DNA of 64,000 bases. Source: Phocoena phocoena. Its lineage: Eukaryota > Chordata > Mammalia > Artiodactyla > Phocoenidae. This document shows, piece after piece, positions 1 through 64,000 of the stretch (position 1 is its first letter; every line of letters begins with the position of its first letter). Location: NCBI RefSeq assembly GCF_963924675.1, contig NC_089220.1:170238761-170302760 (forward strand), in the 5' to 3' direction. The notes below the pieces were generated by a model. The model was not told where the DNA came from and made no database searches. It worked only from the letters and a program-made list of their open reading frames with translations. The translations under genes and the position numbers were made by a program.

Positions 1-426
1 CTCTGACGTTCCTCGCTGGAAGTGACGCTCAACACTGGCTTACAAACCCCGCGACAGCATGCAAACAAAAACCCGGTTCTGCCTCACTCAGCCTGTGGTC
101 CTGCAAAAAGCCCGGGCAGACAGCACAGTGAGAGCATTCCGTGGCTCTGTACTCACCACCCAGGTAGGTGAGTCCCTGCTCTGTTCTTTCCTTTCCTCAG
201 ACCTCTCACACAAGCCCGAGTCTGTGTGGGTACCTAGGTGGGCTGGACAGAGGCTGGGGGTAGGGCCAGCCCTTGGTGAACAGATCCTAGATGGCCAAGG
301 CCAGGAGAGCTCCAATCATTTGGCCCCATGCTAGGGCAGAATTAACATGAAATGTTACAGCCGCCTGATAAAACGTGGTAACCTGGAAGCCAGGGAGATG
401 ATACACAGGAGAACTAAGAACTGAGA
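1..426. other. Unassigned sequence
   Basis: I recognise no repeat, RNA gene or coding region here. A 91-codon plus-strand frame and a 75-codon minus-strand frame overlap each other and show no protein features, so neither is called. Confidence 0.5.
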
Positions 427-760
427 TTTTTTTTTTCATTTTGTTGAATATTTACAAAGTAATTTTATTACATATAAGACATTGTTTGTGAATTGATCCA
501 ATATACTTGGGTCAATAATCTTCACTGTTTTGCCTGAATTATCATTTAAACACATAAATAATTTGCGCCTCAATTTGGTTTTCATGGTATGGCGTAGTTG
601 TTATTTAGGAAAAAAACCAAGGAGGAAAAAAAGTGCAATGTGTGCTCCCTATAATATAAAACTTATGTAACAGGAAGAGGAGGAAAAGGGCATCATATAT
701 GCATGTGGGCGGTGACAGCATTTATGTAATTTCTGTGTTGTCATAAGAAATAAAGTTTCT
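427..760 (-). pseudogene. Possible 3' tail of a processed retrocopy (minus strand)
   Basis: Read on the minus strand, an AATAAA signal (complement of 464-469) is followed after 27 bases by a run of ten A (complement of 427-436). That is the spacing expected of a polyadenylated transcript end. A 50-codon minus-strand frame lies upstream of the tail, but I do not recognise its product and it ends almost at the A-run, so it is more likely untranslated sequence. I found no matching target-site duplication at the far side, and the 5' limit is a guess. It could equally be an AT-rich unique stretch or an unfamiliar repeat. Confidence 0.25.
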
Positions 761-1089
761 TAAAATTGCTTAGAAAGTGGCATTTTTACATTTAGCTATG
801 CAGCACTTCAATTTACTAAAACTTAAATGGAATATTGTTGAGTGGAAAAGATCAAAGAAAACAAAGCAAACCCATATCAGGAATTGATTTTATAACTTCT
901 TTTAATAACTTCTTTTAGACCATCCAGAAGTATATGTAGGTCATACACATTCTACATATACAGAACTGTCAATGCTGTAAGATGGTCTTCAAATTTTAAA
1001 TAAGGCTTGCAACAGACCCCTTTGGCTTCCCAGGGGGTCCATTCATTTTATGACACCTTGTCAGATATTTTAATTAATCATGGACTTTA
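761..1089. other. Unassigned AT-rich sequence
   Basis: I see no recognisable repeat or coding potential in this AT-rich stretch. Confidence 0.4.
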
Positions 1090-2365
1090 TAAGTAATGAA
1101 TGCTGTGATTACATGTGTACTTCAGTCATGATTCATTGAGCTCTACACACAGATCTAGGAAGAAATAATCCTGCAAATGTTGAGTTCAAGAGATGTCATA
1201 CACTTTAATCAATCAGGAGAGAGAAACTCATCAAAGATAACCAATAAAAGTCATTCAACCTAGAGACAGAAACTCATGGAGAGATACTAAAACCAGCAGG
1301 GGAAAGCTTGATGAGAAGCAGGATATTTACATGTCTCACGGTATCTCCCTACAAATCTCTTAGACACTACAAAGGGCGCAATAGTACCTTTACAAGGAAG
1401 ACACCTGGGAAATGCTATGCTTACCAAGTGAGCAAAGTCACCATCACCAAAATTAAAACAAACAGACCTGTGCCTCCTGATACGATGCACCAAGAAGGAC
1501 ACAGTACTTCCATGTTATTCCTGCCAAATGCAGAACCCGAATCTAGTTACGAGGAAATAGCAGACAAGTCAAATAGAAAGCCATTCTACAAAATAAATGG
1601 CCTCTACTTTTCAAAAATGTCAAGATCAAGAACATAAAGGCAGGCTGAGAAACTAGATTAAAGGAAAACAAGCTAGAACAAACAAAGGTAATCTGTGATC
1701 TTGGATCATCAGATTAAAAATGATCAGAAAACCCACAGACATAGAAAACAAACTTATGGTTACCAAAGGGGGAAGGGGGGAGAGATAAATTAGGAGTTTG
1801 GTGTTAACATATACACATTACTATACATAAAATAGATAACCAACAGGGACCTACTGTATAGCACAGGGAACTATACTCAGTATTTTGTAATAACCTATAA
1901 GGGAAAAGAATCTGAAAAAAATAAATATATATGTATGTATAACTGAATCACTTTGCTGCATACCTGAAACTAACACAACACTGTAAGTCAATTATACTTC
2001 AATTTAAAAAAAATGATCAGAAAAGAAATGGCTAGAAAGGACATTATTGTCATCTATGAAAAAACTAAATACGGACTGTAGATTTAATAACAGCACTTTA
2101 TTAATGGTAAATGTCTTGATTTTGATCATGATAGCATGATTTTATAACAGAATATTTATATTTTAAGGAAATGCATGACAAAGTATTTAAAAGGGGATGA
2201 TGTCTCCAACTTTCATATAATTCAGAAAAAAAATGTGTGTATGTGTGTACAAAGAAAGAGAGGTGGATAAAAGGTAAATAATTGGTGATTCTGCGTAAAG
2301 GGTATTCAGGAGTTTCCTGCACTATTCTTGAAAGTTTTCTGTAAGTTTTAAATGGTATTCAAAGA
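1090..2365 (+). mobile_element. Old L1 3' region, split by a younger L1
   Basis: The sequence resembles the 3' untranslated region of older mammalian L1 (L1M type), including a late block with 'gatgatgtctccaact' and a run before a TG-rich patch near 2230. It is interrupted at 1732-2008 by a younger L1 end and resumes at 2025. A 109-codon frame at 1308-1637 lies within it and is not considered a gene. Family assignment is by eye; the 5' limit is uncertain. Confidence 0.5.
1732..2008 (+). mobile_element. 5'-truncated L1 3' end with 16-bp target-site duplication
   Basis: This is the 3' untranslated end of a cetartiodactyl L1, with the G-rich polypurine stretch near 1768-1783 and the typical ending in 'cttcaattt' plus an A-run. 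The flanks match perfectly over 16 bp (AAAAATGATCAGAAAA at 1716-1731 and 2009-2024). This fixes the insertion boundaries and shows endonuclease-primed insertion into the older L1. Confidence 0.9.
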
Positions 2366-2982
2366 GTATCAAGGGAAAACAATCACAGCTGGAAAAAAAT
2401 TCATCCATAAAATATTTGTGTCACAGTGTGTCAGCTGGGTAGAATTTTGAAATTTCTCTAGCCTGTTCTAACTCCTTTAGAGGACACTATGCATTATTTT
2501 GAAGCAAATTTGCACCATGTTATGGGCAGAGTCATGTGAGTGGCCACCGATAGCCTTGTCAGCACCGGGTAACACTTGAAGGGTACTTCCCTTGGAGGCT
2601 CTGATGTGGACAGACCTAAGGGGACAAGATGAACTAAAAGCTTAGTGGGAGAGAAGGACCATGTTCCAGAAATGATAGGACATCCAATGTTTTGTTATTC
2701 AAATTATGTGTCCTATTTTACTACATTTGGAAAATTCTCTCAAAACAGTAATGCAACATATTTTTACAACATGAACCCCTGAGCTGCCATCACATCATAA
2801 TTTGTAAAAATATAGCTTGAAGCAAGATGATTCTGCAGTAGGATTAAATTGTTTTCAGATGCAAAGAGGGAGATAACGTGCTTTTCCAAAGACAAGAAAG
2901 GAGCAAAGCTAGAATCCTCACCTTCAGTTTCATCCATTCACTTATCCAACGGGCACTGTACAATCGCCTACTGGGTACTCGG
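2366..2982. other. Unassigned sequence
   Basis: I recognise no repeat or gene here. Confidence 0.4.
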
Positions 2983-2994
2983 TAGACAAAGGCT

Positions 2995-3203
2995 TTTTTT
3001 TTTTTTTTTCTTCCGTACGCGGGCCTCTCACTGTTGTGGCCTCTCCCATTGTGGAGCACAGGCTCCGGACGTGCAGGCTCAGCGGCCTTGGCTCACGGGC
3101 CCAGCCGCTCCGCGGCATGTGGGATCTTCCTGGACCGGGGCATGAACCCATGTCCCCTGCATCGGCAGGCGGACTCTCAACCACTGCGCCACCAGGGGAG
3201 CCC
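2995..3203 (-). mobile_element. CHR-2-type SINE (minus)
   Basis: This is a tRNA-derived SINE. On the minus strand it begins with the tRNA-like head carrying the RNA polymerase III A-box and B-box regions, continues through the cetacean-specific body, and ends in a poly(A) tail seen as a T-run at 2994-3009. A perfect 12-bp duplication (TAGACAAAGGCT, 2983-2994 and 3204-3215) flanks it. Frames running through it are read-through of the repeat. Confidence 0.95.
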
Positions 3204-3215
3204 TAGACAAAGGCT

Positions 3216-3664
3216 CTTGAAACTCTATTTCCTATTACCTGGCACTGGCAATGCATTTACTGGGTCTCTAACAGGCATGTCAGAGTCACGCAACCAGACC
3301 TTAGTCCTGATTCCCACACTGCCCTCCCAACCCCCTCCTCGCCCTGTCCTTCCCATCTCAGAAAACAGTAATGTCGTTTTCCTAATTGCTCACACCCCAA
3401 ACCTTAGAGACCATCCTGTGTCCTCTCTTGGTCTCACATCCAGTACCTCAGCCAAGAGCAAATTCCATCTGTTCTACCTTCAAAATAGATCCCAAATCTA
3501 ACCACCTCATACCTCCTCCACTTCTACCTCTCAGAACTAAGCACCAGCAAATCTCACCTGGATAATCAAAATAGCATCTACCTGTTCTTCCAGCTTTTGC
3601 CCTGCCCATTACATTCTGCACTCACGCAGAGGATAGAATGACCTTGTTTGAAAAGGAAGGTCAG
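3216..3664. other. Unassigned sequence
   Basis: A 155-codon frame that starts in the SINE runs into this stretch, but its composition is unremarkable and no domain is visible. Nothing else is recognised. Confidence 0.4.
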
Positions 3665-4053
3665 TGCCTTAGTCTGCTCGGGTCTGCCATAACAAAGTAC
3701 AAGTGTCTGGGGGGCTTAAACACAGATATTTATTTCTTCACAGTTTTGGAGGCCAGAACTCCAAGATCAAGGTGTGGGCAGGGTTGGCTCCTCCTGAAGC
3801 TTCTCTCCTTGGCCTGTGGGTGGCTGTCTTCTTCCTGTGTCTTCACATCGTCTTCCCTCTGCGCATGTCTGTGTCCCAATCCCCTCCTGTTATAAGGGCA
3901 CCGGTCCTATTAGATTAGGGTCCACCCATATGACCCAATTTTACCTAAATTTGGTCTTAAAGGCCCCATCTCCAAATACAGTCACATTCTGAGGTACTGG
4001 GGGTTTGGACTTCAACTTGTGAATTTCAGGGGGACACATTTCAGCCCATAAGA
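3665..4053 (-). mobile_element. ERVL-MaLR (MLT1-like) solo LTR, minus
   Basis: The sequence matches the MLT1 type of mammalian LTR in reverse. It opens with the 'ttagtctgctcggg' terminus, then 'ggaggccagaactccaagatcaa', and ends near 'cagcccataag'. The flanking pentamers are similar (GTCAG before, GCCAG after), as expected of a diverged 5-bp duplication. No internal retroviral sequence adjoins it, so it is a solo LTR. Confidence 0.8.
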
Positions 4054-4055
4054 GC

Positions 4056-4660
4056 CAGAGCACACACTCCTCTTGAAGCCTTCAGTGGCTCCCCTTAACA
4101 CTCAGCATAAAAGCCAAAGTTCCTAGAGAGACTTACAAGCCCTATAGGATCTGATCCCAAGACCACTCTGATCTTACATCCCATTATTCTGCCACTTGTT
4201 CACTCCACTCCCATCCCCCTGGCCTCCTTGCTGTTGCTAAAACATGCCAAGCACATGCCATCTCAAGGTCTCTGCACAACTGCTCCTTCTACCTGACTAT
4301 CTCTTTCCCCAGACATCCACATGGTCTTTAGCTCATTTTCTTCAAGTCTCTGTACAAATGTCACCTTATCAAGGTGAAGCCTCCCCAACCACTCTGCATA
4401 TAACAGCAAACAACCCCCAGTAAACTCTACCCCTTCCCTGATGTATGGTTTTCCATAGCCCTCACCACCGTCTGACATTATTTACATTTTTTATAGCCAC
4501 ATTATTTACATTTATCTTTCATCTCTTTCCCCCCACTCAATTGCAAGTTTCTTAAGGCACCATTTGTGTCCAGTTTGTTGACCATTGTATGTACCCCCAG
4601 CACTTAGAACACTGCATGGCTCAGAGTAGGCACTGGTGAATATTTGTTGGGATTAAATAA
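4056..4660 (+). mobile_element. L2 LINE 3' end
   Basis: The order of blocks is that of an old LINE-2 3' end: a stretch resembling 'cttcagtggctccc', a 'tgtcaccttatcaaggtgaagcc' block, 'cagcacttagaacactgc', and an ending in 'aatatttgttggg'. It is diverged and non-coding. Confidence 0.8.
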
Positions 4661-5589
4661 ATTAACTTATTTTATTGGCTTGCACTAGGCTCCGGGAGAA
4701 ATATAAAAATTACTAGCACATTCCTGCTTTCAAGTACAAAAGTTTGTAGTCTTGAGTGTTGGGAAATCACTTATTAGTTCCCATGTTTGATGGTTTGTTT
4801 TTTATGAGAAAAAAAAAGAGGGATAACCCAATTTGTTGCATTTGTGTATTACTTTTTAGATTACATCTAGCTTGTGATCAACTCAAAAATAAGTTAATCA
4901 ATACCATGAAAAATAAAAGCTGGAAGAGCAAAGTTCTCCTTAGTTTTGCAAAGTGACTAAAGAGTATTTTCTAGCCAATTCATTTCCTTGAGACATCTAA
5001 CAATTTGCATGACAGCATGTACTTCTTTATTATAAAGTTTGTGAGGCCTAGAGAAGACATTTTAAAAATAATTATGCTTGGTGAATGGTGTAATTGTCCC
5101 CTTCTATAGAACTAAATCTGCCACAGAACATATCACTGTTCTAAGGGTATTTTTAGGTTTCCTTTTATAGACTATAAATATATACAACTCAAATGGCATC
5201 CACCTACTCTTGTTAATTCTGCCTGGATAATTCCTATTTACACCATTGGTTCCAAAGTTTAATCTCCCTAAAGAGATCTCCATGAGTCTAGAGAGAACTG
5301 TCTGAAAGACCCTAATAGGTTGTATCACTTCACTTAATGGTATTTAGTGACAGCAAAGGCTGAAAATCTGAAGTGGAAAGGAAAGCCTTAATTCTACTCC
5401 TAATTTTCATGATTAAGCTCTGACATTTGATCAGCTCCTTTTACTCGGGACTCTTGCTGTCTTCCACCATCTATACTCAGCTGCTGGGAAGGCACTGGGT
5501 GGTAATGAACTGAACTCCTGGGCTGACAGAGGCCATTCTCCCAGCCACGCACTCTACATGCAGCTAAAGAAATCCATGCATGGTTCTCC
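4661..5589. other. Unassigned AT-rich sequence
   Basis: I recognise no repeat or gene; frames of 66 and 74 codons lack any protein features. Confidence 0.4.
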
Positions 5590-6338
5590 CAACATCTATT
5601 TCAAGTCCCCAAGCCGTTGCCCAGGATGTTTCTACTACATGGGAGTCTCTCACTTGCCTATCTGCCTAGCTAACTCCTGGTCATTTTTCCTGACCCAGAT
5701 CAAGTTATCACCTCCAAAGTTCTCCTTTTGACTCCCTCAGACAGTGAGTTCCTCCCTTCCTGGGGCTCCTATGGCACTCAGCTCACACCTGAATACCAGC
5801 ATTAATCATCCTATTAGTCAGATTAGGCTAGGTTATGTTACGGTAACAATCAACTCCCCAAATCTTAATTATTTGTAAACAAAGGCTTATTGCTCTTTCA
5901 AGCAAAATCTGCTCAGGTAATGGTGACCCTCCAGGACACATGTCTTCCATGCAGACTCAGAGATCCCAGCTAACAGTGATTCTTATACCTGTACCAACAA
6001 GAGCATGGGGTCTATTCATTCAGAATAACTGAAGAGGAAAACACTTGTCCAGAAGTGAAGTTCCATCCACAGCGCATTGGCCAGAAATGGTCACTATGGT
6101 CCTGCCTAACTGCAAATATGCACTCAGGAGAAAAGCTTAAGGTATGGATGAACATAACAAGTGAATTTTGATGCAGTCTATCTAGTCAAGGTAAATATCT
6201 CCAACAATAGAGTGTGAGCATCTTAACTGGAGGTAGGAATCATTATTATCCATCTCACTCCTGTAGCCCCAGTTCTGAAAACAGTGCGTGTACCCTAAAA
6301 AGTACCCAATAAATACTGAATGAATGAATGAATGAATC
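5590..6338 (+). mobile_element. L2 remnant interrupted by an older repeat
   Basis: Sequence resembling the L2 3' region at about 5590-5815 seems to continue at about 6190-6338, where it ends in 'cccaataaatactg' and a (TGAA)n tail at 6317-6337. The stretch between, about 5816-6185, looks like a separate inserted element. It begins near 'taggctaggttatgttacggtaac' and has the look of an old LTR that I cannot name. Similar sequences 'ctattagtca' and 'ctatctagtca' border it. Confidence 0.4.
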
Positions 6339-6516
6339 ATTTAGACTCATTGAGATCAACTGCCTGGAACTGAAAAAGAGCTCAGCCTCTCTAAAAGGAC
6401 ATGGTCACCCAATATCAGAAAGAAAGCAAGTTTGGTTGGGAAAATGAAGGAGAGAAAATGGCTGTTTAGGAAGCATTGGTACTGGCTATAGCACTTCATA
6501 AATATCTGTTGATCGA

Positions 6517-6744
6517 GCAAATGGATGGATGGATGCATGCATGCATGGATGGATGGATGGATGGATGGATGGACAGGTGGATGGATGGATGGATAGGTAG
6601 ATAGGTGGATAGCTGGATGGATGGATGGATGGATGGATGGATGGATGGATGGATGGATGGATGGATAGGTGGATGGATGGATGGATAGGTGGATGGATGG
6701 ATGGATAGGTGGATGAATGGATGGATGGATGGATGGATGGATGG
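6517..6744 (+). repeat. (GGAT)n microsatellite
   Basis: About 230 bp of tetranucleotide repeat is dominated by GGAT units. It has a short GCAT run near 6533-6547 and repeated AGGT interruptions at about 6577, 6597-6607, 6667, 6687 and 6707. Minus-strand frames of about 100 codons rich in His-Pro-Ser-Ile through this array are by-products of the repeat. Confidence 0.95.
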
Positions 6745-6874
6745 GTGTAAGAGTGGATGAATAGTTGGGCAGAATACTTTCCCATCCCTGTTGCCAATAA
6801 TCCTACTCTTGTTCAAATCATCCTCATCATCACCAAAGTTATTATAATTGCCACTATAATGAACATTATTGTCT

Positions 6875-7545
6875 ACAGTCTTGTTTTTCCCCTCTCAACA
6901 TGTTCTCTACACTGATGTTAGAGTCATCCTTCTAAAACTCAGATTAAATCCTGACATCACCTTATTTCCTTTAAAAAATATCAAATATTCCATCATTTAA
7001 AAAAGAGAAAAACAGCCATAGTCCTTCATGTGATATTCAAGATCCTTTGCAATGTGATTGGAACTTATGCCTCCACCATCCTCCACCTGCCTCTACCTAC
7101 CCTTGTTCCCCCACACAGACCCAATTAGCTGTGCCCACAAAGCTTAGACTATTTGCTATATCCTGAAAAGGATGTGCATCTTCTCGTCTCTGATCCTCTG
7201 CTCATGTTTTCCTTTTCCTCCCTATCACAAGATGTCTTAAGTCAACTGGTGTTTCCTCTGGGAAGCCTCCCCAGATGACCTTCAGACAGAATGCATCACT
7301 CCCTTCCGCTTTCTCCCACGATATCTAATCGATTCTTCTTTAAAATACTGCACTTAGGATAATATGCTCTGTATCTGGATTTAAAACAGTAGAGATGGAA
7401 AAAGGACGCTCTAGTTGTATATGTGTATCTATTAGACTGTGTTTTCTTGAAAGCAAGGGTCACACTTGACTGTCCTGATTAGGACAGTTCACTGCACGTC
7501 GTAAGCACCCAATCACTCATTGTTTCATTAAACAAAAGCTACTGA
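6875..7545 (+). mobile_element. Degenerate L2 LINE 3' region
   Basis: Blocks typical of L2 can be followed, including 'gatcctttgcaatgtgatt', 'gggaagcctccccagatgacc' and 'cttgaaagcaagggtcaca'. They are old and broken. A short piece near 7520-7580 resembles L2 in the other orientation. Confidence 0.55.
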
Positions 7546-8850
7546 GTGTCTAACCTGGCCTGGCAATGAACAAGACGATTAACATTTGCAGAAATGAATT
7601 AAAAGCCAAGTAGAGTTCTCTTCCCCCTGAGCCCTTTGTCATTTTCACATAGTACACAATCTCATGTGATGCCTACACCATTAATAAAGCCAATTTCATA
7701 ATTAAATGAAACTTCATTATCTTGTCCAGATGCATATAGCACTTTTGATGTATATTCTTCAAAAGAGAAAACCAGAGACCCTCACTGTGAGCTACTTCCC
7801 TGATAATATCTCATATTCACTTCTCAGCAGATTAGATTGCCACTCTCTGAGTTTTATGGAAGTTTTTATTGGTCAACCTGACCTTTTGGATATGGACTTA
7901 CATCGGTTACAAGATGCAGAAGCTGGGCTCCCCGTTGTCGGTGCGCATTTATTGCTACATGCATCCCCATTACTCATGACGAAATGTTCGCGGTGTTTTT
8001 AAGACGATCCTTAATCTTTTCAATGGCACATAAATTGTTCTTGTGCACATCGGCCTTTCATTTTATTTCTTTTTAAGGCGTCGATAGAGCAAAATGTGAA
8101 TGCTTTCAAACAGCTTCTGTTTTCTTCACAGTGGAGACTTTGGGTGTGGAAATGCGCCCTGCATTTCCTCCCTATGGATTTAATAGCCGAGAACCAGCTC
8201 TGCAGGCTAAGCCATCCTTCTCCCTTCAGACCGGGCCCCAGAAGTCCCATTAAAGTTAATGGGGACAATTATGTCCACAAACCAAAGGGAAAATAAACCC
8301 CTTCATTTGTAAATTAGCCCAATTCCAGGAGATTTCTATGTCAAACCAAGAAAGGATAACATGAAAACAGGTCAATCATGACTCCCTCTATTTAACTGTC
8401 TGAAATAAACGTTCATCTGGGCAGCCTCCCATTCGCTCCAAGGAAAAAAAAGAGAGACAGCAAACTCTCAACAGCTCCTTGGAACATTAGTCTGTGAATT
8501 CCTCCACTATTTCCTTCCCAAGCCTTTCTGGTAAATGATAAATGGCAAGTCTGTTGATCACTTTCAGAGATCCCGTACAGCTTTATGCATCAACTCCCAC
8601 CTTCCAGAAGCCATTTACTATGGAGACAGATGAGTTTGTCTTCAGCTGTGCTCATTGTTTTCTTCAGAAAGAATGGAAGTAGACATCTCTTTTTCTTTTC
8701 ATATCACAGAAAACTGAAAATATGTTTTTCTACTTTCTAAAAACATCTAAATTCAGTGCTAACAGAGCTGACTGCCTATGATAGGGCTGAGATATCCAGG
8801 AACACCTGCCCAGAATAGTACCTGTAATTAATAGCTACCTTTGGAGTAAA
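7546..8850. other. Repeat-poor stretch; possible conserved non-coding element
   Basis: No transposable element is recognised. The part at about 8000-8660 is compositionally even and holds several TAAT-type homeodomain-like core motifs plus CpGs that have survived ('ggcgtcgatag' near 8078). This is compatible with a constrained non-coding element but proves nothing. No open frame longer than about 100 codons exists, and none shows domain features. Confidence 0.3.
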
Positions 8851-9770
8851 GAAGACATACAGATTGCCAACAAACACATCAAAGGATGCTCAACATCACT
8901 AATCATTAGAAAAATGCAAATCAAAACTACAATGAGGTTTCACCTCACACCGGTCAGAATGGCCATCATCCAAAAATCTACAAACAATAAATGCTGCAGA
9001 GGGTGTGGAGAAAAGGGAACCCTCCTGCACTGTTGGTGGGAATGAAATTGGTGCAGCCTCTATGGAAAACAGTATGGAGGTTCCTTAAAAAACTAAAAAT
9101 AGAGTTACCATGTGATCCAGCAATCCCACTCCTGGGCAGATATCCAGAGAAAACCATAATTCGAAAAGATACTTGTACCCCAATGTTCATAGCAGCACTA
9201 TTTACAATAGCCAAGACATGAAAGCAACCTAAATGTCCATCAACAGATAAATGGGTAAAGAAGATGTGGCACATATATACAATGGACTATTACTCAGCCA
9301 TAAAATGAAACGAAAATTGAGTTATTTGCAGTGAGGTGGATGGACCTAGAGTCTGTCATACAGAGTGAAGTAAGTCAGAAAGAGAAAAAAAAAATACCAT
9401 ATGCTAACACATATACATGGAATCTAAAAAAAAAAAAAGGTTCTAAAGAACCTAGGGGCAGGACAGGAATAAAGACGCAGACGTAGAGAATGGACTTGAG
9501 GACACGGGGAGGGGGAAGTGTAAGTTGGAACAAAGTGAGAGAGTGGCATGGACATATATACACTATCAAATGTAAATAGACAGCTAGTGGGAAGCAGCCG
9601 CATAGCACAGGGAGATCAGCTCGGTGCTTTGTGACCACCTAGAGGGGTGGGATAGGGAGGGTGGGAGGACATATGGGGATATATGTATATGTAGAGCTGA
9701 TTCACTTTGTTATACAGCAGAAACTAACACACCATTGTAAAGCAATTACACTCCAATAAAGATGTTAAAA
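8851..9770 (+). mobile_element. 5'-truncated L1 (ORF2 C-terminus and 3' UTR)
   Basis: The element begins in the C-terminal part of ORF2 ('agattgccaacaaacacat') and runs through the 'gggtgtggagaaaagggaac' block encoding the cysteine-rich region. It ends with the 3' UTR ending 'aataaagatgttaaaa'. ORF2 is broken by stops, leaving fragments such as 8991-9221. It belongs to the same young subfamily as the copies at 42-44 and 53-59 kb. Confidence 0.9.
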
Positions 9771-10654
9771 AAATAAAAACCACCTAAGAATAAAAAAAAA
9801 GGAACATGATAAATCCAATGTACTTCTCTGTTAATAAATTAACAAGAATATTTAAAAAAATAGTTACATTTGGAGTGTCTTCCTTTCTGGAGAAATGCAC
9901 TCAGTAAGAATCCAGTCATCATTTAATATGGGGACTGTAGGTACACTTCTGATGTAACAGTCAAGATTCACCTGCCCATTTTGTCATTACAGTAAAACTA
10001 ATATATTTCAAAAAATAAAATGACGTGTGGAGATTTATTTCCACATACAGCCAGGTGCTGGCCATGCAGTGTTCCCCTGGGACGTTCCATCTACCTCTTC
10101 CTACTATCAGCCTGGTCCCTCTCCTTCTTCACCACAGTGACTCAGGGCAGAATCCACAACAAGATCACATGCTTTATCCCATCTGGGCACTTTGCCTTCA
10201 CTAGGATGTACTGCCCCTCGTTGATAACGGTGCTACGGCTACGGCTGCTTGGTCCTGACAGCCAGAGTTCCCAATAGGTTATGTGAGAAACAGTTGCATC
10301 CTGATGTTGACACAGTCGTTCTGTGTTCAAAGGCAAACCTGTTCTACTTCCCAAAAAAGTGTATTCAAGGTTCAAACCCAATATTAAACCTACAAAGGAT
10401 AATACAAGTTCGTATATGTAATACATTCCATAAAGATACACCATTAGAACAAAATTAAGGAGAAAAAGACTTTCAGAATAGAGTAAGACTGATCCTAGCA
10501 CCATCTATAATACTGAGAGATGGTTTTGACTCATCACTGAGACTCCAGTGCCTGTGCAAACTCATTATAGAGTGGTCATTAAATATTTATTAAAATTAAT
10601 GAACAGCAAATAAATTATGGAACATTGCTGGTTTAAAACTTTAATTCGTTTTAG
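9771..10654. other. Unassigned sequence
   Basis: A 120-codon minus-strand frame at 10142-10504 shows no domain, and an overlapping plus-strand frame is equally open. I recognise no repeat. Confidence 0.4.
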
Positions 10655-10960
10655 ATAAGAAATTTAATGCTTCAATGATGTTGGCAGTCAGACAGCAGTT
10701 ACCTTTGCAGGGATGAAGTATATACTGGAAAGGGATATCTCGTGGGATGTTGGGGGTATTGATCTCGGTGGTGGTTACATGGAGATATGTGTGTATGTAA
10801 AATATATACATAAATATGTACATATATGTAAAATATGTGTAATATGTACATATACATAAAAATATTTATATATATTACAAATTTATCCAGATGAACACTT
10901 AAGATCAGTGTTACACTTTACTGTATCTATGATAGCCTCAATTTTTTAAAAAGGATAGAT
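10655..10960 (+). mobile_element. Old L1 (L1M-type) 3' end, AT-rich
   Basis: It carries the old L1 3' UTR block 'ggtggtggttacatgg', a TATA-rich expansion at about 10796-10880, and a late block resembling 'gaacacttaagatcagtg'. It is diverged and non-coding. Confidence 0.5.
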
Positions 10961-11833
10961 GACTGCAGAATGAAGTTTCTGATCTATAGAAAATCTGTTT
11001 TGTTCTCCACTCAGAAGGCCCTTTCTCTACCTTTGTTTTTGGGGGATTCTTTATTCCTGAGCCTGTCTGTCTGTGATTTGATTCATATTTACATATTCCT
11101 CCTATTTCACACTAGCTCCTGCTTAAATAATTTATAATTCCTAGATAACTGCTTGACTTTGTTTTATGTTTCTGGGAAAAAAAAAAAACAGAACTTGAAG
11201 GTTCAAAATAAAAACCTAAAAGAACTTAAGTCCATAAATTTTCAAACCCATTTAGATAAACTACAATAAGATTTTTTAAATATAATATAAAGTTGCTCAT
11301 TAGCCAAGTGTTTTTTGGACTCTTAAGACATCTAATGAAGGAAGCACCAAAAATAATGTGGAAGCAATCTCTCCAGTTTGCAATATTGTTGGGTCCTCTT
11401 GCCACGCAACTTTCTACTCTACCTAAAGAGCATCTAACCACCTCACACCAGAGTCACCAAGGGAGTGTGTTCTTAGGGAAAGAGACCCCGTTAGCCATGT
11501 GACCTTTGAACTGGTCACTCAGCCCCTTCGTTAGGCTTCAACTTCCTCTCTAAAAACAAGACACTATGATCAGGTCCAAGGTCACTGTCAATTCCATCTT
11601 TCTATATTTCAATGAAATATAAGTTTTATTTTATGAGCAGCACTTCTGAAGTCTCCAACTTGATTTAAGAGAATAACTACAGAAATAGATTTTTTTCTTT
11701 AACTTTTCATCTACATAAAAATGGTTTTGCTTTCATTTCCCAATTCAACGATGGAAGTGACTATTGTCTCATATGATGAACATTCAACAAATATTAGAAG
11801 CAAAGAACTTTGTTTTTTACATTGTGCCATATT
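10961..11833. other. Unassigned AT-rich sequence
   Basis: I recognise no repeat or gene. Confidence 0.4.
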
Positions 11834-11844
11834 GAGGATACCTC

Positions 11845-12053
11845 TTTTTTTTTTTTTTTTTGCGGTACACGGGCCTCTCACTGCTGTGGCCTCTCCCGTT
11901 GCGGAGCACAGGCTCCAGACGCGCAGGCTCAGCAGCCATGGCTCATGGGCCCAGCCACTCCGCGGCATGTGGGATCCTCCCGGACCGGGGCACGAACCCG
12001 TGTCCCCTGCATCGGCAGGCGGACTCTCAACCACTGCGCCACCAGGGAAGCCC
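11845..12053 (-). mobile_element. CHR-2-type SINE (minus)
   Basis: It has the same structure as the SINE at 2995, with its poly(A) tail seen as a T-run at about 11844-11861. The duplications GAGGATACCTC (11834-11844) and GAGTATACCTC (12054-12064) differ at one position. Overlapping frames of 76-121 codons on both strands are products of the repeat. Confidence 0.95.
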
Positions 12054-12064
12054 GAGTATACCTC

Positions 12065-12780
12065 ATTTGCTCTCAATAAATATTAATTAATGGCTTTGAT
12101 GCTAATAAAACTAGTATCGCCAATACCCCAGAGTTAAGGCACCACCACAAAGTAAAGTTGGCTCATCTTCATTTTACAAGTCTGCACCATCCCCAAAATT
12201 TTCTTAGAGTTTATGATAGATAAGACAACCCTTGACATTATAAGTTAAGCATTAATATTTTGACCAAGCTGGGTGAAAACTAGGAAAAACTAGACTGCAT
12301 CTCAGCCTTGAACTTGCTCTATGATCATAAAGGTCCAGAAATGAATGCAGCATATTGGGGTAGGCTTCTCTGCACTAATCTGCTAGCAGGATTAGTGTAG
12401 CTCCTTTAGAGGAATAATGAACTCAAGATATCATCTTAACCTAAAGCTGGAATTTCCTGATATTGATTGTCACCATGAACTACATGGACTTGTGTTGCTG
12501 TACCGAAGATATCCATTATTTATTCCCCATCAACAGTCCCTTCTTAAGGAATCTGCCTCACCCACAGCTCAGAAGGGACAACTATCCACTACAAATGCAG
12601 GGATTGGGGGAGGCAGAACCTGCTCTCAACTGGGCTGTCACTCCTCCCAGGCAGGAATTTGGAACTGAGAAACAGACTCTGAATCAGGCAGATGGTGTTG
12701 GAGCTGAAGGTTCATGTATAGTTAGATCCACATGGCAGGCAAAAGCCAGATACTGGGCAAATTTATCATCTTTGGCCATT
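12065..12780. other. Unassigned sequence
   Basis: I recognise no repeat or gene; frames of 83 and 106 codons overlap each other and have no visible features. Confidence 0.4.
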
Positions 12781-13124
12781 TGAACTGCTATAACAGAATA
12801 TCGTAGACTGGGTGGTTTATAAACTGGGTCACTTCTCACAGTTCTGAAGGCTGGGAAATCCAAGATCAAGGTGCTGGCAGATTTGGTGTCTGGGAGGGCC
12901 CACCTCCTGGTTCACAGATGGCCATCTTCTTGCTGTGTCCTCACATGGCAGAAGGGACAAGGGAACTTTCTCCAGCCACTTTTATAAGGGCACTAATCCT
13001 GTTCATGAGGGCTCCACCCTCATGACCTAATCACCTCTCAAAAGCCTCACCTCCTAATCCCATCACACTGGGGGTTAGGTTTTCAACATATGAATTTTGT
13101 GGGAACACATCTGATCTACTGCAG
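12781..13124 (-). mobile_element. ERVL-MaLR (MLT1-like) LTR, minus
   Basis: It shows the MLT1 order in reverse: 'gtagactgggtggtttata', then 'ggctgggaaatccaagatca', 'ctccaccctcatgaccta' and 'gggggttaggttttcaaca'. It is truncated or diverged at both ends, and I found no clear duplication. Confidence 0.8.
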
Positions 13125-13807
13125 TGATGGAGAGCAGAAACTAGGAGGTAAGAAAGCAGGTTAGCCAAGTAGGGAATATAGGAAAATGCAGAGGGAAGAA
13201 GATATGGGTGGATCCAGGAAGAGTGGTACAGAAACAACTGACACCTTGCAGCTTCCTAGTTCCTGTGATACACAGCTTCTGGCCATTGGGTTTTAAAAGA
13301 ATACCTGTGGTCATAGCCAATCCCACCCTTAGATCTGTCATTGTAAAAGTGATGAATAGAAGAATTTGCAGCCTCATGGTTATACACACACACACACACA
13401 CACACATTCATACAACTAGTACATACAGCTGGTACAGAATTGAATTAGCTAGAAAAACTAGACTCAGTTGGTATTAGGAAAGAACAGAGCTGCTCAAGGT
13501 AGAGGACAGGAGAGGACAAACACTCAAGGACAAACTGCTTTGGGGAGAAGTTGTAGATATGTTGAGAGAATAAAATAAGATTGACGGCAGGTGGGATACT
13601 GAATGAGATACTGGGAATGATTTTACAAAGTTTTGCTATTAGTTCAAATGGAATTCTCCTCTGCAACTCTTCAAGTTGTTTTTGTAAAGGTTTTACTCTC
13701 CCAGGCTTTCTGAGGAAAGAGACTAACATGAGACCCTGTTCTGAGACTGGACAGAGGGAGGCCCAGTTTTACTTGGGTTCTGGCAAACCCCAGACTCTTT
13801 CACAGAT
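13125..13807. other. Unassigned sequence with a short (CA)n
   Basis: A (CA)n tract of about 12 units lies at 13384-13407. Otherwise I see nothing recognisable. Confidence 0.5.
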
Positions 13808-14022
13808 CGGGGTTTCTCAACAGAACTCTAATAACATTTTTAATGGAACAATTCTTTATTGTTCAAGACTATCCTTCAGACTGCAGGATGTTTAGCATCC
13901 CTGGCCCCTGGGTACTGAATGACAGAGCACCTCTCAGTCACTGTGACAACTAAAAACACCCTCCACTATTTCCAAATGCCCCCAGGGTGGAGGAGAATGT
14001 TGCCCATGGTTGAACCACTGAT
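13808..14022 (+). mobile_element. MER20-like hAT DNA transposon
   Basis: The element shows the MER20 order of blocks: 'gggtttctcaac' at one end, 'gcaggatgtttagcatccctggc' in the middle, and 'ttgaaccactg' at the other. The two ends are inverted repeats of each other, as in non-autonomous hAT-Charlie elements. It has no coding capacity. Confidence 0.85.
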
Positions 14023-14799
14023 GTAGACATTGCTAAATTGGTTTCCATTCATTGCAATGAAACAATTCCTGATGAAGACAGTGGCTAATAAATAAGAAGA
14101 GCAGAATTATTTGTATTTCTTCCTGAAGCATTCAACTCAACGATACGCAGTATCTCAGAAAGCAAACATGATGCTGTTGGCGTCATCACTGTGATGACTG
14201 AATAAGAAGCATAAGATATTATGCTCCTAGTCCTGCACAAAATCCTGAAGGTGGGTAATGACAACAAAAATCAACAGGCACATAGTAGGGTTGGCCTTTG
14301 ACGAAGGGCACATGACAGACAGAAGAAAACTGGACCTCAGCCTGAAGACGAGGGCTAGGAGAAGATGTTATGAAAGTTCATGACCTCAGAAGACAAAAAT
14401 GAGGGTGAACACACTTTTATATCACATCCTGTAATATCAAAGCTAAGAGCATAGTTGAAAGCTAATATTTTGATCAGTCACTGTGCTAGGGTCTAGTTAA
14501 AAGATGCTATATAGTCCCTGGACAAATAAAAGCAAGTACTGCTTTGTAGCATGAAGTCCTTAAAAACAGTGGTTCAGATAAAAACATATTTTAAAATCAA
14601 GATTTGTGCCTTTGTTCTTCCCTCTACTTCCTAGGGTGTTCTTCTCCCAGGTAATCACAGGCGTCATTATCACCTTCTTCAAGGCTGTGTGAAGACACCG
14701 GCTTCTCAGTGAGGCTGACCAGCTGATTGAAAACAGTGACCTCGGCTGTGCACTGATCACTGTCTGGGTCTCGATCAAGTTGGTCACGTAGGAGGATCC
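14023..14799. other. Unassigned sequence
   Basis: I recognise no repeat with confidence; the last 180 bases may already belong to the old L1 5' region that follows. Confidence 0.35.
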
Positions 14800-15815
14800 T
14801 GAACGCACATCCTCCCACAGACGCACGGAATCCACAGCTCCCTACCAACAATTTCCTCTGAAAAACCCCCAGACTAGCTGAGTAACTCCTACACCTCAGG
14901 CAAACGAGACAAAAAACCCACTTGGATGCAGGTAGGAGGGGCTGAGACACAACTGCACCCTAAACCCCACACCTGGTGCAGACCCACAACTGGGAGGGAA
15001 CTCAAAACCCTGAGCTTCTCCCTGAGGAACGAAGGGTTTGAACCCCATACCAGGCACCCCAACTCCTAAGACCTGCATCTGAAAGATGAGCTCCCAAAAC
15101 ACCTATCTTTGAAAGCCAGTGAGGCTCCTCTCCGCAAGACCCACCAAGCTACAGCAAACTGAGAAATGGTTCTTAAAGCATAACACGCACTGACTCACCT
15201 GCTCCAGGGTCCAGCTGAGAGGTGCCCAGAATTGCTGTGAAAGAGGCTGATTTACTTATCTTCAAGCATCTGCCTGAGGGGCCTGCTGAGGAGCTCCCTA
15301 CAGGCACCATCCTTGCACTGTCCCCCTGCGTCACTGCAGCTCACCACCTCCTCCTGGAAAGAAACTTGTACTTTCCTCTGGGGCCCCGATTTTTGTGGCT
15401 GCCGCCCACTGGACACCTCCAGATCACCTGGCTCTGGTGGCCACTGGGGCTTACACTCGTGGTCCCTCCAGACTGTATATATTTGCATACTTTAAAAGCT
15501 GCTGCCTGAGGGTCTGGCTTCCGATCAGCCTGAACCTGGGTTCTGACTCAGATCCTCCCTGGACAGGTCTTGCCACACCCTTAACCACTGGGAACCACTG
15601 AGAATAACATAGGCCGCCTGGACGAGCACGAAGTTGTGAGACACGACCAAGAGCCAGGGCAGCTCTGAACAATAAGGTTCATCTCCTCCGCAAGGCCACT
15701 CCTTCCAGACCGGGGAGGTGCCTCGTTTAATGCAAAGAAGCCAACACAGAGGGTCAAGGAAAGTGAAGAAACAGAGGAATGTGTCCCAAACGAAAGAGCA
15801 AGACAAAACCTCAGA
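14800..15815 (+). mobile_element. 5' region of an old L1 (5' UTR to start of ORF1)
   Basis: The stretch resembles the 5' untranslated region of older L1 families, with 'tcacctgctccagggtcc', 'aggtgcccagaattgc', 'ctgactcagatcctccctgg' and 'agccagggcagctctgaaca'. It ends where ORF1 would begin ('gaaagagcaagacaaaacctc'). The element breaks off at about 15815. The frames through it are short and conflicting. Keeping this 5' part while losing the rest is unusual for L1, which normally loses its 5' end. Confidence 0.6.
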
Positions 15816-15839
15816 AGCTGACCTTCATGACATCATCAC

Positions 15840-16045
15840 TGCTGGTCCTCCTCTCTCATCCGTTCTTCTCCACAGCTTTTATTACCATTTACGATCCTAT
15901 TTGTTCACTCATGTATTTGTCTGTCCCCTCGCTAGAACGTACACTCCATGAGGGCCAGGACTTCCGGTCTGTCTTTTCACTCAGTGCCTACAAGAGGGAT
16001 TAAGAATGGTAAGCACTTAATAAATAGTTACTGAATGAATGATGG
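15840..16045 (+). mobile_element. L2 LINE 3' end
   Basis: The terminal L2 blocks 'cgctagaacgtacactccatgagggccagga' (broken by changes) and 'cttaataaatagttactgaatgaatg' are present. Confidence 0.75.
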
Positions 16046-16329
16046 ATTGAAGAATAATTCAGACAGGTAAATATATAATAAATACATAGCAAGTAATTAA
16101 AGAAGGTTAATGATGTTTAGGGTAGCACTTTAATTCTTGGAGGTTGACAACATGGAAAACAGACATCATTCCACCAAATCATTCCATCGTTGTATGTCCC
16201 AGGCTGGACCTGCCCCCGGGGAAAGGCCCTCAGCCCCACCTCCACACACGTCAAGGTGGTGTTCATTACCACAGTGCTGCCCCTACCTGGTGGTTTCTGG
16301 CAGCGTGAGGAAGGGCGGGCCCTCCCGCA

Positions 16330-16440
16330 TTCCTTCCTTCAAGCCTTGTTTCCTGAGTGTCGACTACGTTCTCGGTCCTGCTTGGCACTGTTCTCTAGAG
16401 GCACAATAGTGAACAAGACAGACCCAGGCCCTGCCCTCCC
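16330..16440 (-). mobile_element. L2 LINE fragment (minus)
   Basis: The reverse L2 blocks around 'cggtcctgcttggcactgtt' and 'aatagtgaacaagacagacc' are recognisable. Confidence 0.6.
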
Positions 16441-16619
16441 TATGTTTTCAGTTTGGTCACAAAAATGAGAAGACAGCCTTGCAGAGGAGGCTTACAAGGG
16501 AGGCTTGTGTGGAGAATCTGGGAAAGCAGAACGGAGAAAACAAGAGAGTTATCCGGCCCAGAGAGGTGAAAAAGTCAGGGAGCTCTCCCTCTAACTGAGG
16601 TTAAATCATCCTCTCTGTT

Positions 16620-16850
16620 CCTTGTTTTTCTCTCCTTTTTTCCTTAACCATGGTAGAATACCCATAACATAAAGTTTCCCGTTTTAATGATTTTTCGGTG
16701 TACAGGTCATGTACGCTTAGCAGCAGGAGGTACATTCACATTGTTGGGCAGACATCACCACCCTCCCTCTCCAGGACTTTTTCCATCTTCTCAAATGTCA
16801 CCCTGTCCCCATTAAACAACATCTTTCCATTCCCTGCCCTAAATTCTGGG
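16620..16850 (-). mobile_element. Old L1-type 3' sequence (minus)
   Basis: It resembles a common old repeat with 'acccataacataaagtttcc', 'gtacattcacattgttggg' and 'accaccctccctctcca', which I assign to L1M-type 3' sequence in reverse by eye. Family and orientation are uncertain. Confidence 0.4.
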
Positions 16851-17519
16851 TCTCTGTTGCACTGTCTCCTGAAATGCAACCCCCCATGATCATATTTTAG
16901 GGACAAAGGTCACACTTAGATGATGGAAAATTTATTTTAATAAAACCAATAAGAATGTAGGGGGGAAATCCAGTTGAGCTCTTGACAGTCCTGTGATTCT
17001 GTTCTGAATTTTAAAACTTCCTTTTTGGGGGAAAAAAAAATGAAAAGGCTAATAATGGAGATCCAGTCAAAAGATTGTGAAAGAACGCTTATCCCCACGG
17101 CCACATCAATTACATGACAATGTACGTGTGTTGCTTCAGACACCACGGCAAATGTCTCTATAAAATACAAAATAAACTGTTTCATACAAGAATGGAAATG
17201 TATCAGTAAAAAATAATTTGGGCTCTGTGGGAAAATAAAATACATTCCCAAAGCCTCAATCCCTTCTTGACTGTACTTTCCTATAAATAATTAAGAATTC
17301 AAGTAATTATGTTTCATTATTAACTGTAACGTTTTCCAAAACTACTATATGCAGGTCTGGAGACCGCACTTGACCTACTTATAGTGGTCTGCAACAGAGG
17401 GAGATTTTTTTTTTTTGAGGATATCTTTTTTTAATTGGGATGAGGGCAAGAGGGGATTAAGGTAGGTGGCAAATCATACCCTTCATTTTTAGTGAGGAGC
17501 CATGGCTTCTAGAAATGTC
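16851..17519. other. Unassigned AT-rich sequence
   Basis: I see no recognisable element; a 104-codon minus-strand frame at 16937-17251 has no visible domain. Confidence 0.4.
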
Positions 17520-17660
17520 CACCATTCATTCCTAATAGTCATTCAACAAACTTTTCTTGAGAACCCACATATGCCAGGCACTATTCTGAACTCCTGGAAC
17601 ACATCAGTAATCGAAACAGACAAATATCCCTGTTTTCCCGGAGCTTCCTTTCCGGAGTAA
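17520..17660 (-). mobile_element. L2 LINE 3' end (minus)
   Basis: The reverse of the L2 terminus is present: 'cattcaacaaacttttcttgag', 'atgccaggcactattctgaa' and a following block ending near 'gagcttcc'. Confidence 0.7.
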
Positions 17661-18052
17661 ATTTTAAAATATGATTTTAGATACTCCTCGATTATTTGAT
17701 CTATTTCTGTTTATCAGAAAATTTTGCAATAGTGTTGAGGACTGGAAAAGAGTATTGAAAATTCTTCTGGTGTACACTTAGAAATCATCACTAAAAAATC
17801 TATCTGTGCTTCCACTTACTGTATTCACTCAAGTCTTATATTCATACCAGAAATACATACTGAGAGATTTTTTTTCTGTGGCAAGAGACTGTGCTAAGAA
17901 GTATGAGGGGATATAAACACGTGTGAAACGTATCTGTAAACTTATTCTTGGATGTGTTGCACCCACACCACGGTTTCAAAGGAAAATTATCAAACTATCA
18001 TTACTATGTTCCAATAGTTGGGCAATGTCATGCTGTCTATGGCACCTGAGTT
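17661..18052. other. Unassigned AT-rich sequence
   Basis: Nothing recognised. Confidence 0.4.
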
Positions 18053-18065
18053 AAACAGCACAGAG

Positions 18066-18153
18066 GGTTTTCTTTTTTTTAATTTATTTTATTGACGTAT
18101 AGCTGCTTTACAATGTTGTGTTAATTTCTGCTGTACAGCAAAGCGGTTCAGTT

Positions 18154-18193
<40 letters not shown>

Positions 18194-18289
18194 TACATAT
18201 ATATATATTCTTTTTCATATTCTTTTCCATTACGGTTTATTACAGGGTATTGAATATAGTCCCCTGTGCTATACAGTAGGACCTTGTTT
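18066..18289 (-). mobile_element. 5'-truncated L1 3' end (minus) with TA expansion
   Basis: This is the 3' terminus of an L1 in reverse, with its poly(A) as a T-run at 18070-18080. A (TA)n expansion lies at about 18161-18208. Target-site duplications of 13 bp, differing at two positions, flank it (AAACAGCACAGAG at 18053-18065 and AAATAGCATAGAG at 18290-18302). Confidence 0.9.
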
Positions 18290-18302
18290 AAATAGCATAG
18301 AG

Positions 18303-18605
18303 TTTGACTCTACCTTTGGTAAATAAAAGTCCCCTGTGGGTCAGGTAGGTACACCATGGGAACCACAGTGAGAAGCAAAGAGCAAACGGTAGTCTGGGTG
18401 GCACAGAGGGCCCTTTAAGCCTGATCCCGGGAATCACGGTACTAGCAGGATGAAGACCCACCCACGGTCACCAAAACTCCAGGGGCAGGAATGGAACGAT
18501 TACTGCCTGTCATCTTATATCAGAGACTGTAAATCATTCTCCCTGTTTAGGTGCACCATTGAGGACTAGACTTTGTGACAGAAGGCAGTCTTGAAGGAGG
18601 GGACT
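18303..18605. other. Unassigned sequence
   Basis: Nothing recognised between the two L1 fragments. Confidence 0.4.
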
Positions 18606-18616
18606 TGGTTCATCTT

Positions 18617-18914
18617 TTCTTTTTTAATTTTTATTTTATATTGTAAGATAGTTGAAATGCAACGCTGTATTAGTTTCAGGTGTACTACAAAGTGAATCAG
18701 TTGTACGTATACATATATCTATTCTTTTTAAAATTCTTTTCCCATTTAGGTTATTACAGAATATTGAGTAGAGTTCCCTGTGCTATACAGGAGGTCCTTG
18801 TTGGTTATCTATTTTAAATATAGTAGTGTGTATATGTCAATCCCAAACTCCCAATTTATCCCTCCCACCACCACCTTTCCCCTTTGGTAACCATAAGTTT
18901 GTTTTCTAAGTCTG
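18617..18914 (-). mobile_element. 5'-truncated L1 3' end (minus)
   Basis: This L1 3' UTR in reverse has a perfect 11-bp target-site duplication (TGGTTCATCTT, 18606-18616 and 18915-18925). The G-rich polypurine stretch of the 3' UTR appears here as C-rich sequence near 18860-18890. Confidence 0.9.
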
Positions 18915-18925
18915 TGGTTCATCTT

Positions 18926-19674
18926 GGTTTACCCAAAGCACAAGTCCGTGAGGGCTCCAAAGAGCTGCCGTGTTTGTGCAGAAAATGACAAGAGTTTGTG
19001 CTGGAGAAAACAGCAGTGGAGCATGAAGTCAGATACCCTGGTTAACTGCAAACACTTGGCCACATTTTGAGTTCCAACCTGCATTCTACACCTTCTTGTT
19101 TTCAAATATTTGGAACAGTCCTCAAACTTCTATTTTTAATTTTAGCAAAAAGAAGCCTAGAAAACTTCTATGAGCTTCTGACATTTTTCTAGACCTCAAA
19201 AGGCCTTTAAGAATATTTTGGTGAGTCAGACAAAAATGATTCAGAAACATATGGATTGCATTTACTTGGATAGATCAGAATTTAACACAAAGTAGGTTAA
19301 AATACTTGGCTACATCCTGTGCTCTGGGGTAGCCAAATGTTTGGGAAAAGTGTGGCAACATGAACACCACCAGGCTGCCTCCTACACTGCCCTGTTTTCA
19401 TTTGCATCTCTCTCTTTTTATTTTTCCCTTTCAGGCTGCCAGGAATGCATACTAGACTTCAGGGACAGCTTAAGGAATAATAGCCTGCAGCTAGAGAGAC
19501 CCCCACTACCATTTTCCAGGAAGAATCTGGATTCCCCAGAGACGCTACGTTCAACAAATATGAACAAACACAGCAAAAACCCACACTGTGTCCTCAGCCA
19601 CATCGAGGCAGTCTTCTTTAGTATTTCATACAACTTCATCCAATTCCAGCTTTCTGCTTGTCTGAGAAACAGAC
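18926..19674. other. Unassigned sequence
   Basis: A 139-codon frame at 19341-19760 is open but runs into a repeat-like stretch and has no recognisable domain; I do not call it a gene. Confidence 0.4.
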
Positions 19675-19835
19675 CAGAGCAGTGGCCACAGGACCAGCTC
19701 TATAATTTGAAGAGCTCAGTGCAAAATGAGGATGCGGGCCCCTTGCCCAGGAAGTATTAAAGAGTGTCAAGATGGCAAAAATGGCATTTAAAAAAACATC
19801 GAGAGAGTATGGCCCATAAAGCCAGCCCTGCGTGG
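19675..19835 (+). mobile_element. Short interspersed repeat of unknown class
   Basis: The stretch around 'agctcagtgcaaaatgagga', 'gcgggccccttg' and 'aaagccagccctgcgtgg' is familiar as an old interspersed mammalian repeat, but I cannot name it reliably. Confidence 0.35.
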
Positions 19836-20230
19836 CTGAGGCATTGCCTCCCTTCACATTTCTTATTGTAAAGAAAAACAAGATGATGGCAGAATAATCA
19901 GTGTGAACTCAGATTAGTTAGGAAATGAGATAATGATTTAACGATCAGGATTTCCCAAGCACTGTTAACTAAAACCAAGGACAGGATCAGAGATCAACAA
20001 AAATTTCAAATGGCATCACAGCAAGAGTGAAAAGACTGACTTTAGACTGAACCAGCAAAGTTTCAATGAACAAAGAAGAGTTCAGAGATTCCAGGAGAGG
20101 GGTGAGGCAATGGTTCTTGCGGCCTCTGTGCTGTGTCCTCCAGGGGCTCTGACGCAGCTGTTGATGCAGAGAAAAGAATTCTCTCTAAAACTAATGGCAC
20201 CATTTTATAACAACACCAAGGAAGGTGTTG
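19836..20230. other. Unassigned sequence
   Basis: Nothing recognised. Confidence 0.4.
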
Positions 20231-20242
20231 TTATACCAAGGA

Positions 20243-21139
20243 TTTATTTATTTATTTAATTTAGTCTAATTGAAGTATAGTTGATTTACAATGTTGTGTT
20301 AGTTACTGCTGTAGAGCAAAGTTATACATATATATATATACTTTTTTTACATTCTTTTCCATTATGGTTTATCATAGGATATTGAATATAGTTCTCGGAT
20401 CTATACAGTATGTTTACCCATTCTATTAATGTATATAAAAGCTTACATCTGCTCACCCCAACCTCCCACTCCATCCCTCCCTCAGCCCCCTCCCCCTTGG
20501 CAACCATAAGTCTGTTCTCTATGTCTGTAGTTCTGTTTCTGTTGCATAGATAAGTTCAATTGTGTCATGCTTTAGATTCCACATATAAGTTATACCATAT
20601 GGTATTTGTCTTTCTCTCTTTGACTCACTTCACTTAGTGTGATAATCTCTAGTTGCATTGCACCATGTTGCTGCAAATGGCAATTTTTCATTTTTTTTAT
20701 GGCATTGCATATATATGTACCACATCTTCTTTATCCATTCATCTGTCAATGGACATTTGGTTGTTTCCATGTCTTGGCTATTGTGAATAGTGCTGCTATG
20801 ATCACAGGGGTGCAAGTATTGTTTAGAATTTTAGTTTTGTCTGGATATATGTCCAGCAGTGGGATTGCTGGATCATATGGTAGTTCTATTTTCAGTTTTC
20901 TGAGGAACCTCCATACTGTTTTCCATAGTGCCTGCACCAACTTACGTTCCCACCAACCCTGTAGGAGGGTTTCCTGTTTCTCCACAGCCTCTCCAGCATT
21001 TGTTATATGTCGACTTTTTAATGATGGCCATTCTGACTGGTATGAGGTGGTACCTCACTGTAGTTTTGATTTGCATTTCTCTAATAATTAGCAATGTTGA
21101 GCATCTTTTCATGTGCCTCATGGCCATCTGTATGTCTTC
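20243..21139 (-). mobile_element. 5'-truncated L1 (minus; ORF2 end and 3' UTR)
   Basis: About 0.9 kb of L1 in reverse covers the 3' UTR and the C-terminal end of ORF2. A minus-strand frame at 20746-20985 is a broken piece of ORF2. Twelve-base duplications with one difference flank it (TTATACCAAGGA at 20231-20242, TTACACCAAGGA at 21140-21151). Confidence 0.9.
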
Positions 21140-21151
21140 TTACACCAAGGA

Positions 21152-21882
21152 AGATTTTAGAGGAATGTGGAATAGCTCCATGAGATTTCCTATGTGCTTT
21201 TGCAATCTGTAATTTTACCATCTGCCTTATTCAGTGTGGCCTAATAAAGATTTCCACCTCTTCTTTCACAGTTTCCAGAGAGGAATATGTATGCTAAGTA
21301 ACGACTTGGGCACAGAAGTCCTCTTTCCACAAGCCTGTTAAAGATTAGGCTTCAAGAATCATAGTACCTAAATGTAGGCATTGCCCATAGCATTTCTTTA
21401 AAAATACTCTGTATGGGGCACACGTTTATGTATTTATTTTCGAAAGAAATATCTTTTTTTCCCCTGTGGATAAAATTCTGAGCATGTGAGGCACAAAATT
21501 AAAATCCCTTGGTTATTTCAATCTTTCCTTTTATGAGGAGCGCATTATATCTTTTCTAATTCCTGTGTAAGATTTGTTCATATTATATTACAAAGAGCAT
21601 TTTATAAGTTCAGTAGTTTTCAGTTTCTCATTAGTCTTTTTTGTTTGTTTGCCTATGGTGTCTATTAAGACTTGCTTTTAGAAAAACAACGAGACAAGAC
21701 AGAGTCTGTTTTACAGAGTCCATAAAGGCACACAGTTCTCTCTCATTTTTAAAATAGAATTGATTCTATTTTTTTAGTGAATCAGCACAAGGTCTGTTAT
21801 TAAGCATTCCATTGTATCATGTGTTTTATTTTTTTTGCTGGTAGAATTTTATAATAGTTTACTTCTTTAAAAAAAATTTTAT
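21152..21882. other. Unassigned AT-rich sequence
   Basis: Nothing recognised. Confidence 0.4.
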
Positions 21883-22170
21883 GGACTTCCCTGGTGGTCC
21901 AGCGGTAAAGAATCCGCCTTGCAATGCAGGGGACGCGGGTTCAATCACCGGTCGGGGAACTAAGATCCCACATGCCGCAGGGCAACTAAGCCCACGCGCC
22001 ACGACTACTGAGCCCACGCACTCTGGAACCCACTCGCCACAACTAGAGGGAGAAAACCCGCATGCCACAACTAGAGAGAAGCCCATGTGCCACAGCGAAG
22101 AGCCTACATGCCACAACAAAGACCCAACGCAGCCAAAAATAAAACAATTTTTTAAATTAAAAAAAAAAAT
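21883..22170 (+). mobile_element. CHR-1-type SINE (plus)
   Basis: A tRNA-derived head ('ggacttccctggtggtccag', with a B-box-like 'ggttcaatcacc') is followed by the CHR-1 body of repeated 'ccacaactagag'-like units and an A-rich tail. A 103-codon frame through it is a by-product. Confidence 0.9.
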
Positions 22171-23414
22171 TAGTGTTTTATCTTATTTGTGAAGACGGAT
22201 GAATCTGTTTTTATGTGCATATCAAAAAAGTATGAAAAATCAGAAACCCGCGCTTCATATACTGCAGATAAAAAATGTTAATTCGATAAGCACTCTAAAA
22301 AATATTCAATATGCCAAAGACTTGGCTTTACATGAAATACCAGTTTGATTCCATTCGGCAAAAGTGGATAAAGCATCTACAAGGCGTCTTTAGCAAGCTG
22401 GGTACTGCCGATGTAAAGATGAACTGAACTTGACCCTGGCATTGTACAAATTTGCTATGTGTAAGCAATTGTAGGCAGTAAAAGATCCAAACACTGCAAG
22501 CTGAATGATGGACTTGAAAGAAAGAAGCCGGTCGTGGCACGGTGGATCAGATGACGTCATAACCTTTCATTTCAAATCTATGGCATTTCAAACACAGCAG
22601 AGCGTCGTCTAAAAATACGAAGGCTTAATTCCCTTCACAGGCTCCATGTGGGAACACTTCCTAGCAGACTGGAAAGGATTTCAAATGACATAATCTACAC
22701 TTGTCCGATTGAGTGAGCAAAGGCCATCCAAGGACACATTTATTTTCTTCGACTTTCTTCTCCAGAGATTTTTTGATTCCATGCAAATTTCCAAGATGTG
22801 GTAGTTGATGACTGATCTCAGAGCAACAGCGATCAATCAGGCAAGTCTGGCTGCAGGCACCGTGGACACATTCTACTTAGACGGAAGTCATCCTATGAAT
22901 CCCTCCGAGTCAGACGTGGTTAGAGCCATGTCTGGGATATCTACGAATTTCCACAAAGGAAACATTAAGTTGGAAGTAAAAGTTCTTATTTCTTCTTATA
23001 AGTAAAAGATTCTTCTTTCTTCATATTTGAATAAATTTAGGTGATATAAATGAAAGAGACTTTCTTCATGACCGTGCGATTTATTGTGTTTGAAGGTGTG
23101 TTTGCGAGACTGGAGATGTGTGGGTGTTTTCACTTGTGGGTCTGTGTATGTGTGTACCTGTGTCTTCGGGAAGGAAGGAGAAAAGTTAGGGTGAGGGAGT
23201 GCAGCATGCAGGGACCTACAGAAGCAAAGGTGAAGAGGTGGGACTGTCTAAAGGAAGTCAAGCTGCAGACTGCTTGCTGCAGGTCCACTCCTTCATGCTG
23301 GAGGCATCCTTTCATTGGCCCTGTCATCTGCACGCCCAGCAGAGCAGCTGCAGGGTGGACACTAGACTGGGCAGGCTTGAGTGGAGTAAACGGAGTAGAC
23401 AGCATACGACTTGC
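22171..23414. other. Repeat-poor stretch with a full CRE site
   Basis: No transposable element is recognised. A perfect cAMP-response-element palindrome TGACGTCA lies at 22552-22559. Frames of 66-130 codons overlap on both strands without domain features. A TG-rich patch lies at about 23125-23160. Confidence 0.45.
22552..22559. promoter_or_regulatory. Full CRE palindrome (candidate CREB/ATF site)
   Basis: The octamer TGACGTCA is the consensus cAMP-response element bound by CREB/ATF factors. It contains a CpG that has survived. There is no recognised promoter or exon nearby, so function is only a possibility. Confidence 0.3.
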
Positions 23415-23745
23415 TGTCTTAGTCAGCCCTGGGCAACCATAACAAAGACCACAGCCTGTGTGGCTTAAAAACAGACCTTTATTTCTCACAGCTGGAGGCT
23501 GGGAAATCCAAGATCAAGGTACTAGCAGATTCAATTCTTGGTGAGGGCTCCTTCACGGGCTTGTGGACAGCTACCACATCCTCACGTGGCCTTTCCTCAA
23601 TGCCAACCCATCGGGGGTCCCACCCTCATGACTTCATCTCACCCTAATCACCTCCCAAAGGTGCCATCTCCAAATACCATCACATTTGGAGGTTAGGGCT
23701 CTGAAATATGGATTCTGGGGGTACACAAACCTCCAGCCCCTAACA
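23415..23745 (-). mobile_element. ERVL-MaLR (MLT1-like) solo LTR, minus
   Basis: It has the MLT1 order in reverse, from 'tgtcttagtcagccc' to 'ctccagcccctaaca'. The flanking pentamers CTTGC (23410-23414) and CTTGG (23746-23750) differ at one base, compatible with a 5-bp duplication. Confidence 0.85.
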
Positions 23746-23924
23746 CTTGGCTAGACAGGCGTCTGCCCTGCTTATACCCTGGTAGAGAGACAGACATGAA
23801 CCAAGTAATCACACAGATACATATATCATTATAAATTGTGTTGAGTGCTCCAAGGAAAAGGTATAGGGTGTTTCAGAAAGTTTAACAAGAGGGCCTGACT
23901 TAGAAGAGGTTTGGGAAAGAATTT

Positions 23925-25265
23925 GCTGAGGAGTACACGGCTTCCCTGATAAATTCTACTAAGTGCTAAAAGAAGAAATTATACCAGATCAACCCACACA
24001 CTTACAGAAAACAGAAGAGAGAGCACTTCTCAACTAATTTATGAGGTCAGCATTACCATGATCTCAAAATTATATAAAACTTTCCTCCCAAATATAACTA
24101 GATACTCTCATGAATGTATGTGGTAGGCAGAATAACGTCCCCCTACCAAATATGTCCATGTCCTAACCCCCAGAACCTTGAATGTTACCTCACATGGGAA
24201 AAAGGATTTTGCAGATGTGATTAAATGAAGGATCTTGAGATGCGAGATTATCCCAGATCATCCAGTTGGCCCGACGCAGTCACAATTGTCCTTATAAGAG
24301 GGATGCAGGCAGGAGAAGTCAGAATTAGAGAACATGGCGATGTGATGACAGAAGCAGAGATCAGAGTGATGCTTTGAAGATGGAGGAAGGGGCCACAAGA
24401 AGCTGAAAAAAATCAAGGAAGTGGGTTCTCCCTTCAGAGGCTCCGAAAGGAACCAGCCCCGCCAACACACTGACTTTACCCCAGTGAAATGGCTTTTGGA
24501 CTTCCGACCTCCAGAATTGTAAGAAGATACATTTGTGTTTTAAGCCATGAAATGTATGGTGACTTGTTACAGCGGGAACAGGAAACTAACACAACATAGT
24601 TGCAAGGATCCTTAACAAAATTTTAGCAAACAAAATCCATCAGTATATAAGGATAATACATCATGAACAGGTGAGATACATCCCAGGAATTCAAGATTGG
24701 TAATCAATGTAACGAGTTTAAAAAGAAAAGCCATATGATCACGTCAAAGTAACGCAGAACAAGCATTGGACAAAATTCAACACCTATCCATGATTAAAAA
24801 GAAACTTTCTGCCAACTGTGACTAGAAGAAAATGCCTTCAACTTGAGAAAGTGCATCTACTAAAAATCTGCAGCTAGCATCATACACAGTTATGAAAGAA
24901 GGAATACGTTCATTTAGGAATAAAGCAGGAATGTCCATCCTCACCACTTCTATTCAATATTGTGCCTGGCCAGTATAATAAGGCAAGGAAAAAAGGGACT
25001 GAGTTGGGGAAAAAGAAAGAAAACTGATTTTTTTTCACAAATGCATGATCTACTTCTAAAGAATACACCAAAAACCTACTAGAACTCATAAGGGAATTTA
25101 TAAGGTTGCAAAATACAAGATCAACAACAAAAATCAATTCCATTTCTCTATATATACAACAAACAGTTGGGAAGTGAAATACACTGAAAACTGAAAAACT
25201 CTGTTGAGAAAAATTAAAGAAAATCCAAGTAAATGAAGAGATACGCTATTTCATAGATGGGAAGA
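23925..25265 (+). mobile_element. Ancient L1 ORF2 remnant, split by an LTR
   Basis: The segment 23925-24118 aligns by eye with the part of ORF2 that precedes 'gccagcattaccctgat' in L1. The segment 24594-25265 continues from 'atagatgcaaaaatcctc'-like sequence to the end of the reverse-transcriptase region. The LTR at 24119-24593 lies exactly between them. Reading frames are destroyed, so this is a non-functional relic. Confidence 0.75.
24119..24593 (+). mobile_element. ERVL-MaLR (MLT1-like) solo LTR, plus, inside old L1
   Basis: It begins 'tgtggtaggcagaataa' and includes 'ttttgcagatgtgattaaatg' and 'gacctccagaattgtaaga', ending in 'ggaaactaacaca'. The flanks ATGTA and ACATA are only partly alike, as expected of an old insertion. 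It has no internal retroviral genes. Confidence 0.75.
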
Positions 25266-25440
25266 CTGAATAAATTTGGCCCTCTGCATCCACAGGTTCT
25301 ACATCTGTGGAGTCAACAAACTGCAGATCAAAACTATTTGAAAATTAAAATGCCAGAAAGTTCCAAAAAGCAAAGTTTGAATTTGCTGGGCACTGGCAAC
25401 TATTTACATAACATTTATATTGATTAGATGATATAAATAA
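25266..25440 (+). mobile_element. Tigger-like DNA transposon fragment
   Basis: It resembles an old TcMar-Tigger type repeat: 'tggccctctgcatccacagg', 'caaactgcagatcaaaacta', and 'aactatttacataacattta' followed by 'ataatctagagatgat'. No transposase is present. Confidence 0.55.
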
Positions 25441-25937
25441 TCTAGAGATGATGTGGTATATATACCACAATGGAACACTACTCAGCCATAAAAAAGAATG
25501 AAATAATGTCATTTGCAGCAACATGGATGCACCTAGAGATGATCATACTATGTGAAGTAAGTCAGACAGAGAGAGACAAATAACATATGATATCACTTAT
25601 ATTTGGAATCTGAAATCTGATACAAATGAACTTATCTACAAAACAGAAACAGATTCACAGACACAGAGAACAGACTTGTGGTTGCCAAGGGGAGGGGGAG
25701 GGCAGGGATGGATTGGGAGTTGGGGATTAGCAGATGCAAACTATTATGTACAGAATGGATGAACAACAAGGTGCTACTGTATATCCCAGGGAACTATATT
25801 CAATATCCTATGATAAATCATAATGGAACAGAATATAAAAAAGAATGTATATGTATATATAACTGAGTCACTTTGCTGTACAGCAGAAATTCACACAAAG
25901 TTGTAAATCGACTATACTTCAATTTTAGAAAAGATTT
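25441..25937 (+). mobile_element. 5'-truncated L1 (ORF2 end and 3' UTR)
   Basis: It runs from the 'tactcagccataaaaaagaatg' block to the 3' end 'cttcaatttta'. The G-rich polypurine stretch lies at about 25690-25706. I found no clear duplication. Confidence 0.9.
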
Positions 25938-26968
25938 TAAAAATTAACCAATACAGTCACATATCCTAATAGATTTTTCTAAGAATGCATCTGTGAAACA
26001 TGGAACACCAAAAAGTTAGTCTCAGAAGAAGAAAAACAGCAGGATACTATTCAGTAATGGTCAAAAACACAAAAACGAAGCCATCTAGTCTAAAGATTCA
26101 TACTTACGTAGTAAAACTATAATAAAAAGCAAGGGAAGGATGAGCACGAAAATCGAATAGCATTTATCCCTGGGGTCTAAAGGCGAGGAATACGATCATA
26201 AAATTCTTGTAATTTCTTACACTGGAGGATGAGTATGTGCTTATCACTTATCCTTCATACCTTAACCACAGACACATGATATCAATCTTTTCTTATATCT
26301 GAACATCATCATAATTTTTAAATTAGCAAGCAAAAATATTCTTTAAAATGGAGGAAATAAATCTCCACGGAACTCAGATTCATCAAAAAAGTTTCGCTTC
26401 TGTACAGAACATACCTTCAGAACACTGTGTTACAAAGTGCTGTGAGGCTTGGGGCTAAATTTTCTGTGGACCACTTTTAATTTCTCATGGTCTCAACCTT
26501 TGCTTGAGGGCTACTGGCTGCAGTCAGTAGAAAAGCCCACTATATCCCCTGGTTGACAATTTCTTTTAATCAAAGTATACATTTTACATCTTTTTGTAAG
26601 AGTGGACAATGTTTGGTTGTCCCTTTGGGTTAGAAAAGCAGTTTATTTCTCAGTGGTAAACAGATGTGTCAGCCATGTCAAAAGCAGGGACCACTCAAGT
26701 GCCCATGTGGAAAGGAAGAAGGGACGGGAAGATTGCTGTAATATTTATTTGATCATCCTGTTTAATTATTCATATGTTGAAGACCCAAATCCATACAGAC
26801 TTTTTAAAATAACGTGATTGTGCTATAGAAAAAATATGTCTTTGCAGCCGACTCTGTCATTACAGAGAAGCCATCCATTTAGAGGTGCTCTGCACCCTTC
26901 CTTCTTTCTTGCAGAAAATGCAATCCTTGTTTTGTCCATTGTGACTACAACCGTGAGAGAGAGGAAAT
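25938..26968. other. Unassigned AT-rich sequence
   Basis: I recognise no repeat or gene. Confidence 0.4.
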
Positions 26969-27308
26969 GTAAATATAATGACATATTGTATATAAAATTA
27001 TTTTGAAAACATAAAGGGATATCTGTGGAAGCTATTACCGGTATGATCGCTTCCTGATTCCCCAGATAAGTGAGGCAGAAACAAGGGAAGTGAAATTAGG
27101 AGTTTGGGAGTAACATACACACTACTGTCTATGAAATAGATAACCAACAAGGACCTACTGTGTAGCACAGGCAACTCAATATTTTGTAATAATCTATTAG
27201 GGAAAAGGATCTGAAGAATATATGTATCTATAACTGAATCACTGTGCTGTGTACCTGAAACTAACACATTGTAAATCGACTACACTTCAATTTAAAGAAA
27301 ATAAGTAA
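26969..27308 (+). repeat. Left arm of a long inverted repeat
   Basis: These 340 bases reappear in reverse complement at 28724-29067, with five base differences and one 4-base indel in my hand alignment. The arm contains about 108 bases of single-copy flank and target site, then most of the L1 fragment at 27094-27324. Here the L1 is flanked by its target-site duplication on both sides, so this arm is the ancestral location. Confidence 0.95.
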
Positions 27309-27324
27309 GTAAAATTTTAAAAAA
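27094..27324 (+). mobile_element. 5'-truncated L1 3' end with 17-bp duplication
   Basis: It starts in the L1 3' UTR ('aattaggagtttgggagt') and ends in an A-rich tail. The flanks AGAAACAAGGGAAGTGA (27077-27093) and AGAAACAAGGTAAGTGA (27325-27341) differ at one base. Confidence 0.9.
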
Positions 27325-28723
27325 AGAAACAAGGTAAGTGAGTTGCCATGATTAGACTTTGCCTCAGAGTTAGAAAACTGCAAGCCTCCTTCCAAATCTG
27401 AAGGTAAGCAGAATAATGAGTTTTCCATCTTAAAAACAAAACGTAAAACTCTTTGCACAATAAAGTCTTGCAAATTGTTAACAGGTAAAACAGAAGTTGA
27501 ATGATTCTGGCTGGAACCGAGGATCTGGGGACAGTCAGCCCAGCCCCGTCCCTGACAAGGGGGTACTGGGCACCACCCCCGAAGCCCTGGCAACCCAGAC
27601 ACTTCTCCTGACCTTGAAGGCAGCTGAGAGGGAGGGAGAGAGGTAAGCGGGGGCTCTCTTAGATCGGTCTGGACCCCAAGTGGTACGGTGTTTTGTGGGT
27701 CCCAAACACGCAGTCACTTTCTCCAAGGCCAGTGGCTGAGTCAGGGGAGAGTCCGGGGGTTCTGACCACCTAGAACAGTGCCTGGCGCATGGCAGGCTCT
27801 CAGTGACCATCCATCACCAATAAACAAACGAGCGAATGAGTGAGTGCTGAAGAAGCAGTGGTGCTGACCCACTCCCCGAATTGACACCTGAGCCCTAGCC
27901 CCTCTCAGAGCCAATCCTCCCGTTAAAATGCAGGAAGGGACATCAGAGCACCACGCCCTGTGTTCTTTCGTGCGGTGGGGTGGAAGCAGGTGTCCTCCCG
28001 TTTCTGGATGCTTTCCTCTGACGATGCTGGATGTGCTCATTTTCTTGCACTGCCCTGTGGCCGACTGCTTGCTCCCATGTCGTGAGTTTTGAGTGGTGGC
28101 TCCAGAGCCACAAAAAGAAGGGGGTCTGGTGCTGCTGGCCCATGACCCGCAGCGGGCTGCTGGGGATGAACAAAGCTCCCCCTTCCCTACAAGTGGAATA
28201 GGACAGCGAGGCTGGGCATGGGGGCAGGGACGCGTGGCAGGAGCTGGCTTTAAAGCCACCACTACTGACAAAGAAATGCAGTCGTGACCTGGGCAGGAGA
28301 GAGGATGCCGCAGAGAGAGGAGTGGTGGGGAGAGCAGAGGAAGGATGAGAAGCAGGAGGGCACCTGTCTGGTTTGGATCAGGCTGAAGGCACCATCTGGG
28401 CGGCTGTTCAAACGCTGAGATAGGAAAGGATTTTGACGTCTTTTAAGTCGGTTCCGGCCTCAGAAGCTGCCTCACTGGGGAAGTTCACCTCTCTCTTCTG
28501 CCTTTAAATTCCCCACTCGTGCTGGTTGCCTTCCCTGCTCAATTTACGACACCCCACCTCCAATACAGACACATATGCAAACATACACACAAGACAGACA
28601 TATAACACACAACAAACATACATGTATAAACACACAGTGCATACAAACACAACAAACGTACACATACACACATATGCAAACACAGACACATAACACACAA
28701 ACACACATGATAAACACACCTGT
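27309..28723. other. Spacer between the inverted arms
   Basis: The 1.4-kb spacer is GC-richer than its surroundings. It holds an L2-like scrap at about 27765-27845 ('gtgcctggcgcatggcagg') and a CA-rich tract at 28560-28720. A 176-codon minus-strand frame at 27741-28271 is the longest open frame outside L1. It overlaps the L2 scrap, has no recognisable domain and is not called. Confidence 0.6.
28560..28720 (+). repeat. CA-rich simple repeat (degenerate)
   Basis: About 160 bases of imperfect CA, ACA and CATA units end next to the right inverted arm. A TG-rich tract starts on the other side of that arm. Confidence 0.9.
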
Positions 28724-29067
28724 TTACTTATTTTCTTTAAATTGAAGTGTAGTCGATTTACAATGTGTTAGTTTCAGGTACACAGCACAGTGATTCAGTT
28801 ATGGATACATATATTCTTCAGATCCTTTTCCCTAATAGATTATTACAAAATATTGAGTTGCCTGTGCTACACAGTAGGTCCTTGTTGGTTATCTATTTCA
28901 TAGACAGTAGTGTGTATGTTACTCCCAAACTCCTAATTTCACTTCCCTTGTTTCTGCCTCACTTATCTGGGGAATCAGGAAGCGATCATAATAACCGGTA
29001 ATAGCTTCCATAGCTATCCCTTTACGTTTTCAAAATAATTTTATATACAATATGTCATTAGATTTAC
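28724..29067 (-). repeat. Right arm of the inverted repeat (derived copy)
   Basis: The 344 bases are a reverse complement of 26969-27308 with an extra four bases near 28993. The copy includes the single-copy flank, the 5' target-site duplication and the L1 body. It stops within the L1 tail and lacks the 3' duplication, so it was copied from the left arm after the L1 had inserted there. Confidence 0.95.
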
Positions 29068-29470
29068 GTATACCTGTGTGTGCATGTTTATGTACATATG
29101 TGTGTATATGCATTTCTGTGTATGTGTGTGCATGGAGGCATGCTTGTCTATGCATGCTTGTGTAGTGTATGTGCATTTGTGTGTTTGTGCGTGGTTTTTG
29201 TTTTTGTTTTTTTTTTTTTGGTACGCGGGCCTCTCACTGTTGTGGCCTCTCCCATTGCGGAGCACAGGCTCAGTAGCCATGGCTCATGGGCCCAGCCGCT
29301 CCGCGGCATGTGGGATCTTCCCGGACCGGGGCACGAACCCGTGTCCCCTGCGTCGGCAGGCGGACTCTCAACCACTGCGCCACCAGGGAAGCCCTTGTGC
29401 GTGTGTTTTGTGTATGTGTCTCTGCGTGTCTGTGTGTGAATGTGTCTCTGCGTTTATACATGTATGATAT
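29068..29470 (+). repeat. TG-rich simple repeat, split by a SINE
   Basis: Imperfect TG, TGTA and TGCA units run from 29068 to 29193 and again from 29395 to about 29470, separated by the SINE insertion. Confidence 0.9.
29194..29394 (-). mobile_element. CHR-2-type SINE (minus), internally deleted
   Basis: It is flanked by a perfect 9-bp duplication TTGTGCGTG (29185-29193 and 29395-29403). Compared with the other copies it lacks about 15 bases near 29267-29271, between two short CAGGCTC repeats. The tail is a T-rich run at 29195-29219. Confidence 0.95.
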
Positions 29471-29956
29471 CATCTGAAGGAAGAATCCTGCTATAAAAAT
29501 TGCTGGAAAGCCAATGATATATTTTATCCCTTGTCTTACATGAGGAGAGGCAGGACAAACAGGATCTGGCTCTGTAAGCAAATCCAGTCATTGGGAACAG
29601 TTTTCTAGAGGGTTCTGCAGCCAGTGGGAAAAGGGCAGGGTCTTGGGAGGCAGGGAAAGGAACACCAATGCCCCGTTGACCATCACAGTTCTAAAGGGAA
29701 CACAGGCCCAGAGAAGCTGCCCCAGACCCACAGTGGGTTAGTGGCAACTGAGCTAGGACAGGCAGGCAGGCCTCTGGTCATCAGCCCAGTGTGGCTCCTG
29801 CTATCCAGAGCAACTTTCTGTGTCATGAAGTGAAAAGAAGTGAAATTAAAATCAAGGCACTGAGCTCCCCTGACCAGGCTCTGCCACAGCCTCTACTGAT
29901 GACCTTGGACAAGGCATGTGCTTTGGAAATCCATCATGTAAGAAATGCCATGGCCT
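29471..29956. other. Unassigned sequence
   Basis: Nothing recognised before the next L1. Confidence 0.4.
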
Positions 29957-30605
29957 GCCGGAGAGGGTGTGGAGAAAAGGGAACCCTCTTGCACTGCTGG
30001 TGGGAATGGAAATTAATACAGTCACTGTGGAGAACAGTATGGAGGTTGCTTAAAACACTAAAAATAGAATTACCATATGACCCAGCAATCCCACTCCTGG
30101 GCATATACCAAGAGAAAACCATAATTCAAAAAGACACATGCACCCCAATGTTCACTGCAGCACTATTTACAATAGCCAGGTCATGGAAGCAACCTAAATG
30201 CCCATCAACAGACGAATGGATAAAGAAGATGTGGTACATATCTACAATGAAATATTACTCAGCCATAAAAAGGAACGAAATTGGGTCATTTGTAGAGACG
30301 TGGATGAATCTAGAGACTGTCATACAGAGTGAAGCAAGTCAGAAAGAAAAAAACAAACGTCGTATATTAACGCACATATGTGGAACCTAGAAAAATGGTA
30401 CAGATGAACTGGTTTGCAAGGCAGAAATTGAGACACAGATGTAGAGAACAAACATATGGACACCAAGGGGAGAAAGCGGCAGGGTGGTGGTGGTATGGTG
30501 AATTGGGAGATTTGGATTGACATGTATACACTAATATGTATAAAATGGATAACTAAGAAGAACCTGCTGTATAAAAAAATAAATAAAATAAAATTTTTTT
30601 AAAAA
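29957..30605 (+). mobile_element. 5'-truncated L1 (ORF2 C-terminus and 3' end)
   Basis: The element starts at the cysteine-rich block near the ORF2 C-terminus. An open frame at 29791-30390 runs from upstream sequence into it and holds about 140 codons of ORF2 C-terminus without a stop, including the CX3CX7HX4C motif. The ATG lies outside the L1, so the frame is chance read-in and not a gene. The 3' end has an A-rich tail with AAATA units. Confidence 0.9.
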
Positions 30606-31744
30606 TGCAAAGGTGCATAAAGCTTACATAAAGTATCCATGATTTCATCGTCTCCCCAAAACAGCTCTAATTCTTTGTGTATATATCCTTTCCGATTTTT
30701 TTTCTATTCATGTGAATTTATGCCTTGTTTTTTCCCCTACAAAAAAGGGATTATATAGCACATGTTTAGTAAAAAAAAAAAAAAGAAAAAGAAAGAAATA
30801 AAGAAATGCCACGGCCTCTGCCTGGGCCGCCCTGGGAGAGACAAGGAACAGTGATGAGGGCTGGACCCTGGAACACCAGGCATCCCGGGAAGCCCTCCAG
30901 CCACCGAGTCTCTCTTTGCCAATGAGGACTAGAGAGGTAAGCAGAAGGGAATGCAATCGTGGGCACAGGGCTTTTAAAATCGGAGTGCACCCTGATGCAG
31001 GCGAACATCTGGAACTACTCCGTCTAGCGGTTCCCATTCATATTGAAATGCTCTTTGGAAGCCTCCTGGGAAAGGAGCAAGAGAGCACAAATCCCATTGC
31101 TTTTCTGAAGGGCACCAGTCACGTGGCCACGGCCGCATTCAGGACTCAGGGAGACTCGAGGGAGAAGCTGTCAGACTACAGCCAGGAGACGGGCACCAGG
31201 AGGGACAGCACTGGAGGGTGGGTTCCAGACCCGCGAGGACCAGCAGTTCCTGCTGCAGGGTCGGAGAGCTGCACGTTTCTGCAAGGGCTTCTTCGTCCTA
31301 ACATAACAGAATAACTCTCTCCTTTTGGAAACAGAGCTGAAGGAGAAAGAACTGAAAGGATTTACCCACAAAGACGAGCTGGGTTGAGCTGGCATGAAGC
31401 AGAATTGTGGGGAAATTAGTGAGTAGCTGACGTGTGTGACCTCAGAGTACAGAGTGGCCCAATACACCCAATTAAACACGGGGAGAGAACACTTAGCCAT
31501 CAGCTGGCCTTGGCCTGGGAATATGGCCCAGAATAATCTCCCCGTCTTTGGATTGAAGTTGTCGGCAGGCCTGCCCAGGGCAGGGTGGGCAGGGTGGGCA
31601 GGGTCTGAGGGATGGAGAGAGGAAGGTGTTTCCCCACAGAGCAATTCTCCCTCTGTTCCTGAGTTTCCTTCCAACTCAGGCAGGGATGGAGCACATCTCT
31701 GTTTGAGAGGCATCTCCTGGGTTGATTCCCTCTCCAAGGGGGAC
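30606..31744. other. Unassigned sequence with a strong G-quadruplex motif
   Basis: No repeat family is recognised. A 147-codon plus frame (31436-31879) and a 188-codon minus frame (31171-31737) overlap and lack domains. A six-run G3 motif lies at 31578-31603. Confidence 0.45.
31578..31603 (+). other. Candidate G-quadruplex
   Basis: Six runs of GGG are separated by loops of one or two bases (alternating CA and T) on the plus strand. This well exceeds the usual four-run rule for an intramolecular G-quadruplex. Confidence 0.7.
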
Positions 31745-32146
31745 TGTTATGGACTGAATGCTTGTGTCCCCTCAAATTCATATGTTGAAGCTTTAACCCA
31801 CAACATGATGGTGTTATGGAAACAAGGCCTTCGGGAGAAAACAGGTTTAGATGAGGTCATGAGGGCGGGGCCCCCATGACGGGACGAGTGCCCTTATCTG
31901 AAGAAGAAGAGGCAAAAGAGATTTCTCTCTCTGTCTCCTCACACACAAAGAAGAGGCGACATGAGCTCACAGCAAGGTGGCAACCGTCTACAAGCCGAGA
32001 ATCGGGCCCTCGCCGAGAACCAAATCTGCTGGCACGTGATCTTGGACTTCCAGCCTCCAGAACCGTTAGAAATAAATGATAAGTGTCCATTGTTTAAGCC
32101 CCCCAGTGCATGGATTTTGTCATAGCAGCCCAAGCTGACTAACACA
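31745..32146 (+). mobile_element. ERVL-MaLR (MLT1-like) solo LTR with perfect 5-bp duplication
   Basis: The LTR starts TGTTATGGACTGAATG and ends ACTAACACA. The pentamer GGGAC stands immediately before (31740-31744) and after (32147-32151). There is no internal region, so it arose by recombination between the two LTRs of a former element. Confidence 0.9.
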
Positions 32147-34621
32147 GGGACCTCTCTGCCATCTGGACTCCCAGGACTGTTTTGACAAGGCTCAGTCTAA
32201 AAGAGCCATTCAAAAAATACACCCCAAGCTTTTAAATCCACAGATGTTTAAGAAAACCTTCCTTTAAGCATTGCACCTTCAGCCCTTGCACCACGAGGGG
32301 CACAAGGTGGGCACGAGACAAATGTTTGTTGAATGAATGCTGAATGCAATACAGAGGCATTTAATGTCACCAGTCCTCCTAAGATATGGTACAGGAGGGT
32401 ATTTATGGTCATTAGTTCCAAAACTGGATCCCAAATGAGTGGAAGAATCAAATAATAAGGTCACTGTCCATTTGATAACTGCCATCGTGACCCCAAATTG
32501 AACACCTTCTTAGAATTCTATGTGTGTTCCATGGCAATACATGGCACCTCGAGAGAGAAGGAAGCCAGGCAGCCCTGCCTCACCGGGGTCGGGAAGGTAA
32601 GGTGCCTGACGGACCCCTGCCATGAAAATTACATTTAAATCTTCACTGTGTAGTTAGTTCAGAGCCAATTATTTCTCTGTCCAGAAGCACAAATGCATTC
32701 TTCGAAACCCTACAGAGGAAAAGCATTCATAATGTGCCCTTTCATTTCTAACAAAAGATAATTTGCACATGCTCTTTCCAAGGGAGCACGTCATTTAAAC
32801 TAAAATAAGCTTCATTTAAAAAAAAAAAAAGGAAAATGAAAGAAAGAAAATTAATGAGACATGCAGAAGAAAAACATCACGAGAAAATGTCCCCATCCAT
32901 ATGCCAGAATGATCATATCCATGGGAACTAGCTCAGAGTATCATCATTGTATTCCCCTCACAGATCACTATTTCAAGTTTAGAAGACTTCATAAAAATCC
33001 CTCATCAAACGATCGTAAGCAATCACCACGGCCTGAGTTTCCAATCCCATTTGTGAGTCTCAGATTGAAAACGAACCTGTAAGGCAACAGGAGCCGTGTG
33101 GGTTTATTTATGGCCCAGGTCTTTTTAACAGAGTGGATTATTTCCTTGGCATGATTATGATCTGCTGCCTTTGGGGCCACATTTATTCGGTCTGATGATG
33201 AAAGAGAACTGCCTCCAGAATATATTTCCTTCCTATCCCAATACCCAAAATGTTAAAAGAAAATTGCTGGCTTTGTGGGTGTAAAGAGTTGGCCCGAAGT
33301 GAAAAATCAATTTGTGATATCAAAATGCAGCTTTCACAAACTATGCAACTAAAGAAAAACGCCATCCTAACTCCATATTGCCAAAGAAGGAACAGATAAG
33401 AATCAGCAAATTATTCTCCATGATATGGCAGGCTTCAGCCAATCAACGGAGGCCTTAAGGGCAAAGACCTGCTTTTCTTCTTTTCATTCCCATTGACAAC
33501 CTGGTATTTCATCAAGCACAAGTGAGACAAGAAGTCACACTGCACCCTCCCCAGAATCGCGGGCAGTCCTGGTCTCTAGGGCCGTAACACTTGTGAACTT
33601 TGTGAAGCCCTGGCTGAGATCTCACCAGTGTGGTTTTCTGAGTGTGCTGAGCTGCCCTCAGAGATGAAAAGCCACAAGCAGACCTGAGCTCACATCCTTC
33701 CTTCCCTGAGAGCATGCTGTTTCCTGAGCATCTGAAGGTCAGGCTTGCCTGATGGGCATGAAGGGAAATAAAGCAGTGGTATTTTGAGGAGTTGAAACAC
33801 GTCAGAACTGAGATCAGCTGGGGTGATGACTGGCTTTCAGAATGGGAGCTGTGGTTTTGGCCTCACACTTTCTGCTTTTTGTTAGCCAGGGCTGTTACCT
33901 GGTATTCTTTCCTAAATAAATGTGAGGCTGGAAAAGGACTGAGCCCTACCAGAAATTTCGCACACAACTTAAAGCAGACCTGACAAAGACATAAGCATCA
34001 AAAGAGTGCCATCAAGAATGGTATTTCACTAGGTTTCATTTTACGGCAGAAAAAAACCCTTGAAATTCAAGGTGTAAGTTGATAAATTATTTCGGGCAGA
34101 CAATGCAATAGATTTCATGTCTTGGTGCTGGAGTAATGATGGTGCCGTTGGCTTGTCTGTGGTGTCCTCCCCAGGTGCCCCTCCTGGACTCAAGAGGAGG
34201 TAGAAGGACCCATCTGCGGCAGGCACTCCCAGCTCTTCCCCTGGCCATGATGGGAGAAAAGACAGCTAACAAGATAGAGAAGAGTTACTGGGTCAAGAGC
34301 TGGGTGAGGAGAGATGAGCTGGTACTGAGGACTGCTTTCCCCTAGAAGTGCCTGCCAACTTCTATGGCCATAGCTGAGAGACCGAATACTGCTTTTGACC
34401 AAGAAAAAGGTTTATGGTCCAGACTCCGACCAGAAAAAAGTTCCAGAGAATGCCCGCCCTTTCTTCAGATTAAGACTTTACAGAGCTGTGTCCTAGGAGA
34501 GGGGTGTTCAGGAGGTATACAGGTCCTCCTACACCTCTGAATGGTCTCAGTCCCTGAAACTGTAGCAAGGAAATCTCAAATGGTTAGTGCCACCCAAGCT
34601 ACTGGCAAAGGAAAAGAAAAT
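32147..34621. other. Repeat-poor stretch; possible conserved non-coding element
   Basis: Over about 2.4 kb I recognise no transposable element except an L2-like scrap near 32318-32345. The segment at about 32620-33400 is AT-rich, even in composition and free of obvious repeats. Such segments are often constrained non-coding DNA in mammals, but conservation cannot be judged here. No open frame over 75 codons has any protein features. Confidence 0.3.
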
Positions 34622-35452
34622 CATTCTTGAATGCAAATCAAAACTACAATGAGATACCACATCACACGGGTCAGAATGGCCATCATTAAAAATTCTACAA
34701 ATAACAAATGCTGGAGAGGGTGTGGAGAAAAGGGAACCCTCCTACACTGTTGGCTTGAATGTAAATTGGTGCAGCCACTATGGAGAGCAGTATGGAGGTT
34801 CCCAAAAACACTAAAAATATAACTACCATATGACCCAGCAATCCCACTCCTGGGCATATATCCAGAGAAAACTATAATTCAAAAAGATACATGCACCCCT
34901 ATGTTCATTGCAGCACTATTCACAATAGCCAAGACATGGGAACAACCTAGATATTCCATCAACAGATGAATGGATAAAGAAGATATGGTACATATATAAA
35001 ATGGAATACTACTCAGCCATAAAAAACAATGGAGTAACGCCATTTGCAGCACCATGGATGCAACAAGAGATTATCATACTAAGTGAAGTAAGTCAGGGAA
35101 AGACAAATACCATATCACTTATATGTGGAATCTAAAATATGACACAAATGAACTTATCTATGAAACAGAAACTCACAGGCATAGAGAACAGACTTGTAGC
35201 TGCCAAAGTGGACGGAGGGTGGGGAAGGGATGGATTGGGAGTTTGGGATTAGCAGATGCAGACTATTACATAGAATGGATAAACAACAAGGTCCTACATA
35301 GGGAAATATATTCAATATCCTGTGATAAACCATAATGGAAAAGCATATGAAAAAGAATGTATATATTTATATATATATGTATAACTGAATCACTTTGCTG
35401 TACAGTAGAAATTAACACAACATGATAAATCAATTAGACTTCAATAAATTTT
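34622..35452 (+). mobile_element. 5'-truncated L1 (ORF2 C-terminus and 3' UTR)
   Basis: It runs from 'aatgcaaatcaaaactacaa' to the 3' end 'cttcaataaatt'. ORF2 sequence is broken by stops, leaving a 63-codon piece at 34631-34822. The G-rich 3' UTR stretch lies near 35212-35232. Confidence 0.9.
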
Positions 35453-36449
35453 TTCTTGGTCTAATATCATTTCTACAAGTAATTCTGTAAGTTCAAAATC
35501 AAAAATAACCTTGCACATGAAGTATATAAGGTCACATGAATGAAACTGAGCAGAAATAGGAGAGAAACAGACCTACAGGATTCTAGATATTGTATTTACC
35601 AGACATGGACTTTATGATAAAAATTTTCAGGGAGATAAACAACAAGATTGAGAATTTCAGCAAAGAGGGTGAAACTATTTGAAATGAGAAAAGGAACAAA
35701 TTAAAATTCTAGAACTGAAAAAATATAAAAAATGAAATAAATAACTTGAAGGATGGGTTTAACAGCAGATTAGATAGGTAAAGGAAGACTTGATGAATAA
35801 AATATAGCTAAGAATAAAAGATCCAGAATGAACCACAGAAGAAGGAGGATAGAAAACGTAGAAAAAAAGGTAGAAAACATAAAGGGTGCTGGGTGACGGT
35901 CTGACACAGTGTAACTGGAGCCACAGAATGAGACTGGAAAGAAAATGGAGAGAAGAAGTCTTTGATTAAATACTGCCCAAAATGAATAAAAGATATCAAG
36001 CCATAAAGTCAAGCCCTACAAATTCCAAACAGGATTTGCAAGAAGAAATCCTCACCTGGGCACATATTAGTAAAACTAATACTTAAAGAAAAAGAAAGAC
36101 AAATTTAAATCTTAAAATCTGCCCCAAAACAGACAACTTATCTTTAAAGGAGCAATTGTTTTTAGACTGACTGATAGAAGAAAATGGAAGACAGGAAACA
36201 AGGGAATGAAATAACTGCCAACTATATCCAGTGACAGTATCCATCAAGAATTAAGCTGAGGGCTTCCCTGGTGGCGCAGTGGTTGGGAGTCCGCCTGCCA
36301 ATGCAGGGGACACGGGTTCGTGCCCCAGTCCGGGAAGATCCCACGTGCCGCGGAGCGTCTGGGCCCGTGAGCCATGGCCACTGAGCCTGCGCGTCCGGAG
36401 CCTGTGCTCCGCAACGGGAGAGGCCACAACGGTGAGAGGCCCACGTACC

Positions 36450-36482
<33 letters not shown>

Positions 36483-37079
36483 ATTAAGCTGAGATAAAGA
36501 TATTTTCAAGCAAACAAAAGCAGAGAATTTATCACCAGCAGACTTACCCTGCAAGAAACACTTAAGGGAGTTCTTCAGACAGCAGAAAAATTATCCCACA
36601 TAAAGTCATAGTCGTAGGAAGAATCATTGTGCACTGAAAAGGGTAAATATGTGAGTAAATATGAATGCTTTGACAATTTAAAAGGAAAAAAATATGTTTT
36701 GTATACAACAAGGATGGCATATGAATTTAGGAAAGTGTTATAAGGACCTTGTTTTATTCAAAAAGAGCTAAAAGTACCAATTATTAACTAGGCTTTGAAA
36801 AGTCAAGGATTATGTGGTAAAACTTAAGATAACCACCAAAATGACAATAAAAAGAATTGTAAAAGTTTAAAAAACACAAAGAATGTCAGCTTTCAAGCTC
36901 ACAGCAGGATGTCTTCTAAGCATCTTCCCTAAGGAATTTATCTGAAACTCAAGCAAAGATCAATGTACAAACTTGTTCATTGCAGTGACATTGGTGCTAA
37001 ACACTGGAATCAAATGTTCAGCTATAAGAGAATCTTTATCTGTGATGAACTGTTCTACAGCCATCTAAAATGAAGCCCT
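35453..37079 (+). mobile_element. Ancient L1 ORF1 region, interrupted by a SINE
   Basis: From about 35560 the sequence resembles the ORF1 part of an old L1 (L1M or HAL1 type). The late block 'taccctgcaagaaacactta' and 'gggagttcttcagacagc' at 36545-36583 matches the end of ORF1, followed by intergenic-like sequence. Frames are destroyed. The SINE at 36261-36478 lies inside it. The limits are uncertain. Confidence 0.6.
36261..36478 (+). mobile_element. CHR-2-type SINE (plus), young
   Basis: It has the tRNA-like head with a B-box-like GGTTCGTGCC at 36315-36324, the cetacean body, and an unbroken A-run of 29 at 36452-36480. A perfect 15-bp duplication AAGAATTAAGCTGAG (36246-36260 and 36479-36493) flanks it. 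The intact tail and duplication suggest a recent insertion. Confidence 0.95.
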
Positions 37080-37385
37080 CTGTAACAAAAAAGAAACAAA
37101 CTCACAGAGATAGAGAACAGACTAGTGGTTACCAGTGGGAAGAGGGAAGGGGGGAGGGAGGAGGGGCAAGAGAAGGGTAGCAGATTAAGAGGTACAAACT
37201 ACTATGTATAAAATAAATAAGCCACAAGGATATATTGTACAACACAGGGAAATATAGCCAATGTCTTATAATAACTATAAATGTTTAAAACTTTAAACAC
37301 AATTTAAAAATTGTGACTCACTATGCTGTACACTTGAAACTTACATAATATTGTACATCAATTAAACCTCAATAAAAACACAATA
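37080..37385 (+). mobile_element. L1 3' end (older subfamily)
   Basis: It contains the L1 3' UTR blocks 'gagaacagactagtggttac' and 'ctgtacacttgaaacttaca', ending 'cctcaataaaaac'. A G-rich polypurine stretch at 37138-37178 could form a G-quadruplex, as is known for L1 3' UTRs. Confidence 0.85.
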
Positions 37386-37554
37386 ATGATAAAAATAATA
37401 ATAAAATGATGCCCTCAAATAATATTTAATGGCACTGAGGAAATGCTATGGAAGTAATATCAAATGAAGAGAGCAGAAATAAATATTGTCAGTAGAGCAT
37501 GACCAAATTTAGTTTTTAGAGTACACAGGCAAGAGAAGACACTATAAAAAGATA

Positions 37555-37770
37555 AAAAGCAACCAACAAGGACCTACTGTAGAGCACAGGGAACTATACT
37601 CAATATTTGTTAATAACCTCTAATGGAAAAGAATCTGCAAAAGAATATACGTATATCTATAACTGAATCACTGTGCTGTACACCTGAAACTAACATGACA
37701 TTGTAAATCAACTACACTTCAATAAAAAAAAGCAAAAAATAAAAAAATTTAAAAATAAACAAACAAACAG
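37555..37770 (+). mobile_element. L1 3' end fragment
   Basis: The final L1 3' UTR blocks from 'caaccaacaaggacctactg' to 'acttcaataaaaaaaagc' are followed by an A-rich tail with AAAC units. Confidence 0.85.
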
Positions 37771-38734
37771 AAAATAACTTTCATCCCTGGGGGTGGAATT
37801 GCAAGTGATTCTTACTTTCTTATTTTTGCAGATTTTCTACTGTAAGTGTATATTGCTTTTTTTTTTTTTGAGTTCTTAAGCAATAAACTGATTGTTTTTC
37901 TTTAAAAATAAAAGGAGTTAAGATACCTCTTCCTCTTAGGCAAAAGGGAACTAAGGGTATATGAAAATAATATAGACTTCTCTCATTCCTTTTTTTAAAT
38001 TATTTTGAATAAATAGGGGTATCCAATATCAACTATAGCTTTTCAACCAAAGTAGCTCTAGTTACTGTTTAACTAGTCAATTTAGTGCGTTCATTCACTC
38101 AAAGTCTCAAACACCCTTTTCCTTATACTATTTTACCTCTTGTACTATAAGTGAACCCAGAAAAAAATAAGATAGTTACTTATTGGCATATTGGGATTCT
38201 GGGTACTTCTTTTCTGAAATCCCTGTTATTGCTATTATAACATGGTTCGTGTGATTTTTTTTTTTATCTAGGCTTGGTTTAGCCAGTTCCATGGTAACCT
38301 CTGGAAAAGTGAAGCGCAGACTTCCCTGAGCACCCATCAATCATCCTCACGGAGCAAGATCTTGGAAGTGGAAGCAATGACTCGCTGGGACCAGCCATCT
38401 GTGACCTGGACTCGCGTCCTTCATGGCTCGTGAAAACCAATGGTATGACATGACGTCATCCTGGATGGAGACAGTGAGTGCGTACTGACACCCCGGAACG
38501 CTGCCCAGACCTGAGAAGGAAACAGGCATCAGTCTGCCCAGGTGCTAATGTCTTCTGCATTTTCAATCTCTGCTTCAAGTTCATTTTCCAGGAAGGATCA
38601 CTGAAGATTGTAAGAGAGATACTTTGGCATGGCTCGGAGTCTTTTAACTTCCTGTACTTTTTTTTCTCAACTTCCCTACCCATATATTTTTGAGAAAGAC
38701 TACTTCCTGAAGTTAGATATGTTAAAAATATTGA
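37771..38734. other. Unassigned sequence with a full CRE site
   Basis: No repeat is recognised. A TGACGTCA palindrome lies at 38451-38458, in a GC-richer patch (38280-38640) that has no convincing reading frame. Confidence 0.4.
38451..38458. promoter_or_regulatory. Full CRE palindrome (candidate CREB/ATF site)
   Basis: It is a perfect TGACGTCA. The surrounding patch is somewhat GC-richer than average, but there is no recognised promoter or exon, so function is unproven. Confidence 0.3.
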
Positions 38735-38749
38735 TTAAAAAGCAATGTA

Positions 38750-39173
38750 TTGCAGCAACATGGATGCAACTAGAGATTATCATACTAAGTGAAGTAAGTC
38801 AGAAAGAGAAAGACAAACACCAAATATCACTTATTTGTAGAATCTAAACATGACACAAATGAAACTATCTATGAAGCTATCTATGAAACTGAAACAGAAT
38901 CATGGACATAGAGAACAGACTTGTGGTTGCCAAGGGGGAGGAGGGTGGGGGAGGGATGGAGTGGGAGTTGGGGTTAGCAGATGTAAACTATTACATTTGT
39001 AATGGATAAACAAGGTCCTACTGTATAGCACAGGGAACTATATAAAATATCCTATGATAAACCATAATGGGAAAGAATATTTAAAAAAAGAATGTATGTA
39101 TATGTAGGTATAACTGAATTGCTTTGCTGTACAGCAGTAATTAACACAACATTGTAAATCAATTGTACTTCAG
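38750..39173 (+). mobile_element. 5'-truncated L1 3' end with 15-bp duplication
   Basis: It runs from 'tgcagcaacatggatgcaac' near the end of ORF2 to the 3' UTR end. Duplications TTAAAAAGCAATGTA (38735-38749) and TTAAAAAGCAATATA (39174-39188) differ at one base. The G-rich stretch lies at 38934-38958. Confidence 0.9.
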
Positions 39174-39188
39174 TTAAAAAGCAATATA

Positions 39189-41754
39189 AATCAGAATATG
39201 TCAAGGAGGCATTCTGTCCTCACATTTCCCCAGAACTGCCTGCAGGGACATTGTATCTGTGGTCTCTCCCAGTGGCTTTCCTAGGACACAGACAGCACTT
39301 GTAACACAGCCAGCTGGAGATAGAACAGCATTGGTGGGTTCAGCTGACTATTGGGACAGATCAAGCAACACGGCCAAGGTCAAGGTCTCACACAAATCAT
39401 TAACACGGCCTGGGAGCCAGCCAGGAGAAGTGCCCCAGTGCCCCAGTTTCCAGACAGCCAATATCATCTCTCCACCTTCCAAGAAGGAGGCTCATGGGTA
39501 ACCATGAAAACCTTGGCAAAAGGACTACAAATATTTCACTCAAAGAAAATGTAACTCAGGTCCCAGCTGGAGCTTCAGCTGGGACTTACGTTTGTTGAAC
39601 TTGTCTGGATAACTGGTGGGACAGACTCACTATTTGCACAGGGAGCTGGGCATCTCCTGGGAGAGAATTCATTCTGGTGGGGAGAAGGAAACAGGCATGG
39701 AGAGCAGGGATGGGAGGAAGGACACACGGTTCCTAGGTGGGTCTTGGGGAGAGAGAAGGCTGCCAGTAAAATTAGATAGGCTGTTCCATCAAAATATTTG
39801 TAAAGCTCCCTGGTGTGAGCGTTACAGATTGCACACACACATGCACAACATATGCAACAGAGTAACAAAGGAAGAGCTCTTGGTTTCTCCCCCTCTTGCA
39901 TAGACCATCACAGAGCTTTGGCACCCAGAAACTTTGGCCCCTGTGAACTAGGGGTGGTGTTCAGAGAAATAGGTGATGGTATCAGTGAAAAAAGTCCATA
40001 AAGTCCAGCAAAAACAGTGGGACATCAAATGTGCCCAGGAGGGTGCTGCATGCCCACGTCAGAAACAGTACCCCAAGGAGCAGACTTATTTAAGGGCAAG
40101 TGAGGCGTCCCCCAGGGAGCTCCTGAGATGCATGGCAAGAACTTCACACTGAGATGGAGGTCGGTGGGGAGCAGAGGACCAAGGGGACATCGGTAGGAGA
40201 CAATAAAATGTGAGTTATAACTCATAATGTGACCCCATTAGACACACCGCCTGGCAAGGCCCAGGGAAGTGCAAGCGATGAGAATGTATCTGGGGCTGTA
40301 ATTATCAGCCCATTTATTGTCCCTGGTGACAGGGACAGAAGCACAGTAATTGGGAGAGAGTTGTGCAGAGACTCAGACAAATTGTGTTCCACTCTATTCC
40401 ATATTTTATCAAGAACGCTTACAACCAGATGAACTCTGGAACAGACTATGGCTCGTTACTTTTGACACGTTGTGCCAGAAAGCACGTATCGCCAAGTGAT
40501 TCATCACCATTTATACCCAGATAATAAATCTTTATTTTCCAAAAGCTATTCTTTGGATTCAGGGAAGACCCTAGTGTTTATTCTTGTTCGTTGGCAGGAC
40601 AAAGAAAAGCCTCTTGACACCCTTTCCTATGGATTTTATTGCTTCTCCGGGAAACATGTTACACACTTTCTTCTATCTTGTTCTCCATCCAACTAAAAAA
40701 ATACTGTAATCACGTTAAGGATTTTTCATAAGTCAGTTTTCAAATACCTTTGGGGTGACTGTGTCGGCTTGACCCCCTGCTAAACCGTAGTTCATTGATT
40801 CATCTTTTATATAGAGTTACATACTGTCCCTAAACCTAAAATAAACCCTCTGAACTTGCTAGGGAAGCGGAATGACTACTTTAAATTTTTTATTTTTTAA
40901 AGAAATTATTTTAAAACCATAAATTATCATAAGCCCATAAAGGGAACTTTTGTTTATCACTTACCAGCTACCAAGCCCTTTACAGAAATGTAATAAGCTT
41001 CACTTAATCTCCCTGAAAAGCTTGCCAAATGGTCATTGTTAAAGCATCAGGACTCTTATCTCTATAGCTGGAGACTTTTGGGGACCTGGGGTAATTTAAA
41101 GATTGAAACCAATCTGGCCTCAAATGTTCCAGGGAAAATTCTGTTGATGTAATGACAGCTGGACATCATGGAAACCACACTGTGGATATTTATGTTCATA
41201 GGGACATTCCGACCAAGACTTGTCCATGTAAAGCAAACCCCACTCTCATTTCATAATGCCCTCATGGTTTAAGACTGACCCCAACACAGTCCCATAACCT
41301 ATGTACAAGACCAGGGAGAACACAACCAGGGAAAATCGGAGATACATGAGCTTCTTCTAGAACCTTAACTCTTAACTCGAAAACACTGGTCGTAGAAGAT
41401 TCTATTTCCTCTTTGAGGGCTCCTGCATCTTAACACATTCAGACAGACAGGTTTGGGGGACTCTTCTTTACATACAGATCAGATGAAGAACCAAAACCAT
41501 AGAGATCCCTCATGTCATTCAGAGGAAACGTGAAGGCAAAATACTTAAAGACAAAAGTGCTTCGCATGTTATTATAAGAGGTGTCTGTTTTCAAAACAAG
41601 AAAATGCAGGTCTCCAGACAGCAGCAGGGAACAAATATTAAGGAAAGCAGCTCTGCCCCAGACTTTTCCCCCCGACTGAAGGGATAAAGAACAAAAATAT
41701 TCCAATTTAGATAGCGATTCCCCCAATTCAGATGTGATACCCCAATTCACATGG
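39189..41754. other. Unassigned repeat-poor sequence
   Basis: Over 2.5 kb I recognise no transposable element or gene; frames up to 108 codons lack features. A short palindromic patch 'ccctggtgacaggg' lies at about 40321-40334. Confidence 0.35.
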
Positions 41755-41890
41755 CCTCAGGAGCTGCACTAATTCTACTTTAAAGGGAAGAATGACCAGA
41801 GAGGTTAAGTAATTTGTTCTAGATCACACAGCAACTAATGGGGAAGCCAGGTCTGATCACCAAGCTCATAATCTGTGTTTATCTCCCATG
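41755..41890 (+). mobile_element. MIR SINE fragment
   Basis: The MIR core blocks 'gagaggttaagtaatttgt' and 'atcacacagcaactaatgg' are present. It is old and without a tail. Confidence 0.75.
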
Positions 41891-42002
41891 GAGTTCATGG
41901 CTACACACGACCCAGTGCTTGGCTATGAAAAACTGGAGCTCAACAGATGCTGTAATTGCCCTCAATCTCCTTAGTACCTAAGACTTTAGGAGTGCAACTT
42001 CT

Positions 42003-42747
42003 TTTTTTTTTTAAACATCTTTATTGGAGTATAATTGCTTTACAATGTTGTGTTAGTTTCTGCTATATAACAAAGTGAATCAGCTATATGTATACATATA
42101 TCCCCACATCCCCTCCCTCTTGCGTCTCCCTCCCACCCTCCTTATCCCACCCCTCTACGTGGTCACAAAGCACCGAGCTGATCTCCCTGTGCTATGCAGC
42201 TGCTTCCCACTAGCTATCTATTTTACATTTGGTGGCGTATATATGTCCATTCCACTCTCTCACTTCGTCCCAGCTTACCCTTCCCCTCCATCCACCTCAC
42301 TACAAGTAACTCAGTTTCGTTTCTTCTTATGGCTGAGTAATATTCCATTGTATATACGTGCCACATCTTTATCCATTCATCTGTCATTGGACACTTAGGT
42401 TGCTTCCATGTCCTGGCCATTGTAAATAGTGCTGCAATGAACATTGTGGTACAAGATTCTTTTTGAATCATGGTTTTCTCAGGGTATATGCCCAGTAGTG
42501 GGATAGCTGGGTCGTATGGTAGTTCTGTTTTTAGTTTTTTGAGAAACCTCCATACTGTTCTCCATAGTGGCTGTATCAATTTACATTCCCACCAACAGTG
42601 CAAGAGTGTTCCCTTTTCTCCACACCCTCTTCAGCATTTATTGTCTGTAGATTTTTTGATGATGGCCATTCTGATTGGTGTGAGGCGATACCTCATTGTA
42701 GTTTTGATTTGCATTTCTCTAATGATTAGTGATGTTGAGCATCCTTT
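42003..42747 (-). mobile_element. 5'-truncated L1 (minus), head to head with the next L1
   Basis: The 3' end with a T-run (42002-42013) is at the left and the element extends in reverse into the ORF2 C-terminal region, ending at 'gcatcctttca'. About 190 bases between the end of ORF2 and the 3' UTR are missing near 42288-42302. A 126-codon minus-strand frame (42223-42603) is the broken ORF2 end. It abuts the next L1 directly at about 42747. Confidence 0.9.
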
Positions 42748-44466
42748 CAATAAGTTGTGCTGGGAAAACTGGACAGCAACATGTAAAAGAATGAAATCAG
42801 AACACTCCCTAACATCATACACAAAAATAAGCTCAAAATGGATTAAAGACCTAACTGTAAGGCCAGACACGATCAAACTCTTAGGGGAAAACACAGGCAG
42901 AACACTCTATGACATACATCACACAGCAAGATCCTTTTTGACCCACCTCCTAGAGAAATGGAAATAAAACCAAAAATAAACAAATGAGACCTAATGGAAC
43001 TTAAAAGCTTTTGCACAGCAAAGGAAACCATAAACAAGACGAAAAGACAACCATCAGAATGGGAGAAAATATTCTGAAGCAACAGACAAAGGATTAATCT
43101 CTAAAACATACAAGCAGCTCATGCAGCTCAATATCAAAAAAACAAACAACCCAATCCAAAAATGGGCCGAAGATCTAAACAGACATTTCTCCAAAGAAGA
43201 TGTACAGATTGCCAACAAACACAGGAAAGGATGCTCAACATCACTAATCATTAGAGAAATGCAAATAAAAACTACAATGTGGGGACTTCCCTGGTGGCAC
43301 AGTGGTTAAGAATCTGCCTGCCAATGCAGGGGACACGGTTCGATCCCTGGTCCAGGAAGATCCCACATGCTGCGGAGCAACTAAGCCCATGCGCCACAAC
43401 TACTGAGCCTGTGCTCTACAGTCTGCGAGCCACAACTACTGAGCCCGCACACCTAGAGCCCGTGCTCCACAAGAGGAACCACCACAATGAGAAGCCCGTG
43501 CACCGCAACGAAGAGTAGCCCCCGCTCGCTGCAACTAGAGAAAGCCCGTGTACAGCAACGAAGACCCAACACAGCCAAAAATAAATAAATTTATATAAAA
43601 AAAAACTACAATGAGGTATCACCTCACACTAGTCAGAATGGCCATCATCAAAAAATCTACAAATAATAAATGCTGGAGAGTGTGTGGAGAAAAGGGAACC
43701 CTCTTGCACTGTTGGTAGGACTGTAAATTGATACAGCCACTATGGAGAACAGTATGGAGGTTCCTTAAAAAACAAAAATTAGAACTACTATATGACCCAG
43801 CAATCCCACTACTGGGCATATACCCAGAGAAAACCATAATTCAAAAAGATACATGCACCCCATTGTTCATTGCAGCACTATTTACAATAGCCAGGTCATG
43901 GAAGCAACCTAAGTGTCCATCGACAGATGTGGCACGTATATACAAAGGAATATTACTCAGCCATAAAAAGAAATGAAATTGAGTTATTTGTAGTGAGGTG
44001 GATGGACCTAGAGTTTGTCATACAGAGTGAAGTAAGTCAGAAAGAGAAAGACAAATACCGTATGCTAACACGTATATATGGAATTTTAAAAAAAAAAAGA
44101 AAAGAGAAAATGGTTCTGAAGAACCTAGGGGTAGGACAGGAATAAAGACGCAAGACGTAGAGAATGGACTTGAGGACATGGGGAGGGGGAAGGGTGGGCT
44201 GGGAGGAAGTGAGAGAGTGGCATGGACATATATACACTACCAAATGTAATATAGATAGCTAGTGGGAAGCAGCCGCATAGCACAGGGAGATCAGCTCAGT
44301 GTTTTGTGACCACCTAGAGGGGTGGGATAGGGAGGGTGGGAGGGAGACACAAGAGGGAGGAGATATGGGGATATATGTATACATAGAGTTGATTCACTTT
44401 GTGATACAGCAGACGCTAACATAACATTGTGAAGCAATTATACTCCAATAAAGATGTTAAAAAATA
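42748..44466 (+). mobile_element. 5'-truncated L1 (plus), interrupted by a CHR-1 SINE
   Basis: It starts in ORF2 at 'caataagttgtgctgggaa', runs through the C-terminus, and ends at 'ccaataaagatgttaaaaaa'. ORF2 carries stops, for example near 42966, and a short deletion near 43928. The SINE at 43280-43600 lies inside it. It is about 1.4 kb without the SINE. Confidence 0.9.
43280..43600 (+). mobile_element. CHR-1-type SINE (plus) inside L1
   Basis: This is a full-length copy of about 320 bases with a tRNA-like head, CHR-1 body and an A-rich tail with AAAT units. A perfect 13-bp duplication of L1 sequence AAAAACTACAATG flanks it (43267-43279 and 43601-43613). Confidence 0.95.
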
Positions 44467-44639
44467 GTAATAACAATAATTCCCTTCTCCCCATTGCTAT
44501 GACCACTGCCCTAGTTGAGATTCATGCTCATCTGGACTTTCCCAAGAATCTCCCGACAGATTTCCCTGCTCCAAAGCCACCCCTTCAAATCCCTCGATTC
44601 AACCCCCAGAGCAATAGGTATAAAAGCAAAACTAACAGC

Positions 44640-45035
44640 CTCTCTCCCTTCTGAAAGCCCTTCCTTGGCTCCCGAGTCCTGGGACAGCCCTCGCTGCTCC
44701 CCAGGCCCCTCTCGGCCCCCTTGAGTCTCAGAACCTCACACCTGCACCTCTCACCCCAGAACCCCAACTGCTATGACCTCCTGTGTATCCACCACCCTGT
44801 CGCCTCAGTGAGAGCTCTGCCTTGTGCCAGCAAGTTCTTCCCTATGTCTTTGCCAGGCTAACCCCACACACAGATCCCCATAGATCTGGAACTTCCCCCC
44901 ATTCCCTTCCTGTCCTCCAAAGCATTTTACTAATCTTGAGACTCTGTTTATGGGTCTTGGACCCTGAGCTTCCCAAAGACAGAAACCATCCATGCATCCC
45001 TGGTCCCCAGCACTGTGCCTGGCTTGAGACAGTTG
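44640..45035 (+). mobile_element. L2 LINE 3' end
   Basis: L2 blocks such as 'tcttgccaggctaacccc'-like sequence, a middle 'ctgtttatgggtcttgg' and the terminal 'ccccagcactgtgcctggc' can be followed. A 111-codon frame through it is not a gene. Confidence 0.65.
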
Positions 45036-45244
45036 TTCTCGAGACGCTGGCAGAACTGACTGAAGGAGATAGAGCAGCACCAAGAAATCAGGGCGCCCAG
45101 AGCCAGTCACAGGAGTGAGGCTCACAGGCTGTGCTGAGAATCATCAGGGCGAGGCTGGGAAAGGCCAGCAGGCAGTGGAGAACTGGACGGTAGAGCCTGG
45201 AGAAGAAAGGGTGCGATCAACACAGCAAGAGGCCATGAGAAAGA

Positions 45245-45342
45245 TGGGGACCTCCAGGCTTAGTGCCCCAACCAGGGACCGAACCCATGCCCCCTACGTT
45301 GAGAGCTCGGACTCTTAACCACTGGACCGCCAGAGAAGCCCC
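45245..45342 (-). mobile_element. tRNA-derived SINE head (minus)
   Basis: On the minus strand it begins 'ggggcttctctggcggtcca' and includes a B-box-like 'gggttcggtccc'. It is a CHR-like head without the full body; no tail or duplication is apparent. Confidence 0.8.
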
Positions 45343-45817
45343 AGGACTTATTCATCCTGGAACATGCTTATAAGCAAGACTTCATACCCTTCCACCCACA
45401 CCTCCCCACTTCTCCTTCCCGCACAGCCCCTGTAACCGCCATTCTCCTCTCTGCTTCTAGGATGTGAACTCTTAGATTCCTAAATCAGTGCCTCCCAAGC
45501 TCTCACCTGTGACGGACCCATAGTTTCTAACTGCTGCCCATTGCAGGCTGATGCGACAAGGCAATAAAATAAATTACTGAAAAATGAAATAAACCAAATT
45601 CATATAAAAACAAACCCACATTTTAAAATATTAGATTCAACAGACTTAAATGACTCTGTACAATTGCAGTAAAGGTTTTTGAACTCAATCTCTTAGCTCA
45701 TCCAGGACTAGTAACAAATACTGGCAGGATCCCACACTCTGGTACCACTGCTCTAAATTCTCTATTCCCCTGTCCTGGTCACCTTGGTGTCGATGTTGCC
45801 TTAAGGACACTGGTGCA
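45343..45817. other. Unassigned sequence
   Basis: It contains a repeat-like stretch near 45480-45760 that I cannot name. Confidence 0.35.
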
Positions 45818-46137
45818 TGTGTTAGTCTGTTCCAGATGCTATAACAGAATACTATAGACTGAGTGGTTTATAAACAACAGAAAGTTATTTCTCACAGTTC
45901 TGGAGACTGGATGTGCAAGATCAAGGTGCCAGCAGATTCAGTGTTTGGTGAGGGCCCTCTTCCAGGTTCATAGCTATCTTCTCACTGTCCTCACATAAGG
46001 GCACTAATCCCATTCACGGGGGCTCCACCCTCATGACCTAATCACCTCCCAAAGGCCCCACCTCCCAACACCATCACCTTGGGGGTTAGGTTTCTACATA
46101 CGAACTGGGGAGGGACAAAAACATTCAGTCTGTAGCA
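45818..46137 (-). mobile_element. ERVL-MaLR (MLT1-like) solo LTR, minus, with perfect duplication
   Basis: It starts TGTGTTAGTC and ends CTGTAGCA on the plus strand. GTGCA stands on both sides (45813-45817 and 46138-46142). The internal order is MLT1 in reverse. It is a solo LTR. Confidence 0.9.
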
Positions 46138-46772
46138 GTGCATGCTCCTCGTTGTGACCCTTCTCTCAGAGCCAGGAAATCCTGATGGTGAGGAGAGCAT
46201 TCCCGGAGGAAGAGAGATGGAGGAGGAGACACACGAGAGAGGAACCACCATGACCTTACGATTCTGTATCGCAGAACGTCTTGTAATTAGAAAGCACCAC
46301 ATACAAATGCATCCTCCTTCCAGCTCTGCGTGTCAGGCCCATGTTCTCACCTGCGGTACCCAGCCTCCAAGGTGGGGCCCCAATGCTACTAACCTCCCGA
46401 TACTCACACATTGGTTCAACTATTCCCACGTTGAATTGGGGGTGGCCTTGGGGGGGCCCACTGAGTGAAGAAGGATTGACAGCGATGACTTCTGAGGATG
46501 GGCTGTAAAAGGCCTTGTGGCTTCTTCTGCCTAAGTTTCTGAGATCTCTGACTCAGCAGGTATGTAAGAAGTCAGGCTACTCTGAAGCAGCCAATGCTCG
46601 AGAGGGCACATGGGGAGAGAGACAATGGAGAGAGAGGGAGAGATGTCGGAGGAGGGGGCAGGGGACCAGTTTCTCCAGCTCCCAGCCACTTTATCATCCC
46701 TGCTGAGGTCCCAAATGTGGAGCAGAGATGAGTCATCTCTGCTGACCTCTGTACAAATTGTAGGTTCGTGAC
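46138..46772. other. Unassigned sequence between two LTRs
   Basis: A 108-codon frame (46142-46468) has no visible domain. Nothing retroviral is recognised, so the flanking LTRs are separate insertions. Confidence 0.4.
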
Positions 46773-47164
46773 TGTTATAGGCTGAATTGTGTCCCCTCAA
46801 GTTCATATGTTAAAATCCAAAGCCTCACTTCCTCAGAATATGACTGTATTTAGAGAAGAGGCTTTTAAAGGGGTAATTAAGTTAAAATGAGGTCATTAGG
46901 ATGGGCCCTAATCCAATCTGGCTGGTATCCTTATAAGAAGAGGAAATGAGGACAGAGACACACACAGAGGGAAGACCATGTGAAGACACAGGGAGAAGAC
47001 AGCATCTATCAATACATGCCAAGGAGAGGCCTCAGAAAAAAAACAACCCTGCTCACACCTTGACCTTGAGCTTCCAGCCTCCAGAACTGGGAGACAATAA
47101 ATTCCTGTTGATTAAGCCTCCAGTCTGTGGTACTTTGTTACAGCAGCCCTAGCAAACCAATAAA
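46773..47164 (+). mobile_element. ERVL-MaLR (MLT1-like) solo LTR, plus
   Basis: It starts 'tgttataggctgaattgtg' and ends near 'ccctagcaaaccaataaa'. The flanks GTGAC (46768-46772) and ATGAC (47165-47169) differ at one base. An end fragment of a related LTR may follow at 47190-47245 ('gtttaaagccactaaatttt'). Confidence 0.85.
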
Positions 47165-47249
47165 ATGACGATAAATGGACATCATTGTTTAAAGCCACTA
47201 AATTTTGGGGTAATTTACTACATGGCAATTGATAACCAGAATACCCCCA

Positions 47250-49407
47250 ATCTCCCAGAAATATGTATTTTTAAATTACTGGCACGATAGAGGCTCTACA
47301 CCTTCCAAAGAAATGCATCTCATATAGAAAAGTGATGGCACTGTTTTGCAACATTCTTCTTACTGAAGCTTAATTATTGTGTGGCTGTGATCCCACTGAG
47401 GGGAGAATTGGGGGGATTTTCCGGGCACCTGCAGAACAAACACACAATGTAGCTCAGAAGCAAGGGAAGCTGTGACGGAGAACCCTGCCTTGAGATTCCA
47501 GCCTTCCAGGCTGCAGGAAAACGGAGACGTTAACTGCCAGCCTATAAAAACACAATGAAGATGAGGTCCTCAATGTGCTACCATCTAGTAGCATCATGAC
47601 AACTGTAGAATTAGGTGAAACAAATGTGCTTTCCGGCCTCCCAGCTGGAAAGGGGAAGGCTAAAGGTTAATTGGATTCCATTTTGGAATCTGTGCACCTC
47701 ATAGGAGACTGTATGTGTTCATAACCAAACAAGGGACAAGAGGCTGGGCAAATTCAGCTCATCCTGGGTCCAAGGTGGCCTCTCCCTAAATTAACCAGAA
47801 TGCCACTGTCAGGTTTTGAGCTTTTCTCCCCCAACGTTTCAAGCCATTAGCAAGTCACAGGTGTTCTGCTCATTGATTTGGAAATCTCAGAGGCCTCTGA
47901 GTTGTGTCTCTTTGTGGGAAAAATAAAAGCAGTCAGGAGTCAGCAAAGGCATCTCCTGAGTTATTTCACTACTGTAGGTGGGCCCGGAGTTGCCGATAAC
48001 ATGTGAAACCCATTAACTTCGTCCCCATTTGTGGCCGGGTCACAGCCAGCTAAGAGGCTCTGCCAAAACCCCAAGCAGAGTTCCAGGGTGGCAAACGAAC
48101 ATGTCTATAATCTGATGTGGGCTTTTGAAACTGAGGCATCAGAAATATCCATAGCATCCCACCCCAGCTCTTTGTTCTTTGGCTCTTCACACTCCCAGCA
48201 AATGGAGTTTGGCGTTATGGTTCCAAAACCCACTTGGAGACTCTCAGCACAGGCCCCAGATGTGCTGATCTCATCTCTTGGTGTAATCCATTTAGAAACT
48301 AGGCAAAAATCACTTTGCAGCAAGTCACGGCACCAGTGATGTATGCAGAATTGCGCTGGTAACTTGTATAACTTTTTCTACAGCTTCCAAACAGGTCCCA
48401 ACACTATGAAGAGGAAGCCCGCCTGACCGAACGTTTGCTGGTTCAAACTTCCCTTGCTGCACACGTGTTTTGGCCAAGTCCAAAGCCACCGGATTTGGCA
48501 AAAATCCTCAAGGACTGAGCCACTGGATGTACGAAAAGCAATTTTTGGTTACATTACTCATGGGATACTCCCTGATCCTGAGGTGGAAAGGCTCTAGATC
48601 AGGGAGCACCGAACACGGAACCAGAACACCAAGGAACCAAGGACGGAGACCTTGAGATCACCCAGTACCACTCATATCTGGGCAACCAGCGTCCCCGCCC
48701 TGGGCCCTGAGCTGAGCCCCTGACACGGACTGAGGCGTTCACAGAGCCAAGGGGTTCTCCTCCCTCAATAACCAGGGCTCATGGCCCCACTTCTGGACCC
48801 CAGAATGCCACCGTCAAGTTGCCCAGAGCCCCCTTCTAGGCCCATCACCAGCCTCTTCCCCATTTTTATGCTCTATAGGGTGGCCCATGCCGCCTACTGT
48901 GCATCCCTGGGACAGAAAATGTCCAGGGGCCAGTGCCCACAGGGGACAGAGTTGGAGGCCCCTTGTGGACCAGATAGAGAAGGGGTCAGCCTTTCCTGCA
49001 ACCTGCAATGTTCTGTTGGGAGTTCGTAACAGATCAGTTCTGGAAAAGTTACATTTGCTTTAGCAACAAGGAGGCCAGGCTTCTTCACTACTCCTGCAGC
49101 ACCATGGCCCAGAGCTGAAACTTTATTATCTTATTTCCTTGAAAGTCATCTTTCTAGTGTGTATTTTCTAACATAAGTTAAAATGTGTTTCTCATCTCAA
49201 AAGCACGCTCCTCAGTTGATTTCTTTTCTTATGAGTAATTGACCCTCGGGGGAAAGAGCATACCTACTGAGGTTCTCCTCTCTGGCACCTGCTGGCTGCA
49301 TGTGAATTATGAAGGCGCTTCACGGCTGAAAGGAGCCCTGACCCAGGTAAGGCACAGCCGGAGCTACAAGACCCTGGTAACCCTTGAGTTTATTCCCACA
49401 CCCACCA
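47250..49407. other. Unassigned repeat-poor sequence
   Basis: Over about 2.1 kb I recognise no transposable element or gene; frames up to 102 codons have no features. Confidence 0.35.
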
Positions 49408-49798
49408 TGCCTGAGAAAGTTAATTCCTATCCGAGGACCCACAAACTGGAGGCTACCCCAGTGGGCCGGCCCACATCACAAATCTAAACCCAAGTCAGCC
49501 TGCACTTATGGAAACACCTGTCAAGGAAACGTTAACGCACACCAGTCACAATGTTCCAGCTCAGCTTTAGCGAGCTCCCCTTACTGTAGGAAACAGGACC
49601 TACAACAGGCTAGCCAAGCACCCCCTGTTTCCATGTTGCCCCTTCTAACACACTATAAAAGTGATTTCTGCCCAAAATCCCTCGGGAGGAGGGCTCCACT
49701 GCTCCGAAGGCCCTGTACTCCCCAATCCAGGGATTGTTTTCCCTTGAATAAAGGACATCAAACTCATTACTAAACTGTTTTGGTTTTGTCATTTGACA
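49408..49798 (+). repeat. 5' LTR of the endogenous retrovirus
   Basis: It starts TGCCTGAG and ends TTTGACA. A TATA box (TATAAAA) lies at 49654-49660 and a polyadenylation signal (AATAAA) at 49747-49752, in the order and spacing of an LTR promoter and R region. A frame at 49384-49773 spans it without meaning. Confidence 0.85.
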
Positions 49799-50904
49799 GT
49801 TTGGGTGACAAGATGTGTCCCGAAGACAGCTGCTGAAGATCCTGGGGTGGTTCCTAGATGAAGGGGAAGTACCCACCGAGCCTTCCTGCTTCTCCAGCTC
49901 GCAGGCTGCTTGCTGCGATCTCAGCTAAGCCTCTCTTGGAGGGAGCTCTGTTTATTTTGCATTCTGAGCTCTTCAAGTTAGGAAAATTGAGGTGTGAGAG
50001 ACTGTAGTCTTTTCCAGGTGAGACTTAGTGGGCTACAACATCTGGGTGTATGACCGACCTCACCTACAAAGTAAGTACCTCTAGGAGGTCCCGACAGGTC
50101 CCAGGAACTGTGCACAGACAGCCAGGACCAGTGAGTCTGGTTGAATTAGGGAGGATTATATCAACAAGGGAAAAAAATGGATACTCCTCAAGCTGAGAAA
50201 GCAAGATGCAGCCACTGGGGAACTCACAAAGCCTCAAGGTACAGCATAAACCACTGGGGGACTTGGGGAAATAAATTAAGCCGAGAAATTCGAACTTTTT
50301 TGACCAACAGCATATCGAAATCTAAGTAGGCACAAGTCAGGCTATTAAAGGCCATTAGGGCATCAGCCATAATACAGACATCTTCTCATGAAAGGAATTA
50401 TAGCTCTATTGCTAATGGGAGTCTTGGAAGCCAAATCCAAAATATCAGTGGGCTCGAGTTGAGCACATAAAAGCTCTAAAAGCCCTGGCCGTGTTCGGAC
50501 AAGTTGATCATAGAACAGGGGAGACTGACACTAGATCACCTGCCAATCTCAAGGAAACTTCCCTGCAACAAGGTACACTTTAAAACACCATAAAATCACG
50601 ACCTGGCAGCACATCCCTCCTGGGTATTAATTTGGCTCCAAGAGACCCAAGGCTTAGCTAGAGAAACAAGATCCTCAAGTTTCAAAGAAGTGAGCACATC
50701 ACCTGCCTGCACAGCTGCTCATTGTATGTCTAAGAACTGTGGTCCCGGAAGCATTTTAGTAGATATCCACAAAAATGGCAAAATCTTACTAATATAACCT
50801 AGAATTACAATGGCCATTATGGGGGACATTGCAATTAGACAAAAGTGTTCATTCAAGAAGTGCATATGAAAGTAAGGGTTCCCAACCTACTGGATGAGAG
50901 AAAA
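49799..50904 (+). other. Retroviral leader and internal remnant
   Basis: It begins with GTT and a candidate primer-binding site at about 49802-49819 (TGGGTGACAAGATGTG...), for which I cannot name the tRNA with confidence. An ATG in a purine-rich context lies near 50178, but the frame closes quickly. No domain is recognised. Confidence 0.5.
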
Positions 50905-51440
50905 TATTTGCAAGTCATAGATCTGATAAGGGGTTAATATCCAAAATATATAAAGAACTCATACAATGCAATAGCAAACAATCTGACTTAAAAATAGGCA
51001 GAGGATCTGAATAGACATTTTTCAAAGAAGGCATACAAATGGCCAACAGGTACATGAACAGGTGCTCAACACCATTAACCATCAGGGAAATTCAAATCAA
51101 AACCACAATGAGTAATCACTTCACACCTGTTAGAATGGCTATTATCCAAAAGACAAGAAATAACAAGCGCTGCAGGGATATGGAGAAAAAGGAACTTTTG
51201 TGCTATATTGGTGGGAATGTAAATTAGTGCAACCACTTCGGAAAACAGGATAGAAGTTACTCAAACAATAAGACTACCATATGATCCAGTAATTCCACTT
51301 CTGAGTACTTATCTGAAGAAAATGAAAACACTAGTTTGAAAAGAGTTTCACAATATATACAGATCTTGAATCATTATGCTGTACACATGAAAGTAATATA
51401 ACGTTATACGTCGACCATACCTCAATAACAAAGTTGTTTA
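50905..51440 (+). mobile_element. Old L1 fragment inside the retrovirus
   Basis: It contains the ORF2 C-terminal part ('gaatagacatttttcaaagaag', 'ggtgctcaacaccattaacc') and jumps near 51345 to the L1 3' end ('ctgtacacatgaaagtaata'), so it is internally deleted. It is more diverged than the L1s at 42-44 and 53-59 kb. Confidence 0.8.
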
Positions 51441-51832
51441 AAGGGTTTGTATATTCAGGTACTGGCTGTCTTGTAGCAGCAACAAAGGCTTTCTGGCCCT
51501 GCTGGTCTGAGTGGGTTGCAGTCAAAATACTGCTTATTTTTTGTTTGTTTCCTACTTTGTAGGTTAACCCATTTCATTATAGCTCCTTAAAATTTCCTTC
51601 CTTCCATTTTTCAAACAAAGATGAGAGATAAAATATTCCGTGAGACTTCTGCTTTTTATTCCCTTTTTTCTCTCTATGTTTGCTTGGGTGAATTTGTGTA
51701 TTTCTCTTCTATTGTGGCATTGAAGAAAACAGCCAACTAAGGAACCAAGACCTCCACACCCTAACCTATGAGCCCAGCTAGAGACCCAACTGATTCCAAC
51801 ATCAACAAGAAGCAGAGACTTGGAGTGGTGCT
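51441..51832 (+). other. Internal remnant of the retrovirus
   Basis: No domain or repeat is recognised; it lies between two inserted L1 fragments within the LTR pair. Confidence 0.45.
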
Positions 51833-51847
51833 GAAACCTTAAGTTTT

Positions 51848-52136
51848 TTTTATTGAAGTAGACTTGATTTACAACTTTGTGTTCGTTTCTGCTGTACAGT
51901 AAACTGACTCCATTATACATATATATTCCTTTTTTATATATTCTTTTCCCTTATGGTTTATCATAGAATACTGAATACAGTTCCCGGTGCTATACAGTAG
52001 GACCTTGTTTATCCATCCAATATATACTAGCTTACATCTGCTCACCCCGAACTCCCACTCCATCCCTCCCCCAGACCCCTCCCCCTGGGCAACCACCAGT
52101 CTGTTCGCTATGTTGATGAGTCTGTTTCTGTTTTGC
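51848..52136 (-). mobile_element. 5'-truncated L1 3' end (minus) inside the retrovirus
   Basis: An L1 3' UTR in reverse starts at a T-run (51844-51851). The flanks GAAACCTTAAGTTTT (51833-51847) and GAATACCTTAAATTTT (52137-52152) are a diverged target-site duplication. Confidence 0.85.
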
Positions 52137-52152
52137 GAATACCTTAAATTTT

Positions 52153-52370
52153 ATTTATTTATTTGTGTGTGTGTGTGTGTGGTACGCGGGCCTCTCACTG
52201 TTGTGGCCTCTCCCGTTGCGGAGCACAGGCTCCAGACGCTCAGGCTCAGTGGCCATGGCTCACGGGCTCAGCCGCTTCGCAACATGTGGGATCTTCCCGG
52301 ACCGGGGCACAAACCCGTGTCCCCTGCATCGGCAGGCGGACTCTCAACCACTGCACCACCAGGGAAGCCC
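52153..52370 (-). mobile_element. CHR-2-type SINE (minus) with an AAAT/CA tail
   Basis: A perfect 15-bp duplication AATACCTTAAATTTT (52138-52152 and 52371-52385) flanks it; the first copy is also the target-site copy of the adjacent L1. In place of a plain T-run, the tail reads (TTTA)n followed by (GT)8 at 52165-52180 on the plus strand. Confidence 0.95.
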
Positions 52371-52406
52371 AATACCTTAAATTTTGATCGATACTCTCAG
52401 TTGTAC

Positions 52407-52415
52407 AAAAGGGGG
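52407..52415 (+). other. Polypurine tract of the endogenous retrovirus
   Basis: AAAAGGGGG stands immediately before the 3' LTR start, where plus-strand priming takes place in retroviruses. Its position is the best single proof that the two LTRs belong to one provirus. Confidence 0.8.
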
Positions 52416-52807
52416 TAACTGACAAGGCTATTTTGTATATTGGGACTCACTAAATGGAGGCCACCCCAGCGGTCTGGCCCACATCACAAATCTAAACCCA
52501 AGTCAGCCTGCACTTACAGAAGCACCTGTTGAGTAAACCTAACACACACCAATCACAATCATCCCAACTCAGCTGTAGCGAGCTGCCCTTACCCTAGAAA
52601 ACAGGACCTGCTGGCCTTAAAAGGAACTCCTTGGCCTCCTAGCAAGCATGCCCTGTTTCCATTTGCCTCTTCTAAGCCTCTATAGAACCCCTTGGGAAGA
52701 GGGCTCCACAGCTTGGGAGGTACTGTACTTCCCCAATCCGTGGACTGTTTCCCTCAAACAAAGGCCATCAGACTGCTTACACACCTTTTAAGTTTTGTTA
52801 TTGGACA
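52416..52807 (+). repeat. 3' LTR of the endogenous retrovirus
   Basis: It starts TAACTGAC (a decayed TG start) and ends TTGGACA. It aligns along its length with the 5' LTR, with indels: extra bases near 52612-52640, and the TATA region reads 'ctctatagaac'. The AATAAA signal is lost ('caaacaaagg'). Confidence 0.85.
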
Positions 52808-52812
52808 CACCC

Positions 52813-53458
52813 CTATGAGGGACAGGGGGACCCCGGTCCTTGCTTGTATTTCACAGTGTTATTTCAGTGAAAAACTAGCAACCGAACCCAGATTGCTTCC
52901 CAGATGGGGTTGAGATAGAAAGATTTGAATAAAGGCACATGGCTAATTCAAGAGCCAGATATAAATAGAATAAATTTAAACTGGGGCTAGGATTTGGGGG
53001 GAGGAAATAGCATTTTTCTTGTGGCTCTCCCAGCACCTCAGCAATGCAGGACTGATATATAAGATCTAATTCGTGATGCCACAAAGAATTCACTGGTTCA
53101 AATTTCCTTTGCTCCTCACTTTTCGTTCCAAGTAAGAAGCCACTGAGGCTGGCAAGGATACTGGGCAGAGCCAGTAGCGCCTACGGAGAGAGGGACCTCT
53201 AGTGTTGGGCTACTTTTCTACCACACAGCAATGATCCATTCACCTATGTATTTATCTACGGTTATTACAATACTGTTTCTGCGAAAACCTCGATTTGAAT
53301 GTTTAAAGTATTTGTCTTTCACCTCGAGGATAACTTTAAGAGAATGGCAAAATATAAGCTGTAACATACAATATTAAGGAAAGTCCTAAGTAACCGAAAA
53401 ATATTTATTAGGGGCCCATTAAATCTTCAGGCCTGGGATAGGTACTAAAAGTAATTTC
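52813..53458. other. Unassigned sequence
   Basis: I recognise nothing between the retrovirus and the large L1. Confidence 0.4.
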
Positions 53459-53468
53459 AAGAATTCTA

Positions 53469-54085
53469 GATTAAAAACATTCCCAGCTCCCCCTTCCTCC
53501 ATCTCCGCCACGGGTGGTGTCCCAGGCAGCGTCTCCAGCATCATACAGCCTCCTAGAATCAGATGCTTTTACATTCTCCTCACTGTGCCGTGTGGATGAA
53601 AGGCTCTTGGTGCTGCAGCCAGAAGTTAGTGCTGTGCCTCTGAGGTGGGAGAGCCAACTTCAGGACACTGGTCCACAAGAGACCTCCCAGCTGCACATAA
53701 TATCCAACGGCGAAAATCTCCCAGAGATCTCCATCTCAACACCAGCACCCAGCTTCACTCAACGACTAGCAAGCTACAGTGCTGGACATCCTATGCCAAA
53801 CAACTAGCAAGACAGGAACACAACCCCATCCATTAGCAGAGAGGCTGCCTAAAATCACAATAAGTCAACAGACACCCCAAAACACACCACCAGACGTAGA
53901 CCTGCCCACCAGAAAGACAAGATCCAGCCTCATCCACCAGAACACAGCCACTAGTCCCCTCCACCAGGAAGCCTACACAACCCACTGAACCAACCTTAGC
54001 TACTGGGGACAGACACCAAAAACAACAGGAACTACGAACCTGCAGCCTGCAAAAAGGAGACCCTAAACACAGTAAGATAAGAAAA
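53469..54085 (+). promoter_or_regulatory. L1 5' UTR (internal promoter region)
   Basis: It precedes ORF1 and contains the cetartiodactyl L1 leader 'ccaactagcaagacaggaac'-like sequence near 53799-53821. By analogy with other mammalian L1s this region carries the internal RNA polymerase II promoter. Promoter activity is not shown by the sequence. Confidence 0.7.
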
Positions 54086-54979
54086 ATGAGAAGACAGAAA
54101 AACACACAGCAGATGAAGGAGCAAGATAAAAACCCACCAGACCTAACAAATGAAGAGGAAATAGGCAGTCTACCTGGAAAAGAATTCAGAATAATGATAG
54201 TAAAGATGATCCAAAATCTTGGAAATAGAATAGACAAAATGCAAGAAACATTTAACAAGGACCTAGAAGAACTAAAGATGAAACAAGCAACGATGAACAA
54301 CACAATAAATGAAATGAAAAATACTCTAGATGGGATCAATAGCAGAATAACTGAGGCAGAAGAACGGATAAGTGACCTGGAAGATAAAAGAGTGGAAATA
54401 ACTAATGCAGAGCAGAATAAAGAAAAAAGAATGAAAAGAACTGAGGACAGTCTCAGAGACCTCTGGGACAACATTAAACACACCAACATTCGAATTATAG
54501 GGGTTCCAGAAGAAGAAGAGAAAAAGAAAGGGACTGAGAAAATATTTGAAGAGATTAGAATTGAAAACTTCCCTAATATGGGAAAGGAAATACTTAATCA
54601 AGTCTAGGAAGCACAGAGAGTCCCATACAGGATAAATCCAAGGAGAAATACGCCAAGACACATATTAATCAAACTGTCAAAAATTAAATACAAAGAAAAC
54701 ATATTAAAAGCAGCAAGGGAAAAACAACAAATAGCCCACAAGGGAATCCCCATAAGGTTAACAGCTGATCTTTCAGCAGAAACTCTGCAAGCCAGAAGGG
54801 ACTGGCAGGACATCTTTAAAGTGATGAAGGAGAAAAACCTGCAACCAAGACTACCCTACCCAGCAAGGATCTCATTCAGATTTGATGGAGAAATTAAAAC
54901 CTTTACAGACAAGCAAAAGCTGAGAGAGTTCAGCACCACCAAACCAGCTCTACAACAACTGCTAAAGGAACTTCTCTAG
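54086..54979 (+). pseudogene. L1 ORF1 (RNA-binding chaperone), one nonsense codon
   Basis: In active L1s, ORF1p is a trimeric RNA-binding protein that coats L1 RNA in cytoplasmic particles. Here 298 codons in one frame end at TAG 54977-54979. The N-terminal third is charged and rich in Lys, Glu and Gln. A heptad-like coiled-coil region covers about residues 45-115 (many Met, Leu, Ile spaced with Asn, Glu). An RRM-like segment starts near residue 130 ('TNIRIIGVPEEEE'), and the C-terminal domain follows. A premature TAG at 54605-54607, codon 174, falls in the RRM-like part. It looks like a C-to-T change of a CAG codon. After it the frame stays open to the normal end, so this is the only lesion. 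The start ATG was chosen because it opens the longest frame next to the 5' UTR. It is followed by ORF2 after 58 bases, the usual L1 arrangement. Confidence 0.9.
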
Positions 54980-55037
54980 GCAAGAAACACAAGAGAAGGA
55001 AAAGACCTACAATAACGAACCCAAAACAATTAAGAAA

Positions 55038-58000
55038 ATGGGAATAGGAACATACATATCGATAATTACCTTAAACGTAAATGGACTAAATGCTCCCACC
55101 AAAAGACACAGATTGCCTGAATGGATACAAAAACAAGACGCATATATTTGCTCTCTACAAGAGACCCACTTCAGACCTAGAGACACATACAGACTGAAAG
55201 TAAGGGGACGGAAAAAGATATTTCATGCAAATGGAAACCAAAAGAAAGCTGGAGTAGCAATTCTCATATCAGACAAAATAGACTTTAAAATAAAGACTAT
55301 TACAAGAGACAAAGAAGGACACTACATAATGATCAAGGGATCGATTCAAGAAGAAGATATAACAATAGTAAATATTTATGCACCCAACATAGGAGCACCT
55401 CAGTACATAAGGCAAATAGTAACAGCCATAAAAGGGGAAATCGACAGTAACACATTCATAGTAGGGGACTTTAACACCCCACTTTCACCAATGGACAGAT
55501 CATCCAAAATGAAAATACATAAGGAAACCCAAGCTTTAAATGATACATTAAACAAGATGGACTTAATTGATATTTATAGGACATTCCATCCAAAAACAAC
55601 AGAATACACATTTTTCTCTAGTGCTCATGGAACATTCTCCAGGATAGATCATATCTTGGGTCACAAATCAAGCCTTGGTAAATTTAAGAAAACTGAAATT
55701 GTATCAAGTATCTTTTCTGACCACAACACTATGAAACTAGATATCAATTACAGGAAAAGATCTGTAAAAAATACAAAACACATGGAGGCTAAACAATACA
55801 CTACTTAATAATGAAGCGATCACTGAAGAAATCCAAGAGGAAATCAAAAAATACCTAGAAACAAATGACAATGGAGACACGATGACCCAAAATCTATGGG
55901 ATGCAGCAAAATCAGTTCTAAGAGGGAAGTTTATAGCAATACAATCCTACCTTAAGAAACAGGAAACATCTCAAATAAGCAACCTAACCTTGCACCTAAA
56001 GCAATTAGAGAAAGAAGAACAAAAAAACCCCAAAGTTAGCAGAAGGAAAGAAATAATAAAAATCAGATCAGAAAAAAATGAAAAAGAAATGAAGGAAATG
56101 ATAGCAAAGATCAATAAAACTAAAAGCTGGTTCTTTGAGAAGATAAACAAAATTGATAAACCATTAGCCAGACTCAGCAAGAAAAAAAGGGAGAAGACTC
56201 AAATCAATAGAATTAGAAATGAAAAAGGAGAAGTAACAACTGACACTGCAAAAATATAAAAGATCATGAGAGATTACTACAAGCAACTCTATGCCAATAA
56301 AATGGACAACCTGGAAGAAATGGACAAATTCTCAGAAAGGCACAACCTGCCAAGACTGAATCAGGAAGAAATAGAAAAGGTGAACAGACCAATCACAAGC
56401 ACTGAAATTGAAACTGTGATTAAAAATCTTCCAACAAACAAAAGCCCAGGACCAGATGGCTTCACACGTGAATTCCATCAAACATTTAGAGAAGAGCTAA
56501 CACCTATCCTTCTCAAACTCTTCCAAAATATAGCAGAGGGAGGAACACTCCCAAACTCATTCTACGAGGCCACCATCACCCTGATACCAAAACCAGACAA
56601 GGATGTCACAAAGAAAGAAAACTACAGGCCAATATCACTGATGAACATAGATGCAAAAATCCTCAACAAAATACTAGCAAACAGAATCCAACAGCACATT
56701 AAACGGATCATACACCATGATCAAGTGGGGTTTATTCCAGGAATGCAAGGATTCTTCAATATACACAAATCAATCAACGTGATACATCATATTAACAAAT
56801 TGAAGGAGAAAAACCATATGATCATCTCAATAGATGCAGAGAAAGCTTTTGACAAAATTCAACACCCATTTATGATAAAAACCCTGCAGAAAGTAGGTAT
56901 AGAGGGAACTTTCCTCAACATAATAAAGGCCATATATGACAAACCCACAGCCAACATTGTCCTCAATGGTGAAAAGCTGAAAGCATTTCCACTAAGATCA
57001 GGAAGAAGACAAGGTTGCCCACTCTCACCACTCTTATTCAACATAGTTTTGGAAGTTTTAGCCACAGCAATCCGAGAAGAAAAGGAAATAAAAGGAATCC
57101 AAATCAGAAAAGAAGAAGTAAAGCTGTCACTATTTGCAGATGACATGATACTATACATAGAGAATCCTAAAGATGCTACCAGAAAACTACTAGAGGTCAT
57201 CAATGAATTTGGTAAAGTAGCAGGATACAAAATTAATGCACAGAAATCTCTGGCATTCCTATACACTAAGGATGAAAAATCTGAAAGTGAAATCAAGAAA
57301 ACACTCCCATTTACCACTGCAACAAAAAGAATAAAATATCTAGGAATAAACCTACCTAAGGAGACAAAAGACCTGTATGCAGAAAATTATAAGACACTGA
57401 TGAAAGAAATTAAAGATGATACAAATAGATGGAGAGATATACCATGTTCTTGGATTGGAAGAATCAACATTGTGAAAATGACTCTACTACCCAAAGCAAT
57501 CTACAGATTCAATGCAATCCCTATCAAACTACCACTGGCATTTTTCACAGAACTAGAACAAAAAATTTCACAATTTGTATGGAAACACAAAAGATCCTGA
57601 ATAGCCAAAGCAATCCTGAGAACGAAAAACGGAGCTGGAGGAATCAGGCTTCCTGACTTCAGACTATACTACAAAGCTACGGTAATCAAGACAGTATGGT
57701 ACTGGCACAAAAACAGAAATATAGATCAATGGAACAGGATAGAAAGCCCAGAGATAAACCCACGCACATATGGTCACCTTATCTTTGATAAAGGAGGCAG
57801 GAATGTACAGTGGAGAAAGGACAGCCTCTTCAATAAGTGGCGCTGGGAAAACTGGACAGCTACATGTAAAAGTATGAGATTAGATCACTCCCTAACACCA
57901 TACACAAAAATTAGCTCAAAATGGATTAAAGACCTAAATGTAAGGCCAGAAACTATCAAACTCTTAGAGGAAAACATAGGCAGAACACTCTATGACATAA

Positions 58001-58857
58001 AGCACAGCAAGGTCCTTTTTGACCCACCTCCTAGAGAAATGGAAATAAAAACAAAAATAAACAAATGGGACCTAATGAAACTTCAAAGCTTTTGCACAGC
58101 AAAGGAAACCATAAACAAGACCAAAAGACAACCCTCAGAATGGGAGAAAATATTTGCAAATGAAGCAACTGACAAAGGATTAATCTCCAAAATTTATAAG
58201 CAGCTCATGCAGCTTAATATCAAAAAAACAAACAACCCAATCCAAAAATGGGCAGAAGACCTAAATAGACATTTCTCCAAAGAAGATATACAGACTGCCA
58301 ACAAACACATGAAAGAATGCTCAACATCAGTAATCATTAGAGAAATGCAAATCAAAACTACAATGAGATATCATCTCATACCAGTCTGAATGGCCATCAT
58401 CAAAAAATCTAGAAACAATAAATGCTGGAGAGGGTGTGGAGAAAAGGGAACCCTCTTACATTGTTGGTGGGAATGTGAACTGATACAGCCACTGTGGAGA
58501 ACAGTATGGAGGTTCCTTTAAAAACTACAAATAGAACTACCATACGACCCAGCAATCCCACTACTGGGCATATACCCTGAGAAAACCATAATTCAAAAAG
58601 AATCATGTACCAAAATGTTTATTGCAGCTCTATTTACAATAGCCCGGAGATGGAAACAACCTAAGTGTCCATCATCGGAAGAATGGATAAAGAAGATGTG
58701 GCACATATATACAATGGAATATTACTCAGCCATAAAAAGAAATGAAATTGAGCTATTTGTAATGAGGTGGATAGACCTAGAGTCTGTCATACAGAGTGAA
58801 GTAAGTCAGAAAGAGAGAGACAAATACCGTATGCTAACACATATATATGGAATTTAA
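55038..58857 (+). pseudogene. L1 ORF2 (endonuclease and reverse transcriptase), five lesions
   Basis: In active L1s ORF2p nicks target DNA and reverse-transcribes RNA at the nick. The first 256 codons (55038-55808) encode the endonuclease, with 'NVNGLNAP', 'SLQETHF', 'GDFNTPLSPMDR' and the catalytic 'SDHN' visible. An extra A in the run at 55775-55778 shifts the frame; from there the reading continues in the next frame. In that frame lie nonsense codons at 56257-56259 (TAA), 57598-57600 (TGA), 58387-58389 (TGA) and 58519-58521 (TAA). The two TGAs look like CpG decay of CGA codons. The reverse-transcriptase domain is wholly open in 56266-57600 and keeps the catalytic Phe-Ala-Asp-Asp at 57133-57144. 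The C-terminal CX3CX7HX4C motif lies at about 58422-58478. The last frame ends at 58857. The protein cannot be made as a whole. Confidence 0.95.
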
Positions 58858-59206
58858 GGGGAAAAAATGTCATGAAGAATCTAGGGGTAAAACAGGAATA
58901 AAGACACAGACTTACTAGAGAATGGACTTGAGGATATGGGGAGGGGGAAGGGTAAACTGTGACAAAGCGAGAGAGAGGCATGGACACATATACACTACCA
59001 AACGTAACGTAGATAGCTAGTGGGAAGCAGCCGCATAGCACAGGGAGATCAGCTTGGTGCTCTGTGACTGCCTGGAGGGGTGGGAGGGAGGGAGATGCCA
59101 GCGGGAAGAGATATGGGAACATATGTATATATATAACTGATTCATTTTGTTGTGAAGCTGAAACTAACACACCATTGTAAAGCAATTATACTCCAATTTA
59201 AAAAAA
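58858..59206 (+). other. L1 3' UTR and tail
   Basis: It contains the G-rich polypurine stretch at about 58939-58951, the typical 'agtgggaagcagccgcatag' block and the ending 'gcaattatactccaattt' followed by an A-run. The 3' duplication begins at 59207. Confidence 0.9.
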
Positions 59207-59279
59207 AAGAATTCTATAGTATGAAAAGGTGACTAAAATACCAGTAGTAAATAAGTCCCGAGTGACAGTGAGGATATTA

Positions 59280-59420
59280 AGTGTATATCTTCCATTTATA
59301 TACTCAACATTTATGGAATAAATCCCATGTTCCAGGCACATGACTAGGCACCAAACTACAAAGATGAAAGATACAGTCCCTGTCCTCAGGGACTTAAAGA
59401 TAATCAAGGCAAGCAGACAC
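59280..59420 (-). mobile_element. L2 LINE fragment (minus)
   Basis: Reverse L2 blocks 'tgttccaggcacatgact' and 'agtccctgtcctcagggact' are present. Confidence 0.6.
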
Positions 59421-59649
59421 ACTATAACTGGGACTGAACAATATTTGAAAATGGAGAACTTCTAGGTAGGACTTCAAAGAAGGATAGGAGTTCGACAGGG
59501 AGGGGACATACTCCAGACCTAGGGATATGATAGGCCCAAGGATCTGGGGCTGGAAAGCAGGGGGCATGTCCAGGTCTTGCTGAAGTTAGGTTTCCTACAG
59601 GGCATGATGGGAAGGATTGTATCCTATGACAATCAGTGAGATCGACTAT
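59421..59649. other. Unassigned sequence
   Basis: It may be a continuation of old L2 sequence, but I cannot support this. Confidence 0.3.
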
Positions 59650-59795
59650 CATTCATCGATTCATTTAACTAATTGGCTGAGCACCTTCCACTATCAGGCC
59701 CTGGGTCCTGCACAGAGGCCACCAAGACAAGGTCTGAACCCCTCAGAAACTCACAGTCCAGTGGGGGAAGGAGGCAGGTAAACAACCACCCACTA
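59650..59795 (-). mobile_element. L2 LINE fragment (minus)
   Basis: Reverse L2 terminus: 'cattcatcgattcatttaact', 'gagcaccttccactatcagg' and 'agaaactcacagtccagt'. Confidence 0.6.
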
Positions 59796-60285
59796 CCCCA
59801 TGGCATACACGCAACCAGAGAGCTATCTATGCCCAGGGTCCAGCACAATGGAGGGGGTGACCAGCTGGATTTATGCCCAGGATTCACAGAGGAGACCGAT
59901 TCGGGTTGAGTCTTAAGGATGAGTAGTGGCGCCCAAATTGACAAGAGGAGGAAAAGAGGAAGAGGTGGACACTGTGGGGAAGCCTAGCATCTGCAAGTAC
60001 TACTACAAATGGTCGCATGTGATCAGAATCCAGGGAGAGTCCGATACCTAATCATAATTCATAATACCCCCATGGAATTTTGGGGGGACCAAGGCAGGCT
60101 GCCCTCAGGGGCCTCAATGAGGAGATTATAGAGGCCTTTTCTCAGGATTCTGGAGGCGGGGGCAGGAAGTAACACGTTAAGATTTTCACTTTTTAAATAG
60201 TAACTGGAGGTTACACAAAAGACGGATTGGAGGGGCACCACAGTCCAGTTGGTATTGATGGCAATTACACACTCTTGAGGGATTC
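59796..60285. other. Unassigned sequence
   Basis: Nothing recognised. Confidence 0.4.
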
Positions 60286-60865
60286 TTTTTTTTTAATAGA
60301 TCTTTATTGGAGTATAATTGCTTCACAACACCGTGTTAGTTTCTGTTGTACAACAGAGTGAATCAGCCATATGCATACATGTGTCCCCATATCCCCTCCC
60401 TCTTGAGCCTCCCTCCCACCCTCCCTAACCCAGCCCTCTAGGTGGTCACACAACACTGAGCTGACCTCCCTGTGCTATGCGGCTGCTTCCCACCAGCCAA
60501 CTATTTTACATTCTGTAGTGTATATATGTCGATGCTACTCTCACTTCGCCCCAGCTTTGCCCTCCCACCCCATGTCATGAAGTCCATTCTCTATGTCTAC
60601 CTCTTTATTCCTGCCCTGCAACTAGGTTCATCAGGACCTTTTTTTTTTTTTTTAGATTCCATATATATGTGTTAGCATACAGTATTTGTTTTTCTCTTTC
60701 TGACTTACTTCACTCTGTTTGACAGACTCTAGGCCCATCCACCTCACTACAAATAACTGTTTCATTTCTTTTTATGGCTGAGTAATATTCCATTGTATAT
60801 ATGTGCCACGTCTTCTTTATCCATTCATCTGTCCATGGACATGTAGGTTGCTTCCACGTCCTGGA
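60286..60865 (-). mobile_element. 5'-truncated L1 (minus; end of ORF2 and 3' UTR)
   Basis: The 3' end T-run lies at 60287-60294, followed in reverse by the 3' UTR and the last part of ORF2 up to 'gttgcttccacgtcctgg'. A T-run of about 15 at 60639-60653 is an internal A-rich patch between ORF2 and the 3' UTR. I found no clear duplication. Confidence 0.9.
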
Positions 60866-60969
60866 ATTGATTTTGGGGAATTCAATTGGCCGGAGAAGAT
60901 CTGGAGTTAGTTTTGCCTTGGCTGAAATTTCTTCCCGTTTTTCTCTAGAATTAATGATAACAGTAGTAA

Positions 60970-61180
60970 TTGTGCAACGGCAACTGTTTACTGTGCATTT
61001 AGAATATGCGTGGCCAGGTACTAAGAAGCCATATGAGAGAGGCTCCCCATCTCACAGATGGAGAAACTGAGGCTCTCAGAAGCTAGGTAATTAGCCGAAG
61101 TTTATTCAATACCAATTTGGGGATCTTAGATTTTTCAGATTCCCAAGCCCATATTTTTAACGCTATGCCTTCTTCATGTT
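60970..61180 (+). mobile_element. MIR SINE
   Basis: The MIR core 'ctcacagatggagaaactga' and 'gctctcagaagctaggtaat' is clear, with weaker sequence on both sides. Confidence 0.75.
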
Positions 61181-62975
61181 TGTACCATGAATCAAGCCCC
61201 CTTGTTGATGACCTACTCTCGTTAGAATTCATGCAGTTGTGTTATTTGCCTGACATATTGCCCCTGGACCCGGGGGTTAGGATTCAAGGGATATCTCTTT
61301 TGCCAACACGTTAAGTGAAATCTGAAAAGTTTCCTGGGATAATGGCAGAATGTTACCTGTCTGAATACGATGAGCATAAACCAGAACATAAGGCACCTTT
61401 AAGGCTGAACTGGAGGCAAAACTTGTATTGGGGATTCTTCCCATCCTCCCTGATATATCCCATCACTTAACATCACATCTGGGTTTGGTGCCACAGGGGG
61501 CAGTAAACCAAGAGGGAATTATGGAATGTTCCAAAGAGAGAAGGGATCTTCCTGTAACAGGGCTTTCACCAAAACATACCCTTTGAGCCAGTCTGAATCC
61601 ACATCCACATTCTGCTCCCTTGGGTGTCATGAGGTCCAACACCCTGAGAGTCGTTCTGGGGGCAAGGGCAGACTCTGGCTTCCTGACAGTAACTCAAGGC
61701 CCTGAATTACTAATTTAAAAAGGAGGAATTCTGGGAGCAGCAATCAGGATGTTCATTCCAGCTGTCCATTGGTACCAGCTTCACTTTACAACTAGGTAAC
61801 ATCCGTGCCCTGAAATGCTGCTTCCAGAGCTTATGGCGTCCAAAGCAATTTTGGCAACATCAAAGCGCTTCCGTTGACTTCTGTATTATGATCTCCAGAA
61901 TTCAGTGGAAAAGTGAGAACCGATGTCTTGCCCTATTAATAACTGTTTCGGATAGAAGACCTTAAACCGACATCAGAGAGCAAATTCTACCACCATGATA
62001 TTCTATTGCTTCCCAACAAAAACAATTTTGTTTTTCCCCCTCGTCTCTGCCTCCTCTGTTCCCTCCTTCCTTCCTGGTAACTTTTATTTTTCCTGGCTCG
62101 TGTGTCTCTCCTGGAGGACGTTTAGTACCAGTAGCACCTGAACTTTGCTGATGAGATGACTAACTCTTGCCTTTGCCCAAACGTTGTTTCGGAAGGTCAG
62201 CCCTCAGTGTGAAGTAAACTCAGTCCTCCTCAGAACCTTCTGTCCCACTCTAACCCCTCTTGGTACTTAAATTCTACATCTAGCAATGACTTTCCACCTT
62301 GAACAGTTAGTCTCTACTTGAATAGGCAGCTGGAGGTGATCAAAGCATGACTTAAATCATTGTTTACTGTTGTAAAGCTCCTTTCAACCAGCTTACCGTT
62401 AATCACACTACAAAATAATAGAAAGGTGGGGAGTGATTGCTGGTATCAATAAAACGATGTCAGCTGAGGACAGAAGCAACCAGACACAGCCCCTGGGAAC
62501 TGCTGAACTGCCTTATTATTTCTGAAGGATTGTCCAGCCTGGCAGATCCGAGTTATGTGCTCTCAAGCCAAAGGTTATACTCAGAGGGACACCCCAGCCG
62601 CCAAGACGACAGGCAGCAGGTTTAGACCTCTGACATGGTTACATCTCCGGGCTCCATACCTCAATATCACAGAGGCGGATTTGTTAACCAGAATGTCAAT
62701 ATATTACCATGCAATTAAATGCAAGATATATATATGTTTTTTATCTAGGAGCAAAAAAACCTCTGAAACTATAAAGTTAGTTGTATTGTGAATCTGACAT
62801 TACAGAAAAACCGCGAGGACTGTGGTTCAGCTACGCCAGCTGGACTAGCCACCCTTCTCCACTGTCATACATCCTCACGTTCACAAATATGGACAGATGT
62901 TCCTGTGTGCCACTGTTCTATAAATACATAATACAATGTCAAGGAGTGATACGTGCTAAAAAAAAAAAAGTAAGG
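61181..62975. other. Unassigned repeat-poor sequence
   Basis: Over 1.8 kb I recognise no transposable element or gene; the longest frames (62-86 codons) have no features. Confidence 0.35.
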
Positions 62976-62989
62976 AAAGAAGAGAGGGT

Positions 62990-63126
62990 GGGAGGGATGG
63001 AGATGCCGGAGGGAGGAGATATGGGGTATATGTATAACTGATTCACTTTGTTATAAAGCAGAAACTAACACACCATTGTAAAGCAATTCTACTCAAATAA
63101 AGATGTAAAAAAAAAAAAAATTAAAA
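62990..63126 (+). mobile_element. Very short L1 3' end with 14-bp duplication
   Basis: Only about 137 bases of the L1 3' UTR and tail were inserted. A perfect duplication AAAGAAGAGAGGGT (62976-62989 and 63127-63140) flanks it. Confidence 0.95.
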
Positions 63127-63140
63127 AAAGAAGAGAGGGT

Positions 63141-63355
63141 AGGGCTTCCCTGGTGGCGCAGTGGTTGGGAGTCCGCCTGCTGATGCAGGGGATGCAGGTT
63201 CGTGCCCTGGTCTGGGGGGATCCCACGTGCCGCGGAGCGGCTGGGCCCGTGAGCCATGGCCGCTGAGCCTGCGCGTCCGGAGCCTGTGCTCCGCGACGGG
63301 AGAGGCCACAGCAGTGAGAGGTCCGCGTACCGCAAAAAAAAAAAAAAAAAAAAAA
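63141..63355 (+). mobile_element. CHR-2-type SINE (plus) at an L1 target site
   Basis: This full SINE with a run of about 24 A starts right after the L1's 3' duplication. It made its own copy of that motif, with one change, at 63356-63368 (AAGAGGAGAGGGT). Frames through it on both strands, up to 180 codons, are products of the repeat. Confidence 0.95.
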
Positions 63356-63368
63356 AAGAGGAGAGGGT

Positions 63369-64000
63369 GAAGGTACCTTGAGGAGGGGACATCGGAGCAG
63401 AAAACTGAGTGAAGATGGATAAACTACATGAACATCTGGGGGAAGGGCCAGCACAGCAGTGGGGAGAATACGAAGGCCCTGGGGAAATGTGCTTGCTGTG
63501 CTCATAAGGATGGGCTTTGTTTCTTAGCAAACATATTGTAACTGACTCGGTACACCCACATGAGTGTCTCACCCTCAAAGTAAGCAGAGCTAAGCTTATT
63601 ACAACAAGGTATCCTTTTGGAATTACAACTTGCATCTTCAGATTGTCATTTACATCCCCTGCCTCTCAAACCTCCACAGAACTAACCAAAGCACATAAAA
63701 ATTAGCCAAGAAAAGAGTGCTGGGAAATAGCAAAGTGAAAAGCTGGAAACTTTGTGGCCAGTGTGATGCAGATGGGGCGGGATGGACAGCTAAATGGATC
63801 AGGGCTGACTGGCCTGTGACTCAGCACCTGCAAAGGGAGACATGGCTGCACTTCCCCCGCTGAGTCTGGCAAAAATTCTCAGAGCTCAGAGCTGCCTTAG
63901 ACAAGAATGTCCCAAAGGGATGCATAACAAGGGATAAAGACAAAAACCACCGTAAGTGCATGGGGGCTGGTCTGCTCCCTCAGCCTCACACAGCGGGGAC
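63369..64000. other. Unassigned sequence
   Basis: I see no recognisable repeat or gene up to the window end. Confidence 0.4.

What the first reader, a model, noticed from the sequence alone, without database searches (positions are those of the whole stretch)
26969..29067. Recent inverted duplication that carried an L1 insertion with it
Seen directly: 26969-27308 and the reverse complement of 28724-29067 match along about 340 bases, with five differences and one 4-base indel by hand alignment. The left copy has the L1 with a target-site duplication on both sides (27077-27093, 27325-27341). The right copy includes single-copy flank, the 5' duplication and the L1 body but ends inside the L1 tail. 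So the right arm is an inverted patch copied from the left, not a second L1 insertion. Inference: replication template switching or break repair placed a templated inverted insert 1.4 kb away. The arms could also form a long hairpin.
Basis: partly seen in the sequence, partly recalled or inferred. Interest (0 to 1): 0.75.

Follow-up and report, generated by a model that had tools for sequence, protein, structure and literature searches.

The report
Inverted DNA patch copied from nearby
A 340-base piece of a (probably whale) chromosome, old jumping-gene insertion included, was copied back to front into a spot 1.4 thousand bases away, most likely by a slip of DNA copying or repair; a clean example of a known kind of mutation.

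Summary
26969-27308 and the reverse complement of 28724-29067 match at 335 of 340 aligned bases plus one 4-base indel; it is the most similar pair of 60 bases or more in the window. The left arm is the source: it holds a complete 5'-truncated L1 end with target-site duplications (16 of 17 bases). The right arm has flank, the 5' duplication and the L1, and stops inside the L1 tail. Both arms share 28 of 28 L1 positions that depart from the window majority, and at the one difference inside the L1, 13 of 13 other copies agree with the left arm. So this is a copy of an aged insertion, not a second L1.

New here: the patch lies where a CA-rich strand turns TG-rich, bordered by a 6-base direct repeat (ACCTGT). 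The inferred empty site is the window's strongest CA-to-TG switch; fold-back there is plausible but not beyond composition. Best explanation: inverted templated insertion by double template switch (FoSTeS/MMBIR-like) or break repair, roughly 8 Myr old (2.6-19) if an odontocete rate applies. New member of a known kind. Outgroups and reads could not be checked.

The parts
26969..27308 (+). left arm: source (donor) of the patch
   Evidence: 335 of 340 identical to the right arm
27077..27093 (+). 5' target-site duplication of the L1; also present in the right arm
   Evidence: 16 of 17 identical to 27325-27341
27094..27324 (+). 5'-truncated L1 3' end, divergent (31 of 190 scored positions differ from the majority of 13 other window copies)
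   Evidence: blastn to other window copies, best 81%; majority comparison
27325..27341 (+). 3' target-site duplication of the L1, absent from the right arm
27309..28723 (.). 1415-base spacer between the arms (55% GC over 27400-28540)
   Evidence: one 233-aa stop-to-stop frame in it has no Pfam match
28560..28723 (+). CA-rich left border tract of the insertion site
   Evidence: 43 CA against 6 TG in 164 bases
28718..28723 (+). ACCTGT, left copy of the 6-base direct repeat bordering the patch
   Evidence: coordinates read
28724..29067 (-). right arm: inverted templated patch (copy of 26969-27308)
29068..29071 (+). four bases (GTAT) between the matched patch and the repeat; 2 of 4 match the donor, possibly untemplated
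   Evidence: read
29072..29077 (+). ACCTGT, right copy of the 6-base direct repeat
   Evidence: coordinates read
29068..29194 (+). TG-rich right border tract
   Evidence: 32 TG against 7 CA in 127 bases

Best explanation
An inverted, locally templated insertion. Shown: the right arm is a copy of the left, made after the L1 had inserted and aged there; it sits at a CA-rich to TG-rich switch between two ACCTGT repeats. Inferred: a replication fork stalled or a break occurred at the CA/TG switch, whose strand can fold back on itself, and freed a 3' end. That end re-primed on the A-rich tail of the L1 1.4 kb away, copied about 340 bases in the opposite direction (through the L1 and 125 bases of its 5' flank), then returned to the original site a few bases behind where it left, repeating ACCTGT. 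The opposite order (start at the right junction J2, end in the L1 tail) fits equally well. This is the double template switch of the FoSTeS/MMBIR family; repair of a 6-base staggered break with a local templated patch is nearly the same event and cannot be told apart here.
For: Arm identity and direction. Closeness (1415 bases) and inverted orientation are what local template switching gives; the MMBIR signature from yeast is an insertion close to, and inverted with respect to, its template (PMC8421209, passages), and templated insertions of 376 and 815 bp are listed at human rearrangement junctions (PMC5120786, passages). The 6-base direct repeat touches the left junction J1 and lies 4 bases from J2: chance 0.5% with local composition in the strict test, 2.8% relaxed (the allowed gap was chosen after seeing the repeat). 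The inferred empty site has a CA-to-TG switch score of 43; the maximum over the window as it stands is 25, itself at this site, and the best elsewhere is 24. Five of the six differences lie within 74 bases of the J2 end: P = 0.005 anchored to either end, 0.03 as a free scan, as error-prone repair synthesis could leave.
Against: No microhomology at J1 if the repeat is read as a target duplication, and four poorly matched bases at J2. The fold-back energy of the inferred empty site (-23.9 against a window mean of -9.5) is no stronger than shuffles of its two sides (P = 0.23), so it is a matter of composition. At 340 bases copied from 1.4 kb away it exceeds the short template switches of the gold-standard hominid set (median 12, maximum 128 bases; PMC7954356, passages). 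No empty site was seen in a relative. The clustering tests are post hoc.
Confidence: 0.8

Rival explanations
1. RNA-mediated patch: a read-through transcript (5' flank plus L1 end) was reverse-transcribed, for instance by L1 ORF2 protein, and inserted in reverse 1.4 kb away (like a class 1 templated sequence insertion or an L1 5' transduction).
For: Read on the minus strand, the patch ends in an A-rich stretch followed by one copy of a 6-base direct repeat, and class 1 insertions have a duplication of at least 5 bp (PMC5110952). The window holds an L1 broken into several frames with endonuclease and reverse transcriptase domains, not shown to have been active.
Against: No added poly(A), no AATAAA in the copied end, target CTGT/GT rather than TTTT/A (read). 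Landing 1.4 kb from the source would be a coincidence for a diffusing RNA (inference).
Confidence: 0.08
2. Older inverted duplication followed by gene conversion between the arms, which homogenised the inner part and left the outer end more diverged.
For: 5 events in 125 flank bases against 1 in 215 L1 bases (Fisher P = 0.027); a run of at least 186 identical bases (P = 0.06); the flank part alone dates to 17.6 Myr and the L1 part to 2.6 Myr at the same rate, with overlapping intervals (4.8-45.0 and 0.1-14.2).
Against: Borderline, post hoc statistics; the 52 flank bases next to the L1 (27042-27093) carry no difference, so the break is not at the L1 edge; error-prone synthesis in one event, or chance, explains it as well.
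Confidence: 0.07
3. Assembly or library artefact (inverted chimera).
For: Inverted copies near their source are a known chimera type in amplified libraries (recalled); no reads could be inspected.
Against: Five substitutions and an indel between the arms, the L1-body one derived on the right by comparison with 13 other copies; a chimera would be expected to be nearly identical to its source.
Confidence: 0.04
4. Two independent L1 insertions.
For: Both arms contain the same L1 end.
Against: The right arm carries 125 bases of flank with the 5' duplication, lacks a complete tail, and shares 28 of 28 scored departures from the L1 majority.
Confidence: 0.01

Closest known systems
MMBIR/FoSTeS templated insertions (MMB-TIs)
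   Same: Nearby inverted copy of its template, template retained (PMC8421209, passages; PMC2621351, passages)
   Different: Longer and farther than the class screened in PMC8421209 (templates within 100 bp, inserts up to a read length); no clear microhomology at J1
Four-point template-switch mutations of great apes (PMC7954356, passages)
   Same: Reverse-complement patch with two switch points, making an inverted repeat
   Different: 340 bases over 1.4 kb; their gold-standard maximum is 128 bases
Templated sequence insertions and polymorphisms (TSI, TSIP; PMC5110952, parts 1 and 2 of 4)
   Same: Patch copied from elsewhere, donor intact, size within the range of the experimental insertions (73-414 bp)
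   Different: Source is local, not distant; border features mix class 1 (6-base duplication) and class 2 (no poly(A), possible untemplated bases)

Membership tests
MMBIR/FoSTeS inverted templated insertion | Insert is a nearby reverse-complement copy and the template is retained | tested here: met
MMBIR/FoSTeS inverted templated insertion | Microhomology at the junctions (2-12 bp in 80% of the junctions analysed in PMC8421209) | tested here: inconclusive
   J1 none under the repeat reading; J2 a shifted CCT only; the ancestral site is unknown
MMBIR/FoSTeS inverted templated insertion | Insert absent in the ancestor | not testable with these tools
   the own-genome search did not complete and no mammal collection was to hand
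Class 1 TSIP (L1-mediated) | Duplication of at least 5 bp at the insertion site | tested here: met
   ACCTGT, 6 bp
Class 1 TSIP (L1-mediated) | Untemplated poly(A) of 10-40 bases with AATAAA upstream | tested here: not met
   the patch end ...AAAATAAGTAA is templated; no AATAAA there
Class 1 TSIP (L1-mediated) | Insertion at TTTT/A | tested here: not met
   junction after CACCTGT
Class 2 TSIP (break repair) | No target duplication; microdeletion, microhomology or added bases | tested here: inconclusive
   possible 4 added bases at J2, but a 6-bp repeat is present
L1 insertion (left arm) | Target-site duplication, A-rich tail and 5' truncation | tested here: met
   the family name L1 rests on recall, plus a 79% match of its 3' part to 59121-59207, downstream of the L1 protein frames

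The most novel reading that the evidence does not exclude
Places where a CA-rich strand turns into a TG-rich strand act as fold-back sites that capture kilobase-distant inverted patches with a short duplication centred on the fold, so such insertions would form a recurrent class of break-and-copy events, longer than the short template switches now catalogued; here it also made a 340-bp hairpin locus in one step.
Probability: 0.12. Interest if true: 0.5.

Novelty: new member of a known kind. Interest (0 to 1): 0.27.

Why it matters
It is a well-polarised natural case: an aged L1 marks direction and order, so with one outgroup one could read which strand was template, where both switches fell, and how many errors the synthesis left. 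Its size and distance fall between short template-switch mutations and disease-scale rearrangements, a range that short reads handle badly (inference). If transcribed it would give long double-stranded RNA, but nothing shows that it is.

Tried and rejected
Second L1 insertion: rejected. Flanking CA and TG tracts as relics of a larger inverted duplication: alignment of the left tract with the reverse complement of the near right tract is no better than shuffles (P = 0.42); with the tract beyond the SINE P = 0.014 and with both joined P = 0.066; not pursued, as these are three tests on simple sequence. Hairpin energy of the empty site as a special feature: not beyond composition (P = 0.23). Rfam: 0 matches at gathering thresholds in the window. 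A coding role: 9 of the 56 stop-to-stop frames of 110 aa or more were scanned; 3 of the 9 matched Pfam above cut-off, with L1-type domains at 53.9-57.6 kb; the 233-aa frame in the spacer matched nothing. Extending the border repeat to 10 bases gives 7 of 10 matches (by eye), too weak given about 1.5% arm divergence. Literature: seven searches were seen as listings with abstract openings; none of the listed items is about this locus. Passages of PMC11226609 were seen and not used.

Full report
Observation. The two arms are real and at the stated coordinates. Direct reading, an inverted-repeat search and a local alignment agree: 26969-27308 pairs with the reverse complement of 28724-29067 over 340 aligned bases with 5 mismatches and one 4-base gap; the inner 267 bases (27042-27308) carry a single mismatch. 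In a blastn of the window against itself (190 rows at E up to 1e-5 after dropping self and mirrored rows) this is the top pair by identity among those of 60 bases or more, 97.4% with the gap counted; the next, members of a SINE-like family, reach 92.8%.

Which copy is the source. The left arm contains a short L1 3' end, 27094-27324, between duplications 27077-27093 and 27325-27341 that differ at 1 of 17 bases. The right arm holds 125 bases upstream (including the 5' duplication) and the L1 up to 27308, then breaks off inside the A-rich tail. A complete, doubly bordered insertion cannot be derived from a cut-off one. The best match of the L1 body to any other window copy is 81%. In an alignment with 13 other window copies the left L1 differs from the majority at 31 of 190 scored positions; 28 of these lie in the part held by the right arm and, since the arms differ only at 27229 there, all 28 are shared. 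At 27229 all 13 other copies have T, as the left arm has; the right arm has C. The L1 therefore inserted and aged on the left, and was copied to the right later. Caveat: the 13 copies are of mixed age and alignment quality (6% to 36% from the majority).

Age. 5 substitutions in 340 bases give 8.1 Myr (Poisson 95% interval 2.6-18.9) at 9.10e-10 per site per year, the odontocete rate quoted in PMC4895049 (passage); with the quoted bounds of the rate the point estimate runs from 6.2 to 11.0 Myr. Taken apart, the L1 part (1 in 215) gives 2.6 Myr (0.1-14.2) and the flank part (4 in 125) 17.6 Myr (4.8-45.0) at the same rate. PMC9005726 (passages) uses 7.69e-10 for bowhead whales.

Site of insertion. 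Left of the patch 28560-28723 is CA-rich (43 CA, 6 TG); right of it 29068-29194 is TG-rich (32 TG, 7 CA), continuing past a SINE (19 TG, 2 CA in 29395-29475). ACCTGT directly precedes the patch (28718-28723) and recurs 4 bases after its matched end (29072-29077). With junctions moved within the same tracts, a repeat this long occurs in 0.47% of 16,272 placements (strict test: word ending at J1, starting 0-6 bases after J2) or 2.8% of 3,000 (relaxed: gap of 0-6 allowed at both); in the strict test, 0.34% of 100,000 random pairs over the window. Joining the flanks with one ACCTGT gives an inferred empty site whose CA-to-TG switch score is 43; the maximum over the window as it stands is 25, itself at this site, and the best elsewhere is 24 at 52106. 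As single-stranded DNA its 120 bases fold at -23.9 kcal/mol against -9.5 +/- 4.5 for 319 window segments, 0.6% of which reach it. Shuffling each side separately gives -22.0 +/- 2.7 (P = 0.23): the folding comes from the opposed composition, not from a specific palindrome. The small stem at the centre (CACAC, 4-base loop, GTGTG; -4.1) overlaps the ACCTGT repeat.

Distribution of differences. Measured from the J2 end the six events fall at 6, 42, 53, 56, about 73 and 260. Five within 74 of 340: P = 0.005 if anchored to an end, 0.03 as a scan; flank against L1, Fisher P = 0.027; an identical run of at least 186, P = 0.06. These are post hoc and fit error-prone synthesis near one switch, partial gene conversion, or chance.

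Mechanism. Two template switches on one strand (out to the L1 tail region and back), or the same read from the other end, give an inverted patch with the donor retained. PMC2621351 (passages) states that a second inverted switch within a single series would restore a viable chromosome structure. PMC8421209 (passages) gives the yeast MMBIR signature as a nearby inverted copy flanked by microhomology, and finds 2-12 bp at 80% of the junctions of 103 insertions analysed. PMC5120786 (passages) lists templated insertions of 376 and 815 bp among others and says that blunt ends, small insertions or 1-2 bp microhomology are not uncommon at such junctions. Template switches of the gold-standard hominid set have a median of 12 and a maximum of 128 bases (PMC7954356, passages), so this event is long for that class. 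An RNA-mediated route fails on poly(A), AATAAA and TTTT/A, though the 6-base duplication fits (class definitions in PMC5110952, parts 1 and 2 of 4 read). That paper argues that its experimental insertions came from RNA, so an RNA template cannot be excluded; the closeness of source and target argues against it.

Consequence. In a minimum-energy RNA fold of 26969-29067, 337 of 340 left-arm bases pair with the right arm; on the other strand 336 of 344. A transcript would form long double-stranded RNA. There is no evidence of transcription, no Rfam match in the window at gathering thresholds, and no Pfam match for the spacer frame. PMC8794818 (passages) argues that template switching creates RNA hairpins, with short stems.

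Limits.

Verdict. Observation confirmed, interpretation supported, mechanism probable. It is an ordinary kind of event in an unusually legible and fairly large example.

Noticed in passing
29195-29394: SINE-like element (resembles the tRNA-derived CHR family, recalled) inserted in the TG tract; a 9-base repeat TTGTGCGTG borders it (29185-29193, 29395-29403, by eye). Related copies lie at about 2995, 11845, 36260, 52178 and 63142, 86-93% identical in the pairs printed.
   Followed up: partly
53900-58386: L1 broken into several frames: one with the L1 trimerization domain, one with an endonuclease domain, one with a reverse transcriptase domain; the last frame (57601-58386) had no Pfam match.
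   Followed up: no
42008-42286 and 44186-44464: Another inverted pair, 91.4% over 279 bases, among L1-like pieces that also match 8.9-9.8 kb and 58-60 kb; likely rearranged or inverted L1 fragments.
   Followed up: no
29398-29453: Imperfect tandem repeat of 26 bases (2.2 copies) within the TG tract beyond the SINE.
   Followed up: no
27741-28442: 233-aa stop-to-stop frame on the minus strand in the spacer between the arms; no Pfam match.
   Followed up: partly
28617-28631 and 29452-29466: 15-base exact inverted match between the two border tracts; weak signal (alignment P = 0.014, one of three tests).
   Followed up: partly
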